Assembly: GCF_023721795.1 (NCBI RefSeq)
Contig: NZ_JAMQYE010000002.1
Coordinates: 372,001-436,000 of the forward strand
DNA from: Zeimonas sediminis
Lineage (GTDB): Bacteria; Pseudomonadota; Gammaproteobacteria; Burkholderiales; Burkholderiaceae_E
Length of the DNA: 64,000 nucleotides
Direction: 5' to 3'
Part shown: piece by piece, positions 1-64,000 of the stretch
How positions within the stretch are numbered: the stretch's first letter is position 1
How the letters are laid out: every line of letters starts with the position of its first letter
Translations under genes and position numbers: made by a program
The notes under the pieces: model-generated
The model's input: only the letters and a program-made list of their open reading frames with translations
Told to the model about the DNA's origin: nothing
Databases searched by the model: none

Positions 1-333
1 CGGCGTGTCGATCGCTGACGCATGCGGGTGCACCAGCCCGGGCCAGGTCGGGTCGTAGAGCCACAGTGCGCTGCCGCAGCGGCTGCAGAAGCTGCGCTCG
101 CCGGTGCTGAGGCTGCCGTCGTCCAGCCGGGCGCGGTAGACCGACAGGTTCTCCTCGCCGGTCACCTTCAGGCTTCGCCGGTCGGCGCCCAGGTTGATCG
201 CGTAGCCGCCGCCGCCGGCCGTCTTGCGGCAGATCGAGCAGTAGCAGCGCATGAAGGGATACGGGGACGCGGCGGTCACGGTGAAGCGCACCGCGCCGCA
301 GTGGCAGGATCCGTTCAGCTTCATCGGCTTCAT
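1..333 (-). CDS. GFA-family (glutathione-dependent formaldehyde-activating-like) protein, partial
   Basis: Minus-strand reading from ATG at 333 gives MKPMKLNGSCHCGAVRF and continues off the left edge, so the C-terminus is missing. The zinc-binding pattern of the GFA/CENP-V fold is visible: a SCHCGAVRF motif, then CYCSICRK about 20 residues later, and FCSRCGSALW further on. These cysteines coordinate zinc in this family. Many members are only called glutathione-dependent formaldehyde-activating by homology, so the substrate is unknown. A purine-rich GGAGAAG lies just upstream of the start and serves as ribosome-binding site. The adjacent EamA gene on the same strand starts further away and need not be co-transcribed. 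Confidence 0.85.
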   Translation of the reverse strand, partial: MKPMKLNGSCHCGAVRFTVTAASPYPFMRCYCSICRKTAGGGGYAINLGADRRSLKVTGEENLSVYRARLDDGSLSTGERSFCSRCGSALWLYDPTWPGLVHPHASAIDTP

Positions 334-365
334 GGTCTTCTCCGGCAGGCGCGGGACGACCGAGC

Positions 366-1247
366 CTACTTCGGCGCGGCCGGCCTGAGCAAGGCAAGCG
401 AGAGCGCCGACGCGCTGCACGCCATCGCCAGCCATTGCAGCGGCCCCAGCGGCTCGCCGTGCACGATCGCGCCCGAGACCATCGCGACCACCGGCACCAT
501 CACCGACGACAGGCCGGCCACGTTCGCCGGCAGCAGGCCCACGATCGAGAACCAGATCACGTTGCCTATCGTGATCGGCACCAGCACGATGTAGGCGATC
601 ACCGCGATCGACTGCCAGCTCGGCACGAACCAGTCGTGGTCGCCGAAGGCCGCCGCGCCGACCAGGATCGGCCCCGAGGTCACCAGCAACTGCCAGCCGG
701 TCAGCACCGTGGTCGGCACCGGCACCGGCCTGCGCTTGAGCAGCAGCGTGCCGACCGCCCAGCCCAGCCCGGCGAGCAGGCCCAGCGCGAGCCCCAGCGG
801 CGCGTCGGCGTAGGCGCCGAAGTTCGGCACCATCAGCAGCACGACGGCGGCTGCGCCGAGCGCCACCGCCAGGATCAGCCGCGGCGTCAGGCGCTCGCCG
901 AGCAGGGCCCACGAGATCAGCGCGGCCCACAGCGGCATCGTGAAGCCCAGCACCGCCGCCTGCCCCGACGGGATGATGATCGCCGCGTAGGTGCTGGCCA
1001 GGTTCCAGACGACCAGGTAGACCAGCGAAGCGGCGACGACCACCGGCCAGTGCTCGCGCGGGATCGCGAGCGACTGGCCGCGGGCCCGCGCGACCGACAG
1101 CAGGATCAGCCCCGAGGCGGGCATCGCGATCGCCCGGAAGGTCCAGACCGAAATCTCGCGCATCGCCAGCGGGAACATCGGCCAGTTCGTCCCCCAGATC
1201 AGCGTCAGGGCGGCGAGCAGGATCAGCGCGCGGTTGCGGGTGGTCAT
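366..1247 (-). CDS. EamA/DMT-family membrane transporter
   Basis: A 293-residue hydrophobic protein with about ten membrane segments, the usual length and topology of the drug/metabolite transporter superfamily with two EamA repeats. The N-terminal signature ALTLIWGTNWPMF and a second-half GWAVGTLLLKRR segment fit the family. The reading frame stays open far upstream, but that extension is low-complexity shadow sequence. The start is placed at MTTRNRALILL because a family-typical first membrane helix follows directly. Substrate cannot be told from sequence; relatives export amino acids or other small metabolites across the inner membrane. It lies divergent to the BASS-type gene, and 82 bp separate the two start codons. 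Confidence 0.85.
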   Translation of the reverse strand: MTTRNRALILLAALTLIWGTNWPMFPLAMREISVWTFRAIAMPASGLILLSVARARGQSLAIPREHWPVVVAASLVYLVVWNLASTYAAIIIPSGQAAVLGFTMPLWAALISWALLGERLTPRLILAVALGAAAVVLLMVPNFGAYADAPLGLALGLLAGLGWAVGTLLLKRRPVPVPTTVLTGWQLLVTSGPILVGAAAFGDHDWFVPSWQSIAVIAYIVLVPITIGNVIWFSIVGLLPANVAGLSSVMVPVVAMVSGAIVHGEPLGPLQWLAMACSASALSLALLRPAAPK

Positions 1248-1329
1248 TGGCGGGAAGCGCGGCGGTTCGGCCGAAAACGGGATGCGGGCCGGCGCTCGCC
1301 GTGCCGGCACGAGCCCGCTCGCCCGGAGA

Positions 1330-2310
1330 ATGGGAGAAGATCGGTCATTCTGCCCTTTCCGTTCGCCGGCCCACGAATTGCGAAGCTTTCTCGGAATCCT
1401 CGGCCGCTGGGCGCGCTGGGCGCTGCCGGCCGGCGTGTTCGTCGGCGTCGCCCTGCCCGACCTGGCGGCGCTGCTGCGCCCGCTGCTGAGCGCCGCAGTG
1501 ATCGGCACGCTCACCGCGGTGCTGCTGCGGCTCGACTGGGAGCACCTGGGCGCGGCGCTTCGCCGGCCGGCGCTTCCGGCGGCGATCGCCGCCTGGCAGC
1601 TGCTCGCCTCGCCGCTGATCGCCTGGGGCGCGAGCCTGCTTCTCGGCCTGCCGCCCGACCTGCGGCTGCTGCTCGTGCTGCAGGCCGCCGCGCCGCCGAT
1701 CGGCTCGGCCGCGGTGTTCGCGATGATCCTGGGGCTCGACGGCGTGCTGGCCGTCGTCGCCACGGTCGCGACCACGCTGCTGCTGCCGCTCACGCTGACG
1801 CCGCTGGTCGGCCTGCTGTTGCCCGGCGCCGGCGTCGAGGTCGACCTCGCCGCCTTCTTCGCCCGGGTCACCGCGCTGGTGCTGCTGCCCTTCGCGCTCG
1901 CCTGGGGCCTGCGGCGCCTGCTCGGCATGCAGCGGCTCGCCCGCAACGGCGACCTGCTCGGCGGCGTCAACGTGCTGCTGCTGGTCGTGTTCGCGATCGC
2001 CGTGATGGACGGCGTGACCGACAGGCTGCTGCGCGAGCCGGCCTTCATCGGCATGCTGCTCGCGCTGGCCTGCGTGGCGACGGCGCTGTTGCACGTCGCC
2101 GGCTACCTGCTGTTCCGGCGCGCCGGCGTCGCCTCCGGCTATGCGGCCGCGATCATGAGCGGCAACCGCAACATGGGCCTGATGCTGGTGGTGACCGCCG
2201 GCACCGCCGGCGAGGCCTTCTCGCTGTACGTGGGAATCGCCCAGGTCCCGATGTACTTCGCGCCCCTGCTGCTCGCCCCCTTCCTGCGGCGAAGCTTGCG
2301 CCGGCGCTGA
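1330..2310 (+). CDS. BASS-type (bile acid:sodium symporter/ArsB-like) membrane transporter
   Basis: A 326-residue polytopic membrane protein. Features of the bile acid/sodium symporter superfamily include the paired-helix segment AAPPIGSAAVFA in the first half and SGNRNMGLMLV in the second, the site where the discontinuous helices cross. The ATG at 1330 is chosen because the hydrophobic core begins about 30 residues later and CCGGAGA precedes it. An upstream in-frame start at 1234 would add a non-hydrophobic 32-residue leader overlapping the divergent EamA gene. Relatives carry bile acids, organic anions or pantoate; the substrate here is not identifiable. Confidence 0.75.
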   Translation: MGEDRSFCPFRSPAHELRSFLGILGRWARWALPAGVFVGVALPDLAALLRPLLSAAVIGTLTAVLLRLDWEHLGAALRRPALPAAIAAWQLLASPLIAWGASLLLGLPPDLRLLLVLQAAAPPIGSAAVFAMILGLDGVLAVVATVATTLLLPLTLTPLVGLLLPGAGVEVDLAAFFARVTALVLLPFALAWGLRRLLGMQRLARNGDLLGGVNVLLLVVFAIAVMDGVTDRLLREPAFIGMLLALACVATALLHVAGYLLFRRAGVASGYAAAIMSGNRNMGLMLVVTAGTAGEAFSLYVGIAQVPMYFAPLLLAPFLRRSLRRR

Positions 2311-2353
2311 GCCGGCCGGCGCGCGGAGCGACTCCCGCCGCGGCCAGGCGCGC

Positions 2354-2563
2354 TCAGCGCGCGCCGGGATCGAGCCGGGCCGCGTCGATCGCCGCGCCCA
2401 CCCTCGCGGAATCGCCGACCTCCTCGGCCAGCAGCAGGCAGAGGCGGGCCAGGAACAGCGACTCGCGCTCGGCCCCGGCCTCGGTGACGGCCTGGCAGAT
2501 CCGGGTGTAGGCGTCGTCGCGCTCGGCCTCGGTCAGCGTTGGTCGGTTCATCGTCGCGTTCAT
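2354..2563 (-). CDS. DUF2783 domain protein
   Basis: A 69-residue helical protein with the features of DUF2783: a Thr/Glu-rich start, DDAYTRI, and LFLARLCLLLAEEVGD. Members are almost always encoded directly after an FAD-dependent aromatic monooxygenase, as here. Its ATG overlaps the stop codon of that gene by four bases (ATGA at 2560-2563), so translational coupling is expected. A second in-frame ATG at 2551 is possible, but the overlap favours 2563. Function is unknown; an accessory or stabilising role for the monooxygenase is an inference from the constant pairing. Confidence 0.8.
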   Translation of the reverse strand: MNATMNRPTLTEAERDDAYTRICQAVTEAGAERESLFLARLCLLLAEEVGDSARVGAAIDAARLDPGAR

Positions 2564-4320
2564 CCTGTGAGCGCCGGCTGCGCCGGGCCGGCGGCGGGCG
2601 ACCCGAGGGCGCGGGCGAGCGCCGCGATCACCGCCTGCGCGTCGATCGCGCGCCAGCGGGCGCAGACGTTGCCGTCGGGCCGGAGGAGCCAGGCACTTCC
2701 GGGCCTGGCATCGTAGAGCGCCGCGAAGCGCCCGGACGCGTCGACCGCATCCGCCGCGGCCGTGCCCTCGCCGCCCGCAGGAGCGATCGTGACCACCGCC
2801 AGGCCGCAACCCGGCGGCGAATCGGCGAGGATCCGCGCCGCGTCGCCGGCCGGGCCGGCACCTCCTCCGTAGCAAAGCAGGGTGAAGCCGTCGCCGGGCA
2901 GCTGCGTCAGGTGAACGACCGCGCCCGCGGCGTCGCGCAGCGGACACTCGGCGAGCGCCTCGCCGGGCGCGCCCGCGGAGGCCCCGAATTCGCCGGGCCG
3001 GTCCGGCGTATTGAGCGGGGAATCCGGGTACGGAATAGAACTGGATTGCCTCGGATTGATCAGCGAGCGCAGGGCCGGATGTCCGGCCGCCAGCGAGAGC
3101 ACCGCGTCGCGCATCAGCTCGAAGCCGCGCGAGGGCGGCGCCATGAACTCGGTGCTCTTCGTGGCCTGCGCGATGTTCTGCCGCCAGGCATGGCGGCGCT
3201 CGAGCGAATAGCTGTCGAGCAGGCGCTCGGACCCGCCCGGGGGCAGGCCGCCGCGCGCTCCGTTGCCGCCCGCCGCCCGAGCGAGCTTCCACGCCAGGTT
3301 CCAGGCGTCCTCGAAGCCGCTGTTCAGGCCGCGCACGCCGAAGATCGGCACCAGGTGCGCCGCGTCGCCGGCGAACAGCACCCGGCCGTGGCGATAACGC
3401 TCGAGAGACACCGCGCTCGCGCGGTACATGCTGATCCAGATCGCCTTCCAGTCGCCGGTGAAGCCGAGCATCGCGAGCTGGGCCCGGATCACCGGCAGCA
3501 CGTTCTCGGGCCGCACCGCCTCGTCGGGATCCTCGTCGGGCCGCAGCTGGTAGTCGATGCGCCACAGGTCGTCGGGCTGGCGGTGCATCAGCACGGTGCG
3601 CCCCGGATTGGCCGGCGGATCGAACCAGGCGAGCCGCTCGGTGGGCAAACCGAGGTCGGCCTCGATGTCGGCGATCACGTAGCGGCCCTCGTAGCTGGTG
3701 CCCGACATCTTCAGGCCCAGCTGGTCCCGGACCAGGCTGCGCGCGCCGTCGCAGGCGACCAGCCAGTCGGCGTGGACCGCGTAGCGCCGGCCCGCGGCTT
3801 CCAGCGCCAGCTCGACGCCGTGGTCGCCGGCGCTCACTGCCAGGACGCTCGTGCCCCAGCGGACCTCGACCAGCTCCGGGTGCTTCGCGATGCCGTCGAG
3901 CAGGAACTGCTCGATGTAGTACTGCTCGATGTTGGTCATCGGCGCGAGCCGCTGGTCGGCGTCGTGCGGCATCAGGAAGCGAAGCACCTCGGTGTCGCGC
4001 CAGAAGCTGCGACCGCCCGTCCAGGCCAGTCCCTTGTCGACGAAGGCCGGCAGCACGCCCAGCCGATCCAGGATCTCGAGGCTGCGTCGCGACAGGCAGA
4101 TCGCCCGGCTGCCGACGCAGACCGTCTCGTCCGCCTCGACGACCAGCGAGGGCACGCCCAGGCGCGCGAGGCCGAGCGCCACCGCCAGCCCCACCGGGCC
4201 GCCGCCCGCGACCACCACCCTGTGACGCGTGGCCTCCCGCCCGTCGCGCAGCGCAGGCAGGCGCGCCGGGTGGCGCCGGTATTCGAAGGCCCCGAGCCGA
4301 TCGGGTGTCCGGAGCTGCAT
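2560..4320 (-). CDS. FAD-dependent aromatic monooxygenase (MhpA/PheA-like)
   Basis: A 586-residue group A flavin monooxygenase. It has the dinucleotide-binding VVVAGGGPVGLAVALGLA near residue 40, the conserved ACDGARSLVRDQLG motif near residue 190, and RVLFAGDAAHLVPIFGVRGL that binds the FAD ribityl chain. The C-terminal third is the thioredoxin-like domain typical of MhpA (3-(3-hydroxyphenyl)propionate hydroxylase) relatives. Such enzymes use NAD(P)H and oxygen to hydroxylate phenolic acids. No ring-cleavage genes are nearby, so the substrate is open. The start is set at MQLRTPDRLG; the frame is open upstream but that part is antisense to coaBC. Confidence 0.88.
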   Translation of the reverse strand: MQLRTPDRLGAFEYRRHPARLPALRDGREATRHRVVVAGGGPVGLAVALGLARLGVPSLVVEADETVCVGSRAICLSRRSLEILDRLGVLPAFVDKGLAWTGGRSFWRDTEVLRFLMPHDADQRLAPMTNIEQYYIEQFLLDGIAKHPELVEVRWGTSVLAVSAGDHGVELALEAAGRRYAVHADWLVACDGARSLVRDQLGLKMSGTSYEGRYVIADIEADLGLPTERLAWFDPPANPGRTVLMHRQPDDLWRIDYQLRPDEDPDEAVRPENVLPVIRAQLAMLGFTGDWKAIWISMYRASAVSLERYRHGRVLFAGDAAHLVPIFGVRGLNSGFEDAWNLAWKLARAAGGNGARGGLPPGGSERLLDSYSLERRHAWRQNIAQATKSTEFMAPPSRGFELMRDAVLSLAAGHPALRSLINPRQSSSIPYPDSPLNTPDRPGEFGASAGAPGEALAECPLRDAAGAVVHLTQLPGDGFTLLCYGGGAGPAGDAARILADSPPGCGLAVVTIAPAGGEGTAAADAVDASGRFAALYDARPGSAWLLRPDGNVCARWRAIDAQAVIAALARALGSPAAGPAQPALTG

Positions 4321-4401
4321 CCCCTCTCCTGCGAGCCGCTTTTCTTCTCGAAGCGCAAGATTAACAGCGCGGCCCGCCCGGGGGCGCCCGCCCGGCCGAT
4401 G

Positions 4402-4410
4402 TGCTATACA
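4402..4410 (+). promoter_or_regulatory. Candidate extended -10 element of coaBC, very close to the start codon
   Basis: TGCTATACA reads as an extended -10 (TGn plus TATACA, 5 of 6 matches to TATAAT). It ends 6 nt before the coaBC ATG, so transcription would begin at or next to the start codon. No -35 match and no Shine-Dalgarno sequence is visible. Confidence 0.45.
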
Positions 4411-4416
4411 GCGCCC

Positions 4417-5622
4417 ATGAAGCTCGAAGGCAAACGAATCCTGCTCGGGGTCACCGGCGGCGTGGCCGCCTTCAAGGCCGCCTTCCTGGCCCGCGAGCTG
4501 CAGCGCCGCGGCGCCGCGGTGCAGGTCGCGATGACCGAGGCCGCCACCCACTTCGTGGGCACCGCCACCTTCCAGGCGCTGACCGGCCAGCCGGTGTTCA
4601 CCGACCAGTGGGACACGCGCATCGACAACGGCATGGCCCACATCGAGCTGTCGCGCGCGGCCGACGCGCTGCTGGTCGCGCCGGCCAGCGCCGACTTCCT
4701 GGCCAAGCTCGCCAACGGCCTGTGCGACGACCTGCTGTCCACGCTGTGCCTGGCGCGCGACTGCCCGCTGGTCGTGGCGCCGGCGATGAACCGGCAGATG
4801 TGGGCGCATCCGGCCACGCAGCGCAACGTCGCGCGACTGCGCGACGACGGCGTGAGCTTCTTCGGCCCCGACTCGGGCGACCAGGCCTGCGGCGAGACCG
4901 GCGAGGGCCGGATGCTCGAGGCCGAGGACCTCGCCGAGGCGATGGAAGCCTTCTTCGTGCCGAAGCGGCTGGCCGGGCGCCGCGTGCTGCTCACCGCCGG
5001 GCCGACCTTCGAACCGATCGACCCGGTGCGCGGCATCACCAACCTGTCGTCGGGGCGCATGGGCTTCGCGATCGCGCGCGCCTGCCGGCAGGCCGGCGCC
5101 GAGGCGGTGCTGGTGGCCGGCCCCACGGCCCTGCCCACGCCGATGGGCGTGACGCGAATCGACGTGACCACCGCCGAGCAGATGCACCGCGCGGTGATGC
5201 GCGAGCTCGACGCCGGCCGCTTCGACGTCTTCGTGGCGGTGGCCGCGGTGGCGGACTGGCGGGTCGCGAACCGCAGCGCCAGCAAGCTGAAGAAGACCGA
5301 CGGCGGCGGACCGCCAGCGCTCGAGTTCGCGCAGAACCCGGACATCCTCGCCGAGGTCGCGCGCCGGCCCGACGCTCCCTGGTGCGTCGGCTTCGCCGCC
5401 GAGAGCGAGGACCTCGAGGCCAACGGCGCCGCCAAGCGCGAGAAGAAGGGCGTGCCGCTGCTGGTCGGCAACATCGGCCACGAGACCTTCGGGCGCGACG
5501 AGAACGAGTTGCTGCTGATCGATGCCGCGGGCAGCCGAAAGCTCCCGCGCGCGAGCAAGGACGCATTGGCGGCCGAACTGGTCGCCGAGATCGCGACCCG
5601 GTTGCCGAAGGCCCGCGCGTGA
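4417..5622 (+). CDS. coaBC: Bifunctional phosphopantothenoylcysteine decarboxylase / phosphopantothenate-cysteine ligase
   Basis: A 401-residue two-domain enzyme making two steps of coenzyme A synthesis: CTP-dependent joining of cysteine to 4'-phosphopantothenate (CoaB) and FMN-dependent decarboxylation of the product (CoaC). The N-terminal flavoprotein domain shows [11 protein letters not shown], the HIELSRAAD region with the catalytic histidine, [17 protein letters not shown], and the substrate-recognition APAMNRQMW. The C-terminal ligase begins at [19 protein letters not shown] and carries SGRMGFAIA and the SASKLKK segment that binds substrate phosphate. The length is normal. It heads an operon with a small membrane protein and dut. 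The dfp-dut linkage is common in proteobacteria. Confidence 0.95.
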
Positions 5623-6083
5623 ACAGGAACGAGGCCCCGCTCGACGCATCGGAGCCGCCGGGCGGGGACTTCGTCCGCTACGTCGAGCAGCTGAATGCGC
5701 GGACGGCCGAGCAGGCGGCCGGCCCGGCCCAGCCTTCCGCGACCGCACGGCCTTCCACCACCGAACGGCCCTCCACGACTGCAGGGCCTCCCGCGACCGC
5801 ACGACCTGCCGGGGCTGCGCGAGCTTCCGCGCCGACGCGGCCCGCCCCGACGACGCGCGCCGGCGAGTACGCCCGGCCGCCTGCACGGCACTGGCCCGCC
5901 GGGCCCGCCCGCGCGCTGGCGCTGGCGGCCGGCGCGTGGTGGCTGATCGGCGCCGGCATCGCGCTGGTCCTGATGTCGGTGCTGGATGGCGGGCCCGCGG
6001 TCGACACGATGCTGCCCGGCCTGCTGGTGCTGGGCACCGGCCTGGTACTCCGAAAGCGCACCACGAAGAAACCGACGAAATGA
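5619..6083 (+). CDS. Unrecognised small membrane protein with hexapeptide repeats
   Basis: A 154-residue protein I do not recognise. It starts at GTG overlapping the coaBC stop (GTGA) and ends overlapping the dut ATG (ATGA), so it is translationally embedded in the coaBC-dut operon. Three parts are visible: a short N-terminal stretch with a hydrophilic helix ([15 protein letters not shown]); a Pro/Thr/Ala/Arg-rich region at about residues 40-81 made of six-residue units such as [12 protein letters not shown] and PATARP; and a C-terminal part with two membrane helices (around [20 protein letters not shown] and [15 protein letters not shown]) followed by a basic tail [10 protein letters not shown]. 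Frame and overlaps on both sides make it very likely real. Confidence 0.7.
5736..5861 (+). repeat. Imperfect 18-bp tandem repeats encoding hexapeptides
   Basis: Seven in-frame 18-bp units encode [36 protein letters not shown] and APTTRA inside the small membrane protein gene. The first four are most alike at DNA level (for example ACCGCACGGCCTTCC and ACCGAACGGCCCTCC), consistent with recent slippage or duplication. Confidence 0.75.
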
Positions 6084-6526
6084 GACTCGACGTTCGAATC
6101 CTGGACGAGCGGCTGCGCAGCCAGATGCCGCACTACGCGACCTCCGGCAGCGCGGGCCTGGACCTTCGCGCCTGCCTCGACGCGCCGCTCGTGCTCGCGC
6201 CCGGCGACGCCCGGCTGATCCCGACCGGCATGGCGATCCACCTGGGCCACCCCGGCTACGCGGCGATGATCCTGCCGCGCTCGGGCCTGGGCACGAAGCA
6301 CGGCATCGTGCTCGGCAACCTGGTCGGCCTGATCGACTCCGACTACCAGGGGCCGCTGATGGTCTCGTGCTGGAACCGGGGCAACGCGGCCTTCACGATC
6401 GAGCCGATGGAGCGCATCGCGCAGATGATCGTCGTGCCCGTGGTGCAGGTCGAGCTGGACGTCGTCGATTCGTTCGAGGCCAGCGAGCGCGGCGCGGGCG
6501 GCTTCGGCAGCACCGGCAGCCTCTGA
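6080..6526 (+). CDS. dut: dUTP diphosphatase (dUTPase)
   Basis: A 148-residue trimeric dUTPase hydrolysing dUTP to dUMP and pyrophosphate, which keeps uracil out of DNA and feeds thymidylate synthesis. The five family motifs can be followed: SAGLDLRAC (1), [10 protein letters not shown] (2), [11 protein letters not shown] with the catalytic Asp (3), [11 protein letters not shown] (4), and the C-terminal nucleotide-closing [11 protein letters not shown] (5). The ATG overlaps the upstream stop by four bases, so it is co-translated with the coaBC operon. Confidence 0.96.
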
Positions 6527-6590
6527 GCGGCCGGCGCGCCGGATTCCGGACGCGGCGCGCGCCCGATCGCCACCTGCCCGAGGTGGCTGT

Positions 6591-6659
6591 CCGCCTTGCC
6601 ATGAAGCGCCTGCCCGCCTTGCCATGAAGCGCCTCCCCTCCCTGCGATGAAGCGCCTGC
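6591..6659 (+). repeat. Three 23-bp tandem repeats carrying a start codon, forming two 8-codon ORFs
   Basis: Units at 6591-6613, 6614-6636 and 6637-6659 each contain ATGAAGCGCCT. Since 23 is not a multiple of three, each ATG lies in a different frame. The first opens MKRLPALP and stops at 6625-6627, overlapping the second ATG as ATGA. The second opens MKRLPSLR and stops at 6648-6650, overlapping the third ATG, which starts the flavodoxin-like gene. Confidence 0.8.
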
Positions 6660-7159
6660 TGATCGTCTGGTGGTCGATGACCGGCGGCACGCGACAACTG
6701 GCCGAGGCCGCCGCGGCCGGCGCGCGCGACGCGCTCGAGCAGGCCGAGGCGAGCGCCGAGGTCCAGGTCGTGCTGGCGCGCGCCGACCATGCCGGCCCCG
6801 ACGACGTGCTCGGCGCGTCGGCGCTGCTGGTGGCGACCCCGGAGAACCTCGCCACGATGGCCGGCGTGAGCAAGGACTTCTTCGACCGATGCTGGTATCC
6901 GGTCCTGGACCGGGTCAACGGCCTGCCCTTCGCGGCGATCGTCTGCGCCGGCTCCGACGGCCAGGGAACGATCCGGCAACTGCAGCGCTTCGCGACCGGC
7001 TGGCGGCTTCGGCAGGTGGCAGATCCGCTGCTGGTGATCACGCACGCGCAGACGCCCGAGGCGATCCTCGCGCCGAAGAGGATTCCGGAAGCCGAACTTG
7101 CGCGGGCCGCCGAGCTCGGGGCGACGCTGGCGGCGGGACTGGCAGTCGGCCTCTGGTAA
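6647..7159 (+). CDS. Flavodoxin-like / NAD(P)H-dependent oxidoreductase family protein
   Basis: A 170-residue protein with the flavodoxin fold. The phosphate-binding loop SMTGGTRQLAE near residue 10 holds the FMN phosphate. ATPENLATMAG near residue 65 and CAGSDGQGTIRQL near residue 105 fit the two flavin isoalloxazine loops. Members act as electron carriers or FMN/quinone reductases; the partner is not evident. The start at 6647 is the third of three repeated ATGAAGCGCCT segments and the only one in frame. Translation probably depends on the two tiny upstream ORFs. The preceding dut gene ends 120 bp upstream. Confidence 0.8.
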   Translation: MKRLLIVWWSMTGGTRQLAEAAAAGARDALEQAEASAEVQVVLARADHAGPDDVLGASALLVATPENLATMAGVSKDFFDRCWYPVLDRVNGLPFAAIVCAGSDGQGTIRQLQRFATGWRLRQVADPLLVITHAQTPEAILAPKRIPEAELARAAELGATLAAGLAVGLW

Positions 7160-7215
7160 CGGCCGCCGGCCGGGCGGGACGCGGCGATCGAGCCGGCGGG
7201 CGCCGGGAGCGAGGG

Positions 7216-8157
7216 TCAGCCCGCCGCGGCCTGTCCGACGATCGTCTCGAGCCTGCGCACGTCCGCCACGAACAGGCGGATGCCCTCGGCCAGCTTGTCG
7301 GAAGCCATCGCGTCCTCGTTGACCGCGAACCGGAAGTGCTTCTCGTCGAAGCGCTCGCGCTCGACCGGCTGCGCCTTCGCGGCCTCGGGGTCGAGCGCGC
7401 GATCGAAGGGCGCGTCGGAGGCCTTCAGCTGCTCGAGCAGCTCGGGGCTGATCGTGAGCAGGTCGCAGCCAGCCAGCGCCAGCACCTGGCCGGTGCTGCG
7501 GAAGCTGGCCCCCATCACCTCGGTCTGGTAGCCGAACTTCTTGAAGTAGGTGTAGATGCGCCGAACCGACTGGACGCCGGGGTCGTCGGCCGGAGCGAAG
7601 TCGACGCCGTCGCGCTTGCGGTACCAGTCGTAGATGCGGCCGACGAAGGGCGAGACCAGCGTGACGCCTGAGTCGGCGCAGGCAACCGCCTGCGGAAAGG
7701 AGAACAGCAGCGTCAGGTTGCAGCGGATGCCCTCGTTCTCGAGGCGCTCGGCGGCCCGGATGCCCTCCCAGGTGGACGCGACCTTGATCAGCACCCGCTC
7801 GCGGGACACGCCGGCGGCCTCGTACAGGCCGACCAGGGCGTGGGCCTTCGCGATCGTGCCCTCGGTGTCGAAGGACAGCCGGGCATCGACCTCGGTGGAC
7901 ACCCGACCCGGCACGATCGACAGGATCTCGCGGCCGAAACGCACCAGCAAGCGGTCGCACAACGCCTCGACCGGCTCGCCGCGATGGGCGGCCACGGTCT
8001 CCTCGACCAGCGACCGGTACTCGGGCTTCTGGACCGCCTTCAGGATCAGCGACGGATTGGTCGTGGCATCGCGCGGCGCGTAGGCCCGCATCGCGTTGAA
8101 GTCGCCGGTGTCGGCGACCACGGTGGTCCACTGCTTCAGTCTGTCGAGCGCGCTCAT
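7216..8157 (-). CDS. tal: Transaldolase
   Basis: A 313-residue transaldolase of the classic (TalB-like) length. It transfers a dihydroxyacetone unit between sedoheptulose 7-phosphate and glyceraldehyde 3-phosphate in the non-oxidative pentose phosphate pathway. Visible family features are [12 protein letters not shown] near the N-terminus, the Schiff-base lysine in [21 protein letters not shown], and [11 protein letters not shown]. The ATG overlaps the stop of dsbB by four bases (8154-8157), so the two minus-strand genes form one transcript. Confidence 0.96.
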
Positions 8158-8645
8158 CGCGTTCTCCTCAGGCCGGTGCGCAGCGCGGCGATCGACGCGA
8201 GGCACAACAGCGCGAACAGCGCGGCGCTCCAGGCGGCGAACGGCAGCCCGAGCAGCGGCGCGTTCGCATCGGCGCAGGAGGCCGTCGCCTCGAACAGGGC
8301 CGGGAACTTCTCGTCGAGACCGGTGCGCAGCAGGAAACGGTCGGCGAAGGTGTAGGCGCAGGAGTCGGCCTTCGACGCGACGAACTGCTGGTGCAGCGCC
8401 GCCCACACGCCGCCCGCGGCCAGCAGCACGACGAGCGCGCCGGCCAGCGCGAAGGCGGCGCGCACCGGCCGCAGCGCCGCGGCGAGCAGCGCCGCGGCCG
8501 CGACCGCCAGGAAGATCACCCGCTGGAAGGTGCACCAGGCGCAGGGCTCCATCCCGAAGGCGTGCTGAAGCACCAGCGCCAGCGCGACCGCGCCGGCAGC
8601 GAGCACGGCGACTGCGGTGAAGATCGATCCAGGCGAACGCGGCAT
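8154..8645 (-). CDS. dsbB: Disulfide bond formation protein B
   Basis: A 163-residue inner-membrane protein with four predicted membrane helices that reoxidises DsbA and passes electrons to quinone. The first redox pair is in [10 protein letters not shown] after helix 1. The second pair lies in the large periplasmic loop, at DSCAYTF and [10 protein letters not shown]. The Arg after the CxxC motif matches the conserved residue linked to quinone binding. Length fits the family. It is translationally coupled to tal downstream. Confidence 0.93.
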
Positions 8646-8670
8646 TCGGCTCTCGGCTATCGCCGACCGT

Positions 8671-9990
8671 TCAGGTCAGCATGTCGTTCCAGATGTTGCG
8701 GGCCCAGGCGTTCGCGTAGGTGCCCTCGAGCAGGCTGGCCTCGGCCGAGACGCCGCCGGCACCCTTGACCGGTTCGATCGTCTTGTTCTCGGGCGACCAG
8801 CGATGCACCGACGCGACGTGGATGACCCGCTTGTCGTCGACGAAACTGTAGCAGGTGTTCGCCATCATCTGCGGCTCGGGCGCGCGCCCGTTCAGGATCT
8901 CGACGATCGTGGCCGCGGCGGCCTTGCCGTGCTGGTTCGCCATGTGCCCCGACTTCGGCATCGCCGGCGCCGGCATCGTGGCGTCGCCCAGCACGTGGAT
9001 GCCCTTGGCGGCGGTCGACTCGAGCGTGGACCAGTCGACCAGGCACCAGCGATCGTTCGCGTTGACCAGACCGGCCTGGCGCGCGATGTCGGCCGCGCCG
9101 TGCGGCGGGACGACGTTCAGCACGCTCGCCTTGACCTTGTCGCCCAGGTCGGTGATCGCGGTCCGGCTGCGGGCGTCGACCTCGGTGACCTGCATGTTCG
9201 GCTGGTAGTCGATCATCCCCTTGTACTGGCCGTTCCACTCCTTCAGGAACAGGGCCTTCTTCGACTGGATGTCCGCATTGGCATCCAGCACGACGATCTT
9301 CGACTTCGGCTTGTAGGTCTTGAAGTAGTGCGCGACCTGGCAGACCCGCTCGTAGGGCCCCGGCGGGCAGCGATACGGGGCGCGGGGGATCGTCAGCACG
9401 TAGACGCCGCCGTCGGGCATCGCCTCGAGCTGCTGGCGCAGCGCCACGGTCTGCGGGCCGGCCTTCCAGGCATGCAGGATCGTCTTCTGGGCCTCGGCGT
9501 CCAGGCCCTGGATGGCCGAGAAATTGAAGTCGATGCCGGGCGACATCACGATCCGGTCGAAGGTCTGCTCGGCCATGCCGGCGAAGCTCACCTTGCGGGT
9601 GACCGGGTCGACCGAGCGGACCTCGTCGCGCACCACCTTCACGCCGGCCTGCCGCAGGCCGTCGTAGGACGTGGTCAGGTCCTCGATCCGGCGCGAGCCG
9701 CCGAGGACCAGGTTCGACAGCGGGCAGGACACGAAGGCCGCCTGGCGCTCGACCAGCGTGACGTCGATGCCGGGGCCGCCCCACTTCTTCAGGTACTTGG
9801 CGGCCGTGGCGCCGCCGAATCCGCCGCCGATCACCAGCACGCGACCCAGGGTGCCGCTGGAAACGGCCGGCGCGCCGTCCACGGCGCAGCCGGCCAGGCC
9901 GACGGCGCCGCCGGCGCCGAGCATCGTGAGGGCAGAACCCGAGCCGAGCGCCTGCGCGAGGCGGCGGCGGGTGTTGTCGATTCCGTTCAT
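8671..9990 (-). CDS. fccB: Flavocytochrome c sulfide dehydrogenase, flavoprotein subunit (FccB/SoxF-like)
   Basis: A 439-residue FAD enzyme that oxidises sulfide to sulfur in the periplasm and donates electrons to its cytochrome subunit. The N-terminus NTRRRLAQALGSGSA followed by an Ala/Gly-rich hydrophobic stretch looks like a Tat signal, as expected for an exported folded flavoprotein. VLVIGGGFGGATAAKYLKK binds FAD. The two cysteines that form the redox disulfide near the flavin in this family correspond to RCPPGPYERVC and NTCYSF. GDATMPAPAMPKSG is the second FAD motif. The cytochrome gene precedes it with a 17-bp gap, forming an fccAB (soxEF) unit. Confidence 0.92.
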   Translation of the reverse strand: MNGIDNTRRRLAQALGSGSALTMLGAGGAVGLAGCAVDGAPAVSSGTLGRVLVIGGGFGGATAAKYLKKWGGPGIDVTLVERQAAFVSCPLSNLVLGGSRRIEDLTTSYDGLRQAGVKVVRDEVRSVDPVTRKVSFAGMAEQTFDRIVMSPGIDFNFSAIQGLDAEAQKTILHAWKAGPQTVALRQQLEAMPDGGVYVLTIPRAPYRCPPGPYERVCQVAHYFKTYKPKSKIVVLDANADIQSKKALFLKEWNGQYKGMIDYQPNMQVTEVDARSRTAITDLGDKVKASVLNVVPPHGAADIARQAGLVNANDRWCLVDWSTLESTAAKGIHVLGDATMPAPAMPKSGHMANQHGKAAAATIVEILNGRAPEPQMMANTCYSFVDDKRVIHVASVHRWSPENKTIEPVKGAGGVSAEASLLEGTYANAWARNIWNDMLT

Positions 9991-10007
9991 GGTCGTTCCT
10001 CCCCCGC

Positions 10008-10325
10008 TCACTTCGACGGCTGCTGTTTCGAGAAGTAGTCGGCCAGCGCGACGATCTGCTCGTCGGTGTAGCCCTTGGCGATCTGGTGCATGATCGTCGC
10101 CTGCCGCTTGCCCTCGCGGAACGCCTTCATCTGCTCGACGAAGTAGGTGGCCGAGAGGCCGGCCAGCCCGGGCATGCCGCCGCCGCCGGCCGAGCGGCCG
10201 TCGGTGCCGTGGCAGTTCGCGCAATTCGCGGCCAGGTAACGCGCTTGCTGGGCATGCGCCGGCAGCGCGGCAGCCGCCAGGCCGATCGCCATGCAGGCCG
10301 CGGCGACCGTCTTCATCGTTCTCAT
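10008..10325 (-). CDS. fccA: Class I cytochrome c, cytochrome subunit of flavocytochrome c sulfide dehydrogenase
   Basis: A 105-residue exported monoheme cytochrome c. The signal peptide MRTMKTVAAACMAIGLAAAALPAHA ends at an AHA cleavage site. The heme-attachment motif NCANCHG follows at about residue 35, and a Met ligand is available in GGMPGLAGL or in the later TIMHQIAKG segment. The compact one-heme form matches SoxE/FccA-type partners, in contrast to diheme FccA. It lies 17 bp upstream of the flavoprotein gene, so the pair would assemble in the periplasm and pass electrons from sulfide to the respiratory chain. Confidence 0.85.
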   Translation of the reverse strand: MRTMKTVAAACMAIGLAAAALPAHAQQARYLAANCANCHGTDGRSAGGGGMPGLAGLSATYFVEQMKAFREGKRQATIMHQIAKGYTDEQIVALADYFSKQQPSK

Positions 10326-10495
10326 GTGATTCTCCTCGCTTCGTCTCGACCGGGCGGAGCGTCGTCGTGCCCGCAGGGTCGTTGTTGAACCGTTCATTCT
10401 AGACAAGCCCGCACCGCCCGGCGCGCTTACCGGGGCGGTCGAATTTGCTTATTCTTTCCATTGGCGCTCCGCGCACGCGGCAACGGAAACGAAAA

Positions 10496-10513
10496 CGGGA
10501 CCCGAAGGTCCCG
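10496..10513 (-). terminator. Rho-independent terminator of clpSA
   Basis: A perfect 7-bp stem CGGGACC/GGTCCCG closes on a TTCG tetraloop when read on the minus strand (a very stable C-UUCG-G loop) and is followed by TTTTCGTTTCC. It lies 20 bp past the clpA stop. Confidence 0.8.
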
Positions 10514-10534
10514 CCGGGAGGGTGCGCCGGCCGC

Positions 10535-12840
<2,306 letters not shown>

Positions 12841-12844
<4 letters not shown>

Positions 12845-13149
12845 GCTTCCTCCATCACGCACTGCAGCGGGTGCTGATGCTCGCGTGAATAACTGCTGAC
12901 CTGCTCGACCTTCGTCGCTGCGATATCGCGAGGGAATACGCCGCAGACGCCGCGTCCGTCCCGGTGAACCTTCAGCATCACCTGGGTCGCCTTCTCGCGC
13001 CCCATGCCGAAGAACTTCTGCAAGACGCTCACGACGAACTCCATCGGGGTGAAATCGTCGTTGAGCAGGACCACCTGGTACATCGGCGGCGGCTTCAGAC
13101 GCGATTCCCGACGTTCGAGAACGGTGGAGGGATCGTGCCGGGTCGCCAT
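12841..13149 (-). CDS. clpS: ATP-dependent Clp protease adaptor ClpS
   Basis: A 102-residue adaptor that binds N-degron substrates and delivers them to ClpA. The core begins at [20 protein letters not shown], with the conserved [10 protein letters not shown] binding-pocket motif, followed by [16 protein letters not shown], which carries the conserved histidine region. The start codon sits 6 nt after a TAGAAT -10-like hexamer with no Shine-Dalgarno sequence between them. The gene is coupled to clpA through a 4-bp overlap. Confidence 0.96.
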
Positions 13150-13155
13150 GAATGC

Positions 13156-13161
13156 ATTCTA
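13156..13161 (-). promoter_or_regulatory. clpS: Candidate -10 element of clpSA, 6 nt from the start codon
   Basis: On the minus strand TAGAAT (5 of 6 to consensus) is followed by GCATTC and then the clpS ATG. The hexamer overlaps the palindrome GAATGCATTC at 13150-13159. Transcription would start at about the ATG itself. Confidence 0.45.
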
Positions 13162-13255
13162 GCGAGTCGCGAGGGCGGCGCAACAATCGCCCGGCAAGCG
13201 GTCGCGCCCGCCGTGACCGCGTTCACGACGCCACGCTTTCGCGGGCCCCCGGCAC

Positions 13256-13284
13256 TTGACGCCGGCCCGATTACGAAAAAGAAT
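13256..13284 (+). promoter_or_regulatory. Candidate promoter of the cold-shock gene
   Basis: TTGACG (5 of 6 to -35) and AAGAAT (4 of 6 to -10) are separated by exactly 17 bp. Transcription would begin near 13291, about 165 nt upstream of the start codon. Confidence 0.5.
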
Positions 13285-13290
13285 CCGAGC

Positions 13291-13456
13291 GCTGTCCGGG
13301 GATATTTCCTCCGGGGTCGTGCCAGCCCGACAAATCCTTTCAGAACGGGGCAGCGCGGTCACTCTCTCGAGGGGCGCAGCGACAGGCGGGCCGGATCAGG
13401 GGGAGGACCGAGAGGTTTCCAGCCGGCCCGGTAATCGTTTTCAGGAATGTTCAGGC
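13291..13456 (+). other. Predicted long 5' leader of the cold-shock gene
   Basis: The clpS-csp intergenic region is 307 bp long and holds no ORF I can support. If the promoter at 13256-13284 is used, the mRNA has a leader of about 166 nt, similar in length to the temperature-sensing leader of E. coli cspA. A hairpin-like CCGGGGATATTTCCTCCGG lies early in it. The function is inferred from length and context only. Confidence 0.35.
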
Positions 13457-13660
13457 ATGGCTACAGGCACCGTTAAGTGGTTCAACGATTCGAAGGGCTA
13501 CGGCTTCATCACGCCCGACGATGGCGGAGAGGATCTGTTCGCGCATTTCAGCGCGGTCCAGATGAACGGCTTCAAGACGCTGAAGGAGGGCCAGAAGGTC
13601 CAGTTCGAAGTCGTCACCGGGCCCAAGGGCAAGCAGGCCTCGAACATCCAGGCGGCCTGA
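13457..13660 (+). CDS. CspA-family cold-shock protein
   Basis: A 67-residue single cold-shock domain, the standard length. RNP1 is [10 protein letters not shown] and RNP2 is DLFAHFSAV; these aromatic strands bind single-stranded RNA and DNA and melt mRNA structure. The start [14 protein letters not shown] is typical of betaproteobacterial members. It is monocistronic: a long leader precedes it and a strong terminator follows 74 bp after the stop. Confidence 0.96.
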
Positions 13661-13734
13661 CCGCCACCCGATCCGGCCGCCGGCCGGATCTCGCGATTGC
13701 CGCCGGCCGCCGACCGGTCTGCGGCTGTCACCAG

Positions 13735-13759
13735 GAACGCCGGGAATCCCCCGGCGTTC
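13735..13759 (+). terminator. Rho-independent terminator of the cold-shock gene
   Basis: A perfect 10-bp stem GAACGCCGGG/CCCGGCGTTC with the 5-nt loop AATCC, followed by TTGCTTTG. Confidence 0.8.
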
Positions 13760-13806
13760 TTGCTTTGCGCCGCGAGCCCCCTGCCTCGCACACCGATCGC
13801 CGGCGC

Positions 13807-13831
13807 AATACACATGCTATCGTGTTGCATT
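13807..13831 (+). promoter_or_regulatory. Candidate promoter/operator of the zinc-linked ABC cluster
   Basis: TGCTATCGT at 13814-13822 resembles an extended -10. It is spanned by interrupted dyads: outer arms AATxCA/TGxATT (13807-13812 and 13826-13831) and inner arms ACAC/GTGT (13810-13813 and 13822-13825). This is an AT-rich island in very GC-rich DNA about 100 bp upstream of the first gene. A Zur operator is a plausible reading because the downstream genes look zinc-related, but I cannot match a consensus with certainty. Confidence 0.35.
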
Positions 13832-13934
13832 AAAGGCGCGGTCGCCCGTCCTCCGGTTTAATCTCCCGATCGTTGCCGGCCGCGACGCGCGCCCTAAGGG
13901 CGCTGTGCGTCGCCGATCGGACCGGATTCCGGAA

Positions 13935-14486
13935 ATGACGACGCGACACCTTCCCTTGTTTCTCGCTGCCTGCCTGCCGGCCATCGCGCTGGCCGGCGGC
14001 GCCCATTCGCACGGCAACGCGGAACTCGACGTGGCGGTCGAGGCCCCTGCGATACTGGTCGAACTGAGGGTGCCACTGCACGACCTGGTCGGATTCGAGC
14101 GCCCCCCGCGCAACCGGGCGGAGCGCGAGCGGGTCGAGCAGGCGATCGCCCGCCTCGAGGCCGCCGACCGGCTCTTCCGGATCGATCCGGCAGGCGGATG
14201 CGAGCTCGCCGCGGCCGCGATCGAGGCGCCGCTGCTCGGGCGGCAAGGCGACGGCGCCCCTTCCCCCGCTGTGGCCGGCCAGCCCGCGCACGGGGACCTG
14301 GTCGGCAGTTTCCGCTTCGAGTGCCGCGACGCCCGGGCGGCAAGACACCTCGACCTGGGCCTGTTCCCGGCCTTCAAGTCGATCCGGACGGTCGACGCCC
14401 GCGTCGCCTCGCCGGGCGGCCAGTCCGCGCAGCGCCTTCGCGCCACCCAGCCGCGCCTGATCCTGGCCGACCGCCCGCAACGATGA
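13935..14486 (+). CDS. DUF2796 (ZrgA-like) periplasmic protein
   Basis: A 183-residue exported protein. The signal peptide MTTRHLPLFLAACLPAIALAGG is followed at once by AHSHGNAELDVAVE, the hallmark start of mature DUF2796 proteins. LVGFERPPRNRAERERV and a C-terminal ADRPQR region also fit. In Vibrio cholerae the DUF2796 protein ZrgA belongs to a zinc-uptake ABC locus. This protein lacks the long internal His-rich stretch seen in many members. The ATG at 13935 is preferred over an earlier start because the signal peptide begins there. It is coupled to the ATPase gene by ATGA. Confidence 0.8.
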   Translation: MTTRHLPLFLAACLPAIALAGGAHSHGNAELDVAVEAPAILVELRVPLHDLVGFERPPRNRAERERVEQAIARLEAADRLFRIDPAGGCELAAAAIEAPLLGRQGDGAPSPAVAGQPAHGDLVGSFRFECRDARAARHLDLGLFPAFKSIRTVDARVASPGGQSAQRLRATQPRLILADRPQR

Positions 14487-15202
14487 CGGACGCATCGGTG
14501 CTCGAGATCGAAGGCCTGCGCTTTCGCTGGCCCGCCGATCGGACGGACTGCCTCGAGATCGCCGCCTTGCGGGTCGAGCGCGGCGAGGCGCTGTTCCTGC
14601 ACGGCCCGAGCGGCTGCGGCAAGAGCACGCTGCTGTCGCTGATGGCGGGAGTGCTGACCGCCGCCGAAGGGCGGGTGGCGCTGCTCGGGCAGGACTGGCG
14701 CGACATGCGGCCGGCCCGGCGCGACCGGCGCCGCGCCCGTCACGTCGGCTACGTGTTCCAGCAGTTCAACCTGGTTCCGTGGCTGAGCGCGATCGACAAC
14801 GCGGTGCTGCCGTGCGGCTTCTCGTCCGCCCGCGCGCAGGCCGCGGCAAGGATGGCCGGCTCGCCTCGCGCCCAGGCCGAGGCCCTGCTCGCGGCGATGG
14901 GGCTGCCGGCCAGCGCCTGCCAACGGGCGGCTGCCACCCTGTCGGTCGGCCAGCAACAGCGGGTCGCGGCCGCTCGCGCCCTGATCGGGGGCCCGGACCT
15001 GGTGGTCGCCGACGAGCCGACTTCCGCGCTGGACGAGGGCAATCGCGACGACTTCCTCGCCCTGCTCCTCGACGCATGCGCCGCGTCGGGCAGCGCGCTG
15101 GTCTTCGTGAGCCACGACCTGAGCCTCGCCGGGCGGTTCAGCCGGGAACTGGCGCTGCCGTCGATCAACCGCGCGCCCCGCCACGAGGCCGCGCAAGCAT
15201 GA
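14483..15202 (+). CDS. ABC transporter ATP-binding protein of the zrg-like cluster
   Basis: A 239-residue ATPase of the MacB/LolD type. Walker A is [14 protein letters not shown], the Q-loop is GYVFQQFNLVPWLS, the signature is TLSVGQQQRVAAARAL (LSVGQ, a common variant in this class), and Walker B is LVVADEPTSALDEGN, followed by FVSHDLSLA. It overlaps the genes on both sides by four bases. It would power the FtsX-like permease that follows; a zinc-related role is inferred from the DUF2796 neighbour. Confidence 0.88.
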   Translation: MTDASVLEIEGLRFRWPADRTDCLEIAALRVERGEALFLHGPSGCGKSTLLSLMAGVLTAAEGRVALLGQDWRDMRPARRDRRRARHVGYVFQQFNLVPWLSAIDNAVLPCGFSSARAQAAARMAGSPRAQAEALLAAMGLPASACQRAAATLSVGQQQRVAAARALIGGPDLVVADEPTSALDEGNRDDFLALLLDACAASGSALVFVSHDLSLAGRFSRELALPSINRAPRHEAAQA

Positions 15203-16461
15203 GCTTCCTGCTCAGGCTCGCGGCACTGAGCGCCTGGAACCGGCGCTCCACCCTCGTGCTGACGATCCTTTCGATCGCGCTGTCCACCTTCATGCTGCTC
15301 GGCGTCGAGCGGGTGCGAACCGACCTGCGCGCGAGCTTCGGCTCGGCAATCTCCGGCACCGACCTGATCGTCGGCGCCCGGACCGGCTCGGTCCAGTTGC
15401 TTCTCTTCTCCGTCTTCCACGTCGGCGCGCCGACCAGCAACATCGGCATGCGCAGCGTCGAGGCCGTCGCCGCGATGCCCTCCGTGGCCTGGGTGGTGCC
15501 GATCTCGCTGGGCGACTCGCATCGCGGGTTCCCGGTCGTCGGCACCACGACCGCCTACTTCGAGCGCTTCCGCTACGGCAGTCGCCAGGCGCTGCGCATG
15601 GCGCAAGGCGAGGTCTTCTCCGACCTGTTCGACGCGGTCGTGGGTGCCGAGGTGGCCGCGCGACTCGGCTATCGGGTCGGGGATTCGATCACGCTCGCGC
15701 ACGGCAGCGGCCCCATCGGGGTCGCCGAGCACGCCGACAAGCCTTTCCGGATCGCCGGCATTCTTGCCCGCACGGGCACCCCCGTCGACCGCTCGGTCCT
15801 GGTCAGCCTGGAGGCGATCGAGGCGATTCACGCGGACTGGATGGGCGGGATGCCCAGGCCCGGTTCCCGAATCGGCCCGGAGCAGGCGCGAGCGCTCGAA
15901 CTGCGGCCGAAGGCGGTGACCGCCGCGCTGGTCGGCCTCGAACGACGCAGCGCCGTCTTCGCGACCCAGCGACGCATCGACGGCTTCGATGGGGAGCCTC
16001 TGATGGCGATCCTGCCGGGCGTTGCGCTCGACGAACTCTGGCAGCTGATCGGCGCCGGGGAGCGGGCGCTGCTGCTGATGTCCGGCATGGTCGCGCTGGT
16101 CAGCTTCGGAGGGCTCGTGTCGGTGATCCTGGCCGGCCTGAACGAGCGCCGGCGAGAGCTGGCCGTGCTGCGGGCTGCCGGAGCCGGGCCGAGGCACGTC
16201 CTGGGGCTGCTGGCGCTGGAAGGGGGCCTCGTCACGCTTGCCGGCGTGGCGGCCGGCGCGATCGCGCTGTCGTTCGCGATCCTCGCGCTCGCCCCCTGGC
16301 TGCAGTCGAGCTTCGGGCTCACGCTGGAGGCAGCCCGCCCGACGACGACGCAGTGGCTGCTGGCGGCCGCGCTCGTCGCGGCCGGCTGGTTCGCGAGCCT
16401 GCTGCCCGCCTGGCGCGCCTACCGGCTTTCGCTTTCCGACGGCCTGTCGGCGAACGCCTGA
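15199..16461 (+). CDS. FtsX/MacB-like ABC transporter permease of the zrg-like cluster
   Basis: A 420-residue permease with the MacB/FtsX layout: one N-terminal membrane helix (LVLTILSIALSTFMLL), a large periplasmic domain of about 250 residues, and three C-terminal helices near LLLMSGMVALVSFGGLVSVIL, LVTLAGVAAGAIALSFAIL and WLLAAALVAAGWFASLL. The RRRELAVLRAAGA loop is the usual coupling segment to the ATPase. Such permeases usually drive mechanical or lipoprotein-type transport. Its place between a ZrgA-like protein and a DUF3299 protein points to the zrg type of zinc system. Confidence 0.85.
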   Translation: MSFLLRLAALSAWNRRSTLVLTILSIALSTFMLLGVERVRTDLRASFGSAISGTDLIVGARTGSVQLLLFSVFHVGAPTSNIGMRSVEAVAAMPSVAWVVPISLGDSHRGFPVVGTTTAYFERFRYGSRQALRMAQGEVFSDLFDAVVGAEVAARLGYRVGDSITLAHGSGPIGVAEHADKPFRIAGILARTGTPVDRSVLVSLEAIEAIHADWMGGMPRPGSRIGPEQARALELRPKAVTAALVGLERRSAVFATQRRIDGFDGEPLMAILPGVALDELWQLIGAGERALLLMSGMVALVSFGGLVSVILAGLNERRRELAVLRAAGAGPRHVLGLLALEGGLVTLAGVAAGAIALSFAILALAPWLQSSFGLTLEAARPTTTQWLLAAALVAAGWFASLLPAWRAYRLSLSDGLSANA

Positions 16462-16474
16462 CCTCTGCGCATCG

Positions 16475-17020
16475 ATGGAGGAAAGCTTGACCTCGACCCG
16501 CTCCGAGACCCGCCGCCGCCTCCTCTTCGCGGCAACGCTGCTCGCGCTGCCCGGCGCCGCCCGCACCGAGGAGTTTCCCGAGATCAGTTGGGAGGACCTG
16601 GTCCCGAAGGACTGGGACCCGATGAAGTCCCTCGAAGGACTGCAGGTCCCCTCGTACCTTCACGACGCGGACCCGCGTGCCCAGGCGCTGATGAAGCGAA
16701 TCCGGGAGATCCTCGACAACGCGCCGACCGTGCCGGCGATGGCCGGGCGCAAGGTCCGCCTGCCGGGCTACCTGGTGCCGCTCGAAGAGGACGAGCGCGG
16801 GGTCGGCGAGTTCCTGCTGGTCCCCTACTTCGGCGCGTGCATCCACTCCCCGCCGCCCCCGGCGAACCAGATCGTCCACGTGCGCGCGGACAAGCCGGTG
16901 CGCGGCCTGCGCACGATGGAGGCGGTCTGGGTCAGCGGAACCCTGCGCATCGACCGCTCCGACACCGGGATGGGGGTCAGCGGCTACGTGATGGACGCCA
17001 GGCGCGTCGTGCGCTACTGA
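16475..17020 (+). CDS. DUF3299 exported protein
   Basis: A 181-residue DUF3299 protein with an N-terminal export signal (SETRRRLLFAATLLALPGAA, possibly Tat because of RRR). Family features are SWEDLVPKDWDP, a KVRLPGYLVPLE segment, VPYFGACIHSPPPPANQIV and a C-terminal YVMDARRV. ATG 16475 is used here, but TTG at 16487 has a far better ribosome-binding site (GGAGG at 16477-16481, 5-nt spacing) and may be the true start, removing four residues. DUF3299 genes commonly end DUF2796/ABC loci. Function is unknown; a metal-handling periplasmic role is inferred. Confidence 0.82.
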   Translation: MEESLTSTRSETRRRLLFAATLLALPGAARTEEFPEISWEDLVPKDWDPMKSLEGLQVPSYLHDADPRAQALMKRIREILDNAPTVPAMAGRKVRLPGYLVPLEEDERGVGEFLLVPYFGACIHSPPPPANQIVHVRADKPVRGLRTMEAVWVSGTLRIDRSDTGMGVSGYVMDARRVVRY

Positions 17021-17158
17021 CCGCCCGCCGCGGCCCCGGCGCCCCCCGGCGCCGCGAAACGGCCTCGGGAATCCCCGGTAACTGCACCCGTCTTGACGTC
17101 CGCCAAGAAAGCTTCGACGCGCGATGCGCCGGCGCGGCCCGGCGGCGCTAGGCTCTGA

Positions 17159-18499
<1,341 letters not shown>

Positions 18500-18510
18500 C
18501 CGGTCCGGAT

Positions 18511-18536
18511 GCGCGCCGGCCCGGGGGCCGGCGCGC
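18511..18536. terminator. GC-only hairpin between convergent sqr and icd
   Basis: A perfect 12-bp inverted repeat GCGCGCCGGCCC/GGGCCGGCGCGC with only GG between the arms. There is no T-tract on either side, so it may be a barrier or a Rho-assisted terminator, not an intrinsic one. Confidence 0.45.
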
Positions 18537-18545
18537 CCTGGCCGC

Positions 18546-19799
18546 TTACATGTTGTCGATCATCACCTGGCCGAAGCCCGAGCACGACACCTGGGTGGCG
18601 CCTTCCATCAGTCGCGCGAAGTCGTAGGTGACCTTCTTCGACTGGATGGCCTTGTCCATCGACGAGATGATCAGGTCGGCCGCCTCGGTCCAGCCCATGT
18701 GGCGCAGCATCATCTCGGCCGACAGGATCTCCGAACCCGGGTTCACGTAGTCCTTGCCGGCGTACTTCGGCGCGGTGCCGTGGGTGGCCTCGAACATGGC
18801 CACCGAGTCGGACAGGTTGGCTCCCGGCGCGATGCCGATGCCGCCGACCTGCGCGGCCAGCGCGTCGGAGATGTAGTCGCCGTTCAGGTTCAGCGTGGCG
18901 ATCACCGAGTACTCGGCCGGGCGCAGCAGGATCTGCTGCAGGAAGGCGTCGGCGATCACGTCCTTGACGATGATGTCCTTGCCGGTCTTCGGGTTCTTGA
19001 ACGAGCACCACGGGCCGCCGTCGACCAGCTGCGCGCCGAATTCCTTCTGTGCCAGCGCGTAGCCCCAGTCGCGGAAGCCACCCTCGGTGAACTTCATGAT
19101 GTTGCCCTTGTGCACCAGCGTGACCGAGGGCTTGTCGTTGTCGATCGCGTACTGGATCGCCTTGCGGACCAGGCGCTCGGTGCCTTCGCGCGACACCGGC
19201 TTGATGCCGATGCCGGAGGTCTCGGGGAAGCGGATCTTGGTGACGCCCATTTCCTTGATCAGGAAGTCGATCAGCTTCTTCGCCTTGGGGCTCTCGGCTT
19301 CGTACTCGATGCCGGCGTAGATGTCCTCCGAGTTCTCGCGGAAGATCACCATGTCGGTCTTCTCGGGCTCGCGGACCGGCGAGGGCACGCCCTTGAAGTA
19401 GCGGACCGGGCGCAGGCAGACGTACAGGTCGAGCTCCTGGCGCAGCGCGACGTTCAGCGAGCGGATGCCGCCGCCGACCGGCGTGGTGAGCGGCCCCTTG
19501 ATCGACACGACGTAGTCCTTGACGATCTCGAGCGTCTCGGCGGGCAGCCAGACATCGGGGCCGTAGACCTTGGTCGACTTCTCGCCGGCGTAGACCTCCA
19601 TCCAGTGGATCTTGCGCTTGCCGCCGTAGGCCTTGGCCACCGCCGCGTCGACCACCTTGAGCATGACCGGCGTGATGTCCATGCCGGTGCCGTCGCCCTC
19701 GATGTACGGAATGATCGGATTGTCGGGAACCTGCAGCGAAAAGTCGGCATTGACCTTGATCTTCTCGCCAGCCGAAGGGACTTTGACGTGCTGATACAT
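18546..19799 (-). CDS. icd: NADP-dependent isocitrate dehydrogenase
   Basis: A 417-residue enzyme of the TCA cycle, converting isocitrate to 2-oxoglutarate with NADPH production. The N-terminus [14 protein letters not shown], the REN(S)EDIYAGIEY motif with the regulatory/substrate serine in [11 protein letters not shown], and the Asp ligands near FLQQILLRP and [12 protein letters not shown] match the E. coli-type enzyme in length and order. The gene is monocistronic and divergent from the DUF192 gene. The start MYQHVKVP is preceded by CCGAGGAATCC on the minus strand. Confidence 0.97.
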
Positions 19800-19845
19800 T
19801 CGCAGGATTCCTCGGTAGATGGGTTGTGCGGGATGCGGGTTAGCC

Positions 19846-19855
19846 CATAATTATG
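19846..19855. promoter_or_regulatory. Palindromic -10 element shared by icd and the DUF192 gene
   Basis: CATAATTATG is a perfect 10-bp palindrome giving CATAAT (5 of 6 to -10) on both strands, so it could drive icd leftward and the DUF192 gene rightward. On the plus strand TTGTGC at 19824-19829 with 16-bp spacing may serve as a weak -35. Confidence 0.5.
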
Positions 19856-19911
19856 CCGCATCGAAACCCGCGCCGCCCCTCGGCGCGCCTGTCGCCGGAA
19901 CACCACCTGAC

Positions 19912-20421
19912 ATGACGCAAACCGCCCGACGATCCGGCCTGCGCCTGGCCGCCGCCCTGGCTCTGGCCGCAGCGCTCGCGGCCGCGGCGGGCGGCCTGCT
20001 GGCGCCCGCCCCGGCCGCCGCCCAGGGGCGCCCCCAGCCCGAGCTGCCGACGGTCACGCTGCAGGCCGGTATGCACCTGATCAAGGCCGAGGTCGCGGAC
20101 GACGACCGGAAGCGCGCGGTCGGCCTGATGTTCCGGCAGTCACTGGCCCCGGGCCACGGGATGCTGTTCGTGTTCCGCGAGAAGGCCGGTCACTGCTTCT
20201 GGATGCGCAATACGCTGATCCCGCTGTCGATCGCATTCCTGGACGACGACGGCACCGTGGTCAACATCGAGGACATGGCGCCTCGCAGCGAGGAAAGCCA
20301 TTGCCCGAAGCGGCCGGTGCGCTACGCGCTCGAGATGGAACAGGGCTGGTTCGCGAAGCGCGGGATCGACGCCGGCTTCCAGCTCAGGAACCCTCAGGTC
20401 TTCCGGAAGAACTTGCCGTAG
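19912..20421 (+). CDS. DUF192 family exported protein
   Basis: A 169-residue protein with an Ala-rich signal peptide ending near APAAAQG and one DUF192 domain. Family motifs are AVGLMFRQSLAPGHGMLFVF, HCFWMRNTLIPLSIAF and YALEMEQGWFAKRGI. The fold is a small beta barrel of unknown biochemical role found in many proteobacteria and archaea. Its last 28 bp overlap the end of the convergent GlsB-like gene. Confidence 0.85.
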   Translation: MTQTARRSGLRLAAALALAAALAAAAGGLLAPAPAAAQGRPQPELPTVTLQAGMHLIKAEVADDDRKRAVGLMFRQSLAPGHGMLFVFREKAGHCFWMRNTLIPLSIAFLDDDGTVVNIEDMAPRSEESHCPKRPVRYALEMEQGWFAKRGIDAGFQLRNPQVFRKNLP

Positions 20422-20642
20422 ACCCAGAGCACCAGGATCGCGCCGAGCACCGACGCGATGAAGCCGGCCCCGGCGCCCGCCGGGTAAAAGCCGATCGCCC
20501 GGCCGATGAAGCCGGCCACGAAGGCGCCGACGATGCCCAGCAGCATCGTCACGATGATGCCGCCGCCCTGCGGGCCCGGCATCAGGAACTTGGCGACGGC
20601 CCCGATGGCCAGGCCGATGATCGCGGTCCAGATCAGGCTCAT
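20394..20642 (-). CDS. GlsB/YeaQ/YmgE family stress-associated membrane protein
   Basis: An 82-residue transglycosylase-associated (YeaQ/YmgE) membrane protein with three hydrophobic helices. Family motifs are GLAIGAVAKFLMPGPQGGG, MLLGIVGAFVAGFIGRAIG and a C-terminal SVLGAILVLWVYGK. Members are induced by general or osmotic stress in other bacteria; the molecular function is unknown. AGGCAAGC precedes the ATG. It overlaps the 3' end of the convergent DUF192 gene by 28 bp. Confidence 0.88.
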   Translation of the reverse strand: MSLIWTAIIGLAIGAVAKFLMPGPQGGGIIVTMLLGIVGAFVAGFIGRAIGFYPAGAGAGFIASVLGAILVLWVYGKFFRKT

Positions 20643-20748
20643 GCTTGCCTCCTCGTCGGGTCGACCCCCGCATTGAAGCACGATCGGGGCGCTGGGCGAA
20701 CCGCCGGCGACCGTCACGCGCCACGGCGGCGGCCGGCAGGCCAAAGGC

Positions 20749-20774
20749 AACAGGGGCCCCGAAGGGCCCCTGTT
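20749..20774 (-). terminator. Terminator hairpin of sodB
   Basis: A perfect 11-bp stem AACAGGGGCCC/GGGCCCCTGTT. On the minus strand the loop is TTCG closed by C and G, a stable UUCG tetraloop. The following sequence GCCTTTGG is only weakly T-rich. Confidence 0.65.
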
Positions 20775-20815
20775 CGAGCTGCGAAGCGGCGCTCGAGCGC
20801 CGCGCCGCCCCGGCT

Positions 20816-21397
20816 TCAGGCGAAGTTCTTCGCCGCGAAGTCCCAGTTCACCAGGCTGTTCAGGAAGGTCTCGACGAACTTGGGCCGGGCATTGCGGTAG
20901 TCGATGTAGTAGGCGTGCTCCCACACGTCGATCGTCAGCAGCGGCTTGTCGGCGCCGGTAAGAGGGGTGGCGGCGTTGCTGGTGTTGACGATGTCGACGC
21001 TGCCGTCGGCCTTCTTGACCAGCCAGGTCCAGCCAGAGCCGAAGTTGCCGACCGCGCTCTTGGTGAAGGCCTCCTTGAAGGCATCGTAGGAGCCCCACTT
21101 GGCCTTGATCGCGTCGGCCAGCGCGCCCGAAGGCTCGCCGCCGCCGTTCGGCTTCATGCAGTGCCAGAAGAAGGTGTGGTTCCAGACCTGGGCCGCGTTG
21201 TTGAACACGCCGCCCTGCGACTTGCGGATGATGTCCTCGAGGCTGGCGTTCTCGAACTCGGTGCCCTTGATCAGGTTGTTCAGGTTGGTCACGTAGGCCT
21301 GATGGTGCTTGCCATGGTGGTACTCGAAGGTCTCCTTCGAGATGTGCGGGGCGAGCGCGTCGGCGGCGTACGGCAGGGCGGGCAGCTGGTGTTCCAT
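20816..21397 (-). CDS. sodB: Superoxide dismutase, iron type
   Basis: A 193-residue Fe-superoxide dismutase converting superoxide to oxygen and peroxide in the cytoplasm. Metal ligands fall in [22 protein letters not shown] and [13 protein letters not shown]. The iron-type marker is FGSGWTWLV together with the absence of a signal peptide. It has AGGACAAG as ribosome-binding site and its own terminator, so it is probably monocistronic. The leader between a TAGAAT hexamer and the start is about 87 nt. Confidence 0.96.
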
Positions 21398-21484
21398 GTC
21401 TTGTCCTCGTGCTTTCCTGGAAGTGAATCGTCTATCGACGGCGCGGCGCGGGCGGATGCGCGTCGGGTCGGGCGAAAGCCGAGC

Positions 21485-21490
21485 ATTCTA
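21485..21490 (-). promoter_or_regulatory. sodB: Candidate -10 element of sodB
   Basis: TAGAAT on the minus strand (5 of 6) lies 87 bp upstream of the sodB ATG, in the gap to xseA. No good -35 is seen at 17 bp. Confidence 0.35.
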
Positions 21491-21555
21491 GGACGAACCG
21501 GGCCGGTCCTCCAGCGAAGCCCGGACGGCGACGGGGCGAAACGCCCGGCCCTCGC

Positions 21556-22911
21556 TCAGCCCTGCTCCGGCCGCACCGCGGTCACCGCCGCGTCGATCGA
21601 GCCATGCGCGAGCCGCACCGACACCTGCTCTCCGGTCCGGGCCAGGGCCGCGTCGCGCAGCACCGTGCCGTCCTCGCCGGTCACGATCGCGTAGCCCCGG
21701 TCGAGCACCGCCTGCGGACTGACCAGCGCCAGCGCGGCGGCCGCTGAGTCCACCCGACGCGCCCGCCACGCGAGCGCCTCTCGCCCGGCGGCCGCCAGCC
21801 TACGCTCCAGCGCCGCCAGCCGCTGCCGCGCCAGGTCGGCGCGCGGCGCGCGCAGCCGGGCGGCCAGCCGCTCCAGCGCGGCCGAGCGCCGCAGCCGCTG
21901 CGCGTTTCCGGCCGCGGCCAGCCGCTGCGCGAGGGCCGCGACCCGTCTCGCCCGGTCGCGCCACTGCGCCGACGGCGGCCTCAGCAGCCGGGTGCCGGTG
22001 TCGAGCCGCTGGCCGGCCCGGTCGAGCGCGCGCAGCATCGCCGCCCGCAGGCGCTGGGCCAGTCGGTGCGCGCCACGGGCGAGCTCGCGTCGATCCGGCG
22101 CCACCAGCTCGGCTGCGGCGGTGGGGGTCGGCGCGCGCAGGTCGGCGACGAAATCGGCGATCGTGAAGTCGGTCTCGTGCCCGACCCCCACCACGACCGG
22201 CAGCGGGCACGCGGCGATCGCGCGGGCGACGCGCTCGTCGTTGAACGACCAGAGGTCCTCGATCGAGCCGCCGCCGCGCACCACCAGCAGCACGTCGCAG
22301 TCGCGCCGGGCGGCGGCCCGGCCGATCGCCGCGACGATCTGCGCCGGCGCGTCGGCGCCCTGGACCTGGGTCGGGTAGACGACGACCGGGATCGCCGGCG
22401 CGCGGCGCCTCAGCGTGGTGAGGACGTCGCGAAGCGCGGCGGCCTGCGGCGAGGTGACCACGCCGATCGCCGCCGGCGCGGCCGGCAGCGCGCGCTTGCG
22501 GGTCGCGTCGAACAGCCCCTCCTTCTGCAGCCGCTCCTTCAACTCGAGGAAGCGCCGGTACAGGTCGCCGGCCCCGGCGCGGCGCATCGCCTCGACGTTG
22601 AGCTGGAACTCGCCGCGCGCCTCGTAGAGAGTGGCGAAGGCGAGCACCTCGACCCGGTCGCCTTCGCGCGGCACGAAATCGACGTGCCTGGCCTTGCCGC
22701 GGAACATCACGCAGCGGACCTGGGCGCCGGGGTCCTTCAGCGAGAAGTACCAGTGGCCGCTGGCGGCCCGCACGACGTTGGACAGCTCGCCCTCGACCCG
22801 CACCATTGCGAGGCTCCGCTCCAGGATCCCAGCAACGACGCGGTTCAGCTCGGAGACCGTCAGGATTTCCCGCGTCCCTGCGTGATTTCCGGGGCGGATT
22901 TCAGCATTCAT
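21556..22911 (-). CDS. xseA: Exodeoxyribonuclease VII large subunit
   Basis: A 451-residue XseA. It starts with the OB-fold domain (LTVSELNRVVAGILER, VRVEGELSNVVRAASGHWYFSLKD, then VRCVMFRG). The catalytic domain follows with GVVTSPQAAALRDVL, LVVRGGGSIEDLWSFNDE and GVGHETDFTIADFVADLRAPTPTAAAE. A long Arg/Ala-rich coiled-coil precedes the C-terminal VLDRGYAIV segment. With XseB it degrades single-stranded DNA to short oligonucleotides. xseB is not in this window. The start at 22911 (MNAEIRP) is preferred over GTG 22938, whose extra nine residues lie outside the usual family start. Confidence 0.95.
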   Translation of the reverse strand: MNAEIRPGNHAGTREILTVSELNRVVAGILERSLAMVRVEGELSNVVRAASGHWYFSLKDPGAQVRCVMFRGKARHVDFVPREGDRVEVLAFATLYEARGEFQLNVEAMRRAGAGDLYRRFLELKERLQKEGLFDATRKRALPAAPAAIGVVTSPQAAALRDVLTTLRRRAPAIPVVVYPTQVQGADAPAQIVAAIGRAAARRDCDVLLVVRGGGSIEDLWSFNDERVARAIAACPLPVVVGVGHETDFTIADFVADLRAPTPTAAAELVAPDRRELARGAHRLAQRLRAAMLRALDRAGQRLDTGTRLLRPPSAQWRDRARRVAALAQRLAAAGNAQRLRRSAALERLAARLRAPRADLARQRLAALERRLAAAGREALAWRARRVDSAAAALALVSPQAVLDRGYAIVTGEDGTVLRDAALARTGEQVSVRLAHGSIDAAVTAVRPEQG

Positions 22912-23228
22912 GCGGGTTTCCGGGCGGAACCTTTCCACAAAGCCGCGTGGCTGCGTGCATTTTGACGACGGCCCCGATCTGCTGTAGCAAATGGTTCATA
23001 AGTGATTGATTGCGATGAGCTTTTCCGGTGCGAACGAATTGGGCACCGGCCGCAACGCATGGAAATTCGCGCTTTCCCCGCATTATCCAGCGCTTTCTTC
23101 ACAGAGTTGTCCACAGCTTCTGTCGACAACTCGCGAGGCGACCGGCGGCGCTTGCGGCAGCGGTTCGAAAACGCCGACAATTGCGGGCCCGCAATCCCGA
23201 CCCGGCGGGTCGGTTCCTGGAGATCGAA
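22912..23228. other. 317-bp intergenic region with an 11-bp inverted repeat
   Basis: This divergent gap between xseA and the exbB-like gene is notably richer in A and T than its flanks. The clearest element is GTTGTCCACAG (23106-23116), CTT, CTGTCGACAAC (23120-23130), an inverted repeat matching at 10 of 11 positions. TTGTCCACA within it differs from the DnaA-box consensus TTATnCACA at one position. The region presumably holds the promoters of both flanking genes, but I cannot assign -35/-10 pairs with confidence. Small ORFs here look spurious. Confidence 0.5.
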
Positions 23229-23936
23229 TTGCTGTCCCTGATCGAGGCGGCCGGTTGGCCGATCTGGTTCCTGATCGTGACGTCGGTGGCGGCGGTCGCG
23301 CTGATCATCGAGCGCGGGCTCGCGCTCAGGCGCCCCAAGGTGCTGCCCGACGGCCTGCTCGACGAACTGACCGGCCTGCGGGGCGCGGTTCCGGTCACCC
23401 CCGAACTGCTGGCGCGGCTCTCGGCCAGCTCGCCGCTGGGCCGCGTGCTCGCGGCGGGCGCGCGCCACGAGGCGGGCGGCCGCGCGCGAATGAAGGAGGC
23501 CATGGAGGACACCGGGCGGGCGGTCGCCCACGAGCTCGAGAAGTACCTGTCCGGCCTGGGAACGATCGCCACCGTGGCGCCGCTGATGGGCCTGTTCGGC
23601 ACGGTCGTCGGCATGATCGAGATCTTCGGGGCGCAGGCGCCCGGCGGCACGAACCCGCAGCAGCTGGCCCACGGCATCTCGGTCGCGCTCTACAACACCG
23701 CCTTCGGCATCCTGATCGCGATTCCTGCGCTGATCGCCTACCGGCACTTCCGCGCCCGGGTCGACGGCTACCTGACCGAGATGGAGCAGCAGGCGCTGCG
23801 ACTCGTCGACCTGGTCGCCGCCGAGCCGCTGCCGGCGGCCGCCGGCGAGACCGCCGCCGAGGCCGAGCCCCGCAAGCCGGTGCGCCGCGCCCCCCGCCCG
23901 GCCGCCGAGCGCGCCAAGGCGAGCCCCGCCGCATGA
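23229..23936 (+). CDS. MotA/TolQ/ExbB proton channel family protein
   Basis: A 235-residue inner-membrane protein with three membrane helices: one near the N-terminus (WFLIVTSVAAVALIIE) and two in the conserved core (LGTIATVAPLMGLFGTVVGMIEIF and GISVALYNTAFGILIAIPALIAY). The ExbB/TolQ hallmark is GLFGTVVGM. With its ExbD partner it harvests proton motive force to energise TonB- or Tol-like processes. The start is TTG with GGAG 6 nt upstream; the open frame continues upstream without family features. The Ala/Arg/Pro-rich tail is variable. It heads the cluster exbB-exbD-lpxK-trm112-kdsB-adk common in Burkholderiales. Confidence 0.9.
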   Translation: MLSLIEAAGWPIWFLIVTSVAAVALIIERGLALRRPKVLPDGLLDELTGLRGAVPVTPELLARLSASSPLGRVLAAGARHEAGGRARMKEAMEDTGRAVAHELEKYLSGLGTIATVAPLMGLFGTVVGMIEIFGAQAPGGTNPQQLAHGISVALYNTAFGILIAIPALIAYRHFRARVDGYLTEMEQQALRLVDLVAAEPLPAAAGETAAEAEPRKPVRRAPRPAAERAKASPAA

Positions 23937-24385
23937 TCGGGCGCCACGCGATGAGCTTCCACCCCGGCCGGCGCCGGGAGGAGCCCGAGATCAACTTCAT
24001 CCCGCTGATCGACCTGCTGCTGGTCATCCTGATCTTCCTGATGGTCACGACGACCTACTCGAAGTTCACCGAGCTGCAGGTCGACCTGCCCAGCGCCAAC
24101 GCCGAGCAGGCAGCCGAACGGCCCGTCGAGATCGTCGTGGCCGTGGCCGCCGACGGCCGCTACGTGCTGGATGCCGGCGCCGCCCGGATCGTCTCGCCCG
24201 AGGCCCTGTCGGCCGAGCTGGCCCGCGCGGCCAGCGGCCGCAAGGAGCCGGTGCTGGTGATCCACGCCGACGCCGGTGCCCGCCACCAGTCGGTGGTGGC
24301 GGTGCTCGAGGCGGCGCGCCAGGCCGGCATCGCGCGGGTCACCTTCGCTGCACAGAGCGGCACCTCAGGGGCCGGCGCGCGTTGA
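23933..24385 (+). CDS. ExbD/TolR family biopolymer transport protein
   Basis: A 150-residue ExbD/TolR protein with a short cytoplasmic N-terminus, one membrane helix (FIPLIDLLLVILIFLMVT, containing the conserved proton-conducting Asp in PLIDLLLVILIF), and a periplasmic domain ending near VTFAAQSGTSG. The ATG overlaps the exbB stop by four bases. A second in-frame ATG (MSFHPGRRREE) at 23951 is possible. It partners with the preceding channel protein. Confidence 0.9.
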   Translation: MIGRHAMSFHPGRRREEPEINFIPLIDLLLVILIFLMVTTTYSKFTELQVDLPSANAEQAAERPVEIVVAVAADGRYVLDAGAARIVSPEALSAELARAASGRKEPVLVIHADAGARHQSVVAVLEAARQAGIARVTFAAQSGTSGAGAR

Positions 24386-25515
24386 TCCGGCAGCGGCTCG
24401 AGGCGGCGCTGCAGCGGCTCTGGTTCGAGCCGGCGCCGGCCGCCGCCGCCCGGGCCGCCGGGCTGCTGCTCGCCCCCCTTTCCCGGCTGGTCGCGACCGT
24501 GGCCGCCCGCCAGCGGCGCGCGATCGAGGCCTTGCCGGCGCCGCCGGTGCCGGTCGTGGTCGTCGGCAACCTGGTCGTGGGCGGAGCGGGCAAGACGCCG
24601 CTGGTCGCGGCCACGGTCGCGGCCCTCGCGGCGCGCGGCTGGACGCCCGGCATCGTGGCCCGCGGCCACGGCGCGCGGCGCACCGAGGCGCGGCTGGTGC
24701 GCGCCGGCGACGACGCGGCCGATGCCGGCGACGAACCGCTGCTGCTCGCGGCGCAGACCGGCCGCCCCGTCGCCGCCGGGCGCCGCCGGGCCGAGGCGCT
24801 CGCGCTGCTGCTGCAGGCCCATCCGGAAATCGACGTCGTCGTCAGCGACGACGGGCTGCAGCACGCGGGGCTGCCGCGCAGCATCGAGATCGCGGTGTTC
24901 GACGCCCGCGGCGCGGGCAACGGCAGGCTGCTGCCGGCCGGCCCGCTGCGCGAGCCGCTCGCGCACCTGGCGGGGATGGACGCGATCGCGCTGAACGGCC
25001 CGGCCGATCCGCCCGCTGCCGCCCCTCCCGCTTTCCGCTTCGACGTGGTGCCAGAGCGCTTCGTGCGCGTCGACGGCCGCGGCGCGCCGCTCGAACCGGC
25101 CGCGTTCAGGGCCGCGGTCGCGGCGGCCTGCGGCGCGAGCGACGCGCCCGGCTGCCTGGCCGCAGTGGCGGGCATCGGGGCGCCTGCCCGCTTCTTCCAG
25201 GCGCTCGAGGCGCTCGGCCTGCCCCCGGGCCTGCGGGTCGAGCCCGGCGACCACCAGGTGCCGGGGCGGGACGCGCTGCGCGCGCTGCGCGCCCGCTTCG
25301 TCGTGATGACGACCAAGGACGCCGTAAAATGCCGGGCTTGGGCGGACGACCGCTGCTGGGCGCTGGAGGCGTCGGCGCGGCTCGATCCCGCATTCGTCGA
25401 CTGGCTCGACAACGCACTGCGCGAGGCGAATCTTGGACGCACGCCTGCTCGACATCCTGGTGTGCCCGATCTGCAAGGGCCCGCTGCAATTCGAACGCGG
25501 CGGCACGGCGCCTGA
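24382..25515 (+). CDS. lpxK: Tetraacyldisaccharide 4'-kinase
   Basis: A 377-residue lipid A kinase that phosphorylates the 4' position of tetraacyldisaccharide 1-phosphate at the inner membrane. The P-loop is [17 protein letters not shown]. Other conserved parts are [16 protein letters not shown] (substrate/metal site), [20 protein letters not shown] and [11 protein letters not shown]. It starts at TTG overlapping the exbD stop (TTGA). The C-terminus after NALREANL is not conserved-looking and runs 83 bp into the next gene in another frame, so the ancestral stop may have been lost. Confidence 0.93.
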
Positions 25516-25633
25516 CGGCGCGCCGCTCGACGGCGAACTGATCTGCCGGCCCGACCGGCTGGCCTACCCGGTTCGCGACGGCATCCCGGTCATGCTCGTC
25601 GACGAGGCACGACGCATCGAACAGACCGACTGA
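25433..25633 (+). CDS. Trm112 family small zinc-ribbon protein (YcaR-like)
   Basis: A 66-residue protein with [14 protein letters not shown] and a later [21 protein letters not shown], the Trm112/UPF0434 pattern. Eukaryotic Trm112 activates methyltransferases; the bacterial role is unclear, though the gene is constantly linked to lpxK and kdsB. The start is TTG at 25433, well inside the lpxK 3' end. [12 protein letters not shown] is the standard N-terminus, supporting this start. Its TGA overlaps the kdsB ATG (TGATG). Confidence 0.9.
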
Positions 25634-26406
25634 TGGACTTCGTGGCGCTGATCCCGGCGCGCCTGGCCTCGACCCGCCTGCCCGACAAGCCGCTGGCCGA
25701 CATCGGCGGCCGGCCGATGGTGGTGCGCGTGGCCGAGCGGGCACGGGCCGCCGGCGCGCAGCGGGTGGCGATCGCCACCGACAGCGGGCGGATCGCCGAG
25801 GCGGTGCGCGCGGCCGGCTTCGAGGCGGTGATGACCGCCGCCGATCATCCGTCCGGAACCGACCGGCTGGCCGAAGCCGCCCGGCTGTTGCGCCTGCCCG
25901 CCGACGCGATCGTGGTCAACGTGCAGGGCGACGAGCCGCTGATCCCGCCGCCGCTGGTGCGGGCGGTCGCCGCGCGGCTGGCGGCCTCGCCCGACGCGGC
26001 GATCGCCACCGCCGCGCACCCGATCCACGAGGTCGACGACTGGCGCAGCCCGAACGTGGTCAAGGTGGTGCTCGACCGCACGGGCCGCGCGCTGCTGTTC
26101 TCGCGCGCGTCCATCCCGTTCGACCGCGACGGCACGGCGCCGGTGCCGGCCTGCGCGCTGCGCCACATCGGCCTGTACGCGTACCGCGTCGGCTTCCTGC
26201 TCGCGTACCCGACGCTCGAGCGCGCGCCGATCGAGGCCCTCGAGTCCCTCGAGCAGTTGCGCGCGCTGTGGCACGGCCACCGGATCGCGGTCGAGGTCAC
26301 CGACGAGCAGCCCCCGCCTGGCGTGGACACGCCGGCCGACCTCGAGCGCGTGCGCCGCATCGTGTCGGGCGGCGGGCCGGCCGGGGCGAGCGTTGCGCCA
26401 AATTGA
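25633..26406 (+). CDS. kdsB: 3-deoxy-manno-octulosonate cytidylyltransferase (CMP-KDO synthetase)
   Basis: A 257-residue enzyme that activates KDO with CTP for lipopolysaccharide inner-core synthesis. Family motifs are [19 protein letters not shown] at the N-terminus (nucleotide binding), [24 protein letters not shown] and RHIGLYAYR, with a C-terminal [10 protein letters not shown]. Its ATG shares one base with the stop of the Trm112 gene. The cluster with lpxK ties it to outer-membrane synthesis. Confidence 0.96.
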
Positions 26407-27162
<756 letters not shown>

Positions 27163-27176
27163 ACTCTCGTCGCATT

Positions 27177-27200
27177 CCCGGGGACCGGAGACTCCCCGGG
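27177..27200 (+). terminator. Weak terminator-like hairpin after adk
   Basis: An 8-bp perfect stem CCCGGGGA/TCCCCGGG with an 8-nt loop lies 15 bp past the adk stop. No T-tract follows, so intrinsic termination is doubtful. Confidence 0.35.
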
Positions 27201-27274
27201 GGCGCCCGATCCGCGCCGACACGATTTCCGTTGCTGCTGTTCCGATATCAAAACGACTTCTTGGGGGTGACAAC

Positions 27275-29362
<2,088 letters not shown>

Positions 29363-29366
29363 GGCA

Positions 29367-30131
29367 ATGGACGTCAGGGGCAAGGTCGTCGTCGTCACCG
29401 GCGGCGCTTCGGGGCTGGGCGGCGCGACCGCGCAGCGCATCGTCGAGCTCGGCGGCAAGGTGCTGATCGCCGACGTCAACGACAAGCTGGGCGCGGAGTT
29501 CGCCGGCCAGCTCGGCGCGGCCGCGCGCTTCGTGCGCTGCGACGTGACCGCCGAGGCCGACGCGCAGGCCGCGGTGGCCGCCGCCCTGGAGATGGGCGAG
29601 CTGGTCGGACTGGTGAACTGCGCCGGCATCGGCCCGCCGTGCAAGACGGTCGGGAAGGACGGCCCGCACCCGCTCGACCTGTTCGCGAAGGTCGTGCAGA
29701 TCAACCTGATCGGCAGCTTCAACATGCTGCGCCTGGCGGCTGCGGCCATGGTGAAGAACGCGCCGAACCAGGAAGGCGAGCGCGGCGTCATCGTGAACAC
29801 CGCTTCGGTGGCCGCCTACGACGGCCAGATCGGGCAGGCCGCCTACGCGGCCTCGAAGGGCGGCATCGTGGGAATGACGCTGCCGATCGCCCGCGACCTG
29901 GCGCGCGACGGCGTGCGCGTCGTCACGATCGCGCCGGGTCTCTTCCTGACGCCGCTGCTGCAGAGCCTGCCGAAAGAGGCGCAGGATTCGCTCGGCAAGC
30001 AGGTGCCCTTCCCCTCGCGGCTCGGGCGCCCGCCCGAGTACGCGTCGATGGTCGAGCACATCTTCGCCAATACGATGCTGAACGGCGAGACGATACGGCT
30101 CGACGGCGCGATCCGCATGGCGCCGCGCTGA
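29367..30131 (+). CDS. SDR-family dehydrogenase, probable 3-hydroxyacyl-CoA dehydrogenase (HSD10-like)
   Basis: A 254-residue short-chain dehydrogenase. [16 protein letters not shown] is the cofactor loop, ADVN the NAD-favouring acid, and the catalytic Ser and YxxxK are intact ([23 protein letters not shown]). The insertion after GIGPP and the C-terminal [17 protein letters not shown] resemble type 2 3-hydroxyacyl-CoA dehydrogenases. It starts 4 bp after hppA with GGAGGCTGAGGCA upstream, and a strong terminator follows. A role in fatty or branched-chain acyl-CoA oxidation is inferred from homology only. Confidence 0.85.
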
Positions 30132-30186
30132 GCGGCGTGCAGCCGGGCCCGCCGGGGAATCCGCTCCCTCGGCGAGGCGCCACTGG

Positions 30187-30217
30187 AAAGCCGGGCCGAT
30201 GGCCCGGCTTTTTCTTT
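30187..30217 (+). terminator. Strong Rho-independent terminator
   Basis: A perfect 11-bp stem AAAGCCGGGCC/GGCCCGGCTTT with a GAT loop runs into TTTTCTTT. It ends the hppA-SDR transcript. Confidence 0.92.
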
Positions 30218-30222
30218 GGGGG

Positions 30223-30228
30223 TATGCT
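30223..30228 (+). promoter_or_regulatory. Candidate -10 element of the class V aminotransferase gene
   Basis: TATGCT lies directly after the terminator, 39 bp before the start codon. No clear -35 is seen because the spacer falls in the terminator T-tract. Confidence 0.35.
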
Positions 30229-30267
30229 CGAACGGCCATCCAACGACAATCCCCGTGAGGAGTCGCC

Positions 30268-31407
30268 ATGCCCGGACTGCGTCCCGACGTCGATCCAGAC
30301 GGCCTGCTCGAATACTCGGTCGTGTTCACCGACCGCGCGCTCAACCACATGTCGCAGCGCTTCCAGGGCGTGATGCGCGACATCTCCGGCGTATTGAAGG
30401 AGGTCTACCGCGCGCACTCGGCGGTCGTGGTGCCGGGCAGCGGCACCTTCGGCATGGAGGCGGTGGCCCGGCAGTTCGCCACCGGCAGGAAGTGCCTGGT
30501 GATCCGCACCGGCTGGTTCAGCTATCGCTGGTCGCAGATCTTCGAGATGGGCGGCATCCCGTCCGAGGCGATCGTGCTCAAGGCCCGCCCGGTCGGCCCG
30601 GGCCGGCAGGCCGCCTTCGCGCCGCCGCCGATCGAAGAGGTCGTCGCCACGATCGCGCGCGAGAAGCCCGAGCTGGTCTTCGCGCCGCACGTCGAGACCT
30701 CGGCCGGCATGATGCTGCCCGACGACTACCTGAAGCAGGTGTCCGACGCGGTGCACGCGGTGGGCGGCATGTTCGTGCTCGACTGCATCGCGTCGGGCAC
30801 CGTGTGGGTCGACATGAAGGCCACCGGCGTCGACGTGCTGATCAGCGCGCCGCAGAAGGGCTGGAGCGGCTCGCCCTGCTGCGCCTTCGTGATGCTGGGC
30901 GACACCGCGCGCGAGCGCATCGAGGCCACGACCAGCACCAGCTACGCCTGCGACCTGCGCAAGTGGCTGCAGATCATGGAGGCCTACGAAAAGGGCGGTC
31001 ACGCCTACCACGCGACGATGCCGACCGATGCGCTGGCCAGCGTGCGCGACGCGATGCTGGAAACGAAGCGCTACGGCTTCGACAAGGCCCGCGCCGACCA
31101 GCTGGCGCTCGGCGCCCGCGTGCGCGCCCTGCTCGCCGGCCGCGGGTTCCCGAGCGTGGCGGCGCCCGGTTTCGAGGCGCCAGGCGTGGTGGTCAGCTAC
31201 ACCGACGACCCGGAAATCCACTCGGGCAAGCGCTTCCTGGGGCTGGGCCTGCAGACCGCCGCCGGCGTGCCGCTGCAGTGCGACGAGCCGGCCGACTTCC
31301 GGACCTTCCGGATCGGCCTGTTCGGGCTGGACAAGCTCGGCAACATCGAGCGCACCGTGGCGCACCTGGAGCGCGCGCTGTCCCAGGCGGCGCAGGCGGC
31401 GGCCTGA
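30268..31407 (+). CDS. Class V PLP-dependent aminotransferase (alanine/serine-glyoxylate type)
   Basis: A 379-residue fold-type I PLP enzyme of aminotransferase class V. The substrate/cofactor loop is VVVPGSGTFGMEAVARQ, the PLP-ring Asp is in FVLDCIASGTVWVDM, and the Schiff-base lysine is in LISAPQKGWSGSP. The C-terminal FRIGLFGLDKLGN motif is typical of serine-pyruvate/alanine-glyoxylate aminotransferases. GTGAGGAG upstream of the ATG is a good ribosome-binding site. The exact amino donor is not deducible. Confidence 0.87.
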   Translation: MPGLRPDVDPDGLLEYSVVFTDRALNHMSQRFQGVMRDISGVLKEVYRAHSAVVVPGSGTFGMEAVARQFATGRKCLVIRTGWFSYRWSQIFEMGGIPSEAIVLKARPVGPGRQAAFAPPPIEEVVATIAREKPELVFAPHVETSAGMMLPDDYLKQVSDAVHAVGGMFVLDCIASGTVWVDMKATGVDVLISAPQKGWSGSPCCAFVMLGDTARERIEATTSTSYACDLRKWLQIMEAYEKGGHAYHATMPTDALASVRDAMLETKRYGFDKARADQLALGARVRALLAGRGFPSVAAPGFEAPGVVVSYTDDPEIHSGKRFLGLGLQTAAGVPLQCDEPADFRTFRIGLFGLDKLGNIERTVAHLERALSQAAQAAA

Positions 31408-31417
31408 GGACCGTTTT

Positions 31418-32224
31418 CTAGCCGCCGTCGCCGCGCGAGCCGGGGCGCTTGCGTCGCAAGGCCGCCTCGCGCGCCGCCCGCGACTCCGCGCTGGCCGCGG
31501 CCAGCGCGATCTGGTCGTGCGCCATGTAGCCGGCCGCGTGGTTCAGCGCCGTGGCCACTGCGTTGATCGACTCCTTGCTCATCCGCACGACCGCCGGCGG
31601 CATCGACATCGCGCGCGCGGCCACCTCGCGCGCCAGCGCCAGCGCGCCGCCGCTCGCCGCCACGTAGTCGAGCAGGCCGATCTCGAGTGCCTGCGGCGCC
31701 GCGAAGCGCTCGCAGAGGATCGTCAGCCGCTTGGCCCTCGCCGGGCCGAGCAGGTTGACCAGCCGCGGGATCGTGCCCCAGGTCAGCGGAATGCCGAGCG
31801 AGATCTCGGGCAGCGACACGAAGGCGTCCTCCCCGGCGACGCGCCAGTCGCAGGCCAGCGCCAGCGCCAGGCCGCCGCCGACCGCGTAGCCCTCGATCGC
31901 GGCGATCGTGACCTGCGGAATCTCCTCCCAGGCCCGGCACAGGCGATATCCGGTCGCGGTGATCCGGCGCCGCTCGGAAATCGACAGCGAGGCATCGGCC
32001 CAGGCCCGGGCGTCGTCCAGGTCGGCGCCTGCCGAGAAGAAACGCGCGGCGCCGGTCAGGATCACCGCGTCCACGTCGTCGCGCTCGCCGAGTTCGCGAG
32101 CGACCGCGATCAGCTCGCGCATCAGCCGGCTGGAGAGCGCGTTGCGCGCGGCGGGCCGGTCCAGCGTGACCACGGCGCAGCGATCGGCCACTTCCAGCTT
32201 CAGGTTCTCGTAGCCTGCTTGCAC
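31418..32224 (-). CDS. Enoyl-CoA hydratase/isomerase family protein
   Basis: A 268-residue crotonase-fold protein starting at GTG. The oxyanion-hole motifs are FSAGADLDD and AIEGYAVGGGLALALACDWRVA. The catalytic Glu position typical of hydratases is LPEISLGIPLTWG, which has an acid at the first site. LTRPAARNAL-like RPAARNALSS opens the fold. The C-terminal RRKRPGSRGDGG tail is unusually basic. It lies convergent with the aminotransferase and divergent from the class II aldolase gene. Substrate unknown. Confidence 0.87.
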   Translation of the reverse strand: MQAGYENLKLEVADRCAVVTLDRPAARNALSSRLMRELIAVARELGERDDVDAVILTGAARFFSAGADLDDARAWADASLSISERRRITATGYRLCRAWEEIPQVTIAAIEGYAVGGGLALALACDWRVAGEDAFVSLPEISLGIPLTWGTIPRLVNLLGPARAKRLTILCERFAAPQALEIGLLDYVAASGGALALAREVAARAMSMPPAVVRMSKESINAVATALNHAAGYMAHDQIALAAASAESRAAREAALRRKRPGSRGDGG

Positions 32225-32297
32225 CCGTCTTCTCCGTGGTTCGAGCTTCGTTCCGGTCGAAAGACTAACCCAGCGCGACCTCGACGGACCACGCCCC

Positions 32298-32303
32298 TAT
32301 ACT
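32298..32303 (+). promoter_or_regulatory. Candidate -10 element of the class II aldolase gene
   Basis: TATACT (5 of 6 to consensus) stands 35 bp before the start codon in an otherwise GC-rich stretch. No -35 match at 16-18 bp. Confidence 0.45.
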
Positions 32304-32338
32304 CGGGGCTCGCCATCCAGTTTCGAGGAGCAGCCCCG

Positions 32339-33109
32339 ATGTCCGTCCATTCCCTCGCCGCATCGCGCATCGCGGATCCGGTGCAGCAGGCCAAAGTCCA
32401 TCTGGCAGCGTCGCTGCGTCTCGCCGTCCTGCACGAGCTCGACGAGGGCATCGACAATCACTTCACGGTGGCGGTGCCGGGCCAGCGGGACCGCTACCTG
32501 ATCCTGCCCTTCGGCCTGCACTGGTCGGAAGCGCGCGCCAGCGACCTGGCGGTGTTCGACGAAGCCGGCCGCACGATCGAGGGACAGGGCGTGGTCGAGT
32601 TGTCGGCGCGCTGCATCCACGCGCCGATCCACCGCATCTGCGGCGCCAGCGTCGTGCTGCACACCCACCAGACCTGGGCTCTGGCCCTGAACATGCTCGA
32701 GGACAACCGGCTGCTGCCGACCAGCCAGACCGCGGCCTTCTTCGACGGCCACATCGTCTACGACGACGGGTACAACGGACTCGCCGACACGCTCGCCGAG
32801 GGCGAGCGCCTGGCCGGGCTGCTCGGCACCGACGGGCACGTCGTGTTCATGAAGAACCACGGCGTACTGGTCGTCGGCGACACGGTCGCGCAGGCCTACC
32901 GCCGCCTTTACCGGCTCGAGCGCGTCTGCCGCGCGCAGCTGCTCGCGATGGGCTCGGGCCGGCCCTTGCAGGTGCTGCCGCCCGAGGTCGTCGCCCGCGT
33001 GAAGGCGCCCAATCCCGACAACACGCACTCGCTGGCGGAGCGCGAACGCCTGTTCTTCGAGGCGATGATGCGGGTGCTCGACCGCGAGCTGCCCGGCTAC
33101 GCCGACTAG
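32339..33109 (+). CDS. Class II aldolase/adducin family protein
   Basis: A 256-residue protein of the fuculose-aldolase/adducin fold. Zinc-binding histidines are seen in VVLHTHQTWALALN and at KNHGVLVVG; HFTVAVPG near residue 40 is the family entry motif. Members act as aldolases, epimerases or decarboxylases on sugar phosphates, or lack activity. The upstream TTTCGAGGAG provides a ribosome-binding site. Neighbours do not reveal the substrate. Confidence 0.85.
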   Translation: MSVHSLAASRIADPVQQAKVHLAASLRLAVLHELDEGIDNHFTVAVPGQRDRYLILPFGLHWSEARASDLAVFDEAGRTIEGQGVVELSARCIHAPIHRICGASVVLHTHQTWALALNMLEDNRLLPTSQTAAFFDGHIVYDDGYNGLADTLAEGERLAGLLGTDGHVVFMKNHGVLVVGDTVAQAYRRLYRLERVCRAQLLAMGSGRPLQVLPPEVVARVKAPNPDNTHSLAERERLFFEAMMRVLDRELPGYAD

Positions 33110-33178
33110 TCGCCTCACCGCCGGAGCTCGAGCAGGGCTCGCCCAGGCGCCGCCAGCACGACAGGAGGCCCTCACGCC

Positions 33179-33742
33179 ATGAACGCCAGCACCTTCTCGA
33201 ATGCCCGCACCCTCTCGGCCGTCGCACTGTTCGCCGCGCTGGCCGGTTGCGCGCTGCCGCCCTTCGGGCCATCCGAGCCCGCGGCGCCCGGCGGCACCGT
33301 CTACCGGATCAGCACGCCCTACGACGCCACGCTGGCGGCCCGCCTGCTCGCCAGCGGCCCGAACACGGTCACCGGCAGCGCATCGGTGCGCCAGCGCAAC
33401 GGCACGGTGGTCACCTGCGCCGGCCAATCCGTCTTCCTGGTGCCAGCCACCGACTACGCGCGGATCCGCGTGCGCGCGCTGTACGGCAGCGACGAGCGCG
33501 GCGCGAGCCTGGACGGCCGCAGCTATCGCTTCGACCCGGACCCGCCCGAGTACACGAAGCTGGTCAGGCAGGCGCAGTGCGACGCGAATGGCCGCTTCCG
33601 CTTCGACCGGGTCGCCAGCGGAACCTTCTTCCTGACCGCGGTGGTCCGCTGGCAGGAGGGCGAGCGACGCGCCGGCGGCTCGCTGATGCAGCGGGTCACC
33701 ACCGGCGGCGGGCGCACGGTCGACCTGACGCTGTCGCGTTGA
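33179..33742 (+). CDS. Predicted lipoprotein of unknown function
   Basis: A 187-residue protein with a lipoprotein signal: hydrophobic LSAVALFAAL followed by the lipobox LAGC, so the mature protein would be anchored by Cys24 or nearby. The mature part contains TITGSASVRQRNGTVVTC-like segments (here TVTGSASVRQRNGTVVTCAG) and RFRFDRVASGTFFLTAVVRW, which looks like a small beta-sandwich domain of the carboxypeptidase-regulatory type. I do not recognise a named family. ACAGGAGGCC precedes the ATG. It lies 58 bp upstream of the RND adaptor and may be co-transcribed. Confidence 0.75.
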   Translation: MNASTFSNARTLSAVALFAALAGCALPPFGPSEPAAPGGTVYRISTPYDATLAARLLASGPNTVTGSASVRQRNGTVVTCAGQSVFLVPATDYARIRVRALYGSDERGASLDGRSYRFDPDPPEYTKLVRQAQCDANGRFRFDRVASGTFFLTAVVRWQEGERRAGGSLMQRVTTGGGRTVDLTLSR

Positions 33743-33800
33743 GGCCCGTGGCTGCGAGCGCGGTTACCATCGGCACTGACCGCCCCCGCTCACGAGACCG

Positions 33801-34958
33801 ATGACAGCTTCTCCGACCGAGCGCCGACCGCGCACCGGGTGGCGCTTCTGGCTGATCCTCGCGGCACTGTCGGCCGCGGCCGTCGCGGCGTCTCTGCTCT
33901 ACGACGAAGCGGATCTGCGCGCGCTGCGCGACATGATCGGGCAGCGCGACAAGGCCTCGCCGCCTTCCGCGCGCACCGCTGCCGGCAAGCCGCCGGCGTC
34001 GGCCGCGCCCGTCACCGTCGAGACCGCCCGTGTGCGGGTCGAGCCGCTGGTCGAGTCGATCCGCGCGGTCGGCAGCCTGCTGCCCGACGAGGCGGTCACC
34101 GTCACGTCCGAGATCGCGGGCCGCGTCGAGAAGATCGCCTTCCGCGAGGGACAACGGGTCGCCGCCGGCGACCTGCTGGTGCAGCTCGACGCGTCGGTCC
34201 TGAAGGCCGAGCTGGCGCGCAGCCGCTCGGAGCTGACGCTCGCCCGCGCCAACAACGAGCGCTTCGCGAAGCTGGCCCGCGAGGGGATGGCATCGCCTCG
34301 CTCTCGCGACGAGGCGCTGGCCGCGCTGCAGGCGGCCGAGGCGGGCATCGCGCTGGCCGAGGCGAGGCTCGCGAAGACGACGATCCGCGCCCCGCTGTCG
34401 GGCGTCGTCGGCCTGCGAACGATCAGCGCCGGCGCCTACCTGGAACCCGGCGACCCGATCGTCGCACTGGCCGACACCGATCCGGTGAAGCTCGACTTCC
34501 GCGTGCCCGAGCTCGCGCTGCCGGCGCTGCGCAACGGCCAGCAGGTGAACGTGACGATCGACGCCCTGCCCGACCGGCGCTTCGAGGGCACGGTCTACGC
34601 GATCGATCCGATCGTCGAGGTCGGCGGCCGCGCGATCCGGATGCGCGCGCGAATCCCGAACCCGAAGGGCGAGCTCGCGCCTGGCCTGTTCGCTCGCGTG
34701 GAGATCGTCGTGAGCCGGCGCGAGCGAGCGATCCTGATCCCCGACTCGGCGGTCTTCGCGAAGGGCGACAGGCGCTACGTGTACCGGGTCGTCGACGGCG
34801 AGGCCCGGCTCACCGCGATCGAGCTCGGCGTTCGCAGGCCGGGCCGCGTCGAGGTGCTGGCAGGCCTGGCCGAAGGCGACACGGTGGTCAGCGCCGGCCA
34901 CCAGCGCCTGCGCGACCAGGCGCCGGTCGAACTCGCCGCGCCCCGGCCCGGAGCCTGA
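33801..34958 (+). CDS. RND efflux periplasmic adaptor (membrane fusion protein)
   Basis: A 385-residue HlyD/MexA-class adaptor. One N-terminal membrane helix (WRFWLILAALSAAAVAASLLY) anchors it, then come lipoyl halves (EIAGRVEKIAFREGQRVAAGDLLVQLD and later IRAPLSGVVGLRTISAGAYLEPGD, cited in part), a short coiled-coil hairpin, and a beta-barrel domain ending in VSAGHQRLRDQAPVEL. It lacks a lipobox, so it uses a helix anchor. The permease gene follows after 1 bp. No outer-membrane factor gene is adjacent, so a shared TolC-like protein is expected. Confidence 0.92.
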   Translation: MTASPTERRPRTGWRFWLILAALSAAAVAASLLYDEADLRALRDMIGQRDKASPPSARTAAGKPPASAAPVTVETARVRVEPLVESIRAVGSLLPDEAVTVTSEIAGRVEKIAFREGQRVAAGDLLVQLDASVLKAELARSRSELTLARANNERFAKLAREGMASPRSRDEALAALQAAEAGIALAEARLAKTTIRAPLSGVVGLRTISAGAYLEPGDPIVALADTDPVKLDFRVPELALPALRNGQQVNVTIDALPDRRFEGTVYAIDPIVEVGGRAIRMRARIPNPKGELAPGLFARVEIVVSRRERAILIPDSAVFAKGDRRYVYRVVDGEARLTAIELGVRRPGRVEVLAGLAEGDTVVSAGHQRLRDQAPVELAAPRPGA

Positions 34959-34959
34959 G

Positions 34960-37900
34960 TTGAGCCCGTTCGAGTTCTTCATCCGACGGCGCGTCTTCTC
35001 GACGGTGCTCAGCCTGGTGATCGTGCTGGTCGGGCTGGTGTCCTACACCCGGCTGACCGTGCGCGAGTACCCGAACATCGACCAGCCGATCGTGTCGGTG
35101 CGCACGAACTACCTGGGCGCCAGCGCCGAGATCATCGAGACCCAGGTCTCGCAGGTGCTCGAGGGCTCGATCGCCGGCATCGAGGGCATCGAGGCGCTGA
35201 CCTCGAGCAGCGAGGCCGAGCTGAGCCGCATCACGGTCCGCTTCCGGCTGGGCACCGACCCCGACGTCGCCGCCAGCGACGTGCGCGACCGCGTGTCGCG
35301 GGTGCGCGGCCGCCTGCCCGACGAGATCGAGGAGCCGGTCATCGCGAAAGTCGAGGCCGACGCGCAGGCGATCATCTTCGTCGCGCTGACCAGCGATCGC
35401 GCGCCGACGGTCGAGATCTCCGACTACGCCGACCGCTACGTGCGCGACCGGCTCCAGACGCTGCCGGGCGTGGCCGAGGTTCGCATCTTCGGAGAGCGGC
35501 GCTACTCGATGCGGATCTGGCTCGACCGCGCACGGCTGGCCGCCTACGAACTGACCGTGCAGGACATCGAGGACGCCCTGCGCCAGCAGAATGCCGAGGT
35601 GCCGTCGGGCCGCATCGAGGGCCCCGACACCGAGTTCACCGTGCTGTCGCGCACCGGGCTGGTCCGGCCCGAACAGTTTCGCGAGATCGTCGTCAAGGAC
35701 GCCGGCGGCTTCGCGGTGCGGCTGGGAGACGTCGCGCGGGTCGAGCTCGGCCCGCAGGACGAGCGCCGGATCACCCGCTACAACGGCAGGCAGGCGGTGG
35801 TCCTGGGCATCGTCAAGCAGGCGACCGCGAACCCGCTCGACATCTCCAACGAGATGCGCGCGGTGCTGCCGCAGCTCGAGCGCGACCTGCCGGCGGGCAT
35901 GAGCATCGCGATCGCCTACGACAGTTCGGTGTTCATCGACCGCTCGATCGAGGCGGTGTACACCACGATCGCCGAGGCGGTCGTGCTGGTCGTGCTCGTG
36001 ATCTTCCTGTTCCTTCGCACCGCGCGCGCGACGATCGTGCCGCTGGTCACCATCCCGGTCTCGCTGATCGGCGCGTTCGCGCTGATGGAGGTGCTCGGCT
36101 TCTCGATCAACACGCTTACGCTGCTGTCCATGGTGCTGGCGATCGGCCTGGTGGTCGACGACGCGATCGTCGTGCTCGAGAACATCCATCGCCACGTCGA
36201 GCAGGGCATGAAGCCGATGAGGGCGGCGATCACTGGCATCAGGGAGATCTCCGGCGCGGTCGTCGCGATGACGCTCACGCTGGCCGCGGTCTACGCGCCG
36301 GTGGCCTTCGCGCCGGGCCGCACCGGCGGGCTGTTCGCCGAGTTCGCGCTCACGCTCGCGGGCGCCGTCGTCGTGTCCGGCTTCGTCGCGCTGACGCTGT
36401 CTCCGATGATGTGCTCGCGCCTGCTGCGCGAGCACGAGACGCACGGCCGCTTCTACAACGCGCTGGAGCGGGTGCTGGTGGGCATGACCGCCGCGTACCG
36501 CAGGACGCTCGCGGCGAGCCTGCGGATGCGGCCGGCCGTCGCGCTGGTCGCGCTGCTCGCGGCGGGCGCGAGCGGACTGCTGTTCTCGAGCCTGAAGTCC
36601 GAGCTCGCGCCGCTGGAGGACCGCGGCGTGATCTTCACGGCGGGCAACGCCCCGGAGGGCTCGACCATCGACTTCACCAGCCGTTACATCGGCCAGCTCG
36701 AGCGCCTGCTCGACGGGATTCCCGAGGTCGCGAACTCCTTCGTCATCGTCGGCTCGCGCGCGGTGACCGAGCTGATCTCGTTCTCCAGGCTGATCCCGTG
36801 GGAGGACCGCGAGCGCACGCAGATGGAGATCGTCGAGTCGATCCGCGGCGACCTGTCGCGGATCGCCGGCGTGCGGACCTCGGCGAACAACCCCGGCTCC
36901 TTCGGCCAGAGCGCGCGAAACCGTCCGATCGAGTTCGTGATCCAGACCTCCGAGAGCTACGAGAAGCTCGACGAATACGTGTCGCTGGTGCTGGCCGAAG
37001 CCGCTGCCTGGCCGGGCCTGGTCAACGTCGACAGCGACCTGCGGCTGAACAAGCCGCAGGTCCAGGTCAACGTCGACCGGGAGCGGGTCGCGGACACCGG
37101 CGCGAGCGTGCTGGCCGTCGGCCGCACGCTGGAGACGCTGCTCGGCGGCCGCCAGGTCACCCGCTTCAACCAGAACGGCGAGCAGTACGACGTGATCGTG
37201 CAGGTGGCGCCGGACGAGCGCCTGACGCCCGGCGCGATCGAGGACATCTACGTGCGCAGCCGCAGCGGCTCGATGATCCAGCTGTCGAACCTGGTCCGCC
37301 TCGAGGAGGCGGTCGCGCCCAAGGAGCTCAACCGCTTCAACCAGTTCCGCTCGGCGACGATCACCGCCAACCTGGCGCCCGGCTACTCGCTGGGCGAGGG
37401 GCTGGCGTTCCTCGAGCGCACGGTGGAGCGGGTCCTGCCGCCCACGGTGCGCTACGACTACTCGGGGCAGTCGCGCGAGTTCCGCGAGGCCGGCAGCAGC
37501 CTGATGTTCGTGTTCGTTCTGGCCCTGGTCTTCATCTACCTGGTGCTGGCCGCGCAGTTCGAGAGCTTCGTCGACCCGCTGATCATCCTGCTGACCGTGC
37601 CGCTGTCGATGGCGGGCGCGCTGGCCGCGCTTCACCTGACCGGCGGCACGCTGAACATCTACAGCCAGATCGGACTGATCACGCTGATCGGGCTGATCAG
37701 CAAGCACGGCATCCTGATCGTCCAGTTCGCGAACGCGCTGCAGGACGCGGGCCGCGGCAAGCTCGAAGCCGTGATCGAGGCCGCGGTGCTGCGGCTGCGG
37801 CCGATCCTGATGACCACCGGCGCCATGGTCGCCGGCGCCATCCCACTGGCGATCGCGCACGGCGCCGGGGCCGCGAGCCGCCAGGAGATCGGCTGGGTCA

Positions 37901-38037
37901 TCGTCGGCGGCATGAGCCTGGGCACGGTGCTGACGCTGTTCGTCGTGCCGGCCGCGTACACGCTGCTCGCGCGCGATCGCGCGCGCGACGCCGCACGCAC
38001 GGGCGAGCGCCCGCCTGCCGGCGCCGTCGCACGATGA
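34960..38037 (+). CDS. RND-family multidrug efflux permease
   Basis: A 1025-residue inner-membrane pump with twelve helices and two large periplasmic loops, of the HAE1/AcrB-MexB class. The proton-relay pair is in GLVVDDAIVVLENIHRH. The N-terminus FEFFIRRRVFSTVLSL and YPNIDQPIVSVRTNY are typical of MdtBC/OqxB-like pumps, and the C-terminal GLISKHGILIVQFAN carries the helix 10 region. It starts at TTG two bases after the adaptor stop. It is translationally coupled to the Nudix gene at its end (ATGA). Substrates are not predictable. Confidence 0.95.
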   Translation: MSPFEFFIRRRVFSTVLSLVIVLVGLVSYTRLTVREYPNIDQPIVSVRTNYLGASAEIIETQVSQVLEGSIAGIEGIEALTSSSEAELSRITVRFRLGTDPDVAASDVRDRVSRVRGRLPDEIEEPVIAKVEADAQAIIFVALTSDRAPTVEISDYADRYVRDRLQTLPGVAEVRIFGERRYSMRIWLDRARLAAYELTVQDIEDALRQQNAEVPSGRIEGPDTEFTVLSRTGLVRPEQFREIVVKDAGGFAVRLGDVARVELGPQDERRITRYNGRQAVVLGIVKQATANPLDISNEMRAVLPQLERDLPAGMSIAIAYDSSVFIDRSIEAVYTTIAEAVVLVVLVIFLFLRTARATIVPLVTIPVSLIGAFALMEVLGFSINTLTLLSMVLAIGLVVDDAIVVLENIHRHVEQGMKPMRAAITGIREISGAVVAMTLTLAAVYAPVAFAPGRTGGLFAEFALTLAGAVVVSGFVALTLSPMMCSRLLREHETHGRFYNALERVLVGMTAAYRRTLAASLRMRPAVALVALLAAGASGLLFSSLKSELAPLEDRGVIFTAGNAPEGSTIDFTSRYIGQLERLLDGIPEVANSFVIVGSRAVTELISFSRLIPWEDRERTQMEIVESIRGDLSRIAGVRTSANNPGSFGQSARNRPIEFVIQTSESYEKLDEYVSLVLAEAAAWPGLVNVDSDLRLNKPQVQVNVDRERVADTGASVLAVGRTLETLLGGRQVTRFNQNGEQYDVIVQVAPDERLTPGAIEDIYVRSRSGSMIQLSNLVRLEEAVAPKELNRFNQFRSATITANLAPGYSLGEGLAFLERTVERVLPPTVRYDYSGQSREFREAGSSLMFVFVLALVFIYLVLAAQFESFVDPLIILLTVPLSMAGALAALHLTGGTLNIYSQIGLITLIGLISKHGILIVQFANALQDAGRGKLEAVIEAAVLRLRPILMTTGAMVAGAIPLAIAHGAGAASRQEIGWVIVGGMSLGTVLTLFVVPAAYTLLARDRARDAARTGERPPAGAVAR

Positions 38038-38762
38038 AGCCGCTCTCGCCGCCGACCGACCGCACCGTCACGATGCCGCCCGAGATCCGCTTCGAAACCG
38101 CGCTGCGCCGGCAGATCGCCGCGCGGCTCGCGTCGTTCCCGCTGCTCGCGCCGGCCTCGCCGGCGGCCGGCCATCCGCACCCGCCTCGCCGCGCGGCGGT
38201 CGCCGTCGCGATCGTCGAGGAGGGCCACGGCGCCGAGCTGCCCGGCGTGCCGTCGCCCCCGCTCTGGAGCCGGCGCGCCGCGCTGCTGCTCACCCGGCGC
38301 TCGATGCGGCTGCGCAGCCATGCAGGCCAGTGGGCGCTGCCCGGCGGGCGGGTCGACGAAGGCGAGAGCGCGGAGCAGGCAGCGCTGCGGGAGCTTCAGG
38401 AGGAGGTCGGGCTCGTGCTCGGCGAGGAGACCATCCTCGGTCGGCTGGACGACTACGTGACGCGCTCGGGCTACGCGATCACCCCGGTCGTGGTGTGGGC
38501 CGGCGAGGCGCGGCGGCTGGCACTCAATCCGGACGAGGTCGCGAGCATCCACCGCATACCGGTCGCGGAGTTCATGCGCGAAGATGCCCCGCTGCTGGAC
38601 GAGGTCGAAGGCGGCGGGCACCCGGTGCTGCGGATGCCGGTAGGCGACAACTGGATCGCAGCGCCGACCGCGGCGGTGCTGTACCAGTTCCGGGAGGTCT
38701 GCATCGCAGGCCGCGAGACCCGCGTCGCGCACTTCGACCAGCCGGCCTTCGCCTGGCGGTGA
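38034..38762 (+). CDS. Nudix hydrolase (CoA-pyrophosphatase-like)
   Basis: A 242-residue protein with an intact Nudix box GGRVDEGESAEQAALRELQEEVGL (positions about 103-126; key residues the REL and EE pair). The preceding LLTRRSMRLRSHAGQWALPGG resembles the NUDT7/CoA diphosphatase subgroup with its HxGqw(a/s)LPGG entry. It hydrolyses a nucleoside diphosphate linked to another moiety, possibly CoA. The N-terminal 45 residues are extra. It overlaps the RND permease stop by four bases, an arrangement that suggests co-expression without an obvious functional link. Confidence 0.87.
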   Translation: MKPLSPPTDRTVTMPPEIRFETALRRQIAARLASFPLLAPASPAAGHPHPPRRAAVAVAIVEEGHGAELPGVPSPPLWSRRAALLLTRRSMRLRSHAGQWALPGGRVDEGESAEQAALRELQEEVGLVLGEETILGRLDDYVTRSGYAITPVVVWAGEARRLALNPDEVASIHRIPVAEFMREDAPLLDEVEGGGHPVLRMPVGDNWIAAPTAAVLYQFREVCIAGRETRVAHFDQPAFAWR

Positions 38763-38823
38763 GCCACCGGGCGGCCCGCGGTTCGTCGCCCCGGGGCGAG
38801 TGGCTGCCCCGGGCGGCGCGCGA

Positions 38824-40188
38824 TCAGAAGCCGGCGGGCGCCGGCGCGTCGCCGACCAGGCCCTCGACCCAGCGGCCCAGTGCCAGCAGCGAGGCGTCGC
38901 CGTCGAAGCGACCGACCAGCTGCAGCCCGGCAGGCAGCGCCGGCGTGCCGGCTCCGTAGGCGTCGGCCACCAGCCCGGCCGGCAGCGTGAGCGCCGGCAG
39001 CCCGCACATCGAGAACGGCAGCGTCTGGCCGAGCACTGCCTCCCGGACCGTGATCCGTCCGCCCTCGACGTCGACCTCGGCCTGGCCACGAAGCGGCGGC
39101 AGCGCCGCCGAGCTGGGCAGCAGCATCGCGTCGAAACCGGCCAGGATCGCGTCGAGCTCGGCGCGGATCCGGTCGCGCTGCTTCATCGAGTCGATGTAGT
39201 CGAGCGCGGCGAGCTTGCGGCCGGCCTCGAGCGGCGGCAGCACCAGGTCGGAGAAGCCCTCGCCGCCTGCCTCGAGCGCGCGGCGGTGCACCCAGGCGGC
39301 CTCGGCCCGGACGATCGGCGTGTAGCAGTCGGTGGCGGTGGGCAAGAGCGGCGTGGCCACCTCGACGATCTCGGCGCCGGCGCCGCGCAGCGTCGCGCAG
39401 GCGCGCTCGAAGTGCTCGCGCACCGCCGCCTGCAGGCGGCCGCGCAGCCACGCTGCGGGGACCGCCAGCCGAGGCGCGCGGGCGACCGTGCCGTGCGAGC
39501 TGCGCCGCTGCGACATGACCTCGAAGAGCCGCGCGCAGTCGTCGACCGAGCGCGCGAGCGGCCCGGCGTGGTCGCAGGTCCAGGACAGGTAGAGCGCGCC
39601 GTCGAGCGGGATCGCGCCGAAGGTCGGCTTGAAGCCGGTCACGCCGCAGAACGCCGCCGGAATCCGGACCGAGCCGCCGGTATCGCTGCCGATGCCGGCC
39701 AGGCCGATGCCGGTGGCCGCGCAGACGCCGGCCCCGCTCGACGAGCCGCCGGCCTGGCGCGCCGGGTCGAACGGATTCTTCACATCGCCGGTCCAGCGGT
39801 TCTCGCCGGTCGCGCCGAGCGCGATCTCGTGCATGTTGGTCTTGGCGAAGATCACCGCCCCGGCGTCGCGAAGGCGCGTCACGAGGCTGGCCTCGCGATC
39901 CGACAGCTCGTGCAGCGGGGCGCGGGTGCCCCCCCTGGTGGGCATGCCGCGCACGTTGAACAGGTCCTTGATCGAGACCGGGATGCCGTGCAAGGGGCCC
40001 AGCGGCCCGCCGGCCCGGGCCTGCGCGTCGCGCTCGCGGGCGTCGGCCAGCGCCGCGTCCCAGTCGACGTGCGCGATCGGGTTCAGGTCGGCCGCGCGCT
40101 GCGCGCGCTCGCGGGCCTGCTCCAGCAGCGACTCGGCGGTGACGGTGCCCGCAGCGATGGCGGCGGCGGCTTCGGCGATCTGGGTCAT
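38824..40188 (-). CDS. Amidase signature family protein
   Basis: A 454-residue amidase. The Ser-cisSer-Lys triad is visible: Lys in GIPVSIKDLFNVRG, the cis-Ser in the GGSSSGAG motif, and the nucleophile Ser in GIGSDTGGSVRIPAAFCG. KTNMHEIALG and FKPTFG are also conserved. It hydrolyses an amide bond; relatives include indoleacetamide hydrolases, aryl-acylamidases and GatA. It stands alone without gatB or gatC, so GatA is unlikely. It is divergent from ggt with a 41-bp gap. Confidence 0.88.
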   Translation of the reverse strand: MTQIAEAAAAIAAGTVTAESLLEQARERAQRAADLNPIAHVDWDAALADARERDAQARAGGPLGPLHGIPVSIKDLFNVRGMPTRGGTRAPLHELSDREASLVTRLRDAGAVIFAKTNMHEIALGATGENRWTGDVKNPFDPARQAGGSSSGAGVCAATGIGLAGIGSDTGGSVRIPAAFCGVTGFKPTFGAIPLDGALYLSWTCDHAGPLARSVDDCARLFEVMSQRRSSHGTVARAPRLAVPAAWLRGRLQAAVREHFERACATLRGAGAEIVEVATPLLPTATDCYTPIVRAEAAWVHRRALEAGGEGFSDLVLPPLEAGRKLAALDYIDSMKQRDRIRAELDAILAGFDAMLLPSSAALPPLRGQAEVDVEGGRITVREAVLGQTLPFSMCGLPALTLPAGLVADAYGAGTPALPAGLQLVGRFDGDASLLALGRWVEGLVGDAPAPAGF

Positions 40189-40217
40189 GGCGGTCTGTCT
40201 CCGGTTTCCTCAGCCGC

Positions 40218-40223
40218 TATTAT
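40218..40223 (+). promoter_or_regulatory. ggt: Candidate -10 element of ggt, 6 nt from the start codon
   Basis: TATTAT (5 of 6) ends 6 nt before the GTG start, the same spacing as seen for coaBC and clpS. No Shine-Dalgarno sequence can fit between them. Confidence 0.45.
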
Positions 40224-40229
40224 GGGCCG

Positions 40230-42272
40230 GTGACCCGATCCGACCGACCCCGACGTTCCGCTTGGCGCATGCGCGCGGCGCTGCCGGCGGCCGCGATGCT
40301 CGCGATGCTGCTCGCGCTGGCGCCGTGGCCGACGGCGGCGCGCGAGTCGTCCACCGAGCAGCCCTCACGATCGCCGGCCGGGCCGCCCGCGCCGGATCGC
40401 GCGGCGGCGCCGACCGCAGCCGTTCCCGAGGCGGCGACCGGCTTCGCCGGTCACCGCGACGCGGTCCGGGGCCAGGGCTGGATGGCGGTCACCGCGAATC
40501 GCCACGCGAGCGAGGCAGCCGGGGCGATGCTCGAGGCGGGCGGCAGCGCGCTGGACGCGGCCATCGCCGCGCAGATGGTGCTCACGCTGGTCGAGCCGCA
40601 GTCTTCGGGCATCGGCGGCGGCGGCTTCCTGCTGCACTTCGACGCCGGCGCGAAGCGGCTCGAGGCCTGGGACGGGCGCGAGACCGCTCCGGCCGCCGCC
40701 GGCGAAGCCCTGCTGCTCGGCGAGGACGGCCGGCCCCTGCCCTTCTTCGAGGCGGTCGTCGGCGGGCGCTCGGTCGGCGTGCCCGGGCTGGTCCGCATGC
40801 TCGAGGCCGCCCACGCGCGGCACGGCCGCCTGCCCTGGTCGCGGCTGTTCGAGCCGGCGATCGCGCTGGCGCGCGAGGGCTTCGAGGTCGGCCCCCGGCT
40901 GCACGCGCTGCTGGAGCGCGACCCGGCGCTGCGCGCCGACCCCGAGGCCGCGGCGCTCTTCTACGACTCGAGCGGCCGGGCCTGGCCGGCCGGCCACAGG
41001 CTGCGCAACCCGGCGCTCGCCGACACGCTGGAGCGGATCGCGCGCGAAGGAAGCCTGGCCCTGCACGCCGGCCCGATCGCCCGCGACATCGTCGACAAGG
41101 TCCGCGGCCATCCGACGAACCCCGGACTGCTCGGCGAGCGCGACCTCGCCTTCTACCGGCCGATGCTGCGCGAGCCGCTCTGTGTCGATCACGGCGAGCA
41201 CCGGATCTGCGGCATGCCGCCGCCGTCGTCGGGGGGCGCGACCGTGGCGCAGATCCTGAAGCTCTGGCGCGCCGCGCCGGCGCGGCTGACCGTGGCGGCT
41301 GCCGAGCGCGACCGGTCGGGCGCGCCGCTCGGCCCGGGCGGCGGCGCGCTCGACCCGGCCGGTGCCCACCGCTTCGCCGAGGCCGGCAAGCTCGCGTTCG
41401 CCGACCGCGACCGATACCTGGCCGACCCGGAATTCGCCGCCTCGTCGTCGCCGGGCTTCCTGTCGGCCCTGCTCGACGACGCCTACCTCGCAGGTCGCGC
41501 CGCGGCGATCGGCCCGCGCGCGCTGCCGACACCGGTCGCCCCGGGCGTCCCCCGCGCGGTGTCCTCCGCCTCGCGCGCGGCCCGCATGCCCGGCCCTGCC
41601 GCCTCGCTGGAGCAACCGGCCACCACCCACATGTCGATCGTCGATGCGCGCGGCAACGCGCTGTCGCTGACCTCGTCGATCGAGAGCGCCTTCGGCGCGC
41701 GCCTGATGGTCCGCGGCTTCCTGCTGAACAACCAGCTGACCGACTTCTCGTTCCCTGCAAGCGCCGACGGCAGGCCGGTCGCCAACCGGGTCGAGGCGGG
41801 CAAGCGCCCGCGCAGCTCGATGGCGCCGACGATCGCGTTCGACCGCGCGAGCGGCAGGCCGGTGCTCGTGATCGGCTCGCCGGGCGGCCCGTCGATCATC
41901 AATCACGTCGCGCGCAGCCTGATCGCGATCCTCGACGAGGGCGTCGATCCCCAGCGGGCCGTGTCGCTGCCGAACCTGGGCAACCGCAACGGCGCCACCG
42001 AGCTCGAGCGCGACCGCGCGCCGGCCGTGCTGGCCGCCGCGCTGCGCGACCGCGGGCACCGGGTCGAACTGGTGCCGATGACCAGCGGCCTGCACGCGAT
42101 CGCACTGGACTGCCGGGCGCCCGCGCGTCAGGATCGGGGCTGCCTGCTGACCGGCGCGGTCGACCCGCGCCGCGAGGGGGCGGTGGTCACTGCACGACCG
42201 GCGGCGCCGGCCACCGTCGGCCGCGAGGCGGCGCCCCCGGCGCAACGGCGTCCGACAACCGGAGAGCGATGA
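40230..42272 (+). CDS. ggt: Gamma-glutamyltransferase
   Basis: A 680-residue periplasmic enzyme that hydrolyses glutathione or transfers its gamma-glutamyl group. An N-terminal signal (AALPAAAMLAMLLALAPW) is followed by a Pro/Ala-rich linker of about 45 residues not usual in the family. Large-subunit motifs include MVLTLVEPQSSGIGGGGFLL and GRSVGVPG. Autocleavage occurs before the catalytic Thr in QPATTHMSIVD. PSSGGATVAQIL, PRSSMAPTI and GSPGGPSIINHV complete the small subunit. The GTG start is close to a -10-like hexamer. It is coupled to the KTSC gene by ATGA. Confidence 0.93.
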   Translation: MTRSDRPRRSAWRMRAALPAAAMLAMLLALAPWPTAARESSTEQPSRSPAGPPAPDRAAAPTAAVPEAATGFAGHRDAVRGQGWMAVTANRHASEAAGAMLEAGGSALDAAIAAQMVLTLVEPQSSGIGGGGFLLHFDAGAKRLEAWDGRETAPAAAGEALLLGEDGRPLPFFEAVVGGRSVGVPGLVRMLEAAHARHGRLPWSRLFEPAIALAREGFEVGPRLHALLERDPALRADPEAAALFYDSSGRAWPAGHRLRNPALADTLERIAREGSLALHAGPIARDIVDKVRGHPTNPGLLGERDLAFYRPMLREPLCVDHGEHRICGMPPPSSGGATVAQILKLWRAAPARLTVAAAERDRSGAPLGPGGGALDPAGAHRFAEAGKLAFADRDRYLADPEFAASSSPGFLSALLDDAYLAGRAAAIGPRALPTPVAPGVPRAVSSASRAARMPGPAASLEQPATTHMSIVDARGNALSLTSSIESAFGARLMVRGFLLNNQLTDFSFPASADGRPVANRVEAGKRPRSSMAPTIAFDRASGRPVLVIGSPGGPSIINHVARSLIAILDEGVDPQRAVSLPNLGNRNGATELERDRAPAVLAAALRDRGHRVELVPMTSGLHAIALDCRAPARQDRGCLLTGAVDPRREGAVVTARPAAPATVGREAAPPAQRRPTTGER

Positions 42273-42550
42273 TGGAAAGACGCAGGATCGGCGGCGGCCG
42301 GCTGAAGTCGGCCGGCTACGACGCGGGCGAACAGCGCCTCGAGATCGAGTTCGTCGACGGCTCGCTGAAGGCCTTCAAGTCGGTGCCGGCCGAGGTCTGG
42401 CGGCGCTTCGTGGCCTCGCCCAACCCGGCCAGTTTCTATGCCGACCGGATCGAGGAGGAGTATGCGTTCGACGCGGGACGGGCAGCCGGCGGCAGCGGCG
42501 CGCGCGCGAAACTCGACTCGCTGTTCGGGCCGGGGCCGAGCGAAGGCTGA
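42269..42550 (+). CDS. KTSC domain protein
   Basis: A 93-residue protein with an N-terminal KTSC domain (SAGYDAGEQRLEIEFVDGSLKAF then [23 protein letters not shown]). KTSC domains occur alone or next to lysyl-tRNA synthetase-like and phage proteins, and their function is unknown. The family-naming Lys-Thr-Ser-Cys residues are not clearly present. The two ATGs at 42269 and 42272 overlap the ggt stop. Its final 115 bp overlap the 3' end of the convergent MFS gene. Confidence 0.8.
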   Translation: MMERRRIGGGRLKSAGYDAGEQRLEIEFVDGSLKAFKSVPAEVWRRFVASPNPASFYADRIEEEYAFDAGRAAGGSGARAKLDSLFGPGPSEG

Positions 42551-43809
42551 CCCCCGCTGCCCGCCGGCCGCTCGCCGGCATCGGGGCGCTCGTCGATCAG
42601 CCAGGCGAGCGCCGCGGCGGCCAGCGCCAGCGCGATCGAGGCGAACCACATCACGTCGTACGAGCCGCTGGCCGCGTAGCTCTGGCCGGCGATCCACACG
42701 CCGGTGGCGCTGCCGATCTGGTGGCTCAGGAACACGAAGCCGCCCAGCGTGGCCGCGTAGCGCAGCCCGAAGATCTGCCCGACCAGGCCCATCGTGAGCG
42801 GCACGGTGCTCAGCCACAGAAGGCCCATGCCGGCCGCGAATAGGTACAGCGAGGCCGGCGAGACCGGCAGCACCAGCAGCAGCACCACGAAGACCGCGCG
42901 CAGCGCGTAGACCCAGCCCAGCAGCATCTTCTTGCTGTGCCGCCCGCCGAGCCAGCCCACCGCGAAGGAGCCGATCACGTTGAACAGGCCGATCGTCGCG
43001 ATCGCCATCGCGCCGTGGCTGGCCGCCAGCCCGTTGTCGACCACGTAGGCCGGCAGGTGCAGCGTGATGAAGGCCAGCTGGAAGCCGCAGACGAAGTAGC
43101 TGCCGGCCAGCAGCGCGAACGGCTTGCGGCGGAAGGCGTCGCGGATCGCCGCCCAGAGCGACGGGCCGGTGTCGACCGCGTGCTCGGCCGCCGGCTGGCC
43201 GCCGGCGGCGTGCGAGGCCGAGGCGGCGCCGCGCCCGAACATCGCCCAGGCGAGCGGCGCGATCGCCGCCACTGCGACCGACATGATCAGGAGCGCCGCG
43301 GGCCAGTCGAAGGCCTCGATCAGCAGGTGCCCGGCGGGCACGACCAGGAACTGGCCGAGCGAGCCGCCGGCATTGGCCACGCCCAGCGCGGCGCTGCGCG
43401 CCATCGGCGACGTGGCGCGGCCGATCGCCGGCATCACCAGCGCCGAGGTCGTGCCGCCCTGGCCGATGCCCACCATCAGTCCGAAGAACAGGATCAGCCC
43501 GGCCTGCGAGCTCACGAAAAGCGTGCCGGCGAGCCCTGCCGCGTAGAGCAGCGCGGCCAGCGCGATCGCGCGCACCGCGCCGAAGCGGTCGGCGAGCATG
43601 CCCATCAGGATCGCGCCGGCGCCCCAGGCCAGGTTCTGCAGCGCGAAGGTGTTCGAGAAGAACTCGCGGCTCCAGCCGTGCGTGAGCAGCATCGGCTGCA
43701 TGAAGATGCCGGCGGTGGCGCGAACGCCCATCGACAGCAGCAGGATCAGCGCGCCGATCAGCACGATTCGCGAGAACGCGCCAGCCTGCGCGTCGGGGTG
43801 GGAGCTCAT
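42436..43809 (-). CDS. MFS transporter
   Basis: A 457-residue major facilitator with twelve helices. The loop 2-3 signature is [23 protein letters not shown], and [16 protein letters not shown] plus [16 protein letters not shown] fit the monocarboxylate-porter/oxalate-formate branch. The transport core ends near [11 protein letters not shown]. The last 40 or so residues (Gly/Pro/Ser-rich) are read antisense to the KTSC gene and look like an extension produced by loss of an earlier stop. Substrate unknown. Confidence 0.88.
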
Positions 43810-43934
43810 CCTGGATCCGGGTAGTTGTCGAGCGACCGCGACGGAACCGGCGCGGGAAATGCGATCATCAGGATACTCCGTTGCCCGCCGGGCCGCCCCG
43901 GCGCCAGCTGCCGCCCGTTCCCTTTTCGCCCGTC

Positions 43935-45164
43935 ATGCAAGCAGCGAGCCCCCTGCCCGCCGGTACCCGCTGGTGGATCCTGTGCCGCGTCGTCGACAAC
44001 TTCGGCGATGCCGGCGTCTGCTGGCGGCTGGCCCGGCAGCTCGCCCGCGAGCACGAGGCTGCGGTTACGCTGTTCATCGACCGGCCCGAGCTGGTCGACC
44101 GGCTGGCGGGCGGCACGCCGACCGAGGCCGGCGTCGTCGTCGCACCCTGGCCCCTCGCGCCCTGGCAGGGCGCAGCCCCGGCGCCGGACGCCGTCGTTTC
44201 CGCCTTCGGCTGCGAGCCTCCCGACTGGATCCGCGCGATGCTGGCCGGCGCGCCGGCGCGGCCGGCCTGGATCCACCTCGAATACCTGAGCGCCGAGCCC
44301 TGGGTCGACGGCTGCCACGGCCTCGCCTCGGTCAAGCCCGCCGACGGCGCCGTCGAGCATTTCTTCTATCCGGGTTTCACCGCCGCCACCGGCGGCCTGC
44401 TGCGCGAGCGCGACGCGCTGGCGCCGGCCGACCGGCCCGCCGGGGCCGAACGCGCGGCCGCGCTGGCGCGCCTTTGCGGCCGCGCGTCGCTGCCCGGCGA
44501 GCGCGTCGTCTCGCTGTTCTGCTATCCGGACTCGCCGCTCGAGGACCTGCTGCCCGCGCTGGCCGCCGGCGACCGGCCGACGCTGCTGCTGGTTCCCGAA
44601 GGCATCGCGCCGGACGCGCCGGAGGCCTTCGCGGGCGCCGGCCTGGCCCCGGACGACCCGCCCGCGCATCGCGGAAGCCTGCGGATCGCGCGGATCCGCT
44701 TCCTGCCGCAGGACGGCTACGACGCCTTGCTGCGGCTGTGCGACCTGAACTTCGTGCGCGGCGAGGATTCGTGGATCCGCGCGCACTGGGCGAGGCGGCC
44801 CTTCGTCTGGCAGCCCTACCGCCAGCCCGACGGCGCCCACCATGCGAAGCTCGACGCCTTCCTGGCCCGGCTGCGCGCCGCGGCGGTCGGCGCAACCGGG
44901 GCAGCGGCGGGCGACGAGCCCGCGGCGACCGGGGAAGCGAAAGCAGTCACGAGCGAGACGAAGGCGGCCATCGGCGACGCGGTCGACGCGATCGAATCGC
45001 TGATGCGCGCCTGGTCGGGCCGGGGCGACGCCGGGGCTGCCTGGCAGGATTTCGAGCGCGTCGCCGCGCCTGCCGAATCGGCCTTCCGCCGCTGGACCGA
45101 CAGCCTGCTCGGGCAGGCCGATCTCGCGACCAACCTGGCCGAGTGGCTGCGCGGCAGGCTATAA
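43935..45164 (+). CDS. earP: EF-P arginine rhamnosyltransferase EarP
   Basis: A 409-residue GT-B glycosyltransferase that transfers rhamnose from dTDP-rhamnose to Arg32 of elongation factor P. The N-terminus [25 protein letters not shown], containing the catalytic Asp region, and the C-terminal [25 protein letters not shown] (cited in part) are EarP hallmarks. The start is set at [10 protein letters not shown] because the family begins just before the WILCRVVDN strand; an upstream TTG is possible. The stop codon lies within the -10 hexamer of efp. Confidence 0.94.
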
Positions 45165-45165
45165 T
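45160..45165 (+). promoter_or_regulatory. efp: -10 element of efp within the earP stop
   Basis: A perfect TATAAT 46 bp before the efp start. It includes the earP TAA stop codon. Only a weak -35 (TGGCCG, 18-bp spacing) is visible inside earP. Confidence 0.6.
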
Positions 45166-45211
45166 TTCCGGTTTATCAGCATCGGCCAGAAATGGCCCGG
45201 GACCGCATCCG

Positions 45212-45775
45212 ATGAAAATCGCTCAGGAACTCCGCACCGGCAACGTCGTCATGATCGGCAAGGACCCGATGGTGGTCCTCAAGGCCGAGTACAACAAGTC
45301 GGGCCGCAACGCAGCCGTCGTCAAGATGAAGCTGAAGAACCTCCTCAACAACTCGGGCACCGAGACGGTCTACAAGGCCGACGAGAAGTTCGACGTCGTC
45401 ATCCTCGACAAGAAGGAAGTCACCTACTCGTACTTCGCCGACCCGATGTACGTGTTCATGGACGCCGACTACAACCAGTACGAAGTCGAAGCCGAGAGCA
45501 TGGGCGACGCGCTGAACTACGTCGAGGAAGGCATGCAGTGCGAGGTGACCTTCTACGAAGGCCGCGCGATCTCGGTCGAGCTGCCGACCACGCTGGTCCG
45601 CGAGGTCGAGTACACCGAGCCGGCCGTCAAGGGCGACACCTCGGGCAAGGTGATGAAGCCCGCGCGCATCAAGCCGACCGGCTTCGAGCTGCCGGTCCCT
45701 GCGTTCGTCGAGATCGGCGACAAGATCGAGATCGACACCCGCACCGGCGAGTACCGCTCGCGCGTCAAGGCCTGA
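45212..45775 (+). CDS. efp: Elongation factor P
   Basis: A 187-residue three-domain factor that relieves ribosome stalling at polyproline. The modified loop reads [11 protein letters not shown] and places Arg at residue 32, the EarP type (the EpmA type has Lys). Domain III has the conserved [12 protein letters not shown]. The start [11 protein letters not shown] is typical. It follows earP directly, so writer enzyme and substrate are encoded together, and it also has its own promoter for high expression. Confidence 0.98.
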
Positions 45776-45828
45776 TCGTCTTCCGGGCACGGCCCGGTTC
45801 GCCGGCCACTCGCAGCCGGCGGCGTCTT

Positions 45829-45851
45829 CCGGGCCGGCCACGCCGGCCCGG
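45829..45851. terminator. Hairpin between convergent efp and response-regulator genes
   Basis: A 10-bp perfect stem CCGGGCCGGC/GCCGGCCCGG with a CAC loop, followed on the plus strand by CCGCTTTC. A weak or bidirectional terminator. Confidence 0.45.
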
Positions 45852-45857
45852 CCGCTT

Positions 45858-46694
45858 TCAGGCCGGAACCGGCGCCCCGCCGTCCTCGCGCCGCGCCACG
45901 CGGCGAAGGTGTCGCGTCAGCGTCTCGCGCAACGACTGCAGGGTCACCGGCTTGACCAGGTAGCTGTTGCAGCCGGCCAGCGCGCCGCGCGCCAGGTCGA
46001 AGGGCGAGGACCGGCTGGTAAGGATCACCACCGGCATGCCGCGCAGCGAGCGGTTCTTCTTGATCAGCCGCGTCAGCCTGTAGCCGTCCATGTCGGGCAT
46101 CACCACGTCGGCCAGCACCAGCTCGTAGCGGCGCATGCCGAGCTGCTCGAGCGCTTCGCCGGCGCTCGCGACCGCCTCGCAGTCGATGCCCATCTGCCGC
46201 AGCGCGGTGCCGAGCTGCCGCCGGACGGTCGGGCTGTCGTCCACCACCAGCACCCGCGGCCTGCGCAGCACGCCGAAGTCCGAGACCACCAGCCCGGGCC
46301 TCGCCGCCGCCGAGGCTTCGTGCTCGCGCTTCTTCTGGATCTGCCGGTCGACGACCCGGTTCAGCGTGAACAGCACCTGGGCCACGAAGGCCTGGACCAG
46401 CAGGTCGTCCTGCTGCCGGGACGGGTCGGCGCGCCGCCCCACCCGCACGACGGTCTCGCGATCGACGACCTTGGTCAGCTTCTCGAACAGGTTGGGCCCG
46501 CCGTGCACGGTCATGTCGACCAGCGCCACGTCGAAGTTCCCCGGCCCGCGCGAGGTCGCGATCGAGAACCGGTAGCGGTTGTGGTGGGCGTGGCGCAGCA
46601 CGATCTCGAGCAGCTTGCGGAAGCGCGTGGCGAGTCCGAAGACCGCCACCTTGAACTCCGGGCGCTCGTCATGGGTCGGATGTCGTTCGGTCAT
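45858..46694 (-). CDS. Response regulator with a degenerate and an intact receiver domain
   Basis: A 278-residue protein with two receiver-like halves and no DNA-binding domain. The N-terminal half (about residues 12-115) keeps FDVALVDMTVHGG but lacks the acidic pocket and the conserved Lys, so it looks inactive. The C-terminal half (from about residue 150) is complete: VLVVDDSPTVRRQL, phosphoacceptor in LADVVMPDMDGY, TSRSS and LVKPV. A basic linker (DRQIQKKREHEASAA) joins them. No kinase gene is adjacent. It probably acts by protein contact, as for CheY-like or PatA-like regulators; its target is unknown. Confidence 0.82.
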   Translation of the reverse strand: MTERHPTHDERPEFKVAVFGLATRFRKLLEIVLRHAHHNRYRFSIATSRGPGNFDVALVDMTVHGGPNLFEKLTKVVDRETVVRVGRRADPSRQQDDLLVQAFVAQVLFTLNRVVDRQIQKKREHEASAAARPGLVVSDFGVLRRPRVLVVDDSPTVRRQLGTALRQMGIDCEAVASAGEALEQLGMRRYELVLADVVMPDMDGYRLTRLIKKNRSLRGMPVVILTSRSSPFDLARGALAGCNSYLVKPVTLQSLRETLTRHLRRVARREDGGAPVPA

Positions 46695-46730
46695 GTCAGC
46701 GGGTTCCGGCAGGCCGTGCGATTCGGACGG

Positions 46731-46736
46731 ATTTTA
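46731..46736 (-). promoter_or_regulatory. Candidate -10 element of the response-regulator gene
   Basis: TAAAAT (5 of 6) on the minus strand, 37 bp upstream of the start; TTGCCC at 46756-46761 could be a -35 with long 19-bp spacing. Confidence 0.3.
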
Positions 46737-46833
46737 AGCGCAGCACCGCCCCGATGGGCAATCGTTTTCTTCGCCAAAAATGCTTTTTTCACAGAGACTT
46801 GCAGTCGGCTCGAGAGAAACGACCTGAGCACCC

Positions 46834-48117
46834 TCAGTAGCCGAGGGCATTGGGTAGCCACAGCACCAGGTCGGGGACAGCTACCAGCGCCACCAGCGCC
46901 ACCATCATCGAGAAGACGAACCAGATCGCCCAGCGCGCCGTCTGCTCGATCGCGACCCCGGCGAGCCGGGCCGAGACCATCAGGTTGACCGCGACCGGCG
47001 GCGTGAACTGCCCGATCGCGACCATGAAGGTGAGCAACACGCCGAACCACACCGGGTCCCACGCGTAGGCCCGCATCAGCGGCACCAGCAGCGGCACGAA
47101 GATCAGGAAGATCGAGATGCCGTCGAGCACCATGCCCACCAGGAGCAGCACCAGGATCACCACCGCCAGCGCCGCCCAGGAGCCGAGGATGCCGTCCTGG
47201 GCGATCTTCGCGATCGGGTCGACGATGCCCAGCGTGCTCACCGTGTACGCGAAGATGCTGGCCAGCGCCACGACGACCATGATGAGTCCCGAGGTCTCGG
47301 CCGCATCGACCAGGATGTCGACGAGCTCGCGCAGGCCGATCGTGCGGTAGACGACCATGCCGACGAACACGCCGTAGACCACGGCGACGACGGCCGCCTC
47401 CGTCGGCGTGAACCAGCCCAGCCTCATCCCGCCGAGGATCAGCACCGGCGCGAAGAGGCCCCAGCTCGCTTCGCGCAGCGCGCGCCAGAATGGCGGCCTC
47501 GGCTCGCCGGCCTCGTTCATGCCGAAGCCGTGGCGGCGGGCCAGCCAGACCGCCGGGACCATCAGCGCGAGCCCCGCCAGGACGCCCGGCACCATGCCCG
47601 CGGCGAACAGCGCCGGCACCGAGGCCCCCGGCACCAGCACCGAGTAGACGATGAACGCGATCGACGGCGGGATCAGGATGTCGACTGCCGCCGCGGAGCC
47701 GATCACCGCTGCCGAGTACGCGCGCGGATAGCCGGCTCGCGCCATCGCGCCGAGCATCACGCCGCCGACCGCGGCGGCAGTGGCCGGTCCGGAGCCGGAG
47801 ATGCCGCCCATGAACATCGCCACGCCGATCGCAACCAGCGGCAGCATTCCGGGGCCGCGCCCGACCAGCGCCACCGCGAAGTCGACCAATCGCTTCGCCA
47901 CGCCCGAGCGCTCGAATACCGCTCCGACCAGCACGAACATCGGCAGCGCCAGCAGCGGGTACTTCGCGATGCCGGCGTAGAAGTTGTTGGGGATCGACAG
48001 CCAGCCGAGCTCGGCCAGCCCGATGCCTACCGCGCCCGCCAGCGCGAGCGCGACGCCGATCGGCACGCCGAGCAGCATCAGCGCGATGAAGGCGGCGAAG
48101 ATCGCGAATCCGGTCAT
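46834..48117 (-). CDS. TRAP transporter large permease (DctM-type)
   Basis: A 427-residue protein with about twelve hydrophobic helices, of DctM length. Family motifs are LLALPMFVLVGAVFERSGVAKRLVDF, GGISGSGPATAAAVGGVM, PPSIAFIVYSVL and FTPPVAVNLMVSARLAG. It forms the sodium-driven translocation channel for an organic acid with the small permease and the periplasmic binding protein encoded upstream. The ATG overlaps the small-permease stop by four bases. Confidence 0.93.
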   Translation of the reverse strand: MTGFAIFAAFIALMLLGVPIGVALALAGAVGIGLAELGWLSIPNNFYAGIAKYPLLALPMFVLVGAVFERSGVAKRLVDFAVALVGRGPGMLPLVAIGVAMFMGGISGSGPATAAAVGGVMLGAMARAGYPRAYSAAVIGSAAAVDILIPPSIAFIVYSVLVPGASVPALFAAGMVPGVLAGLALMVPAVWLARRHGFGMNEAGEPRPPFWRALREASWGLFAPVLILGGMRLGWFTPTEAAVVAVVYGVFVGMVVYRTIGLRELVDILVDAAETSGLIMVVVALASIFAYTVSTLGIVDPIAKIAQDGILGSWAALAVVILVLLLVGMVLDGISIFLIFVPLLVPLMRAYAWDPVWFGVLLTFMVAIGQFTPPVAVNLMVSARLAGVAIEQTARWAIWFVFSMMVALVALVAVPDLVLWLPNALGY

Positions 48118-48635
48118 GACGGCCTCGACTCGCGGATCAGGCGGTGCATCGCGCGGATCGCGATCGCCAGGGAAAGCAGCGGCAGCCAGATCGTGTACCA
48201 CCACTGCGGCACGCCGATGCCGGGCGAAGTGACCTCGTAGCGGTAGTCGTCCCAGAACAGGCGCAGGCCCAGCCCGAAAAGCAGCAGGAAGACCGCCACG
48301 GTCGCGAGCGAGGAGAACGCCGACAATCGACTGCGCCGGGTCGCGGTGCCGCCGAGGTAGAAGACCTCGACGCGGATGTGGCGGTCACGCACCACCGCCG
48401 CACCGGCCCCGACCATCGTGACCACGACCATCAGCCACACCGAGATCTCCTCGGTCCAGGCGAAGGACTCGCTGGTGAAGTAGCGCACCAGCACGTTGCC
48501 GAAGGTGATCGCCGTCAGCAGCGCCATCGCCAGCGCGCCGACCAGGTCCTCGGGCAGGTATCGGCGCCTGGGCGGATCCGCCTGGTCCGCCGGCGCGGTC
48601 GGATCGGGCGCTGCGTTGCGGTCCGGATCGGGCAT
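48114..48635 (-). CDS. TRAP transporter small permease (DctQ-type)
   Basis: A 173-residue protein with four helices. Family features are ITFGNVLVRYFTSESFAWTEEISVWLMV and VVRDRHIRVEVFY, followed by WDDYRYEVTSPGIGVPQWWYTIWLPL. The first 30 residues are Pro/Asp-rich and probably cytoplasmic, or the real start is downstream. It lies 174 bp after dctP with a strong hairpin terminator in between, which would lower permease expression relative to the binding protein. Confidence 0.88.
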   Translation of the reverse strand: MPDPDRNAAPDPTAPADQADPPRRRYLPEDLVGALAMALLTAITFGNVLVRYFTSESFAWTEEISVWLMVVVTMVGAGAAVVRDRHIRVEVFYLGGTATRRSRLSAFSSLATVAVFLLLFGLGLRLFWDDYRYEVTSPGIGVPQWWYTIWLPLLSLAIAIRAMHRLIRESRPS

Positions 48636-48744
48636 CGTGGTCGGGAATGTAACTGGGGTGTGGTCGGGGAGGAATCCGGGCCGCGCGGGGAACGCATCGC
48701 CGCAGGCGGCTCAGCGGGCTGCGCGCGGGGCGATCGAACTGAAA

Positions 48745-48772
48745 AAGGCCGGGACGCGCGCATCCCGGCCTT
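48745..48772 (-). terminator. Intercistronic terminator/attenuator after dctP
   Basis: On the minus strand a perfect 10-bp stem AAGGCCGGGA/TCCCGGCCTT with an 8-nt loop runs into TTTC, a clear intrinsic terminator placed between dctP and the permease genes. Confidence 0.85.
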
Positions 48773-48809
48773 CGGCGCCGGCCGCGGCGTGCCGCGGCCG
48801 GGACTCGGA

Positions 48810-49856
48810 TCAGCCCTTGCGGCTGGCCGCGACCGCAGCCTCGGCCTTCTTGACCAGGTCGGCGCCGATCTGCTTGGCCCACTTGTCGTAGACCGGCTTG
48901 ATCGCCTTCTGGAACGCGGCCTTCTCGTCGGCGCTCAGCTGGGTGACCTTCACGCCCAGCGCCTCGACCTCCTTGACCATCGACAAGTCGCCGTTGGCCA
49001 GGCCCTTGCGGGCGAGCGCGACTTCCTGCTTGCCGGCCTCGACCGCGGCCTGGCGGACGATGTCGCGATCGGCGGGGGACCACGATTTCCAGATGTCGGG
49101 GTTCACGACGAAGATCAGCGGGTCGGCCACGTAGTCCCACATCGTCACGAATTTCTGGGCCAGCGTGTGCAGCTTGGCGGCGGTGAAGACGTGCAGCGGG
49201 TTCTCCTGGCCCTCGACGGCACCCGAGGCCAGCGCGGGCTGCGCGTCGGCCCAGCTCATCTGCGTGGGGTTCGCGCCCAGCGCGGTGAAGGTGTCGTTGA
49301 AGATCGGCGAGCCGACCACGCGGAACTTCAGGCCCTTCATGTCGGCCGGGGTACGGATCTCGCGCTTGGAGTTGGTGACCTCGCGGAAGCCGTTCTCGCC
49401 CCAGGCCAGCGGCACCACGCCCGCCTTCTCGACGATCTGCAGGATCCGCTTGCCGACTTCGCCCTGGGTCAGCGCGTCGAGGCCCGCGTGGTCCTGCGAA
49501 AGGAAGGGCAGCGAGAACAGGTTCAGCTCCTTGACCTGCGGCGACCAGTTGATCGTGGAGCCGACCGCCATGTCGATGACGCCCTGGCGGATGGCCGAGA
49601 ACTCGCGGGTCTGGTCGCCGTTGATCAGCGAGACGCCCGGGTACATCTTGATGTTGATCCGGCCCTGGGTGCGCTCGCGCACCAGGTTGATCCAGATGTC
49701 TGCGCCCTTGCCCCAGGGGAAGGCCGTGCCCACGACGGTCGAAAGCCGGTACTCGGCCTTGTAGTTCTGGGCGTGCGCGCCACGCGTGACGACGAACGGC
49801 GCGGCAAGCGCGGCCGAACCGGCGGCGCCGGCTTTGAGCAGGGAACGACGATCCAT
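48810..49856 (-). CDS. TRAP transporter substrate-binding protein (DctP-type)
   Basis: A 348-residue periplasmic binding protein with a Tat-like signal (MDRRSLLKAGAAGSAALAAP, cleavage near GAHAQ). DctP family features include PWGKGADIWINLVRERTQGRI, VGSTINWSPQVKELNLFSLPF, GLKFRVVGSPIFNDTFTALGANPTQMSWADAQPAL (cited in part; the Arg of this FRVVGSP segment binds the substrate carboxylate) and VEGQENPL. Ligand is likely an organic acid of unknown identity. GGAGGATTCC gives a strong ribosome-binding site. TACAAT about 60 bp upstream may be its -10. Confidence 0.93.
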   Translation of the reverse strand: MDRRSLLKAGAAGSAALAAPFVVTRGAHAQNYKAEYRLSTVVGTAFPWGKGADIWINLVRERTQGRINIKMYPGVSLINGDQTREFSAIRQGVIDMAVGSTINWSPQVKELNLFSLPFLSQDHAGLDALTQGEVGKRILQIVEKAGVVPLAWGENGFREVTNSKREIRTPADMKGLKFRVVGSPIFNDTFTALGANPTQMSWADAQPALASGAVEGQENPLHVFTAAKLHTLAQKFVTMWDYVADPLIFVVNPDIWKSWSPADRDIVRQAAVEAGKQEVALARKGLANGDLSMVKEVEALGVKVTQLSADEKAAFQKAIKPVYDKWAKQIGADLVKKAEAAVAASRKG

Positions 49857-49915
49857 CTCCGGAATCCTCCACTTTGGACATTGTTGCGGACCGAGACGCC
49901 CGGCCCGTTGCGGCC

Positions 49916-49921
49916 ATTGTA
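49916..49921 (-). promoter_or_regulatory. Candidate -10 element of the TRAP operon
   Basis: TACAAT on the minus strand (5 of 6), 60 bp upstream of the dctP ATG; no convincing -35. Confidence 0.4.
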
Positions 49922-50000
49922 GCGCGGGGCAAGCGACCGACACAGGCGCGCCGCCACGGTTCCCCGCGGGCGCCGCCGCCCGCTTTCCGGAAAGCCGCCC

Positions 50001-50297
50001 TCAGGCGGTCTCGACGACGCGCAGCTCGTTGTCGGCCGCGAAGCGGCGCAGGAAGTCGTAGGCCATCGGCTCGATGCCGTGCAGACGGGCGTCGACGACG
50101 ACGCAGCGGATCCCCTCGTGGAATCCGGGCATCACGTAGGGGGACCAGGCGAGGCGCGCATCGGCCACGCTGCCCGGCGGCCGGAAACCGGCCATGACGC
50201 CGCAGAGACGGTCGGCCCAGTCGCTGGGCCTGAACGGCCGCCCGCTCCCGGTCACGCCGAGGATGACGAAGGACTGGACGGCGGGGCTGTCGGTCAT
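50001..50297 (-). CDS. DUF3579 domain protein
   Basis: A 98-residue protein of DUF3579, a family found mainly in betaproteobacteria next to argD. Motifs are FVILGVTGSGRPFRPSDWADRLCGVM and YVMPGFHEGIRCVVVDARLH, ending FAADNELRVVE. Function is unknown; the constant divergent position beside arginine biosynthesis genes is the only clue. Its promoter region (TATAAT on the minus strand) faces that of argD. Confidence 0.88.
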   Translation of the reverse strand: MTDSPAVQSFVILGVTGSGRPFRPSDWADRLCGVMAGFRPPGSVADARLAWSPYVMPGFHEGIRCVVVDARLHGIEPMAYDFLRRFAADNELRVVETA

Positions 50298-50388
50298 GTC
50301 GAGGGGCGGCGCGCCCGGCTGGGCGGCGCGCTCCCGATCGGGGGAGTGCGGCCCTGTGCGCGGCAAGGCGCGTGAGCGCAAGCCGAGG

Positions 50389-50394
50389 ATTATA
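50389..50394 (-). promoter_or_regulatory. -10 element of the DUF3579 gene
   Basis: Perfect TATAAT on the minus strand, about 90 bp upstream of the DUF3579 ATG. No clear -35. Confidence 0.5.
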
Positions 50395-50415
50395 CCGGCA
50401 GCGCCTGCGCCTTCG

Positions 50416-50444
50416 TTGGCCGCATCGGGGCCTTCCCATACAAT
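50416..50444 (+). promoter_or_regulatory. argD: Promoter of argD-argF
   Basis: TTGGCC (4 of 6 to -35), exactly 17 bp, then TACAAT (5 of 6 to -10). The start codon lies 54 bp beyond. One of the best -35/-10 pairs in the window. Confidence 0.65.
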
Positions 50445-50498
50445 TCCACGCAGAGGTCCGCTCCCCGGACCCTAACCGGAAAAGAAAAGGATCTCGCG

Positions 50499-51698
50499 AT
50501 GGCAGCGACCTCCCCCCTGATGAACACCTACGCAAGGCTGCCGGTGGCGTTCAGCCACGGAGACGGCGCCTGGCTCTTCGACACCGAGGGCAAGCGCTAT
50601 CTCGACTGCCTGTCGGGCATCGCGGTCAACACGCTGGGCCACAACCATCCGAAGCTCGTGGCGGCGCTGCGCGAGCAGGTCGCGCGGATCATCCACAGCT
50701 CGAACCTGTTCGAGGTGCCGCTGCAGACCGAGCTCGGCGCGAAGCTGGTCGAGCTGTCGGGCATGACCAACGTGTTCTTCTGCAACAGCGGCCTCGAGGC
50801 GAACGAGGCGGCGATCAAGATCGCCCGGAAGTTCGGCCACGGCAAGGGCATCGCGCTGCCCGAGATCGTCGTCTTCGAGAAGGCCTTCCACGGCCGCTCG
50901 CTGGCCACGCTGTCGGCCACCGGCAACGAGAAGGTGCAGAAGGGCTTCGAGCCGCTGGTCGAGGGATTCGTCCGGATTCCGCTGAACGACGTGGCCGCGC
51001 TGCGCAAGGTCGCGGCCGAGCGTCCCAACGTGGTCGCGGTGTTCATGGAGGCGATCCAGGGCGAGGGCGGCATCCAGCCCGCCGGCGTCGAGTTCATGCG
51101 CGAGGCGCGCCGGCTCTGCGACGAGAAGGGCTGGCTGCTGATGATCGACGAGGTCCAGTGCGGTACCGGGCGCACCGGCAAGTGGTTCGCCCACCAGTGG
51201 GCCGGCATCAAGGCCGACGTGATGCCGCTCGCCAAGGGGCTGGCCTCGGGCGTGCCGATCGGCGCGGTCGTGGCCCACGGCGCGGCCGCCGAGGTCTTCG
51301 GGCCCGGCAACCACGGCACGACCTTCGGCGGCAATCCGCTCGCGATGCGCGCGGGCCTGGTCACGATCGCCACGATGGAGGAAGACGGCCTGCTTCAGAA
51401 CGCCGCCGAGGTCGGCGGCTGGCTGATCGACACCTTCCGGCGCGAGCTCGGCGGCCTTTCGGGCGTCGCCGAAGTCCGGGGCCAGGGGCTGATGATCGGC
51501 ATCGAGCTCGACCGCTCCTGCGGCGAGCTGGTCAAGTCGGCGCTCGCCGCCGGCCTGGTGCTGAACGTGACCGCCGACCGGGTGATCCGCCTGCTGCCGC
51601 CGCTGATCTTCGGCCGCGAGCACGCGCAACTGCTGGTCGACCGGCTCGTGCCGCTGGTCCGCGAATTCCTGTCGCGCCCGGCCGCGCAGGCCGCCTGA
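50499..51698 (+). CDS. argD: Acetylornithine aminotransferase
   Basis: A 399-residue class III aminotransferase that converts N-acetylglutamate semialdehyde to N-acetylornithine in arginine synthesis (often also active on succinyl-diaminopimelate). Motifs are YLDCLSGIAVNTLGHNHP, FFCNSGLEANEAAIKIARK, KAFHGRS, DEVQCGTGRTGKWFA and the PLP lysine in MPLAKGLASGVPIGA. The placement directly before argF and the length separate it from GABA or ornithine aminotransferases. Confidence 0.94.
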   Translation: MAATSPLMNTYARLPVAFSHGDGAWLFDTEGKRYLDCLSGIAVNTLGHNHPKLVAALREQVARIIHSSNLFEVPLQTELGAKLVELSGMTNVFFCNSGLEANEAAIKIARKFGHGKGIALPEIVVFEKAFHGRSLATLSATGNEKVQKGFEPLVEGFVRIPLNDVAALRKVAAERPNVVAVFMEAIQGEGGIQPAGVEFMREARRLCDEKGWLLMIDEVQCGTGRTGKWFAHQWAGIKADVMPLAKGLASGVPIGAVVAHGAAAEVFGPGNHGTTFGGNPLAMRAGLVTIATMEEDGLLQNAAEVGGWLIDTFRRELGGLSGVAEVRGQGLMIGIELDRSCGELVKSALAAGLVLNVTADRVIRLLPPLIFGREHAQLLVDRLVPLVREFLSRPAAQAA

Positions 51699-51713
51699 GA
51701 CAGGGTGGCGGCC

Positions 51714-52634
51714 ATGACGCTCAAGCACTTCCTGCAGTTCAAGGACCTCACGCGCGAGGAGATCGAGTACCTGTTCGTGCGCGCCCGCATCATCAAGGAG
51801 CGGTTCAAGCGCTACGAGACCTACCACCCGCTGGCCGACCGCACGCTGGTGATGATCTTCGAGAAGGCCAGCACCCGCACCCGACTCTCGTTCGAGGCCG
51901 GCATGCACCAGCTGGGCGGCGCGGCGATCTACCTGAACACCCGCGACTCGCAGCTCGGGCGCGGCGAGCCGGTGGAAGACGCCGGGCAGGTCATCTCGCG
52001 GATGTGCGACCTGGTCATGATCCGCACCTTCGAGCAGGAGATCGTCGAGCGCTTCGCCGCGAACTCCCGGGTCCCGGTGATCAACGGACTCACCAACGAG
52101 TACCACCCCTGCCAGATCCTGGCCGACATCTTCACCTTCATCGAGCACCGCGGCCCGATCACCGGCAAGACGGTCGCCTGGATCGGCGACTCCAACAACG
52201 TCTGCAACACCTGGCTGCAGGCGGCCGAGCTGCTCGACTTCAACGTGCACGTGTCGACGCCGCCAGGCTACGAGGTCGAACCCGAGCGGGCCGGCCTGTT
52301 CGGCACCGATCACTTCGAGCAGTTCGCCGACCCGATGGAGGCCTGCCGCGGGGCCCACCTGGTCACCACCGACGTGTGGACCAGCATGGGCTTCGAGGCC
52401 GAGAACGACGAGCGCCGCAAGGCCTTCGCCGACTGGTGCGTCGACGCCGAGATGATGTCGGTGGCGGCGCCCGACGCGGTGTTCATGCACTGCCTGCCGG
52501 CGCACCGCGGCGAGGAGGTGGCCGCCGAGGTCATCGACGGGCCGCAGTCGGTGGTGTGGGACGAGGCGGAGAACCGGCTGCACGCGCAGAAGGCGCTGAT
52601 GGAGTACCTGCTGCTGGGGCGCCTGGCGACCTGA
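51714..52634 (+). CDS. argF: Ornithine carbamoyltransferase
   Basis: A 306-residue enzyme forming citrulline from ornithine and carbamoyl phosphate. The carbamoyl-phosphate loop is FEKASTRTRLSFE; the ornithine motifs are DVWTSMGFE and HCLPAHRGEE. The start is set at ATG 51714 (MTLKHFLQFKDL, the family norm), though GTG 51705 is in frame. Its TGA lies inside the left arm of the large inverted repeat that follows. Confidence 0.96.
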   Translation: MTLKHFLQFKDLTREEIEYLFVRARIIKERFKRYETYHPLADRTLVMIFEKASTRTRLSFEAGMHQLGGAAIYLNTRDSQLGRGEPVEDAGQVISRMCDLVMIRTFEQEIVERFAANSRVPVINGLTNEYHPCQILADIFTFIEHRGPITGKTVAWIGDSNNVCNTWLQAAELLDFNVHVSTPPGYEVEPERAGLFGTDHFEQFADPMEACRGAHLVTTDVWTSMGFEAENDERRKAFADWCVDAEMMSVAAPDAVFMHCLPAHRGEEVAAEVIDGPQSVVWDEAENRLHAQKALMEYLLLGRLAT

Positions 52635-52926
52635 GCGCGCGTTTCGCGGCGTCGCGCCGACGTTATCAGTGGCATTCGCCCGGGCCGGGGGCGGCCAGCC
52701 CGAAGCGGGGCATGGTGCTGCGGCCCCGCTTCGCGGGGCTTCCCTCGCCCACCTCGAAATCTCGCACCCGCCTCGCAGGGGGCTTCGCCCCGCGGCGAGC
52801 GGGTCCCGCGAGATTTCTTTCGGTGGCGCTCGGCTTGCACGATGCCCCGCTTCGGGCTGGCCGCCCCCTGCCCTGGAGCTTGTGGACTGCGCGGCGTCGG
52901 CGCGACGCCGCGAAACGCGCGCTCAG
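52631..52926. repeat. 296-bp nested inverted-repeat element between convergent genes
   Basis: The outer arms are perfect 31-bp inverted copies (52631-52661 and 52896-52926, beginning CTGAGCGCGCGTTTCGCGGC). A second pair of perfect 27-bp arms is at 52687-52713 and 52842-52868 (core CGGCCAGCCCGAAGCGGGGC). Inside are GAAATCTCGC/GCGAGATTTC (52756-52765 and 52808-52817), ACCCG/CGGGT, and hairpins such as CCCCGC-TTC-GCGGGG. The outer arms contain the TGA stops of argF (52632-52634) and of the aminotransferase (complement of 52923-52925) at mirror positions. No ORF I believe in lies within, and no flanking target-site duplication is evident. Confidence 0.85.
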
Positions 52927-54479
52927 TCTTGTCGATCCAGCGTGTCGAGATCGAGCGAACGGATCGCGCCGATCGCGACCTCCCACCTTCCCTCGGCGCA
53001 CAGGCCGCGCATGCCGGCGTCTTCCCAGGCTTCGAGCGCTGCCGCGAGGCAGGCTTCGCGCACCCGGTCGCCCCGCGGGCCCGACGGCCCCGGCTGCGAC
53101 GGGTCGCCGGCCGTGGCGGCCGCAGCGTTCGAATCGGCCGCGCCGGTCGACCGGGTCGATGCGGCGGCACTCGATCCGCGCGGCGACGCACCGGGATTCG
53201 CGCCGGTCGCTTCGGCGCCAGTCGCCGCCTGCCCGCGCAGCGCGCGATGGGCCCGGGCCAGCCTTGCGACCGCCTCGGCGAGCTCGGCCGGCGTGGCGGT
53301 GGAGAAGCTGAGCCGCAGCGCCGAGCGATCGGGCTCGGCGTCGTAGAAAGCCTCGCCGGGCACGAAGATCATGCCCTCGTCGCGGGCGCGCGGCAGCAAG
53401 CGCGAGGTGTCGGTGCCGTCGGTGAAGCGCGCCCACACGAACATGCCGCCCTGGGGCCGCGAGAAGCGCAGCGCAGGGCCGAAGGCCTGCGCCAGCGCTT
53501 CGCACAGCGCGTCGCGCCGCTCGCGGTAGGCCTCTCGCATCGCGGGCATCCGCGCCTCCAGCCGGCCGCTCGCCAGGTAGCGCGCGGCGATCGCCTGCGC
53601 CAGCGTCGAGGTGTGCAGGTCAAGCGCCTGCTTGATCCGCACCACCGGCCCGCGCAGCCAGTCCGGCAGCACCGCGTAGCCGATCCGCAGGCCCGGCGCC
53701 AGCACCTTGGACAGCGAGGACACGTAGCCGCACAGCCCGGCCGCGCCCGGCACCCGGGGCGCGAGCGCGACGAGCGGCGGCAGGTGCTCGCCCTCGACCC
53801 GCAGGCCGCCGTAGGGATCGTCCTCCAGCACGAACACCCGGTTGCGCACCGCCCACTCGAGCAGCGCGATGCGCCGATCCAGGTCCAGCGTGGCGCCGGT
53901 CGGGTTCGCGAAGTTCGTGACCGCGTAGGCGAGCTTCAGGCGCCCGCCGGCCGGTCCGCCCTGTTCCTTGCCGCCGAGCCCCGCCGCCTCGGGCAGCGCC
54001 TCCACCCGCAGGCCCCGCGCGTCGCCGGCCACGCCGACGCAGCGCGCCTCGGTCAGCGCGAACACCTGCAGCGCGGCCAGGTAGCCGGGCCGTTCGACGA
54101 CGACGCGATCGCCCGGCTCGAGCAGGGCCCGCGCGATCAGGTCGAGCGCCTGCTGCGATCCGGTCGTGACCAGCGGCGCGTCGTCGGAAACGCTCGCCCC
54201 CCGGGCGCGCAGGCTCGCGGCGAGCTGGGCGCGCAAGGCCTCGTCGCCCTCGGTCGTGCCGTATTGCAGCGCCTCGCGCGGAACCTCACGCAGCACCGCC
54301 CCGGCGGCCTCGGCCAGTCCGTCCACGTCGAACAGATCGGGCGCCGGCAGGCCGCCCGCCAACGAAAGCATGCCGGGCCGTCGGGCGTCGTGCAGCAGGT
54401 CGCGCACGGCCGAGCTGCGCATCGCGCCTGCTCGCCGCGCCAGCAGCTTCCGGGGATCGTCGGGATTCGCGCGGTCCAT
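52923..54479 (-). CDS. PLP-dependent class I/II aminotransferase with C-terminal extension
   Basis: A 518-residue protein. Residues to about 405 form a fold-type I aminotransferase like LysN/2-aminoadipate transaminase: LSLAGGLPAPDLFDVDGL, LQYGTTEGDEALR, TTGSQQALDLIARALLEPGD, NFANPTGATL, PLP lysine in GYVSSLSKVLAPGLRIGY and LRLSFSTATP. A 50-residue Ala/Ser/Gly linker follows, then a helical C-terminal domain (REACLAAALEAWEDAGMRGLCAEGRWEVAIGAIRSLDL, cited in part) that resembles small stand-alone Burkholderiales proteins. This tail is not part of the aminotransferase family. Its stop lies in the right arm of the inverted repeat. Confidence 0.85.
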   Translation of the reverse strand: MDRANPDDPRKLLARRAGAMRSSAVRDLLHDARRPGMLSLAGGLPAPDLFDVDGLAEAAGAVLREVPREALQYGTTEGDEALRAQLAASLRARGASVSDDAPLVTTGSQQALDLIARALLEPGDRVVVERPGYLAALQVFALTEARCVGVAGDARGLRVEALPEAAGLGGKEQGGPAGGRLKLAYAVTNFANPTGATLDLDRRIALLEWAVRNRVFVLEDDPYGGLRVEGEHLPPLVALAPRVPGAAGLCGYVSSLSKVLAPGLRIGYAVLPDWLRGPVVRIKQALDLHTSTLAQAIAARYLASGRLEARMPAMREAYRERRDALCEALAQAFGPALRFSRPQGGMFVWARFTDGTDTSRLLPRARDEGMIFVPGEAFYDAEPDRSALRLSFSTATPAELAEAVARLARAHRALRGQAATGAEATGANPGASPRGSSAAASTRSTGAADSNAAAATAGDPSQPGPSGPRGDRVREACLAAALEAWEDAGMRGLCAEGRWEVAIGAIRSLDLDTLDRQD

Positions 54480-54653
54480 CGGGGGGCCTCTCGCTCGGGT
54501 TCGTCGGGACCCCCGACCTTAGCGCGCCGCGCGGCCCGCGTACCGGCACGCCGGACCGACACGGCGTCGGCACCGTCATGGAGCCGTACCGGTACGGTTC
54601 CGGACGCCCACCGGGCGCGCCGGGGCAGGCAGCCCCGCGGCAGCCGCTCCGCG

Positions 54654-56456
54654 TCAGCCGCCCAGCGTCAGCTCGATCCGGAGCCTGCCGGCGCGCCCGC
54701 CGTCGGCGGCGAGCACGACCCGCGCGCCGGCGCGAGCGCGAACGACCCAGTCGCGGTGGGTCCGGTCGGCGGTCACGCTGCGGTTCGGCAGGAAGGCCTG
54801 CAGCGAGGTCGGCGGCGCGTGCCCCTCGAGCTGCGCGGCCTCTTCGCGCGGCTTGCCCGACACCAGCTCGGCCCCCTCGGGCAGCTCGATCGACAGCATC
54901 ACGCCGCGCACCGTCTTGCGCGCCTGCGCGCGCCGGGTCACGTACTGCGGCAGGTAGCCGGCATTGCCGACGGCGAGCCGGACTCGCCACAGGCCCTTGC
55001 CGCCGGCGCCGGCCTCGTCGTCCAGGGGATGCGCCTCGGCGGCGACCAGCTCGAGCCGCGGGAGCGACAGCGCGAGCGTCGTCAGCCAGTCGGGGAAGCG
55101 CGCGACCTCGCGCTCGCGCAGTTCGGGCGGCGGGTTGCGCCAGTAGTTCATCCGGTCCCAGCCGCCGAGCTCGACCCGGCCCAGTTGCGGATGCTCGAAC
55201 GGGTACCAGTCGACGTGCGCCTTGCCGCCGCACTGCGAGTCGCTCCACGCAAGCAGCTTCAGGTCGTCCTCGGCCGGGTGCTCACGGTACCAGCCGATCC
55301 AGTCGTAGCCGGTGATGCCGGCCTCGCGGTTCGGCGCCCACAACTCCACGGTCCAGAACAACGCGCCGAGGTGCTCGTAGAACCAGTCCTGGGTGCCGCT
55401 GATCACCTCGTTCGGGTGGTACTTGAAGTCGTGGAAGATGCTGACCGACGGGTAGCCGGTCAGCGTCTCGCCGAGCTTCGACAGACGCTTGATCGTCCAC
55501 AGGTCCTCGGGAATCATCTGCTCGTCGGACTCGCCGCCCATCGGCCGCAGGATCACGCCGCTGTGCGTGTGGAAGCTGACCGCAGCGCCGATGTTCGGGT
55601 GATCGACGACGAAGCGGACCATCGCCCTCACCTCGGGCTCGCTGGTCGGGAACGGCCCTGCGCCCGTCTGCTCGAACTCCTGCCGCCAGTTCGGCGGGAA
55701 GTTCCGGTTCAGGTCCAGGCCCTCGCGGTCGCGGTTGACGCTGACCGTGATGCCGTCCCAGTTCGCCAGCCTGCCCTCGGGAATCACCCGGTAGAAGGGC
55801 CCGTCGAGGTCGCCGGGCTCGCGAGGCACCAGCAGGCGCGGCTCGTCGGGGTGCGGCTTCCAGCCGCCGTGCCGATCCTCGATGCGCATCGTCAGGATGC
55901 GGCCGTCGCCGTCGACGTCCTCGACGGTCAGGCCGTCGACCGGCGCCTCGTCGAAGGGCCAGGGCCGGGTCGACGAGCGGATGTGCCGCGGACGGTCGGC
56001 CAGCGCCAGCTCGGCGCCGTCGGGACACAGGCGCGGGCACAGGTAGACGCAGCGCGTGTCGAGCAGCGCGGTGATCCGGGGGTCGGTGCCGTAACCGGTC
56101 GCCAGCCGGTGCAGCCAGTACAGCACTGCGGTGCAGGCGGTGAGCTCGGCCGCGTGGATGTTGCCGTCGACCCAGAAGGCCGGCTTGTCGGTGTCCGGCC
56201 CGGTCGCGCGGTTCGTGGCCACCAGCAGCCAGATCTCGCGGCCCTCGAAGCTGCGGCCGAGCTCTCGCAGCTCGAACAGGTCGGGCCGCGCCTCGGCATA
56301 GCCGCGCAGCAGGCGCCCGAGTTCCTCGTGCCGGGGGAAGCGGTCGAAGCGCGGCTGCGGCAGCGCCGCCGGGGCCTCCCGGCGACCGGACGTCCGTCCG
56401 GCGCCGCGCCCGCCGGGTTTCTTCGAATTCGGGGTCTTCTCGCTGTTCTTCGTCAT
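54654..56456 (-). CDS. M14-family zinc carboxypeptidase-like protein
   Basis: A 600-residue protein with an M14 peptidase domain. Zinc ligands are His and Glu in GNIHAAELT and a later His in SFHTHSGVIL; the general-base Glu is in FWTVELWAP. LDLNRNFPPNW carries the substrate-binding Asn-Arg. A basic, low-complexity N-terminus of about 35 residues precedes it and a C-terminal beta-rich domain of about 170 residues follows (from around RLELVAAEAHPLDD). No signal peptide is seen, so it may be cytoplasmic. Substrate unknown. It is divergent from mgsA with 54 bp between starts. Confidence 0.87.
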   Translation of the reverse strand: MTKNSEKTPNSKKPGGRGAGRTSGRREAPAALPQPRFDRFPRHEELGRLLRGYAEARPDLFELRELGRSFEGREIWLLVATNRATGPDTDKPAFWVDGNIHAAELTACTAVLYWLHRLATGYGTDPRITALLDTRCVYLCPRLCPDGAELALADRPRHIRSSTRPWPFDEAPVDGLTVEDVDGDGRILTMRIEDRHGGWKPHPDEPRLLVPREPGDLDGPFYRVIPEGRLANWDGITVSVNRDREGLDLNRNFPPNWRQEFEQTGAGPFPTSEPEVRAMVRFVVDHPNIGAAVSFHTHSGVILRPMGGESDEQMIPEDLWTIKRLSKLGETLTGYPSVSIFHDFKYHPNEVISGTQDWFYEHLGALFWTVELWAPNREAGITGYDWIGWYREHPAEDDLKLLAWSDSQCGGKAHVDWYPFEHPQLGRVELGGWDRMNYWRNPPPELREREVARFPDWLTTLALSLPRLELVAAEAHPLDDEAGAGGKGLWRVRLAVGNAGYLPQYVTRRAQARKTVRGVMLSIELPEGAELVSGKPREEAAQLEGHAPPTSLQAFLPNRSVTADRTHRDWVVRARAGARVVLAADGGRAGRLRIELTLGG

Positions 56457-56510
56457 CGTCGCGCAGGCATCATTCGATCTCGACCCGCCCAAGCTTAAGC
56501 GATCCGCGCC

Positions 56511-57461
56511 ATGCCATCCCCTTCCCCCTTCCCTCTTCCCCCTTCCCTGAGAATCGGCCTGGCCGCCAACCGGCTGCATCACGACACGCCCGACGCGGCG
56601 CTGTTCCGGCTGGTCCGCGAGATCGAGCCGGTCGTGCGCAAGCCGCTCGCGCCGACGATCCTGGCCGTCGGCCGCACCCACGACGCGATCCGCCGGGAGG
56701 GGCTGCTCGAGGACTACGACGGCCTGGTCCGCTATCCGTACGGCCGCGAGGGCGGGCTGATGCGGCTGGTCTCGCGCGTCGTCGACCCGGACCCTGCCAC
56801 CGCGATCCACGCGGCGATCTACCTGATCGATCCGGTCGACCCCTCGTCGACCTTCCCCGAGGCGGTCGCGCTCAAGCGGCAGTGCATCATCCACGCCAGG
56901 CCCTTCCTGTCGACGCTGCTCGGGGCGCGCGAGTGGTTCGAGCTGCGCGCGGTGGCGGCGGGCGCCTCGCCGAACCCCGCGCTCGATCCGCTGTTCGACT
57001 TCGGCTCGCAGACCATCGCGCTGGTCGCGCACGACGCGCGCAAGGCCGAGATGATCGAGCTGGTGCGCGAGCACTTCGACTTCTTCGACCGGTTCGCGAT
57101 GCGGGTGGCCACCGGCACCACCGGCGGCCTGCTCAACGAGCTCGCGCGCGAGCTGCGGCCCGGCCGCAGCGGCGCCTGGGTCAGGGCGCTGAAGAGCGGC
57201 CCGCTGGGCGGCGACGCGCAGATCGCCGAGCTGCTGCTCGACGGCGCCTGCCAGCGGGTGCTGTTCCTCGAGGACCCGCACGTGGCGCGCCAGCACGAGG
57301 CCGACATCCAGCTGCTGGAGCGCGCCGCGCGCACGGTCACCGAGCAGGTCGCCTGCTACGGCGACCTCGCCACCGCCCGCGACTGGATCGCGGACGCGGC
57401 AAGGCGCGCCGCGGTCAGCCCTGCCCCGGTTCCTCGCCCCGCCCCGGACCGCGCCGGCTAG
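56511..57461 (+). CDS. mgsA: Methylglyoxal synthase with a degenerate second MGS-like domain
   Basis: A 316-residue protein, about twice the usual 150. Residues from about 165 form a standard methylglyoxal synthase: IALVAHDARKAEMIELV, MRVATGTTGGLL, SGPLGGDAQIAELLLDG with the catalytic Asp, and VLFLEDP. It turns dihydroxyacetone phosphate into methylglyoxal and phosphate. The N-terminal half (LRIGLAANRLHHDTPDAA, TILAVGRTHDAI, GGLMRLVSRVV, AAIYLIDPVDPSSTF) follows the same order of elements but has lost the GGD motif. A C-terminal Pro/Ala tail overlaps the convergent antiporter gene by 47 bp. Confidence 0.88.
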   Translation: MPSPSPFPLPPSLRIGLAANRLHHDTPDAALFRLVREIEPVVRKPLAPTILAVGRTHDAIRREGLLEDYDGLVRYPYGREGGLMRLVSRVVDPDPATAIHAAIYLIDPVDPSSTFPEAVALKRQCIIHARPFLSTLLGAREWFELRAVAAGASPNPALDPLFDFGSQTIALVAHDARKAEMIELVREHFDFFDRFAMRVATGTTGGLLNELARELRPGRSGAWVRALKSGPLGGDAQIAELLLDGACQRVLFLEDPHVARQHEADIQLLERAARTVTEQVACYGDLATARDWIADAARRAAVSPAPVPRPAPDRAG

Positions 57462-59187
57462 CGCCCCAGGCCGACTCGCGGCGGCCGCGCTCGAGCTCGA
57501 CCTGGCGCGCCACCAGCTCCTCGGGCAGGCCGGCCGTCTCCAGCACGCGGGCGCCGAGCTGCAGCGCGGCCTCCAGCGTCTCGGGCACGACCGCCGACGC
57601 CCCGGCGCGACGCAGCTCCGCCGCGTGCGCCTCGTCGCGCGCGCGCGCCAGGACCGGCAGCGCCGGCCACTCGTGGCGCAGCGCCGCCAGCGCGTGCAGC
57701 GCCGCCGCGGGCCTGTCCATCGTCAGCACGACCGCGCGCGCCGACTCGATGCCCAGGCGACGCAGCAGCTCGACCCGGCCGGCATCGCCGACGAACACCG
57801 GCAGGCCTTTCGCGTGAAAGCGCGCCACCGTGGCCGGCTGGTCGTCGATCGCGATCCAGGCGATGCCCTGCGCGTCGAGCAGGTCCGCGGTCAGCTGCCC
57901 GACCCGGCCGAAGCCGGCGATCACGACGTGACCGTCCAGCCCGCGCGGAAGCTCGATCTCGCCCGGCGCGGGCGCTAGCGCGCGCTCGATCCGCTCGCCC
58001 AGCGCGCGGCCGAGCGACGCGAAGGCCGGCGTGACGAACAGGGACAGGCCGATCAGCATCATCAGGAAGGCCGCCAGCTCGGGAGCGAGCAGTTTCCCGA
58101 CCATCGCCACGCCCACGACGATGAAGGCGAACTCGCCGCCCTGTCCGAGCAGAAGGCCGGCCTCCACGCTTCGCCCCCACGACAGCCCGAACGCCCTGGC
58201 GATCCCCGCCACGATCAGCGACTTCAGCGCGAACAGGCCGGCAAGCGCGGCGAGCAGCCAGAGCGGATCGCGCAGGATCGCCGCCGGGTCGATGCCCATG
58301 CCGACCGACATGAAGAACAACCCCATCAGCAGGCCCCGGAAAGGCTCGATCGCGACCTCGACCTCGTGTCGGAACTCGGTCTCGGCCAGCAGCAGGCCGG
58401 CCAGGAAGGCCCCGAGCGCCATCGACAGGCCCGCCACCCAGGTCAGCGACGCGATGCCCAGCGAGCTGAGCAGCGTCAGCGCCATGAAGGTGTCGGCCTG
58501 GCGCGCGCCAGCGAACAGATGGAACAGCGGGCGGATGACCCGCCTGCCCAGCAGGTAGATGAAGGCGATCGCCGCGCCGGCCTTCAGCAGCGCGAGCGCC
58601 ACCGACGGCCCGACGCCGCCCTCGCTCGGGCCGCCCAGCGTGCCGACCAGGATCAGCACCGGCACCACCGCCAGGTCCTGCAGCAGCAGGATCGAGAAGA
58701 CCGAACGGCCGGTCGGCGTGCCGAGCTCGCGCCGGGCCGCCAGCAGCTGCATCACCACCGCGGTGGACGAGAACGCAAGGACCAGCCCGACCAGCAGGGC
58801 GGTGCGACCGTCCAGCCCTTGCGACGCTGCGATCAGGCCGGCCGCGAGCGCGGTGGCGAGCATCTGCAAGCTGCCCGCGCCGAATACCCAGCGCCGCATC
58901 GCCCAGAGCCGCTCGGTCGACAGCTCCAGGCCGATCGAGAACATCAGGAACATCACGCCGATCTCGGCCAGCGCGGAGACGCCGGGTCCGCCCGAGAAGG
59001 TGAGCCAGGAGAGCCAGGGGAAGTCGGCGGCGAAGCGGCCCAGCCCGAAGGGCCCGACCGCCAGCCCGACGACCAGGAAGCCCAGCACGTTGCCGACCCT
59101 GAAGCGCTGCAGCAGCGGGATCAGGATGCCGGCGAGCGCCAGGAACAGCAGCGCCTCGCGCAGGTGTGGGATGCCGCCTTCGTGCAT
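57415..59187 (-). CDS. CPA2 monovalent cation:proton antiporter, KefB/KefC type
   Basis: A 590-residue protein: twelve or thirteen membrane helices (residues about 10-385) then a cytoplasmic RCK/TrkA-N domain. The antiporter core shows GFLVVGLAVGPFGLG, EIGVMFLMFSIGLELS, SSTAVVMQLL, LLLQDLAVVPVLIL and GLLLGQGGEFAFIVVG. The nucleotide-binding fold is VVIAGFGRVGQLTADLLDAQG. Kef systems are gated by glutathione adducts such as that formed with methylglyoxal. The gene converges with mgsA, overlapping by 47 bp. The C-terminal 40 residues are basic and probably non-conserved. Confidence 0.9.
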   Translation of the reverse strand: MHEGGIPHLREALLFLALAGILIPLLQRFRVGNVLGFLVVGLAVGPFGLGRFAADFPWLSWLTFSGGPGVSALAEIGVMFLMFSIGLELSTERLWAMRRWVFGAGSLQMLATALAAGLIAASQGLDGRTALLVGLVLAFSSTAVVMQLLAARRELGTPTGRSVFSILLLQDLAVVPVLILVGTLGGPSEGGVGPSVALALLKAGAAIAFIYLLGRRVIRPLFHLFAGARQADTFMALTLLSSLGIASLTWVAGLSMALGAFLAGLLLAETEFRHEVEVAIEPFRGLLMGLFFMSVGMGIDPAAILRDPLWLLAALAGLFALKSLIVAGIARAFGLSWGRSVEAGLLLGQGGEFAFIVVGVAMVGKLLAPELAAFLMMLIGLSLFVTPAFASLGRALGERIERALAPAPGEIELPRGLDGHVVIAGFGRVGQLTADLLDAQGIAWIAIDDQPATVARFHAKGLPVFVGDAGRVELLRRLGIESARAVVLTMDRPAAALHALAALRHEWPALPVLARARDEAHAAELRRAGASAVVPETLEAALQLGARVLETAGLPEELVARQVELERGRRESAWGASRRGPGRGEEPGQG

Positions 59188-59221
59188 CGGGCGCCCGGTC
59201 AGTCGCGCGTCGTGCGGCGGC

Positions 59222-60007
59222 TCAGATCACCGAGGCCGCACAGCCGTCCATCGGCACGATCGCCCCCGACACGTAGGCCGCGCGCGGCGAGGCCAGGAAC
59301 AGCGCCACGTCGGCGATTTCCTCCGGCTCGGCCATCCGGCCCATCGGTATCTTCGCGATCGCCCGCTCGAGCAACTGGTCCCGGCCGATGCCGGTCGCGC
59401 GCGACTCGGCGGCGAGCCCCTCCTCGACGCGCGAGGTCCGCGTGAGCCCGGGGTTGATCGCGTTGACCCGCACGCCCCGGGCCGCCCAGGCCTGCGCCAT
59501 GCCGACCGTGGCCAGCATCAGCGCGGCGTTGGCCGCCCCGCCCGCGATGTGCATCGTGCTGGCCTGCCGGCCGCCCTGGCCGACGATGTTGACGATCGCT
59601 CCGCGCCCGCGAACCGCCATCCGCCTGGCCACCGGCTCCATCATGTGGACCGTGGTGAAGTACTTCGCGTCCATCGCCTGGCGGAAGCCCTCGGCGTCGA
59701 GCTCGTCGGGACCGTAGCGCCGGGCGGCCCCGGCCGAGTTCACCAGCACCTCGATCGGGCCGATCGTGGCCTCGATCTCGCCGATCGCGGCGAGCGCCTC
59801 GCCCGGATCGCGCAGGTCGGCGGCGACCGTCTCCATCCGGAGCCCGTCGGCGGCGAGCGCCTCGCGCGCGGCGGCCAGCCCCTCGGCCGAGCGCGAGACG
59901 CCGACCACCCTCGCGCCTTCGCGCGCGAAGGCCCGCGCGCAGGCGAAGCCGATGCCCTTGCTCGCGCCGGTCACGACGGCGACGCGCCCTGCCAGGTCCA
60001 GTTGCAT
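59222..60007 (-). CDS. SDR-family protein lacking the catalytic YxxxK
   Basis: A 261-residue short-chain dehydrogenase fold. The cofactor loop VAVVTGASKGIGFACAR and the NSAG motif (VLVNSAGAARRYG) are intact. Where the family has Y-x-x-x-K before Ala-Ala-Leu, this protein reads HIAGGAANAALM, so the Tyr and Lys positions are Gly and Asn. The C-terminal GRMAEPEEIADVALFLASP and GAIVPMDG are normal. It may be a divergent dehydrogenase using another proton relay, or a binding protein. It sits 13 bp downstream of the HpcH aldolase gene, so they share a transcript. Confidence 0.83.
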   Translation of the reverse strand: MQLDLAGRVAVVTGASKGIGFACARAFAREGARVVGVSRSAEGLAAAREALAADGLRMETVAADLRDPGEALAAIGEIEATIGPIEVLVNSAGAARRYGPDELDAEGFRQAMDAKYFTTVHMMEPVARRMAVRGRGAIVNIVGQGGRQASTMHIAGGAANAALMLATVGMAQAWAARGVRVNAINPGLTRTSRVEEGLAAESRATGIGRDQLLERAIAKIPMGRMAEPEEIADVALFLASPRAAYVSGAIVPMDGCAASVI

Positions 60008-60020
60008 GACCGCTCCGGCC

Positions 60021-60788
60021 TCAGCCCTTGAAGCGCTGGGCCAGCGCTTCCGCGCCGCGCGCCAGCAGTCCGGCATCGGCGCCCACCGCCACGAACAGCG
60101 CGCCGCAATCGAGCCAGCGCCGGGCGAGCGGCTCGGCCGGCGTGAGCACGCCGGGCGCCTTGCCGGCCTTGCGGATACGCCGGATGCCGTCGTCGATCAG
60201 CGGCAGGATCTCCGGATTGGCGGTCTCGCCGGTGTGGCCGAGCGACGCGTGCAGGTCGGCCGGACCGATGAACACGCCGTCGATGCCGTCGACCGCGCAG
60301 ATCTCCTCGATGTTGTCCAGACCCTGCTTCGTCTCGACCTGCACCAGCACGCACAGCTCGCGCTCGACCAGCTTCGTGTAGTCGCGGATGCGCCCGAAAC
60401 GGGTGGCCCGCGTCGTGCCGCCGACGCCGCGCACGCCCTTGGGCGGATAGCGGGTGTAGGACACCGCCGCGCGCGCCTCGTCGGCACTCGACACGAAGGG
60501 GATCAGCACCGTCTGCACGCCGGCGTCCAGGTAGCGCTTCAGCACGACCTGGTCGTTCCACGGCACCCGGACGATCGCGGTCGTGTCCGGGTATCCGGCA
60601 GCCGCCTGCAACTGGGACAGCACCGATTCCAGGTCGTTCGGCGTGTGCTCGGTGTCGAGCAGGATCCAGTCGAAGCCGGCGCCCGCGATGATCTCGACCG
60701 AGTAGTTCGAGGGAATGCTCGACCACAGGCCGATCTGCGGGCGCCCGGCGGCGATCGCGTGCTTGAAGGCATTGACGGGCAGTTCCAA
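60021..60788 (-). CDS. HpcH/HpaI-family aldolase
   Basis: A 255-residue metal-dependent class II aldolase. Features are GLWSSIPSNYSVEIIAGAGFDWILLDTEH (cited in part), the catalytic Arg in IVRVPWND, metal-binding Glu in VLVQVETKQGLDNIEEI and Asp in GVFIGPADLHASLGH. Members cleave or form 2-keto-3-hydroxy acids with pyruvate. The start is TTG 60788 (MELPVNAFKHA), with CGGAGC upstream. The leader contains a 17-bp tandem repeat array. It is co-transcribed with the SDR gene and divergent from the Ldh2 gene. Confidence 0.87.
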   Translation of the reverse strand: MELPVNAFKHAIAAGRPQIGLWSSIPSNYSVEIIAGAGFDWILLDTEHTPNDLESVLSQLQAAAGYPDTTAIVRVPWNDQVVLKRYLDAGVQTVLIPFVSSADEARAAVSYTRYPPKGVRGVGGTTRATRFGRIRDYTKLVERELCVLVQVETKQGLDNIEEICAVDGIDGVFIGPADLHASLGHTGETANPEILPLIDDGIRRIRKAGKAPGVLTPAEPLARRWLDCGALFVAVGADAGLLARGAEALAQRFKG

Positions 60789-60799
60789 TCGACGCTCCG

Positions 60800-60895
60800 T
60801 TTCGTTGTGGGTCCGGACGTCGTGGGTCCGGACGGGTTGTCGGTCCGGTCGGGTTGTCGCTCCCGACGGGTTGCCGTTCCGGTCGGTCGTTCCGG
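60800..60895 (-). repeat. 17-bp tandem repeat array in the HpcH aldolase leader
   Basis: Units at 60800-60816, 60817-60831 (15 bp), 60832-60848, 60849-60865 and 60866-60882, plus a 13-bp partial unit to 60895. The consensus on the minus strand is CCGGACCGACAACCCGT. The array ends 12 bp upstream of the TTG start. Confidence 0.8.
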
Positions 60896-60945
60896 TATCG
60901 CGGCCGATTGTACCGAGCCGGCCCTCGGGGCCCCGCGCCGCGCAG

Positions 60946-60951
60946 TAAACT
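60946..60951 (+). promoter_or_regulatory. Candidate -10 element of the Ldh2-type gene
   Basis: TAAACT, 41 bp upstream of the start, sits within the palindrome GCAGTAAACTGC (10 of 12 symmetric), which could also be an operator. Confidence 0.35.
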
Positions 60952-60992
60952 GCTCCGCCACGGGCCACGGTGGCCGAACGGAGACAGCTCGG

Positions 60993-62075
60993 ATGGCGGA
61001 CTACGTCACGATCGAATCGCAGGCCCTGACGCGGGCCATCGCCGCAATCGTCGCCGCCGGGGGAAGTTCCGCCGAGGAAGCCCGGCAGGTAGCCGAGAGC
61101 CTGGTCGGCGCGAACCTCACCGGACACGACTCGCACGGCGTGGGCATGATCCCGCGCTACGTCGACTCGCTTCTGGAAGGCGGCTTGCTGGTCGATCGGC
61201 GCCCGAGCGTGAAGCTCGACTCGGGGGCGCTGCTCGCGCTCGACGGCGAGCGAGGCTACGGCCAGACGATCGGCAAGGCCGCGATGGAGATGGGGATCGA
61301 GCGGGCCGGCCGGCACGGCGCCTGCATCATGACCCTGGCGAACTCGCATCACCTCGGCCGCATCGGCCAGTGGGCCGAGCAGGCCACCGCCGCGGGCATG
61401 ATCTCGCTGCACTTCGTCAACGTGATGACCCGGCCCAGCGTCGCGCCCTTCGGCGGCTCGGATGCCCGCTTCGGCACGAATCCCTGCTGCATCGGCGTGC
61501 CGCTGGAAGGCCAGCCGCCGATGATCCTGGACTTCGCGACCAGCGCGGTCGCGCAGGGCAAGATGCGCGTCGCGCACAACAAGGGCGAAAAGGTGCCGCC
61601 CGGCCGGCTGATCGACGACAAGGGCCAGCCGACCGACGACCCGCGCTACGTGGTGATCCCGCCCTGGGGCGCCCTGCTGCCCTTCGGCGAGCACAAGGGC
61701 TCGGGGCTGGCGGTCGTCTGCGAACTGCTGGGCGGCGCGCTGACCGGCGGGGGCACCTGGCACGGGCCCCACGACGGCAGCCGCCGCGTCTACAACGGCA
61801 TGCTGACCATCCTGATCGACCCGGCCAAGGTCGGCAACGGCGCCGATGCCTTCGCCCGCGAAAGCCTGGCCTTCGTCGACTCGCTTCGGCAGTCGCCTCC
61901 GGCGCCCGGCTTCGACAAGGTCCGGATCGCGGGAGAGCCGGAACGCGAGACCCGCGCGAAGCGGCAGGCCGAGGGCATCCCGGTCGACGGCACGACCTGG
62001 GAGGAAATCCTGGCGGCGGGCGAGAAGGTCAAGGTCTCGCGCGTCGAGACGATGCGGGCGGCAGGGCTGGCCTGA
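60993..62075 (+). CDS. Ldh2/MDH2-family malate/L-lactate/hydroxycarboxylate dehydrogenase
   Basis: A 360-residue oxidoreductase of the YbiC/ureidoglycolate/sulfolactate dehydrogenase family, which has a fold unlike classical LDH. Family motifs are NLTGHDSHGVGMIPRYV with the catalytic His, NSHHLGRIGQW, PFGGSDARFGTNPCCIGVP, and GEHKGSGLAVVCELLGGALTG (cited in part). It reduces or oxidises a 2-oxo/2-hydroxy acid with NAD(P). A possible link to the divergent pyruvate-aldolase operon is that both handle 2-oxo acids. ACGGAGACAGC precedes the ATG. Confidence 0.9.
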   Translation: MADYVTIESQALTRAIAAIVAAGGSSAEEARQVAESLVGANLTGHDSHGVGMIPRYVDSLLEGGLLVDRRPSVKLDSGALLALDGERGYGQTIGKAAMEMGIERAGRHGACIMTLANSHHLGRIGQWAEQATAAGMISLHFVNVMTRPSVAPFGGSDARFGTNPCCIGVPLEGQPPMILDFATSAVAQGKMRVAHNKGEKVPPGRLIDDKGQPTDDPRYVVIPPWGALLPFGEHKGSGLAVVCELLGGALTGGGTWHGPHDGSRRVYNGMLTILIDPAKVGNGADAFARESLAFVDSLRQSPPAPGFDKVRIAGEPERETRAKRQAEGIPVDGTTWEEILAAGEKVKVSRVETMRAAGLA

Positions 62076-62081
62076 TCCAGC

Positions 62082-62108
62082 GGCGCCCGGGAGCGGTTCC
62101 CGGGCGCC
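62082..62108 (+). terminator. Hairpin after the Ldh2-type gene
   Basis: A perfect 11-bp stem GGCGCCCGGGA/TCCCGGGCGCC with a GCGGT loop, 6 bp past the stop; little T-tract follows. Confidence 0.55.
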
Positions 62109-62126
62109 TGCCTGCCCGAGACAGGC

Positions 62127-62151
62127 GGCGGGCCCCGTTGCAGGGCCCGCC
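62127..62151 (-). terminator. Hairpin after hpf
   Basis: A 9-bp perfect stem GGCGGGCCC/GGGCCCGCC with a 7-nt loop, 8 bp past the hpf stop on the minus strand; no T-tract. Confidence 0.45.
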
Positions 62152-62159
62152 GGATCGCG

Positions 62160-62528
62160 TCAGACCTCGGGGGATTCCGGCGCTTCGGCGACCGGCCGCT
62201 GGCCCGGGTGGCGAACCTCGGCCTGCTTGCGCTTCACGTGATCCTCGACCTGGCGGCGGGCCGCCAGGAAGGCGTCGCGCACCGCGACGTTCGCGTCCTC
62301 GTTGCGAACGTGGTTGACCACCAGGTTCGCGCCGGGAACGGTCACGTCGACCGTGACGGAAAACTGCTCGCCCTGCTGGCTGTGGTTGTGCGGCTTGTCG
62401 ACCACGACGCGGCACGCGGTCATGTTCGGGTGGAACTGTTCGAGCTTGGCGGCCTTCTCCCGGATCAGGGCCTCGAGGGCGGGCGAAACGGGCATGTCGT
62501 GGAAGCTGATCTGCAGGGGTATTTTCAT
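62160..62528 (-). CDS. hpf: Ribosome hibernation-promoting factor, short form (HPF/YfiA family)
   Basis: A 122-residue ribosome-associated factor with the single HPF/RaiA domain: PLQISFHDMPVSPALEALIREKAAKLEQF at the N-terminus (cited in part), VVVDKPHNH, FSVTVDVTVPG and NEDANVAVRDAFLAARRQVEDHV. It stalls and protects ribosomes in stationary phase. The C-terminal tail after RKQAEVRH is longer than in E. coli HPF but lacks the dimerising domain of long HPF. It stands alone, away from rpoN. Confidence 0.92.
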   Translation of the reverse strand: MKIPLQISFHDMPVSPALEALIREKAAKLEQFHPNMTACRVVVDKPHNHSQQGEQFSVTVDVTVPGANLVVNHVRNEDANVAVRDAFLAARRQVEDHVKRKQAEVRHPGQRPVAEAPESPEV

Positions 62529-62596
62529 CTTCGGCTTGCGTCCTTCGTGGAGTGTCTCGGCGAGCGGGGCGCCCTCCGGACGCACCCGCCTGCTGG

Positions 62597-63118
62597 CTAG
62601 AGCTTACAACGCAGCGAGCCCAGGGCTTCCTCGAGCACCCGCAGGTGGCGGGTCTCGGCCAGCGCGAGCGCGAGCGCCCGGACCCGGATCTGGTCGTCGC
62701 CCGCGCGGGCGGCGAGCTGCTCGAACGCGCTGCGCAGCCGTCGCTCGTGCGCGAGGGCGTCCTCCAGGGCGCGCGCGCACGCGCCCAGCGAGGCCTCGCC
62801 GTCGCCACCGACGGCATTGCCGTCGCCGCGTCCGCCCCCCGCGCGTGCCGGCCTCCGGGCTTCGCGCCCGGCCGCCGCCCCCTCCGGGCGCGTGGCGCCG
62901 ACGATCCGCACGAATTCCTCGCCGTCGAGCATCGGCAGCTCCCGGGCGAGCCGCTCGGCGTGCTGCTGCTCGCTTGCGCTGACCCGGGCGAGCGCCGGCG
63001 CGAGGCCGGGATCCCGCGTGGCCGCGCGCTCCGCAAGCTGCCGCCAGCGCGCCACGGCCTGCTGGCGCAGCGCAAGCGCGCTCGTCAGGGCGTTCTGGTC
63101 GGGTGTGGCGGTCTTCAT
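62597..63118 (-). CDS. Putative ferritin-like four-helix protein, hypothetical
   Basis: A 173-residue helical protein. I do not recognise a named family, but four long helices can be drawn. Two of them carry an ExxH motif: SEQQHAERLA in helix 2 and AETRHLRVLEEAL in helix 4. This is the iron-ligand pattern of rubrerythrin/ferritin-like diiron proteins. Helices 1 and 3 have candidate Glu ligands (QLAERA; ALEDALAHE). A Gly/Ala/Arg loop separates the two halves. No signal peptide. The start at 63118 (MKTATPDQNAL) has ATCCTCCGAG upstream without an obvious ribosome-binding site. Confidence 0.6.
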   Translation of the reverse strand: MKTATPDQNALTSALALRQQAVARWRQLAERAATRDPGLAPALARVSASEQQHAERLARELPMLDGEEFVRIVGATRPEGAAAGREARRPARAGGGRGDGNAVGGDGEASLGACARALEDALAHERRLRSAFEQLAARAGDDQIRVRALALALAETRHLRVLEEALGSLRCKL

Positions 63119-63341
63119 CCGGACTCGGAGGATCGGGTGCCGGAACCGGCTGGCGGGCCGATCCGGCCGGGCACGGCAGGTCATTGAGGTCAATACGGAC
63201 TTTGCCCGGGCGGAAACCCGGAACGGTTGACCCGCGTCAAGCGCTTCCGACATTGGCGCTACCGGCGCCTGATGCGTTAGAGTCGGGATTCCCCCGCCGG
63301 GCCGCGGGCGGGCACGAATACGAAACATCGGGAGACACTGC

Positions 63342-64000
<659 letters not shown>

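Follow-up and report, generated by a model that had tools for sequence, protein, structure and literature searches.

The window, a 64-kb stretch of the Zeimonas sediminis genome, contains argF and a convergent class I/II aminotransferase gene, whose 3′ ends meet in a nested palindrome of 296 bp at positions 52631 to 52926 (Table 1). The initial annotation had described this structure from the letters alone, with perfect outer arms of 31 bp, perfect second arms of 27 bp, and the stop codons of both genes at mirror positions. The palindrome itself was confirmed in the sequence, and so was the perfect complementarity of its outer arms, which are 32 nt long and not 31. The second (inner) arms, between which the folded core lies, are 37 bp long with two mismatches (35/37 matching), and the 27 nt first reported are a perfect run inside them. 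The TGA of argF (52632-52634) and that of the aminotransferase (52923-52925 in plus-strand coordinates) are mirror-placed as described, and in both genes the identity of the arms begins one base ahead of the TGA.

Table 1. Features of the palindrome between argF and the convergent aminotransferase gene, in window positions
Feature	Position	Strand	Basis and remarks
argF, ornithine carbamoyltransferase, left flank	51705..52634	+	ORF; Pfam PF00185/PF02729; TGA inside outer left arm
Class I/II aminotransferase, convergent right flank	52923..54479	-	ORF; Pfam PF00155; TGA inside outer right arm
Outer left arm, 32 nt	52631..52662	+	Contains argF CTGA; not found in Z. arvi
Outer right arm	52895..52926	+	Perfect reverse complement of outer left arm; contains aminotransferase CTGA
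Internal loop, left strand, outer to inner arm	52663..52681	+	GTGGCATTCGCCC-type, similar in other copies; read by eye
Internal loop, right strand	52874..52894	+	TGGATGTCGTGC-type in other copies; read by eye
Inner left arm	52682..52718	+	Sequence specific to locus
Inner right arm	52837..52873	+	Complementary to inner left arm at 35/37
Branched core, type A, conserved	52718..52839	+	As aligned; overlaps arm ends by 1-3 bases
Core hairpin 1, CCCCGC-TTC-GCGGGG	52724..52738	+	Sequence; helix 1 of covariation analysis
Main core stem, 5′ side, GAAATCTCGC	52756..52765	+	Covarying helix 4
Main core stem, 3′ side, GCGAGATTTC	52808..52817	+	Covariation analysis

A scan of the window for inverted 20-nt seeds no more than 400 nt apart gave 21 matches. 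No such seeds were found when the scan was limited to the window before 52601 and after 52960, or in 100 order-1 Markov sequences of equal length, and the whole 64 kb held no further inverted repeat of at least 24 bp and at least 90% within 500 nt. The palindrome is the sole structure of its kind in the window, and a chance origin is ruled out. Its RNA folding z-score is about -17 on both strands, with none of 200 shuffles equally stable. A U-tract terminator (G+C-rich hairpin plus T run) was not found in 52500-53060, which is still compatible with a terminator lacking a U-tract. No Rfam 15 family reached its gathering score in 52300-53260, where a single below-threshold miRNA match fell outside the palindrome.

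Judged by sequence similarity, the palindrome belongs to a family of dispersed hairpin repeats found in Zeimonas and its close relatives. The initial annotation had named the lack of any second copy in the genome as part of what would speak against it, and such copies exist: when the genome (3.86 Mb, three contigs) was searched at the DNA level, the element had 20 matches, of which two are the window site, and a second core type had 15 including the query. At least 29 copies in this genome carry arms. Among 61 genomes, 18 contained matches to the element, namely the present genome, 15 of the remaining 17 genomes of the genus (a pair of which match barely), and two from other genera of the family, which give short matches. 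The second core type was matched in 16 of the 18 genus genomes, part of them weakly. A pattern search of named genomes returned 23 stretches: nine from Zeimonas arvi, 11 from metagenome assemblies labelled Lautropia, Burkholderiaceae, Burkholderiales, or Limnobacter, and one each labelled Gordonia, Pirellulales, and Pseudomonadota. Plasmids, phages, and viral contigs gave no match to the element at blastn sensitivity or to an exact 24-base pattern. For closer comparison, 38 stretches were sampled, 18 from this genome and 20 from Z. arvi, with 28 elements in each genome, and the copies are mostly common to the two genomes by descent. An additional locus of this genome (L206) has perfect arms of 33 nt.

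The conserved part of the element is a branched core of approximately 120 to 165 nt, which occurs in two main types (A and B). A third, more diverged type is seen in elements paired with type-B copies (L127:3336-3548, L130:3286-3502, and L143:3451-3633). Covariation was analyzed at 38 pairs in 21 type-A cores picked by motif from the sampled loci, and 15 of the 38 pairs showed two-sided changes. Two-sided cells numbered 62 against a shuffled mean of 15.9, a count reached in 0 of 500 shuffles, and slid controls gave 2 to 6. One of the five covariation measures, further pair types, was not above the shuffles (19 versus 17.8, reached in 156 of 500). Only 3 of 798 core cells are G-U pairs. The core pairs covary, a signal that reads the same for RNA and for DNA structure. 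Between orthologous flanks the core is inverted at two loci (L136 versus L154 and L157 versus L206). At a further pair of loci, a type-B element of this genome (L129:3363-3570) and a type-A element of Z. arvi (L142:3337-3529) have orthologous arms, alike at 31 of 34 positions; here the core was exchanged within its arms.

The arms are self-complementary and free in sequence. Their sequence is private to nearly every copy; in this genome and Z. arvi their length is typically 30 to 38 nt, and a single copy (L158) lacks arms altogether. Congeners have arms of as much as 165 bp (162 matching) around the same core, and several exceed 100 bp. We counted 79 arm pairs, taking as such any inverted repeat of 22 nt or more whose arms stand 105 to 160 nt apart inside a defined element, and left out one repeat spanning two elements. 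Their 4023 base pairs comprise 3918 Watson-Crick, 16 GT/TG, 26 AC/CA, and 63 other pairs; RNA wobbles are therefore not favored in the arms. Each arm pairs with its partner at approximately 97 to 98%, a low mismatch that is partly by construction because arms were picked by complementarity. The telling figure is instead the contrast within and between elements: in 16 orthologous arm pairs matched by hand between this genome and Z. arvi, the mismatch within elements is 19/1057 (1.8%), whereas the orthologues differ at 134/553 positions (24.2%), including length changes matched on both sides.

Base composition of the arms is skewed. In the 5′ arms, G exceeds C in 68 arm pairs versus 7 and T exceeds A in 51 versus 19, ties left out (48 versus 3 and 34 versus 13 without Z. 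arvi), counts that overstate significance because the elements are not independent, many being orthologues and L128:2941 and L128:5110 having nearly the same arms. The GC skew is 0.143 in the arms and 0.011 in the 40-nt flanks, with conserved arm edges adding to the G excess; the T-A skew is 0.203 in the arms and 0.121 in the flanks, so that a T excess is present in the flanks too. The sign of the skew was unchanged in the 19 arm pairs of tandem contexts. Two neighboring copies, L128:2941-3152 and L128:5110-5321, lie about 2.2 kb apart and are an exception to the locus-specific rule, with arms alike at 29 of 31 positions by eye, which points to recent duplication or conversion. In another genome (L238 of G013), an 11-bp tandem duplication near the core, present in one arm only, breaks an otherwise perfect arm and is possibly the trace of a recent slip.

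The elements lie behind genes. Of 56 elements in the two genomes, 38 have convergent neighbors, 18 are in tandem context, and none has divergent neighbors, according to a simple codon-usage gene finder and with one site lacking the element in this genome left out. In eight other genomes, 25 elements were distributed as 12 convergent, 10 tandem, two without a right gene (contig end), and one divergent. The last, L233:1496-1701 (G009), is the sole element that the gene finder placed between divergent genes. The initial annotation had proposed checking whether other copies start at stop codons; mostly they lie close to one, with a facing stop codon no more than 60 nt away in 47/56 elements of the two genomes and 18/25 of the eight others, and no more than 100 nt away in 51/56 and 20/25. 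Many loci carry inverted pairs of elements. These are mostly in plus-then-minus order, yet tandem contexts occur both ways, so that no fixed orientation of the core relative to the upstream gene is claimed. Members of an inverted pair can be near identical in parts of the core (L123:3096-3135 / 3478-3517, 40/40; L138:3026-3077 / 3494-3545, 51/52), which suggests local conversion between adjoining elements. At L137, three tandem copies of GGGGTGTC lie directly to the right of the first element, between the paired elements.

At the window site, comparison with relatives bears on the origin of the two stop codons. In Z. arvi, too, the element separates argF from the same aminotransferase gene; its inner arms are perfect and of different sequence, and outer arms were not found at this orthologous site. 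Both flanking genes end in CTGA in Z. arvi, and their C-termini are equal in length to those of this genome (RLAT*/RLAS* and SLDLDTLDRQD*/SLDLHAIAPRD*). Since Z. arvi has both CTGA ends and C-termini of the same length without the outer arms, the stop codons at the window site are native, and the proposal that the element supplies them was rejected here. The 32-bp outer arm is then an extra inverted copy between two native stops, for which a gain in this genome and a loss in Z. arvi fit equally. Because CTGA was common to both genes beforehand, more than one position would serve as the precise boundary of the copy. Among 10 of 18 genomes readable behind argF, the core motif (two errors allowed) was found in G000, G006, and G007, once and far downstream in G015, and was missing from the 6 other loci read. 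G006 carries the element at the argF site too, on a contig that stops inside the element.

At other loci, the idea that stop codons come with the element found support, as mirrored arms bear the same C-terminal codons and stop (L146; L221/L239). At one orthologous locus, three genomes (L238 in G013, L221 in G004, and L239 in G008) have the element flanked by the same pair of convergent genes. Here the right gene ends in LLAPSP* in G013, TDAL* in G004, and SRLADYATDAL* in G008, and in the latter two its end is the C-terminus of the left gene, so that both genes end in TDAL* or SRLADYATDAL*, respectively. In L239, the 11-residue C-terminus and stop stand on both convergent genes, within a mirrored stretch that is 135 bp long with four mismatches and whose first 36 nt belong to the coding sequence of both genes. 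Of 13 further genomes, 11 have a similar C-terminus on the left gene, with the motif unmatched in the other two, and the right-gene homologues of three other genomes have different ends. At L146 of Z. arvi, the left and right genes end in RLATA* and RRSATA*, compared with RMMSASA* and GRS* in this genome; this is an independent mirrored gene end, for which either side may be the donor. At L148 of Z. arvi, the coding end of the right gene is copied in inverted form (24 nt, two differences) into the left noncoding flank, and the orthologous stretch of this genome has the gene's own copy only, with no inverted copy.

Of the suggested mobile palindromic element, the repetition was borne out, with dispersed copies. 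As to its mobility, 12 sites at which this genome and Z. arvi seemed to differ in the presence of an element were compared, and none showed a clean insertion junction. The lacking side held clear remnants in three comparisons (L135/L153, the L123/L160 pair, and L133/L155) and probable remnants in two (L134/L186 and L145/L203). The element was found on both sides in L157/L206, and L126/L194 and L156/L208 gave no usable gap alignment. A target duplication with a clean empty site was found in none of the 12, the remainder being ambiguous. A search for a Y1-type transposase (PF01797) matched neither this genome nor Z. arvi; across the 18 genomes of the genus, three had any match, two of them above the cutoff. 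The conserved terminal inverted repeats that mark a MITE were not seen, as the arms are locus-specific, apart from the two neighboring L128 copies. Insertion into the loops of preexisting terminator hairpins was likewise dropped, because comparable inverted repeats occur nowhere else in the window, those in the 38 loci lie at elements, and the arms of orthologous elements keep changing. The paired inverted copies resemble BIMEs, and REPs are short (approximately 20 to 40 nt), conserved, imperfect palindromes. Identity with REP/RAYT systems was rejected on the missing Y1 match here and in Z. arvi, a core of about 120 nt or more, and the variable arms. REP/BIME repeats with RAYT, as outlined in PMC8266576, are also dispersed, palindromic, and intergenic, whereas the repeats here are much longer, their arm sequence is not conserved, and neither Z. 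sediminis nor Z. arvi has a Y1 transposase match.

We propose that, during replication, template switching across the core hairpin repeatedly remakes one flank as a copy of the other, and we consider this the probable origin of the arms. The conserved branched core would act as the folding nucleus. When the region is single stranded, most plausibly during replication, the growing strand would fold back or switch template at the core, so that one flank serves as the template for the other. Repeated events would keep the arms near-perfectly complementary while their sequence drifts freely, and would add inverted copies outward, giving nested arms; the 32-bp outer arm in this genome may be such a copy between two native stops. 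Occasionally the copying would enter the adjoining gene and overwrite its end, including the stop, and most events would end near stop codons because going further would damage a gene. This one process would account for the perfection of the arms, their outward growth, the inversion of the core, and the mirrored gene ends. Gene conversion, among the options of the initial annotation, comes closest in the sense of arm homogenization (1.8% versus 24.2%; mirrored gene ends), most likely achieved by template switching.

In line with the behavior of quasipalindromes, the arms appear to have been perfected by copying one from the other, as was outlined for E. coli quasipalindromes, where template switching is the cause (PMC7202029). 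In yeast genes, template switching is summarized as homogenizing arms and inverting spacers (PMC8604942). Intrastrand template switching is also predicted, in the account of PMC8794818, to leave an excess of G-C and U-A as read from the 5′ arm, and the G-over-C and T-over-A excess of the arms matches the bias derived there. We infer that template switching during replication does the copying, rather than recombination, and that the core promotes the switch. Several observations count against this reading. Template switching is best known for short quasipalindromes, and the loop between the arms here is approximately 115 to 150 nt. The covariation of the core (15/38 pairs two-sided) is also predicted by structural selection. 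The core-oriented wobble count gives AC/CA 26 versus GT/TG 12 (34 positions, 56 elements), a count that takes in conserved end mismatches and four elements without an orientation score and is not relied on here. More tentatively, the conserved core may be regarded as an inverted-copying engine behind genes, which, wherever it settles, would lead the cell's own replication to produce mirror copies of the flank, grow palindromes up to the gene edges, and exchange C-termini and stops between unrelated convergent genes.

Selection on RNA would explain the same stems as bidirectional 3′-end structures (terminator, mRNA stabilizer, or RNase III substrate) kept by compensatory mutations. The gene context (38/56 convergent, 18/56 tandem, 0 divergent; 47/56 within 60 nt of a facing stop), the covariation of the core, and the extreme folding energy on both strands all agree with it, and the rarity of wobbles would be expected if both strands were transcribed, since wobbles would then be disfavored. 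Set against this are the arms of 100 to 165 bp in congeners, far longer than terminators need, the 3 G-U pairs in 798 core cells together with the lack of favored wobbles in the arms, the multibase and length changes matched on both arms, the overwritten coding ends, and the lack of a U-tract terminator at the window site. We therefore regard RNA selection as an unlikely cause of the arms. Since the elements sit where 3′ ends form, an RNA role in addition, as a 3′-end or terminator hairpin, is possible. Recombination, as RecA-dependent gene conversion or sister-chromatid exchange that homogenizes arms and inverts the core as in large palindromes, would fit the core inversion at two orthologous loci, the core type exchanged at L129/L142, and the long arms of congeners. 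It appears quite unlikely, given inner arms of only about 32 bp, a short length for RecA-dependent exchange, and given that identity reaches into unique coding sequence at L239, L221, and L146, which exchange among arms already in place does not alone bring about. On long arms, RecA-dependent conversion may still act.

A palindromic element that is mobile, inserting at the ends of genes and carrying its stop codon and arms along, would be in keeping with the dispersed related copies at gene ends and with the variation in site use between clades, as at the argF site. We hold this very unlikely: the arms differ between copies and lie outside any conserved unit, the stops at the window site are native, the 12 comparisons revealed remnants and no clean junction with a target duplication, a Y1 transposase match is lacking here and in Z. 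arvi, and phages, plasmids, and viral contigs had no match at the sensitivity used. Inverted duplications are a known class of artifact, as a fold-back chimera of assembly or library would produce. Such an artifact is extremely improbable, with the same core at the same site in the independent Z. arvi assembly and the family in 16 of 18 genus genomes, some weakly; it is conceivable for the outer 32 bp alone, which are seen in this assembly only.

Template switching, the reading that we prefer, links the family to several described systems. Template-switch mutation at E. coli quasipalindromes, as outlined in PMC7202029, likewise perfects imperfect inverted repeats on a nascent-strand template; here, in contrast, a conserved core stands at about twenty sites in one genome, adjoining gene ends are copied, and the arms of relatives reach 165 bp. 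Template switching at RNA hairpins shares the perfect stems, the matched multibase changes, the loop inversion, and the predicted 5′ excess of G and U, but the system presented in PMC8794818 consists of rRNA and other RNA genes with short stems, whereas ours are intergenic DNA elements with long arms and adjoining coding ends. In S. cerevisiae coding genes, arm homogenization, spacer inversion, and altered protein are similarly described within single genes and with short arms (PMC8604942, in summary), unlike the mirroring seen here, in which a convergent gene receives the C-terminus of another gene. The coding palindromes known from Nematomorpha mitochondria are also long, perfect inverted repeats overlapping coding sequence; they lie within mitochondrial protein genes, and the abstract mentions no conserved repeat core (PMC6649704). 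The 92 bacterial stem-loop repeat families of PMC2267715, compared by abstract, are likewise repeated, mostly intergenic, and of common fold. Among the best-ranked results of our literature searches there was no description of this repeat, and papers mentioning Zeimonas, judged by title, included none on repeats. The template-switch reaction is known; a family of bacterial repeats that rests on it, with arms free in sequence at many loci and gene-end transfer between convergent genes, was not found in these searches.

The family offers a natural set of parallel loci, with more than two dozen copies in one genome and arms of as much as 165 bp in relatives, in which template-switch copying could be followed over bacterial evolution. 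It also calls for caution, in that perfect, covarying intergenic stems need not reflect selection on RNA, as copying at the DNA level can give the same signal. For the genes concerned, it provides a route by which a gene can gain a new C-terminus and stop from an unrelated neighbor. If the inverted-copying engine is real, the element would be a repeat with a specific, heritable effect of local inverted duplication.
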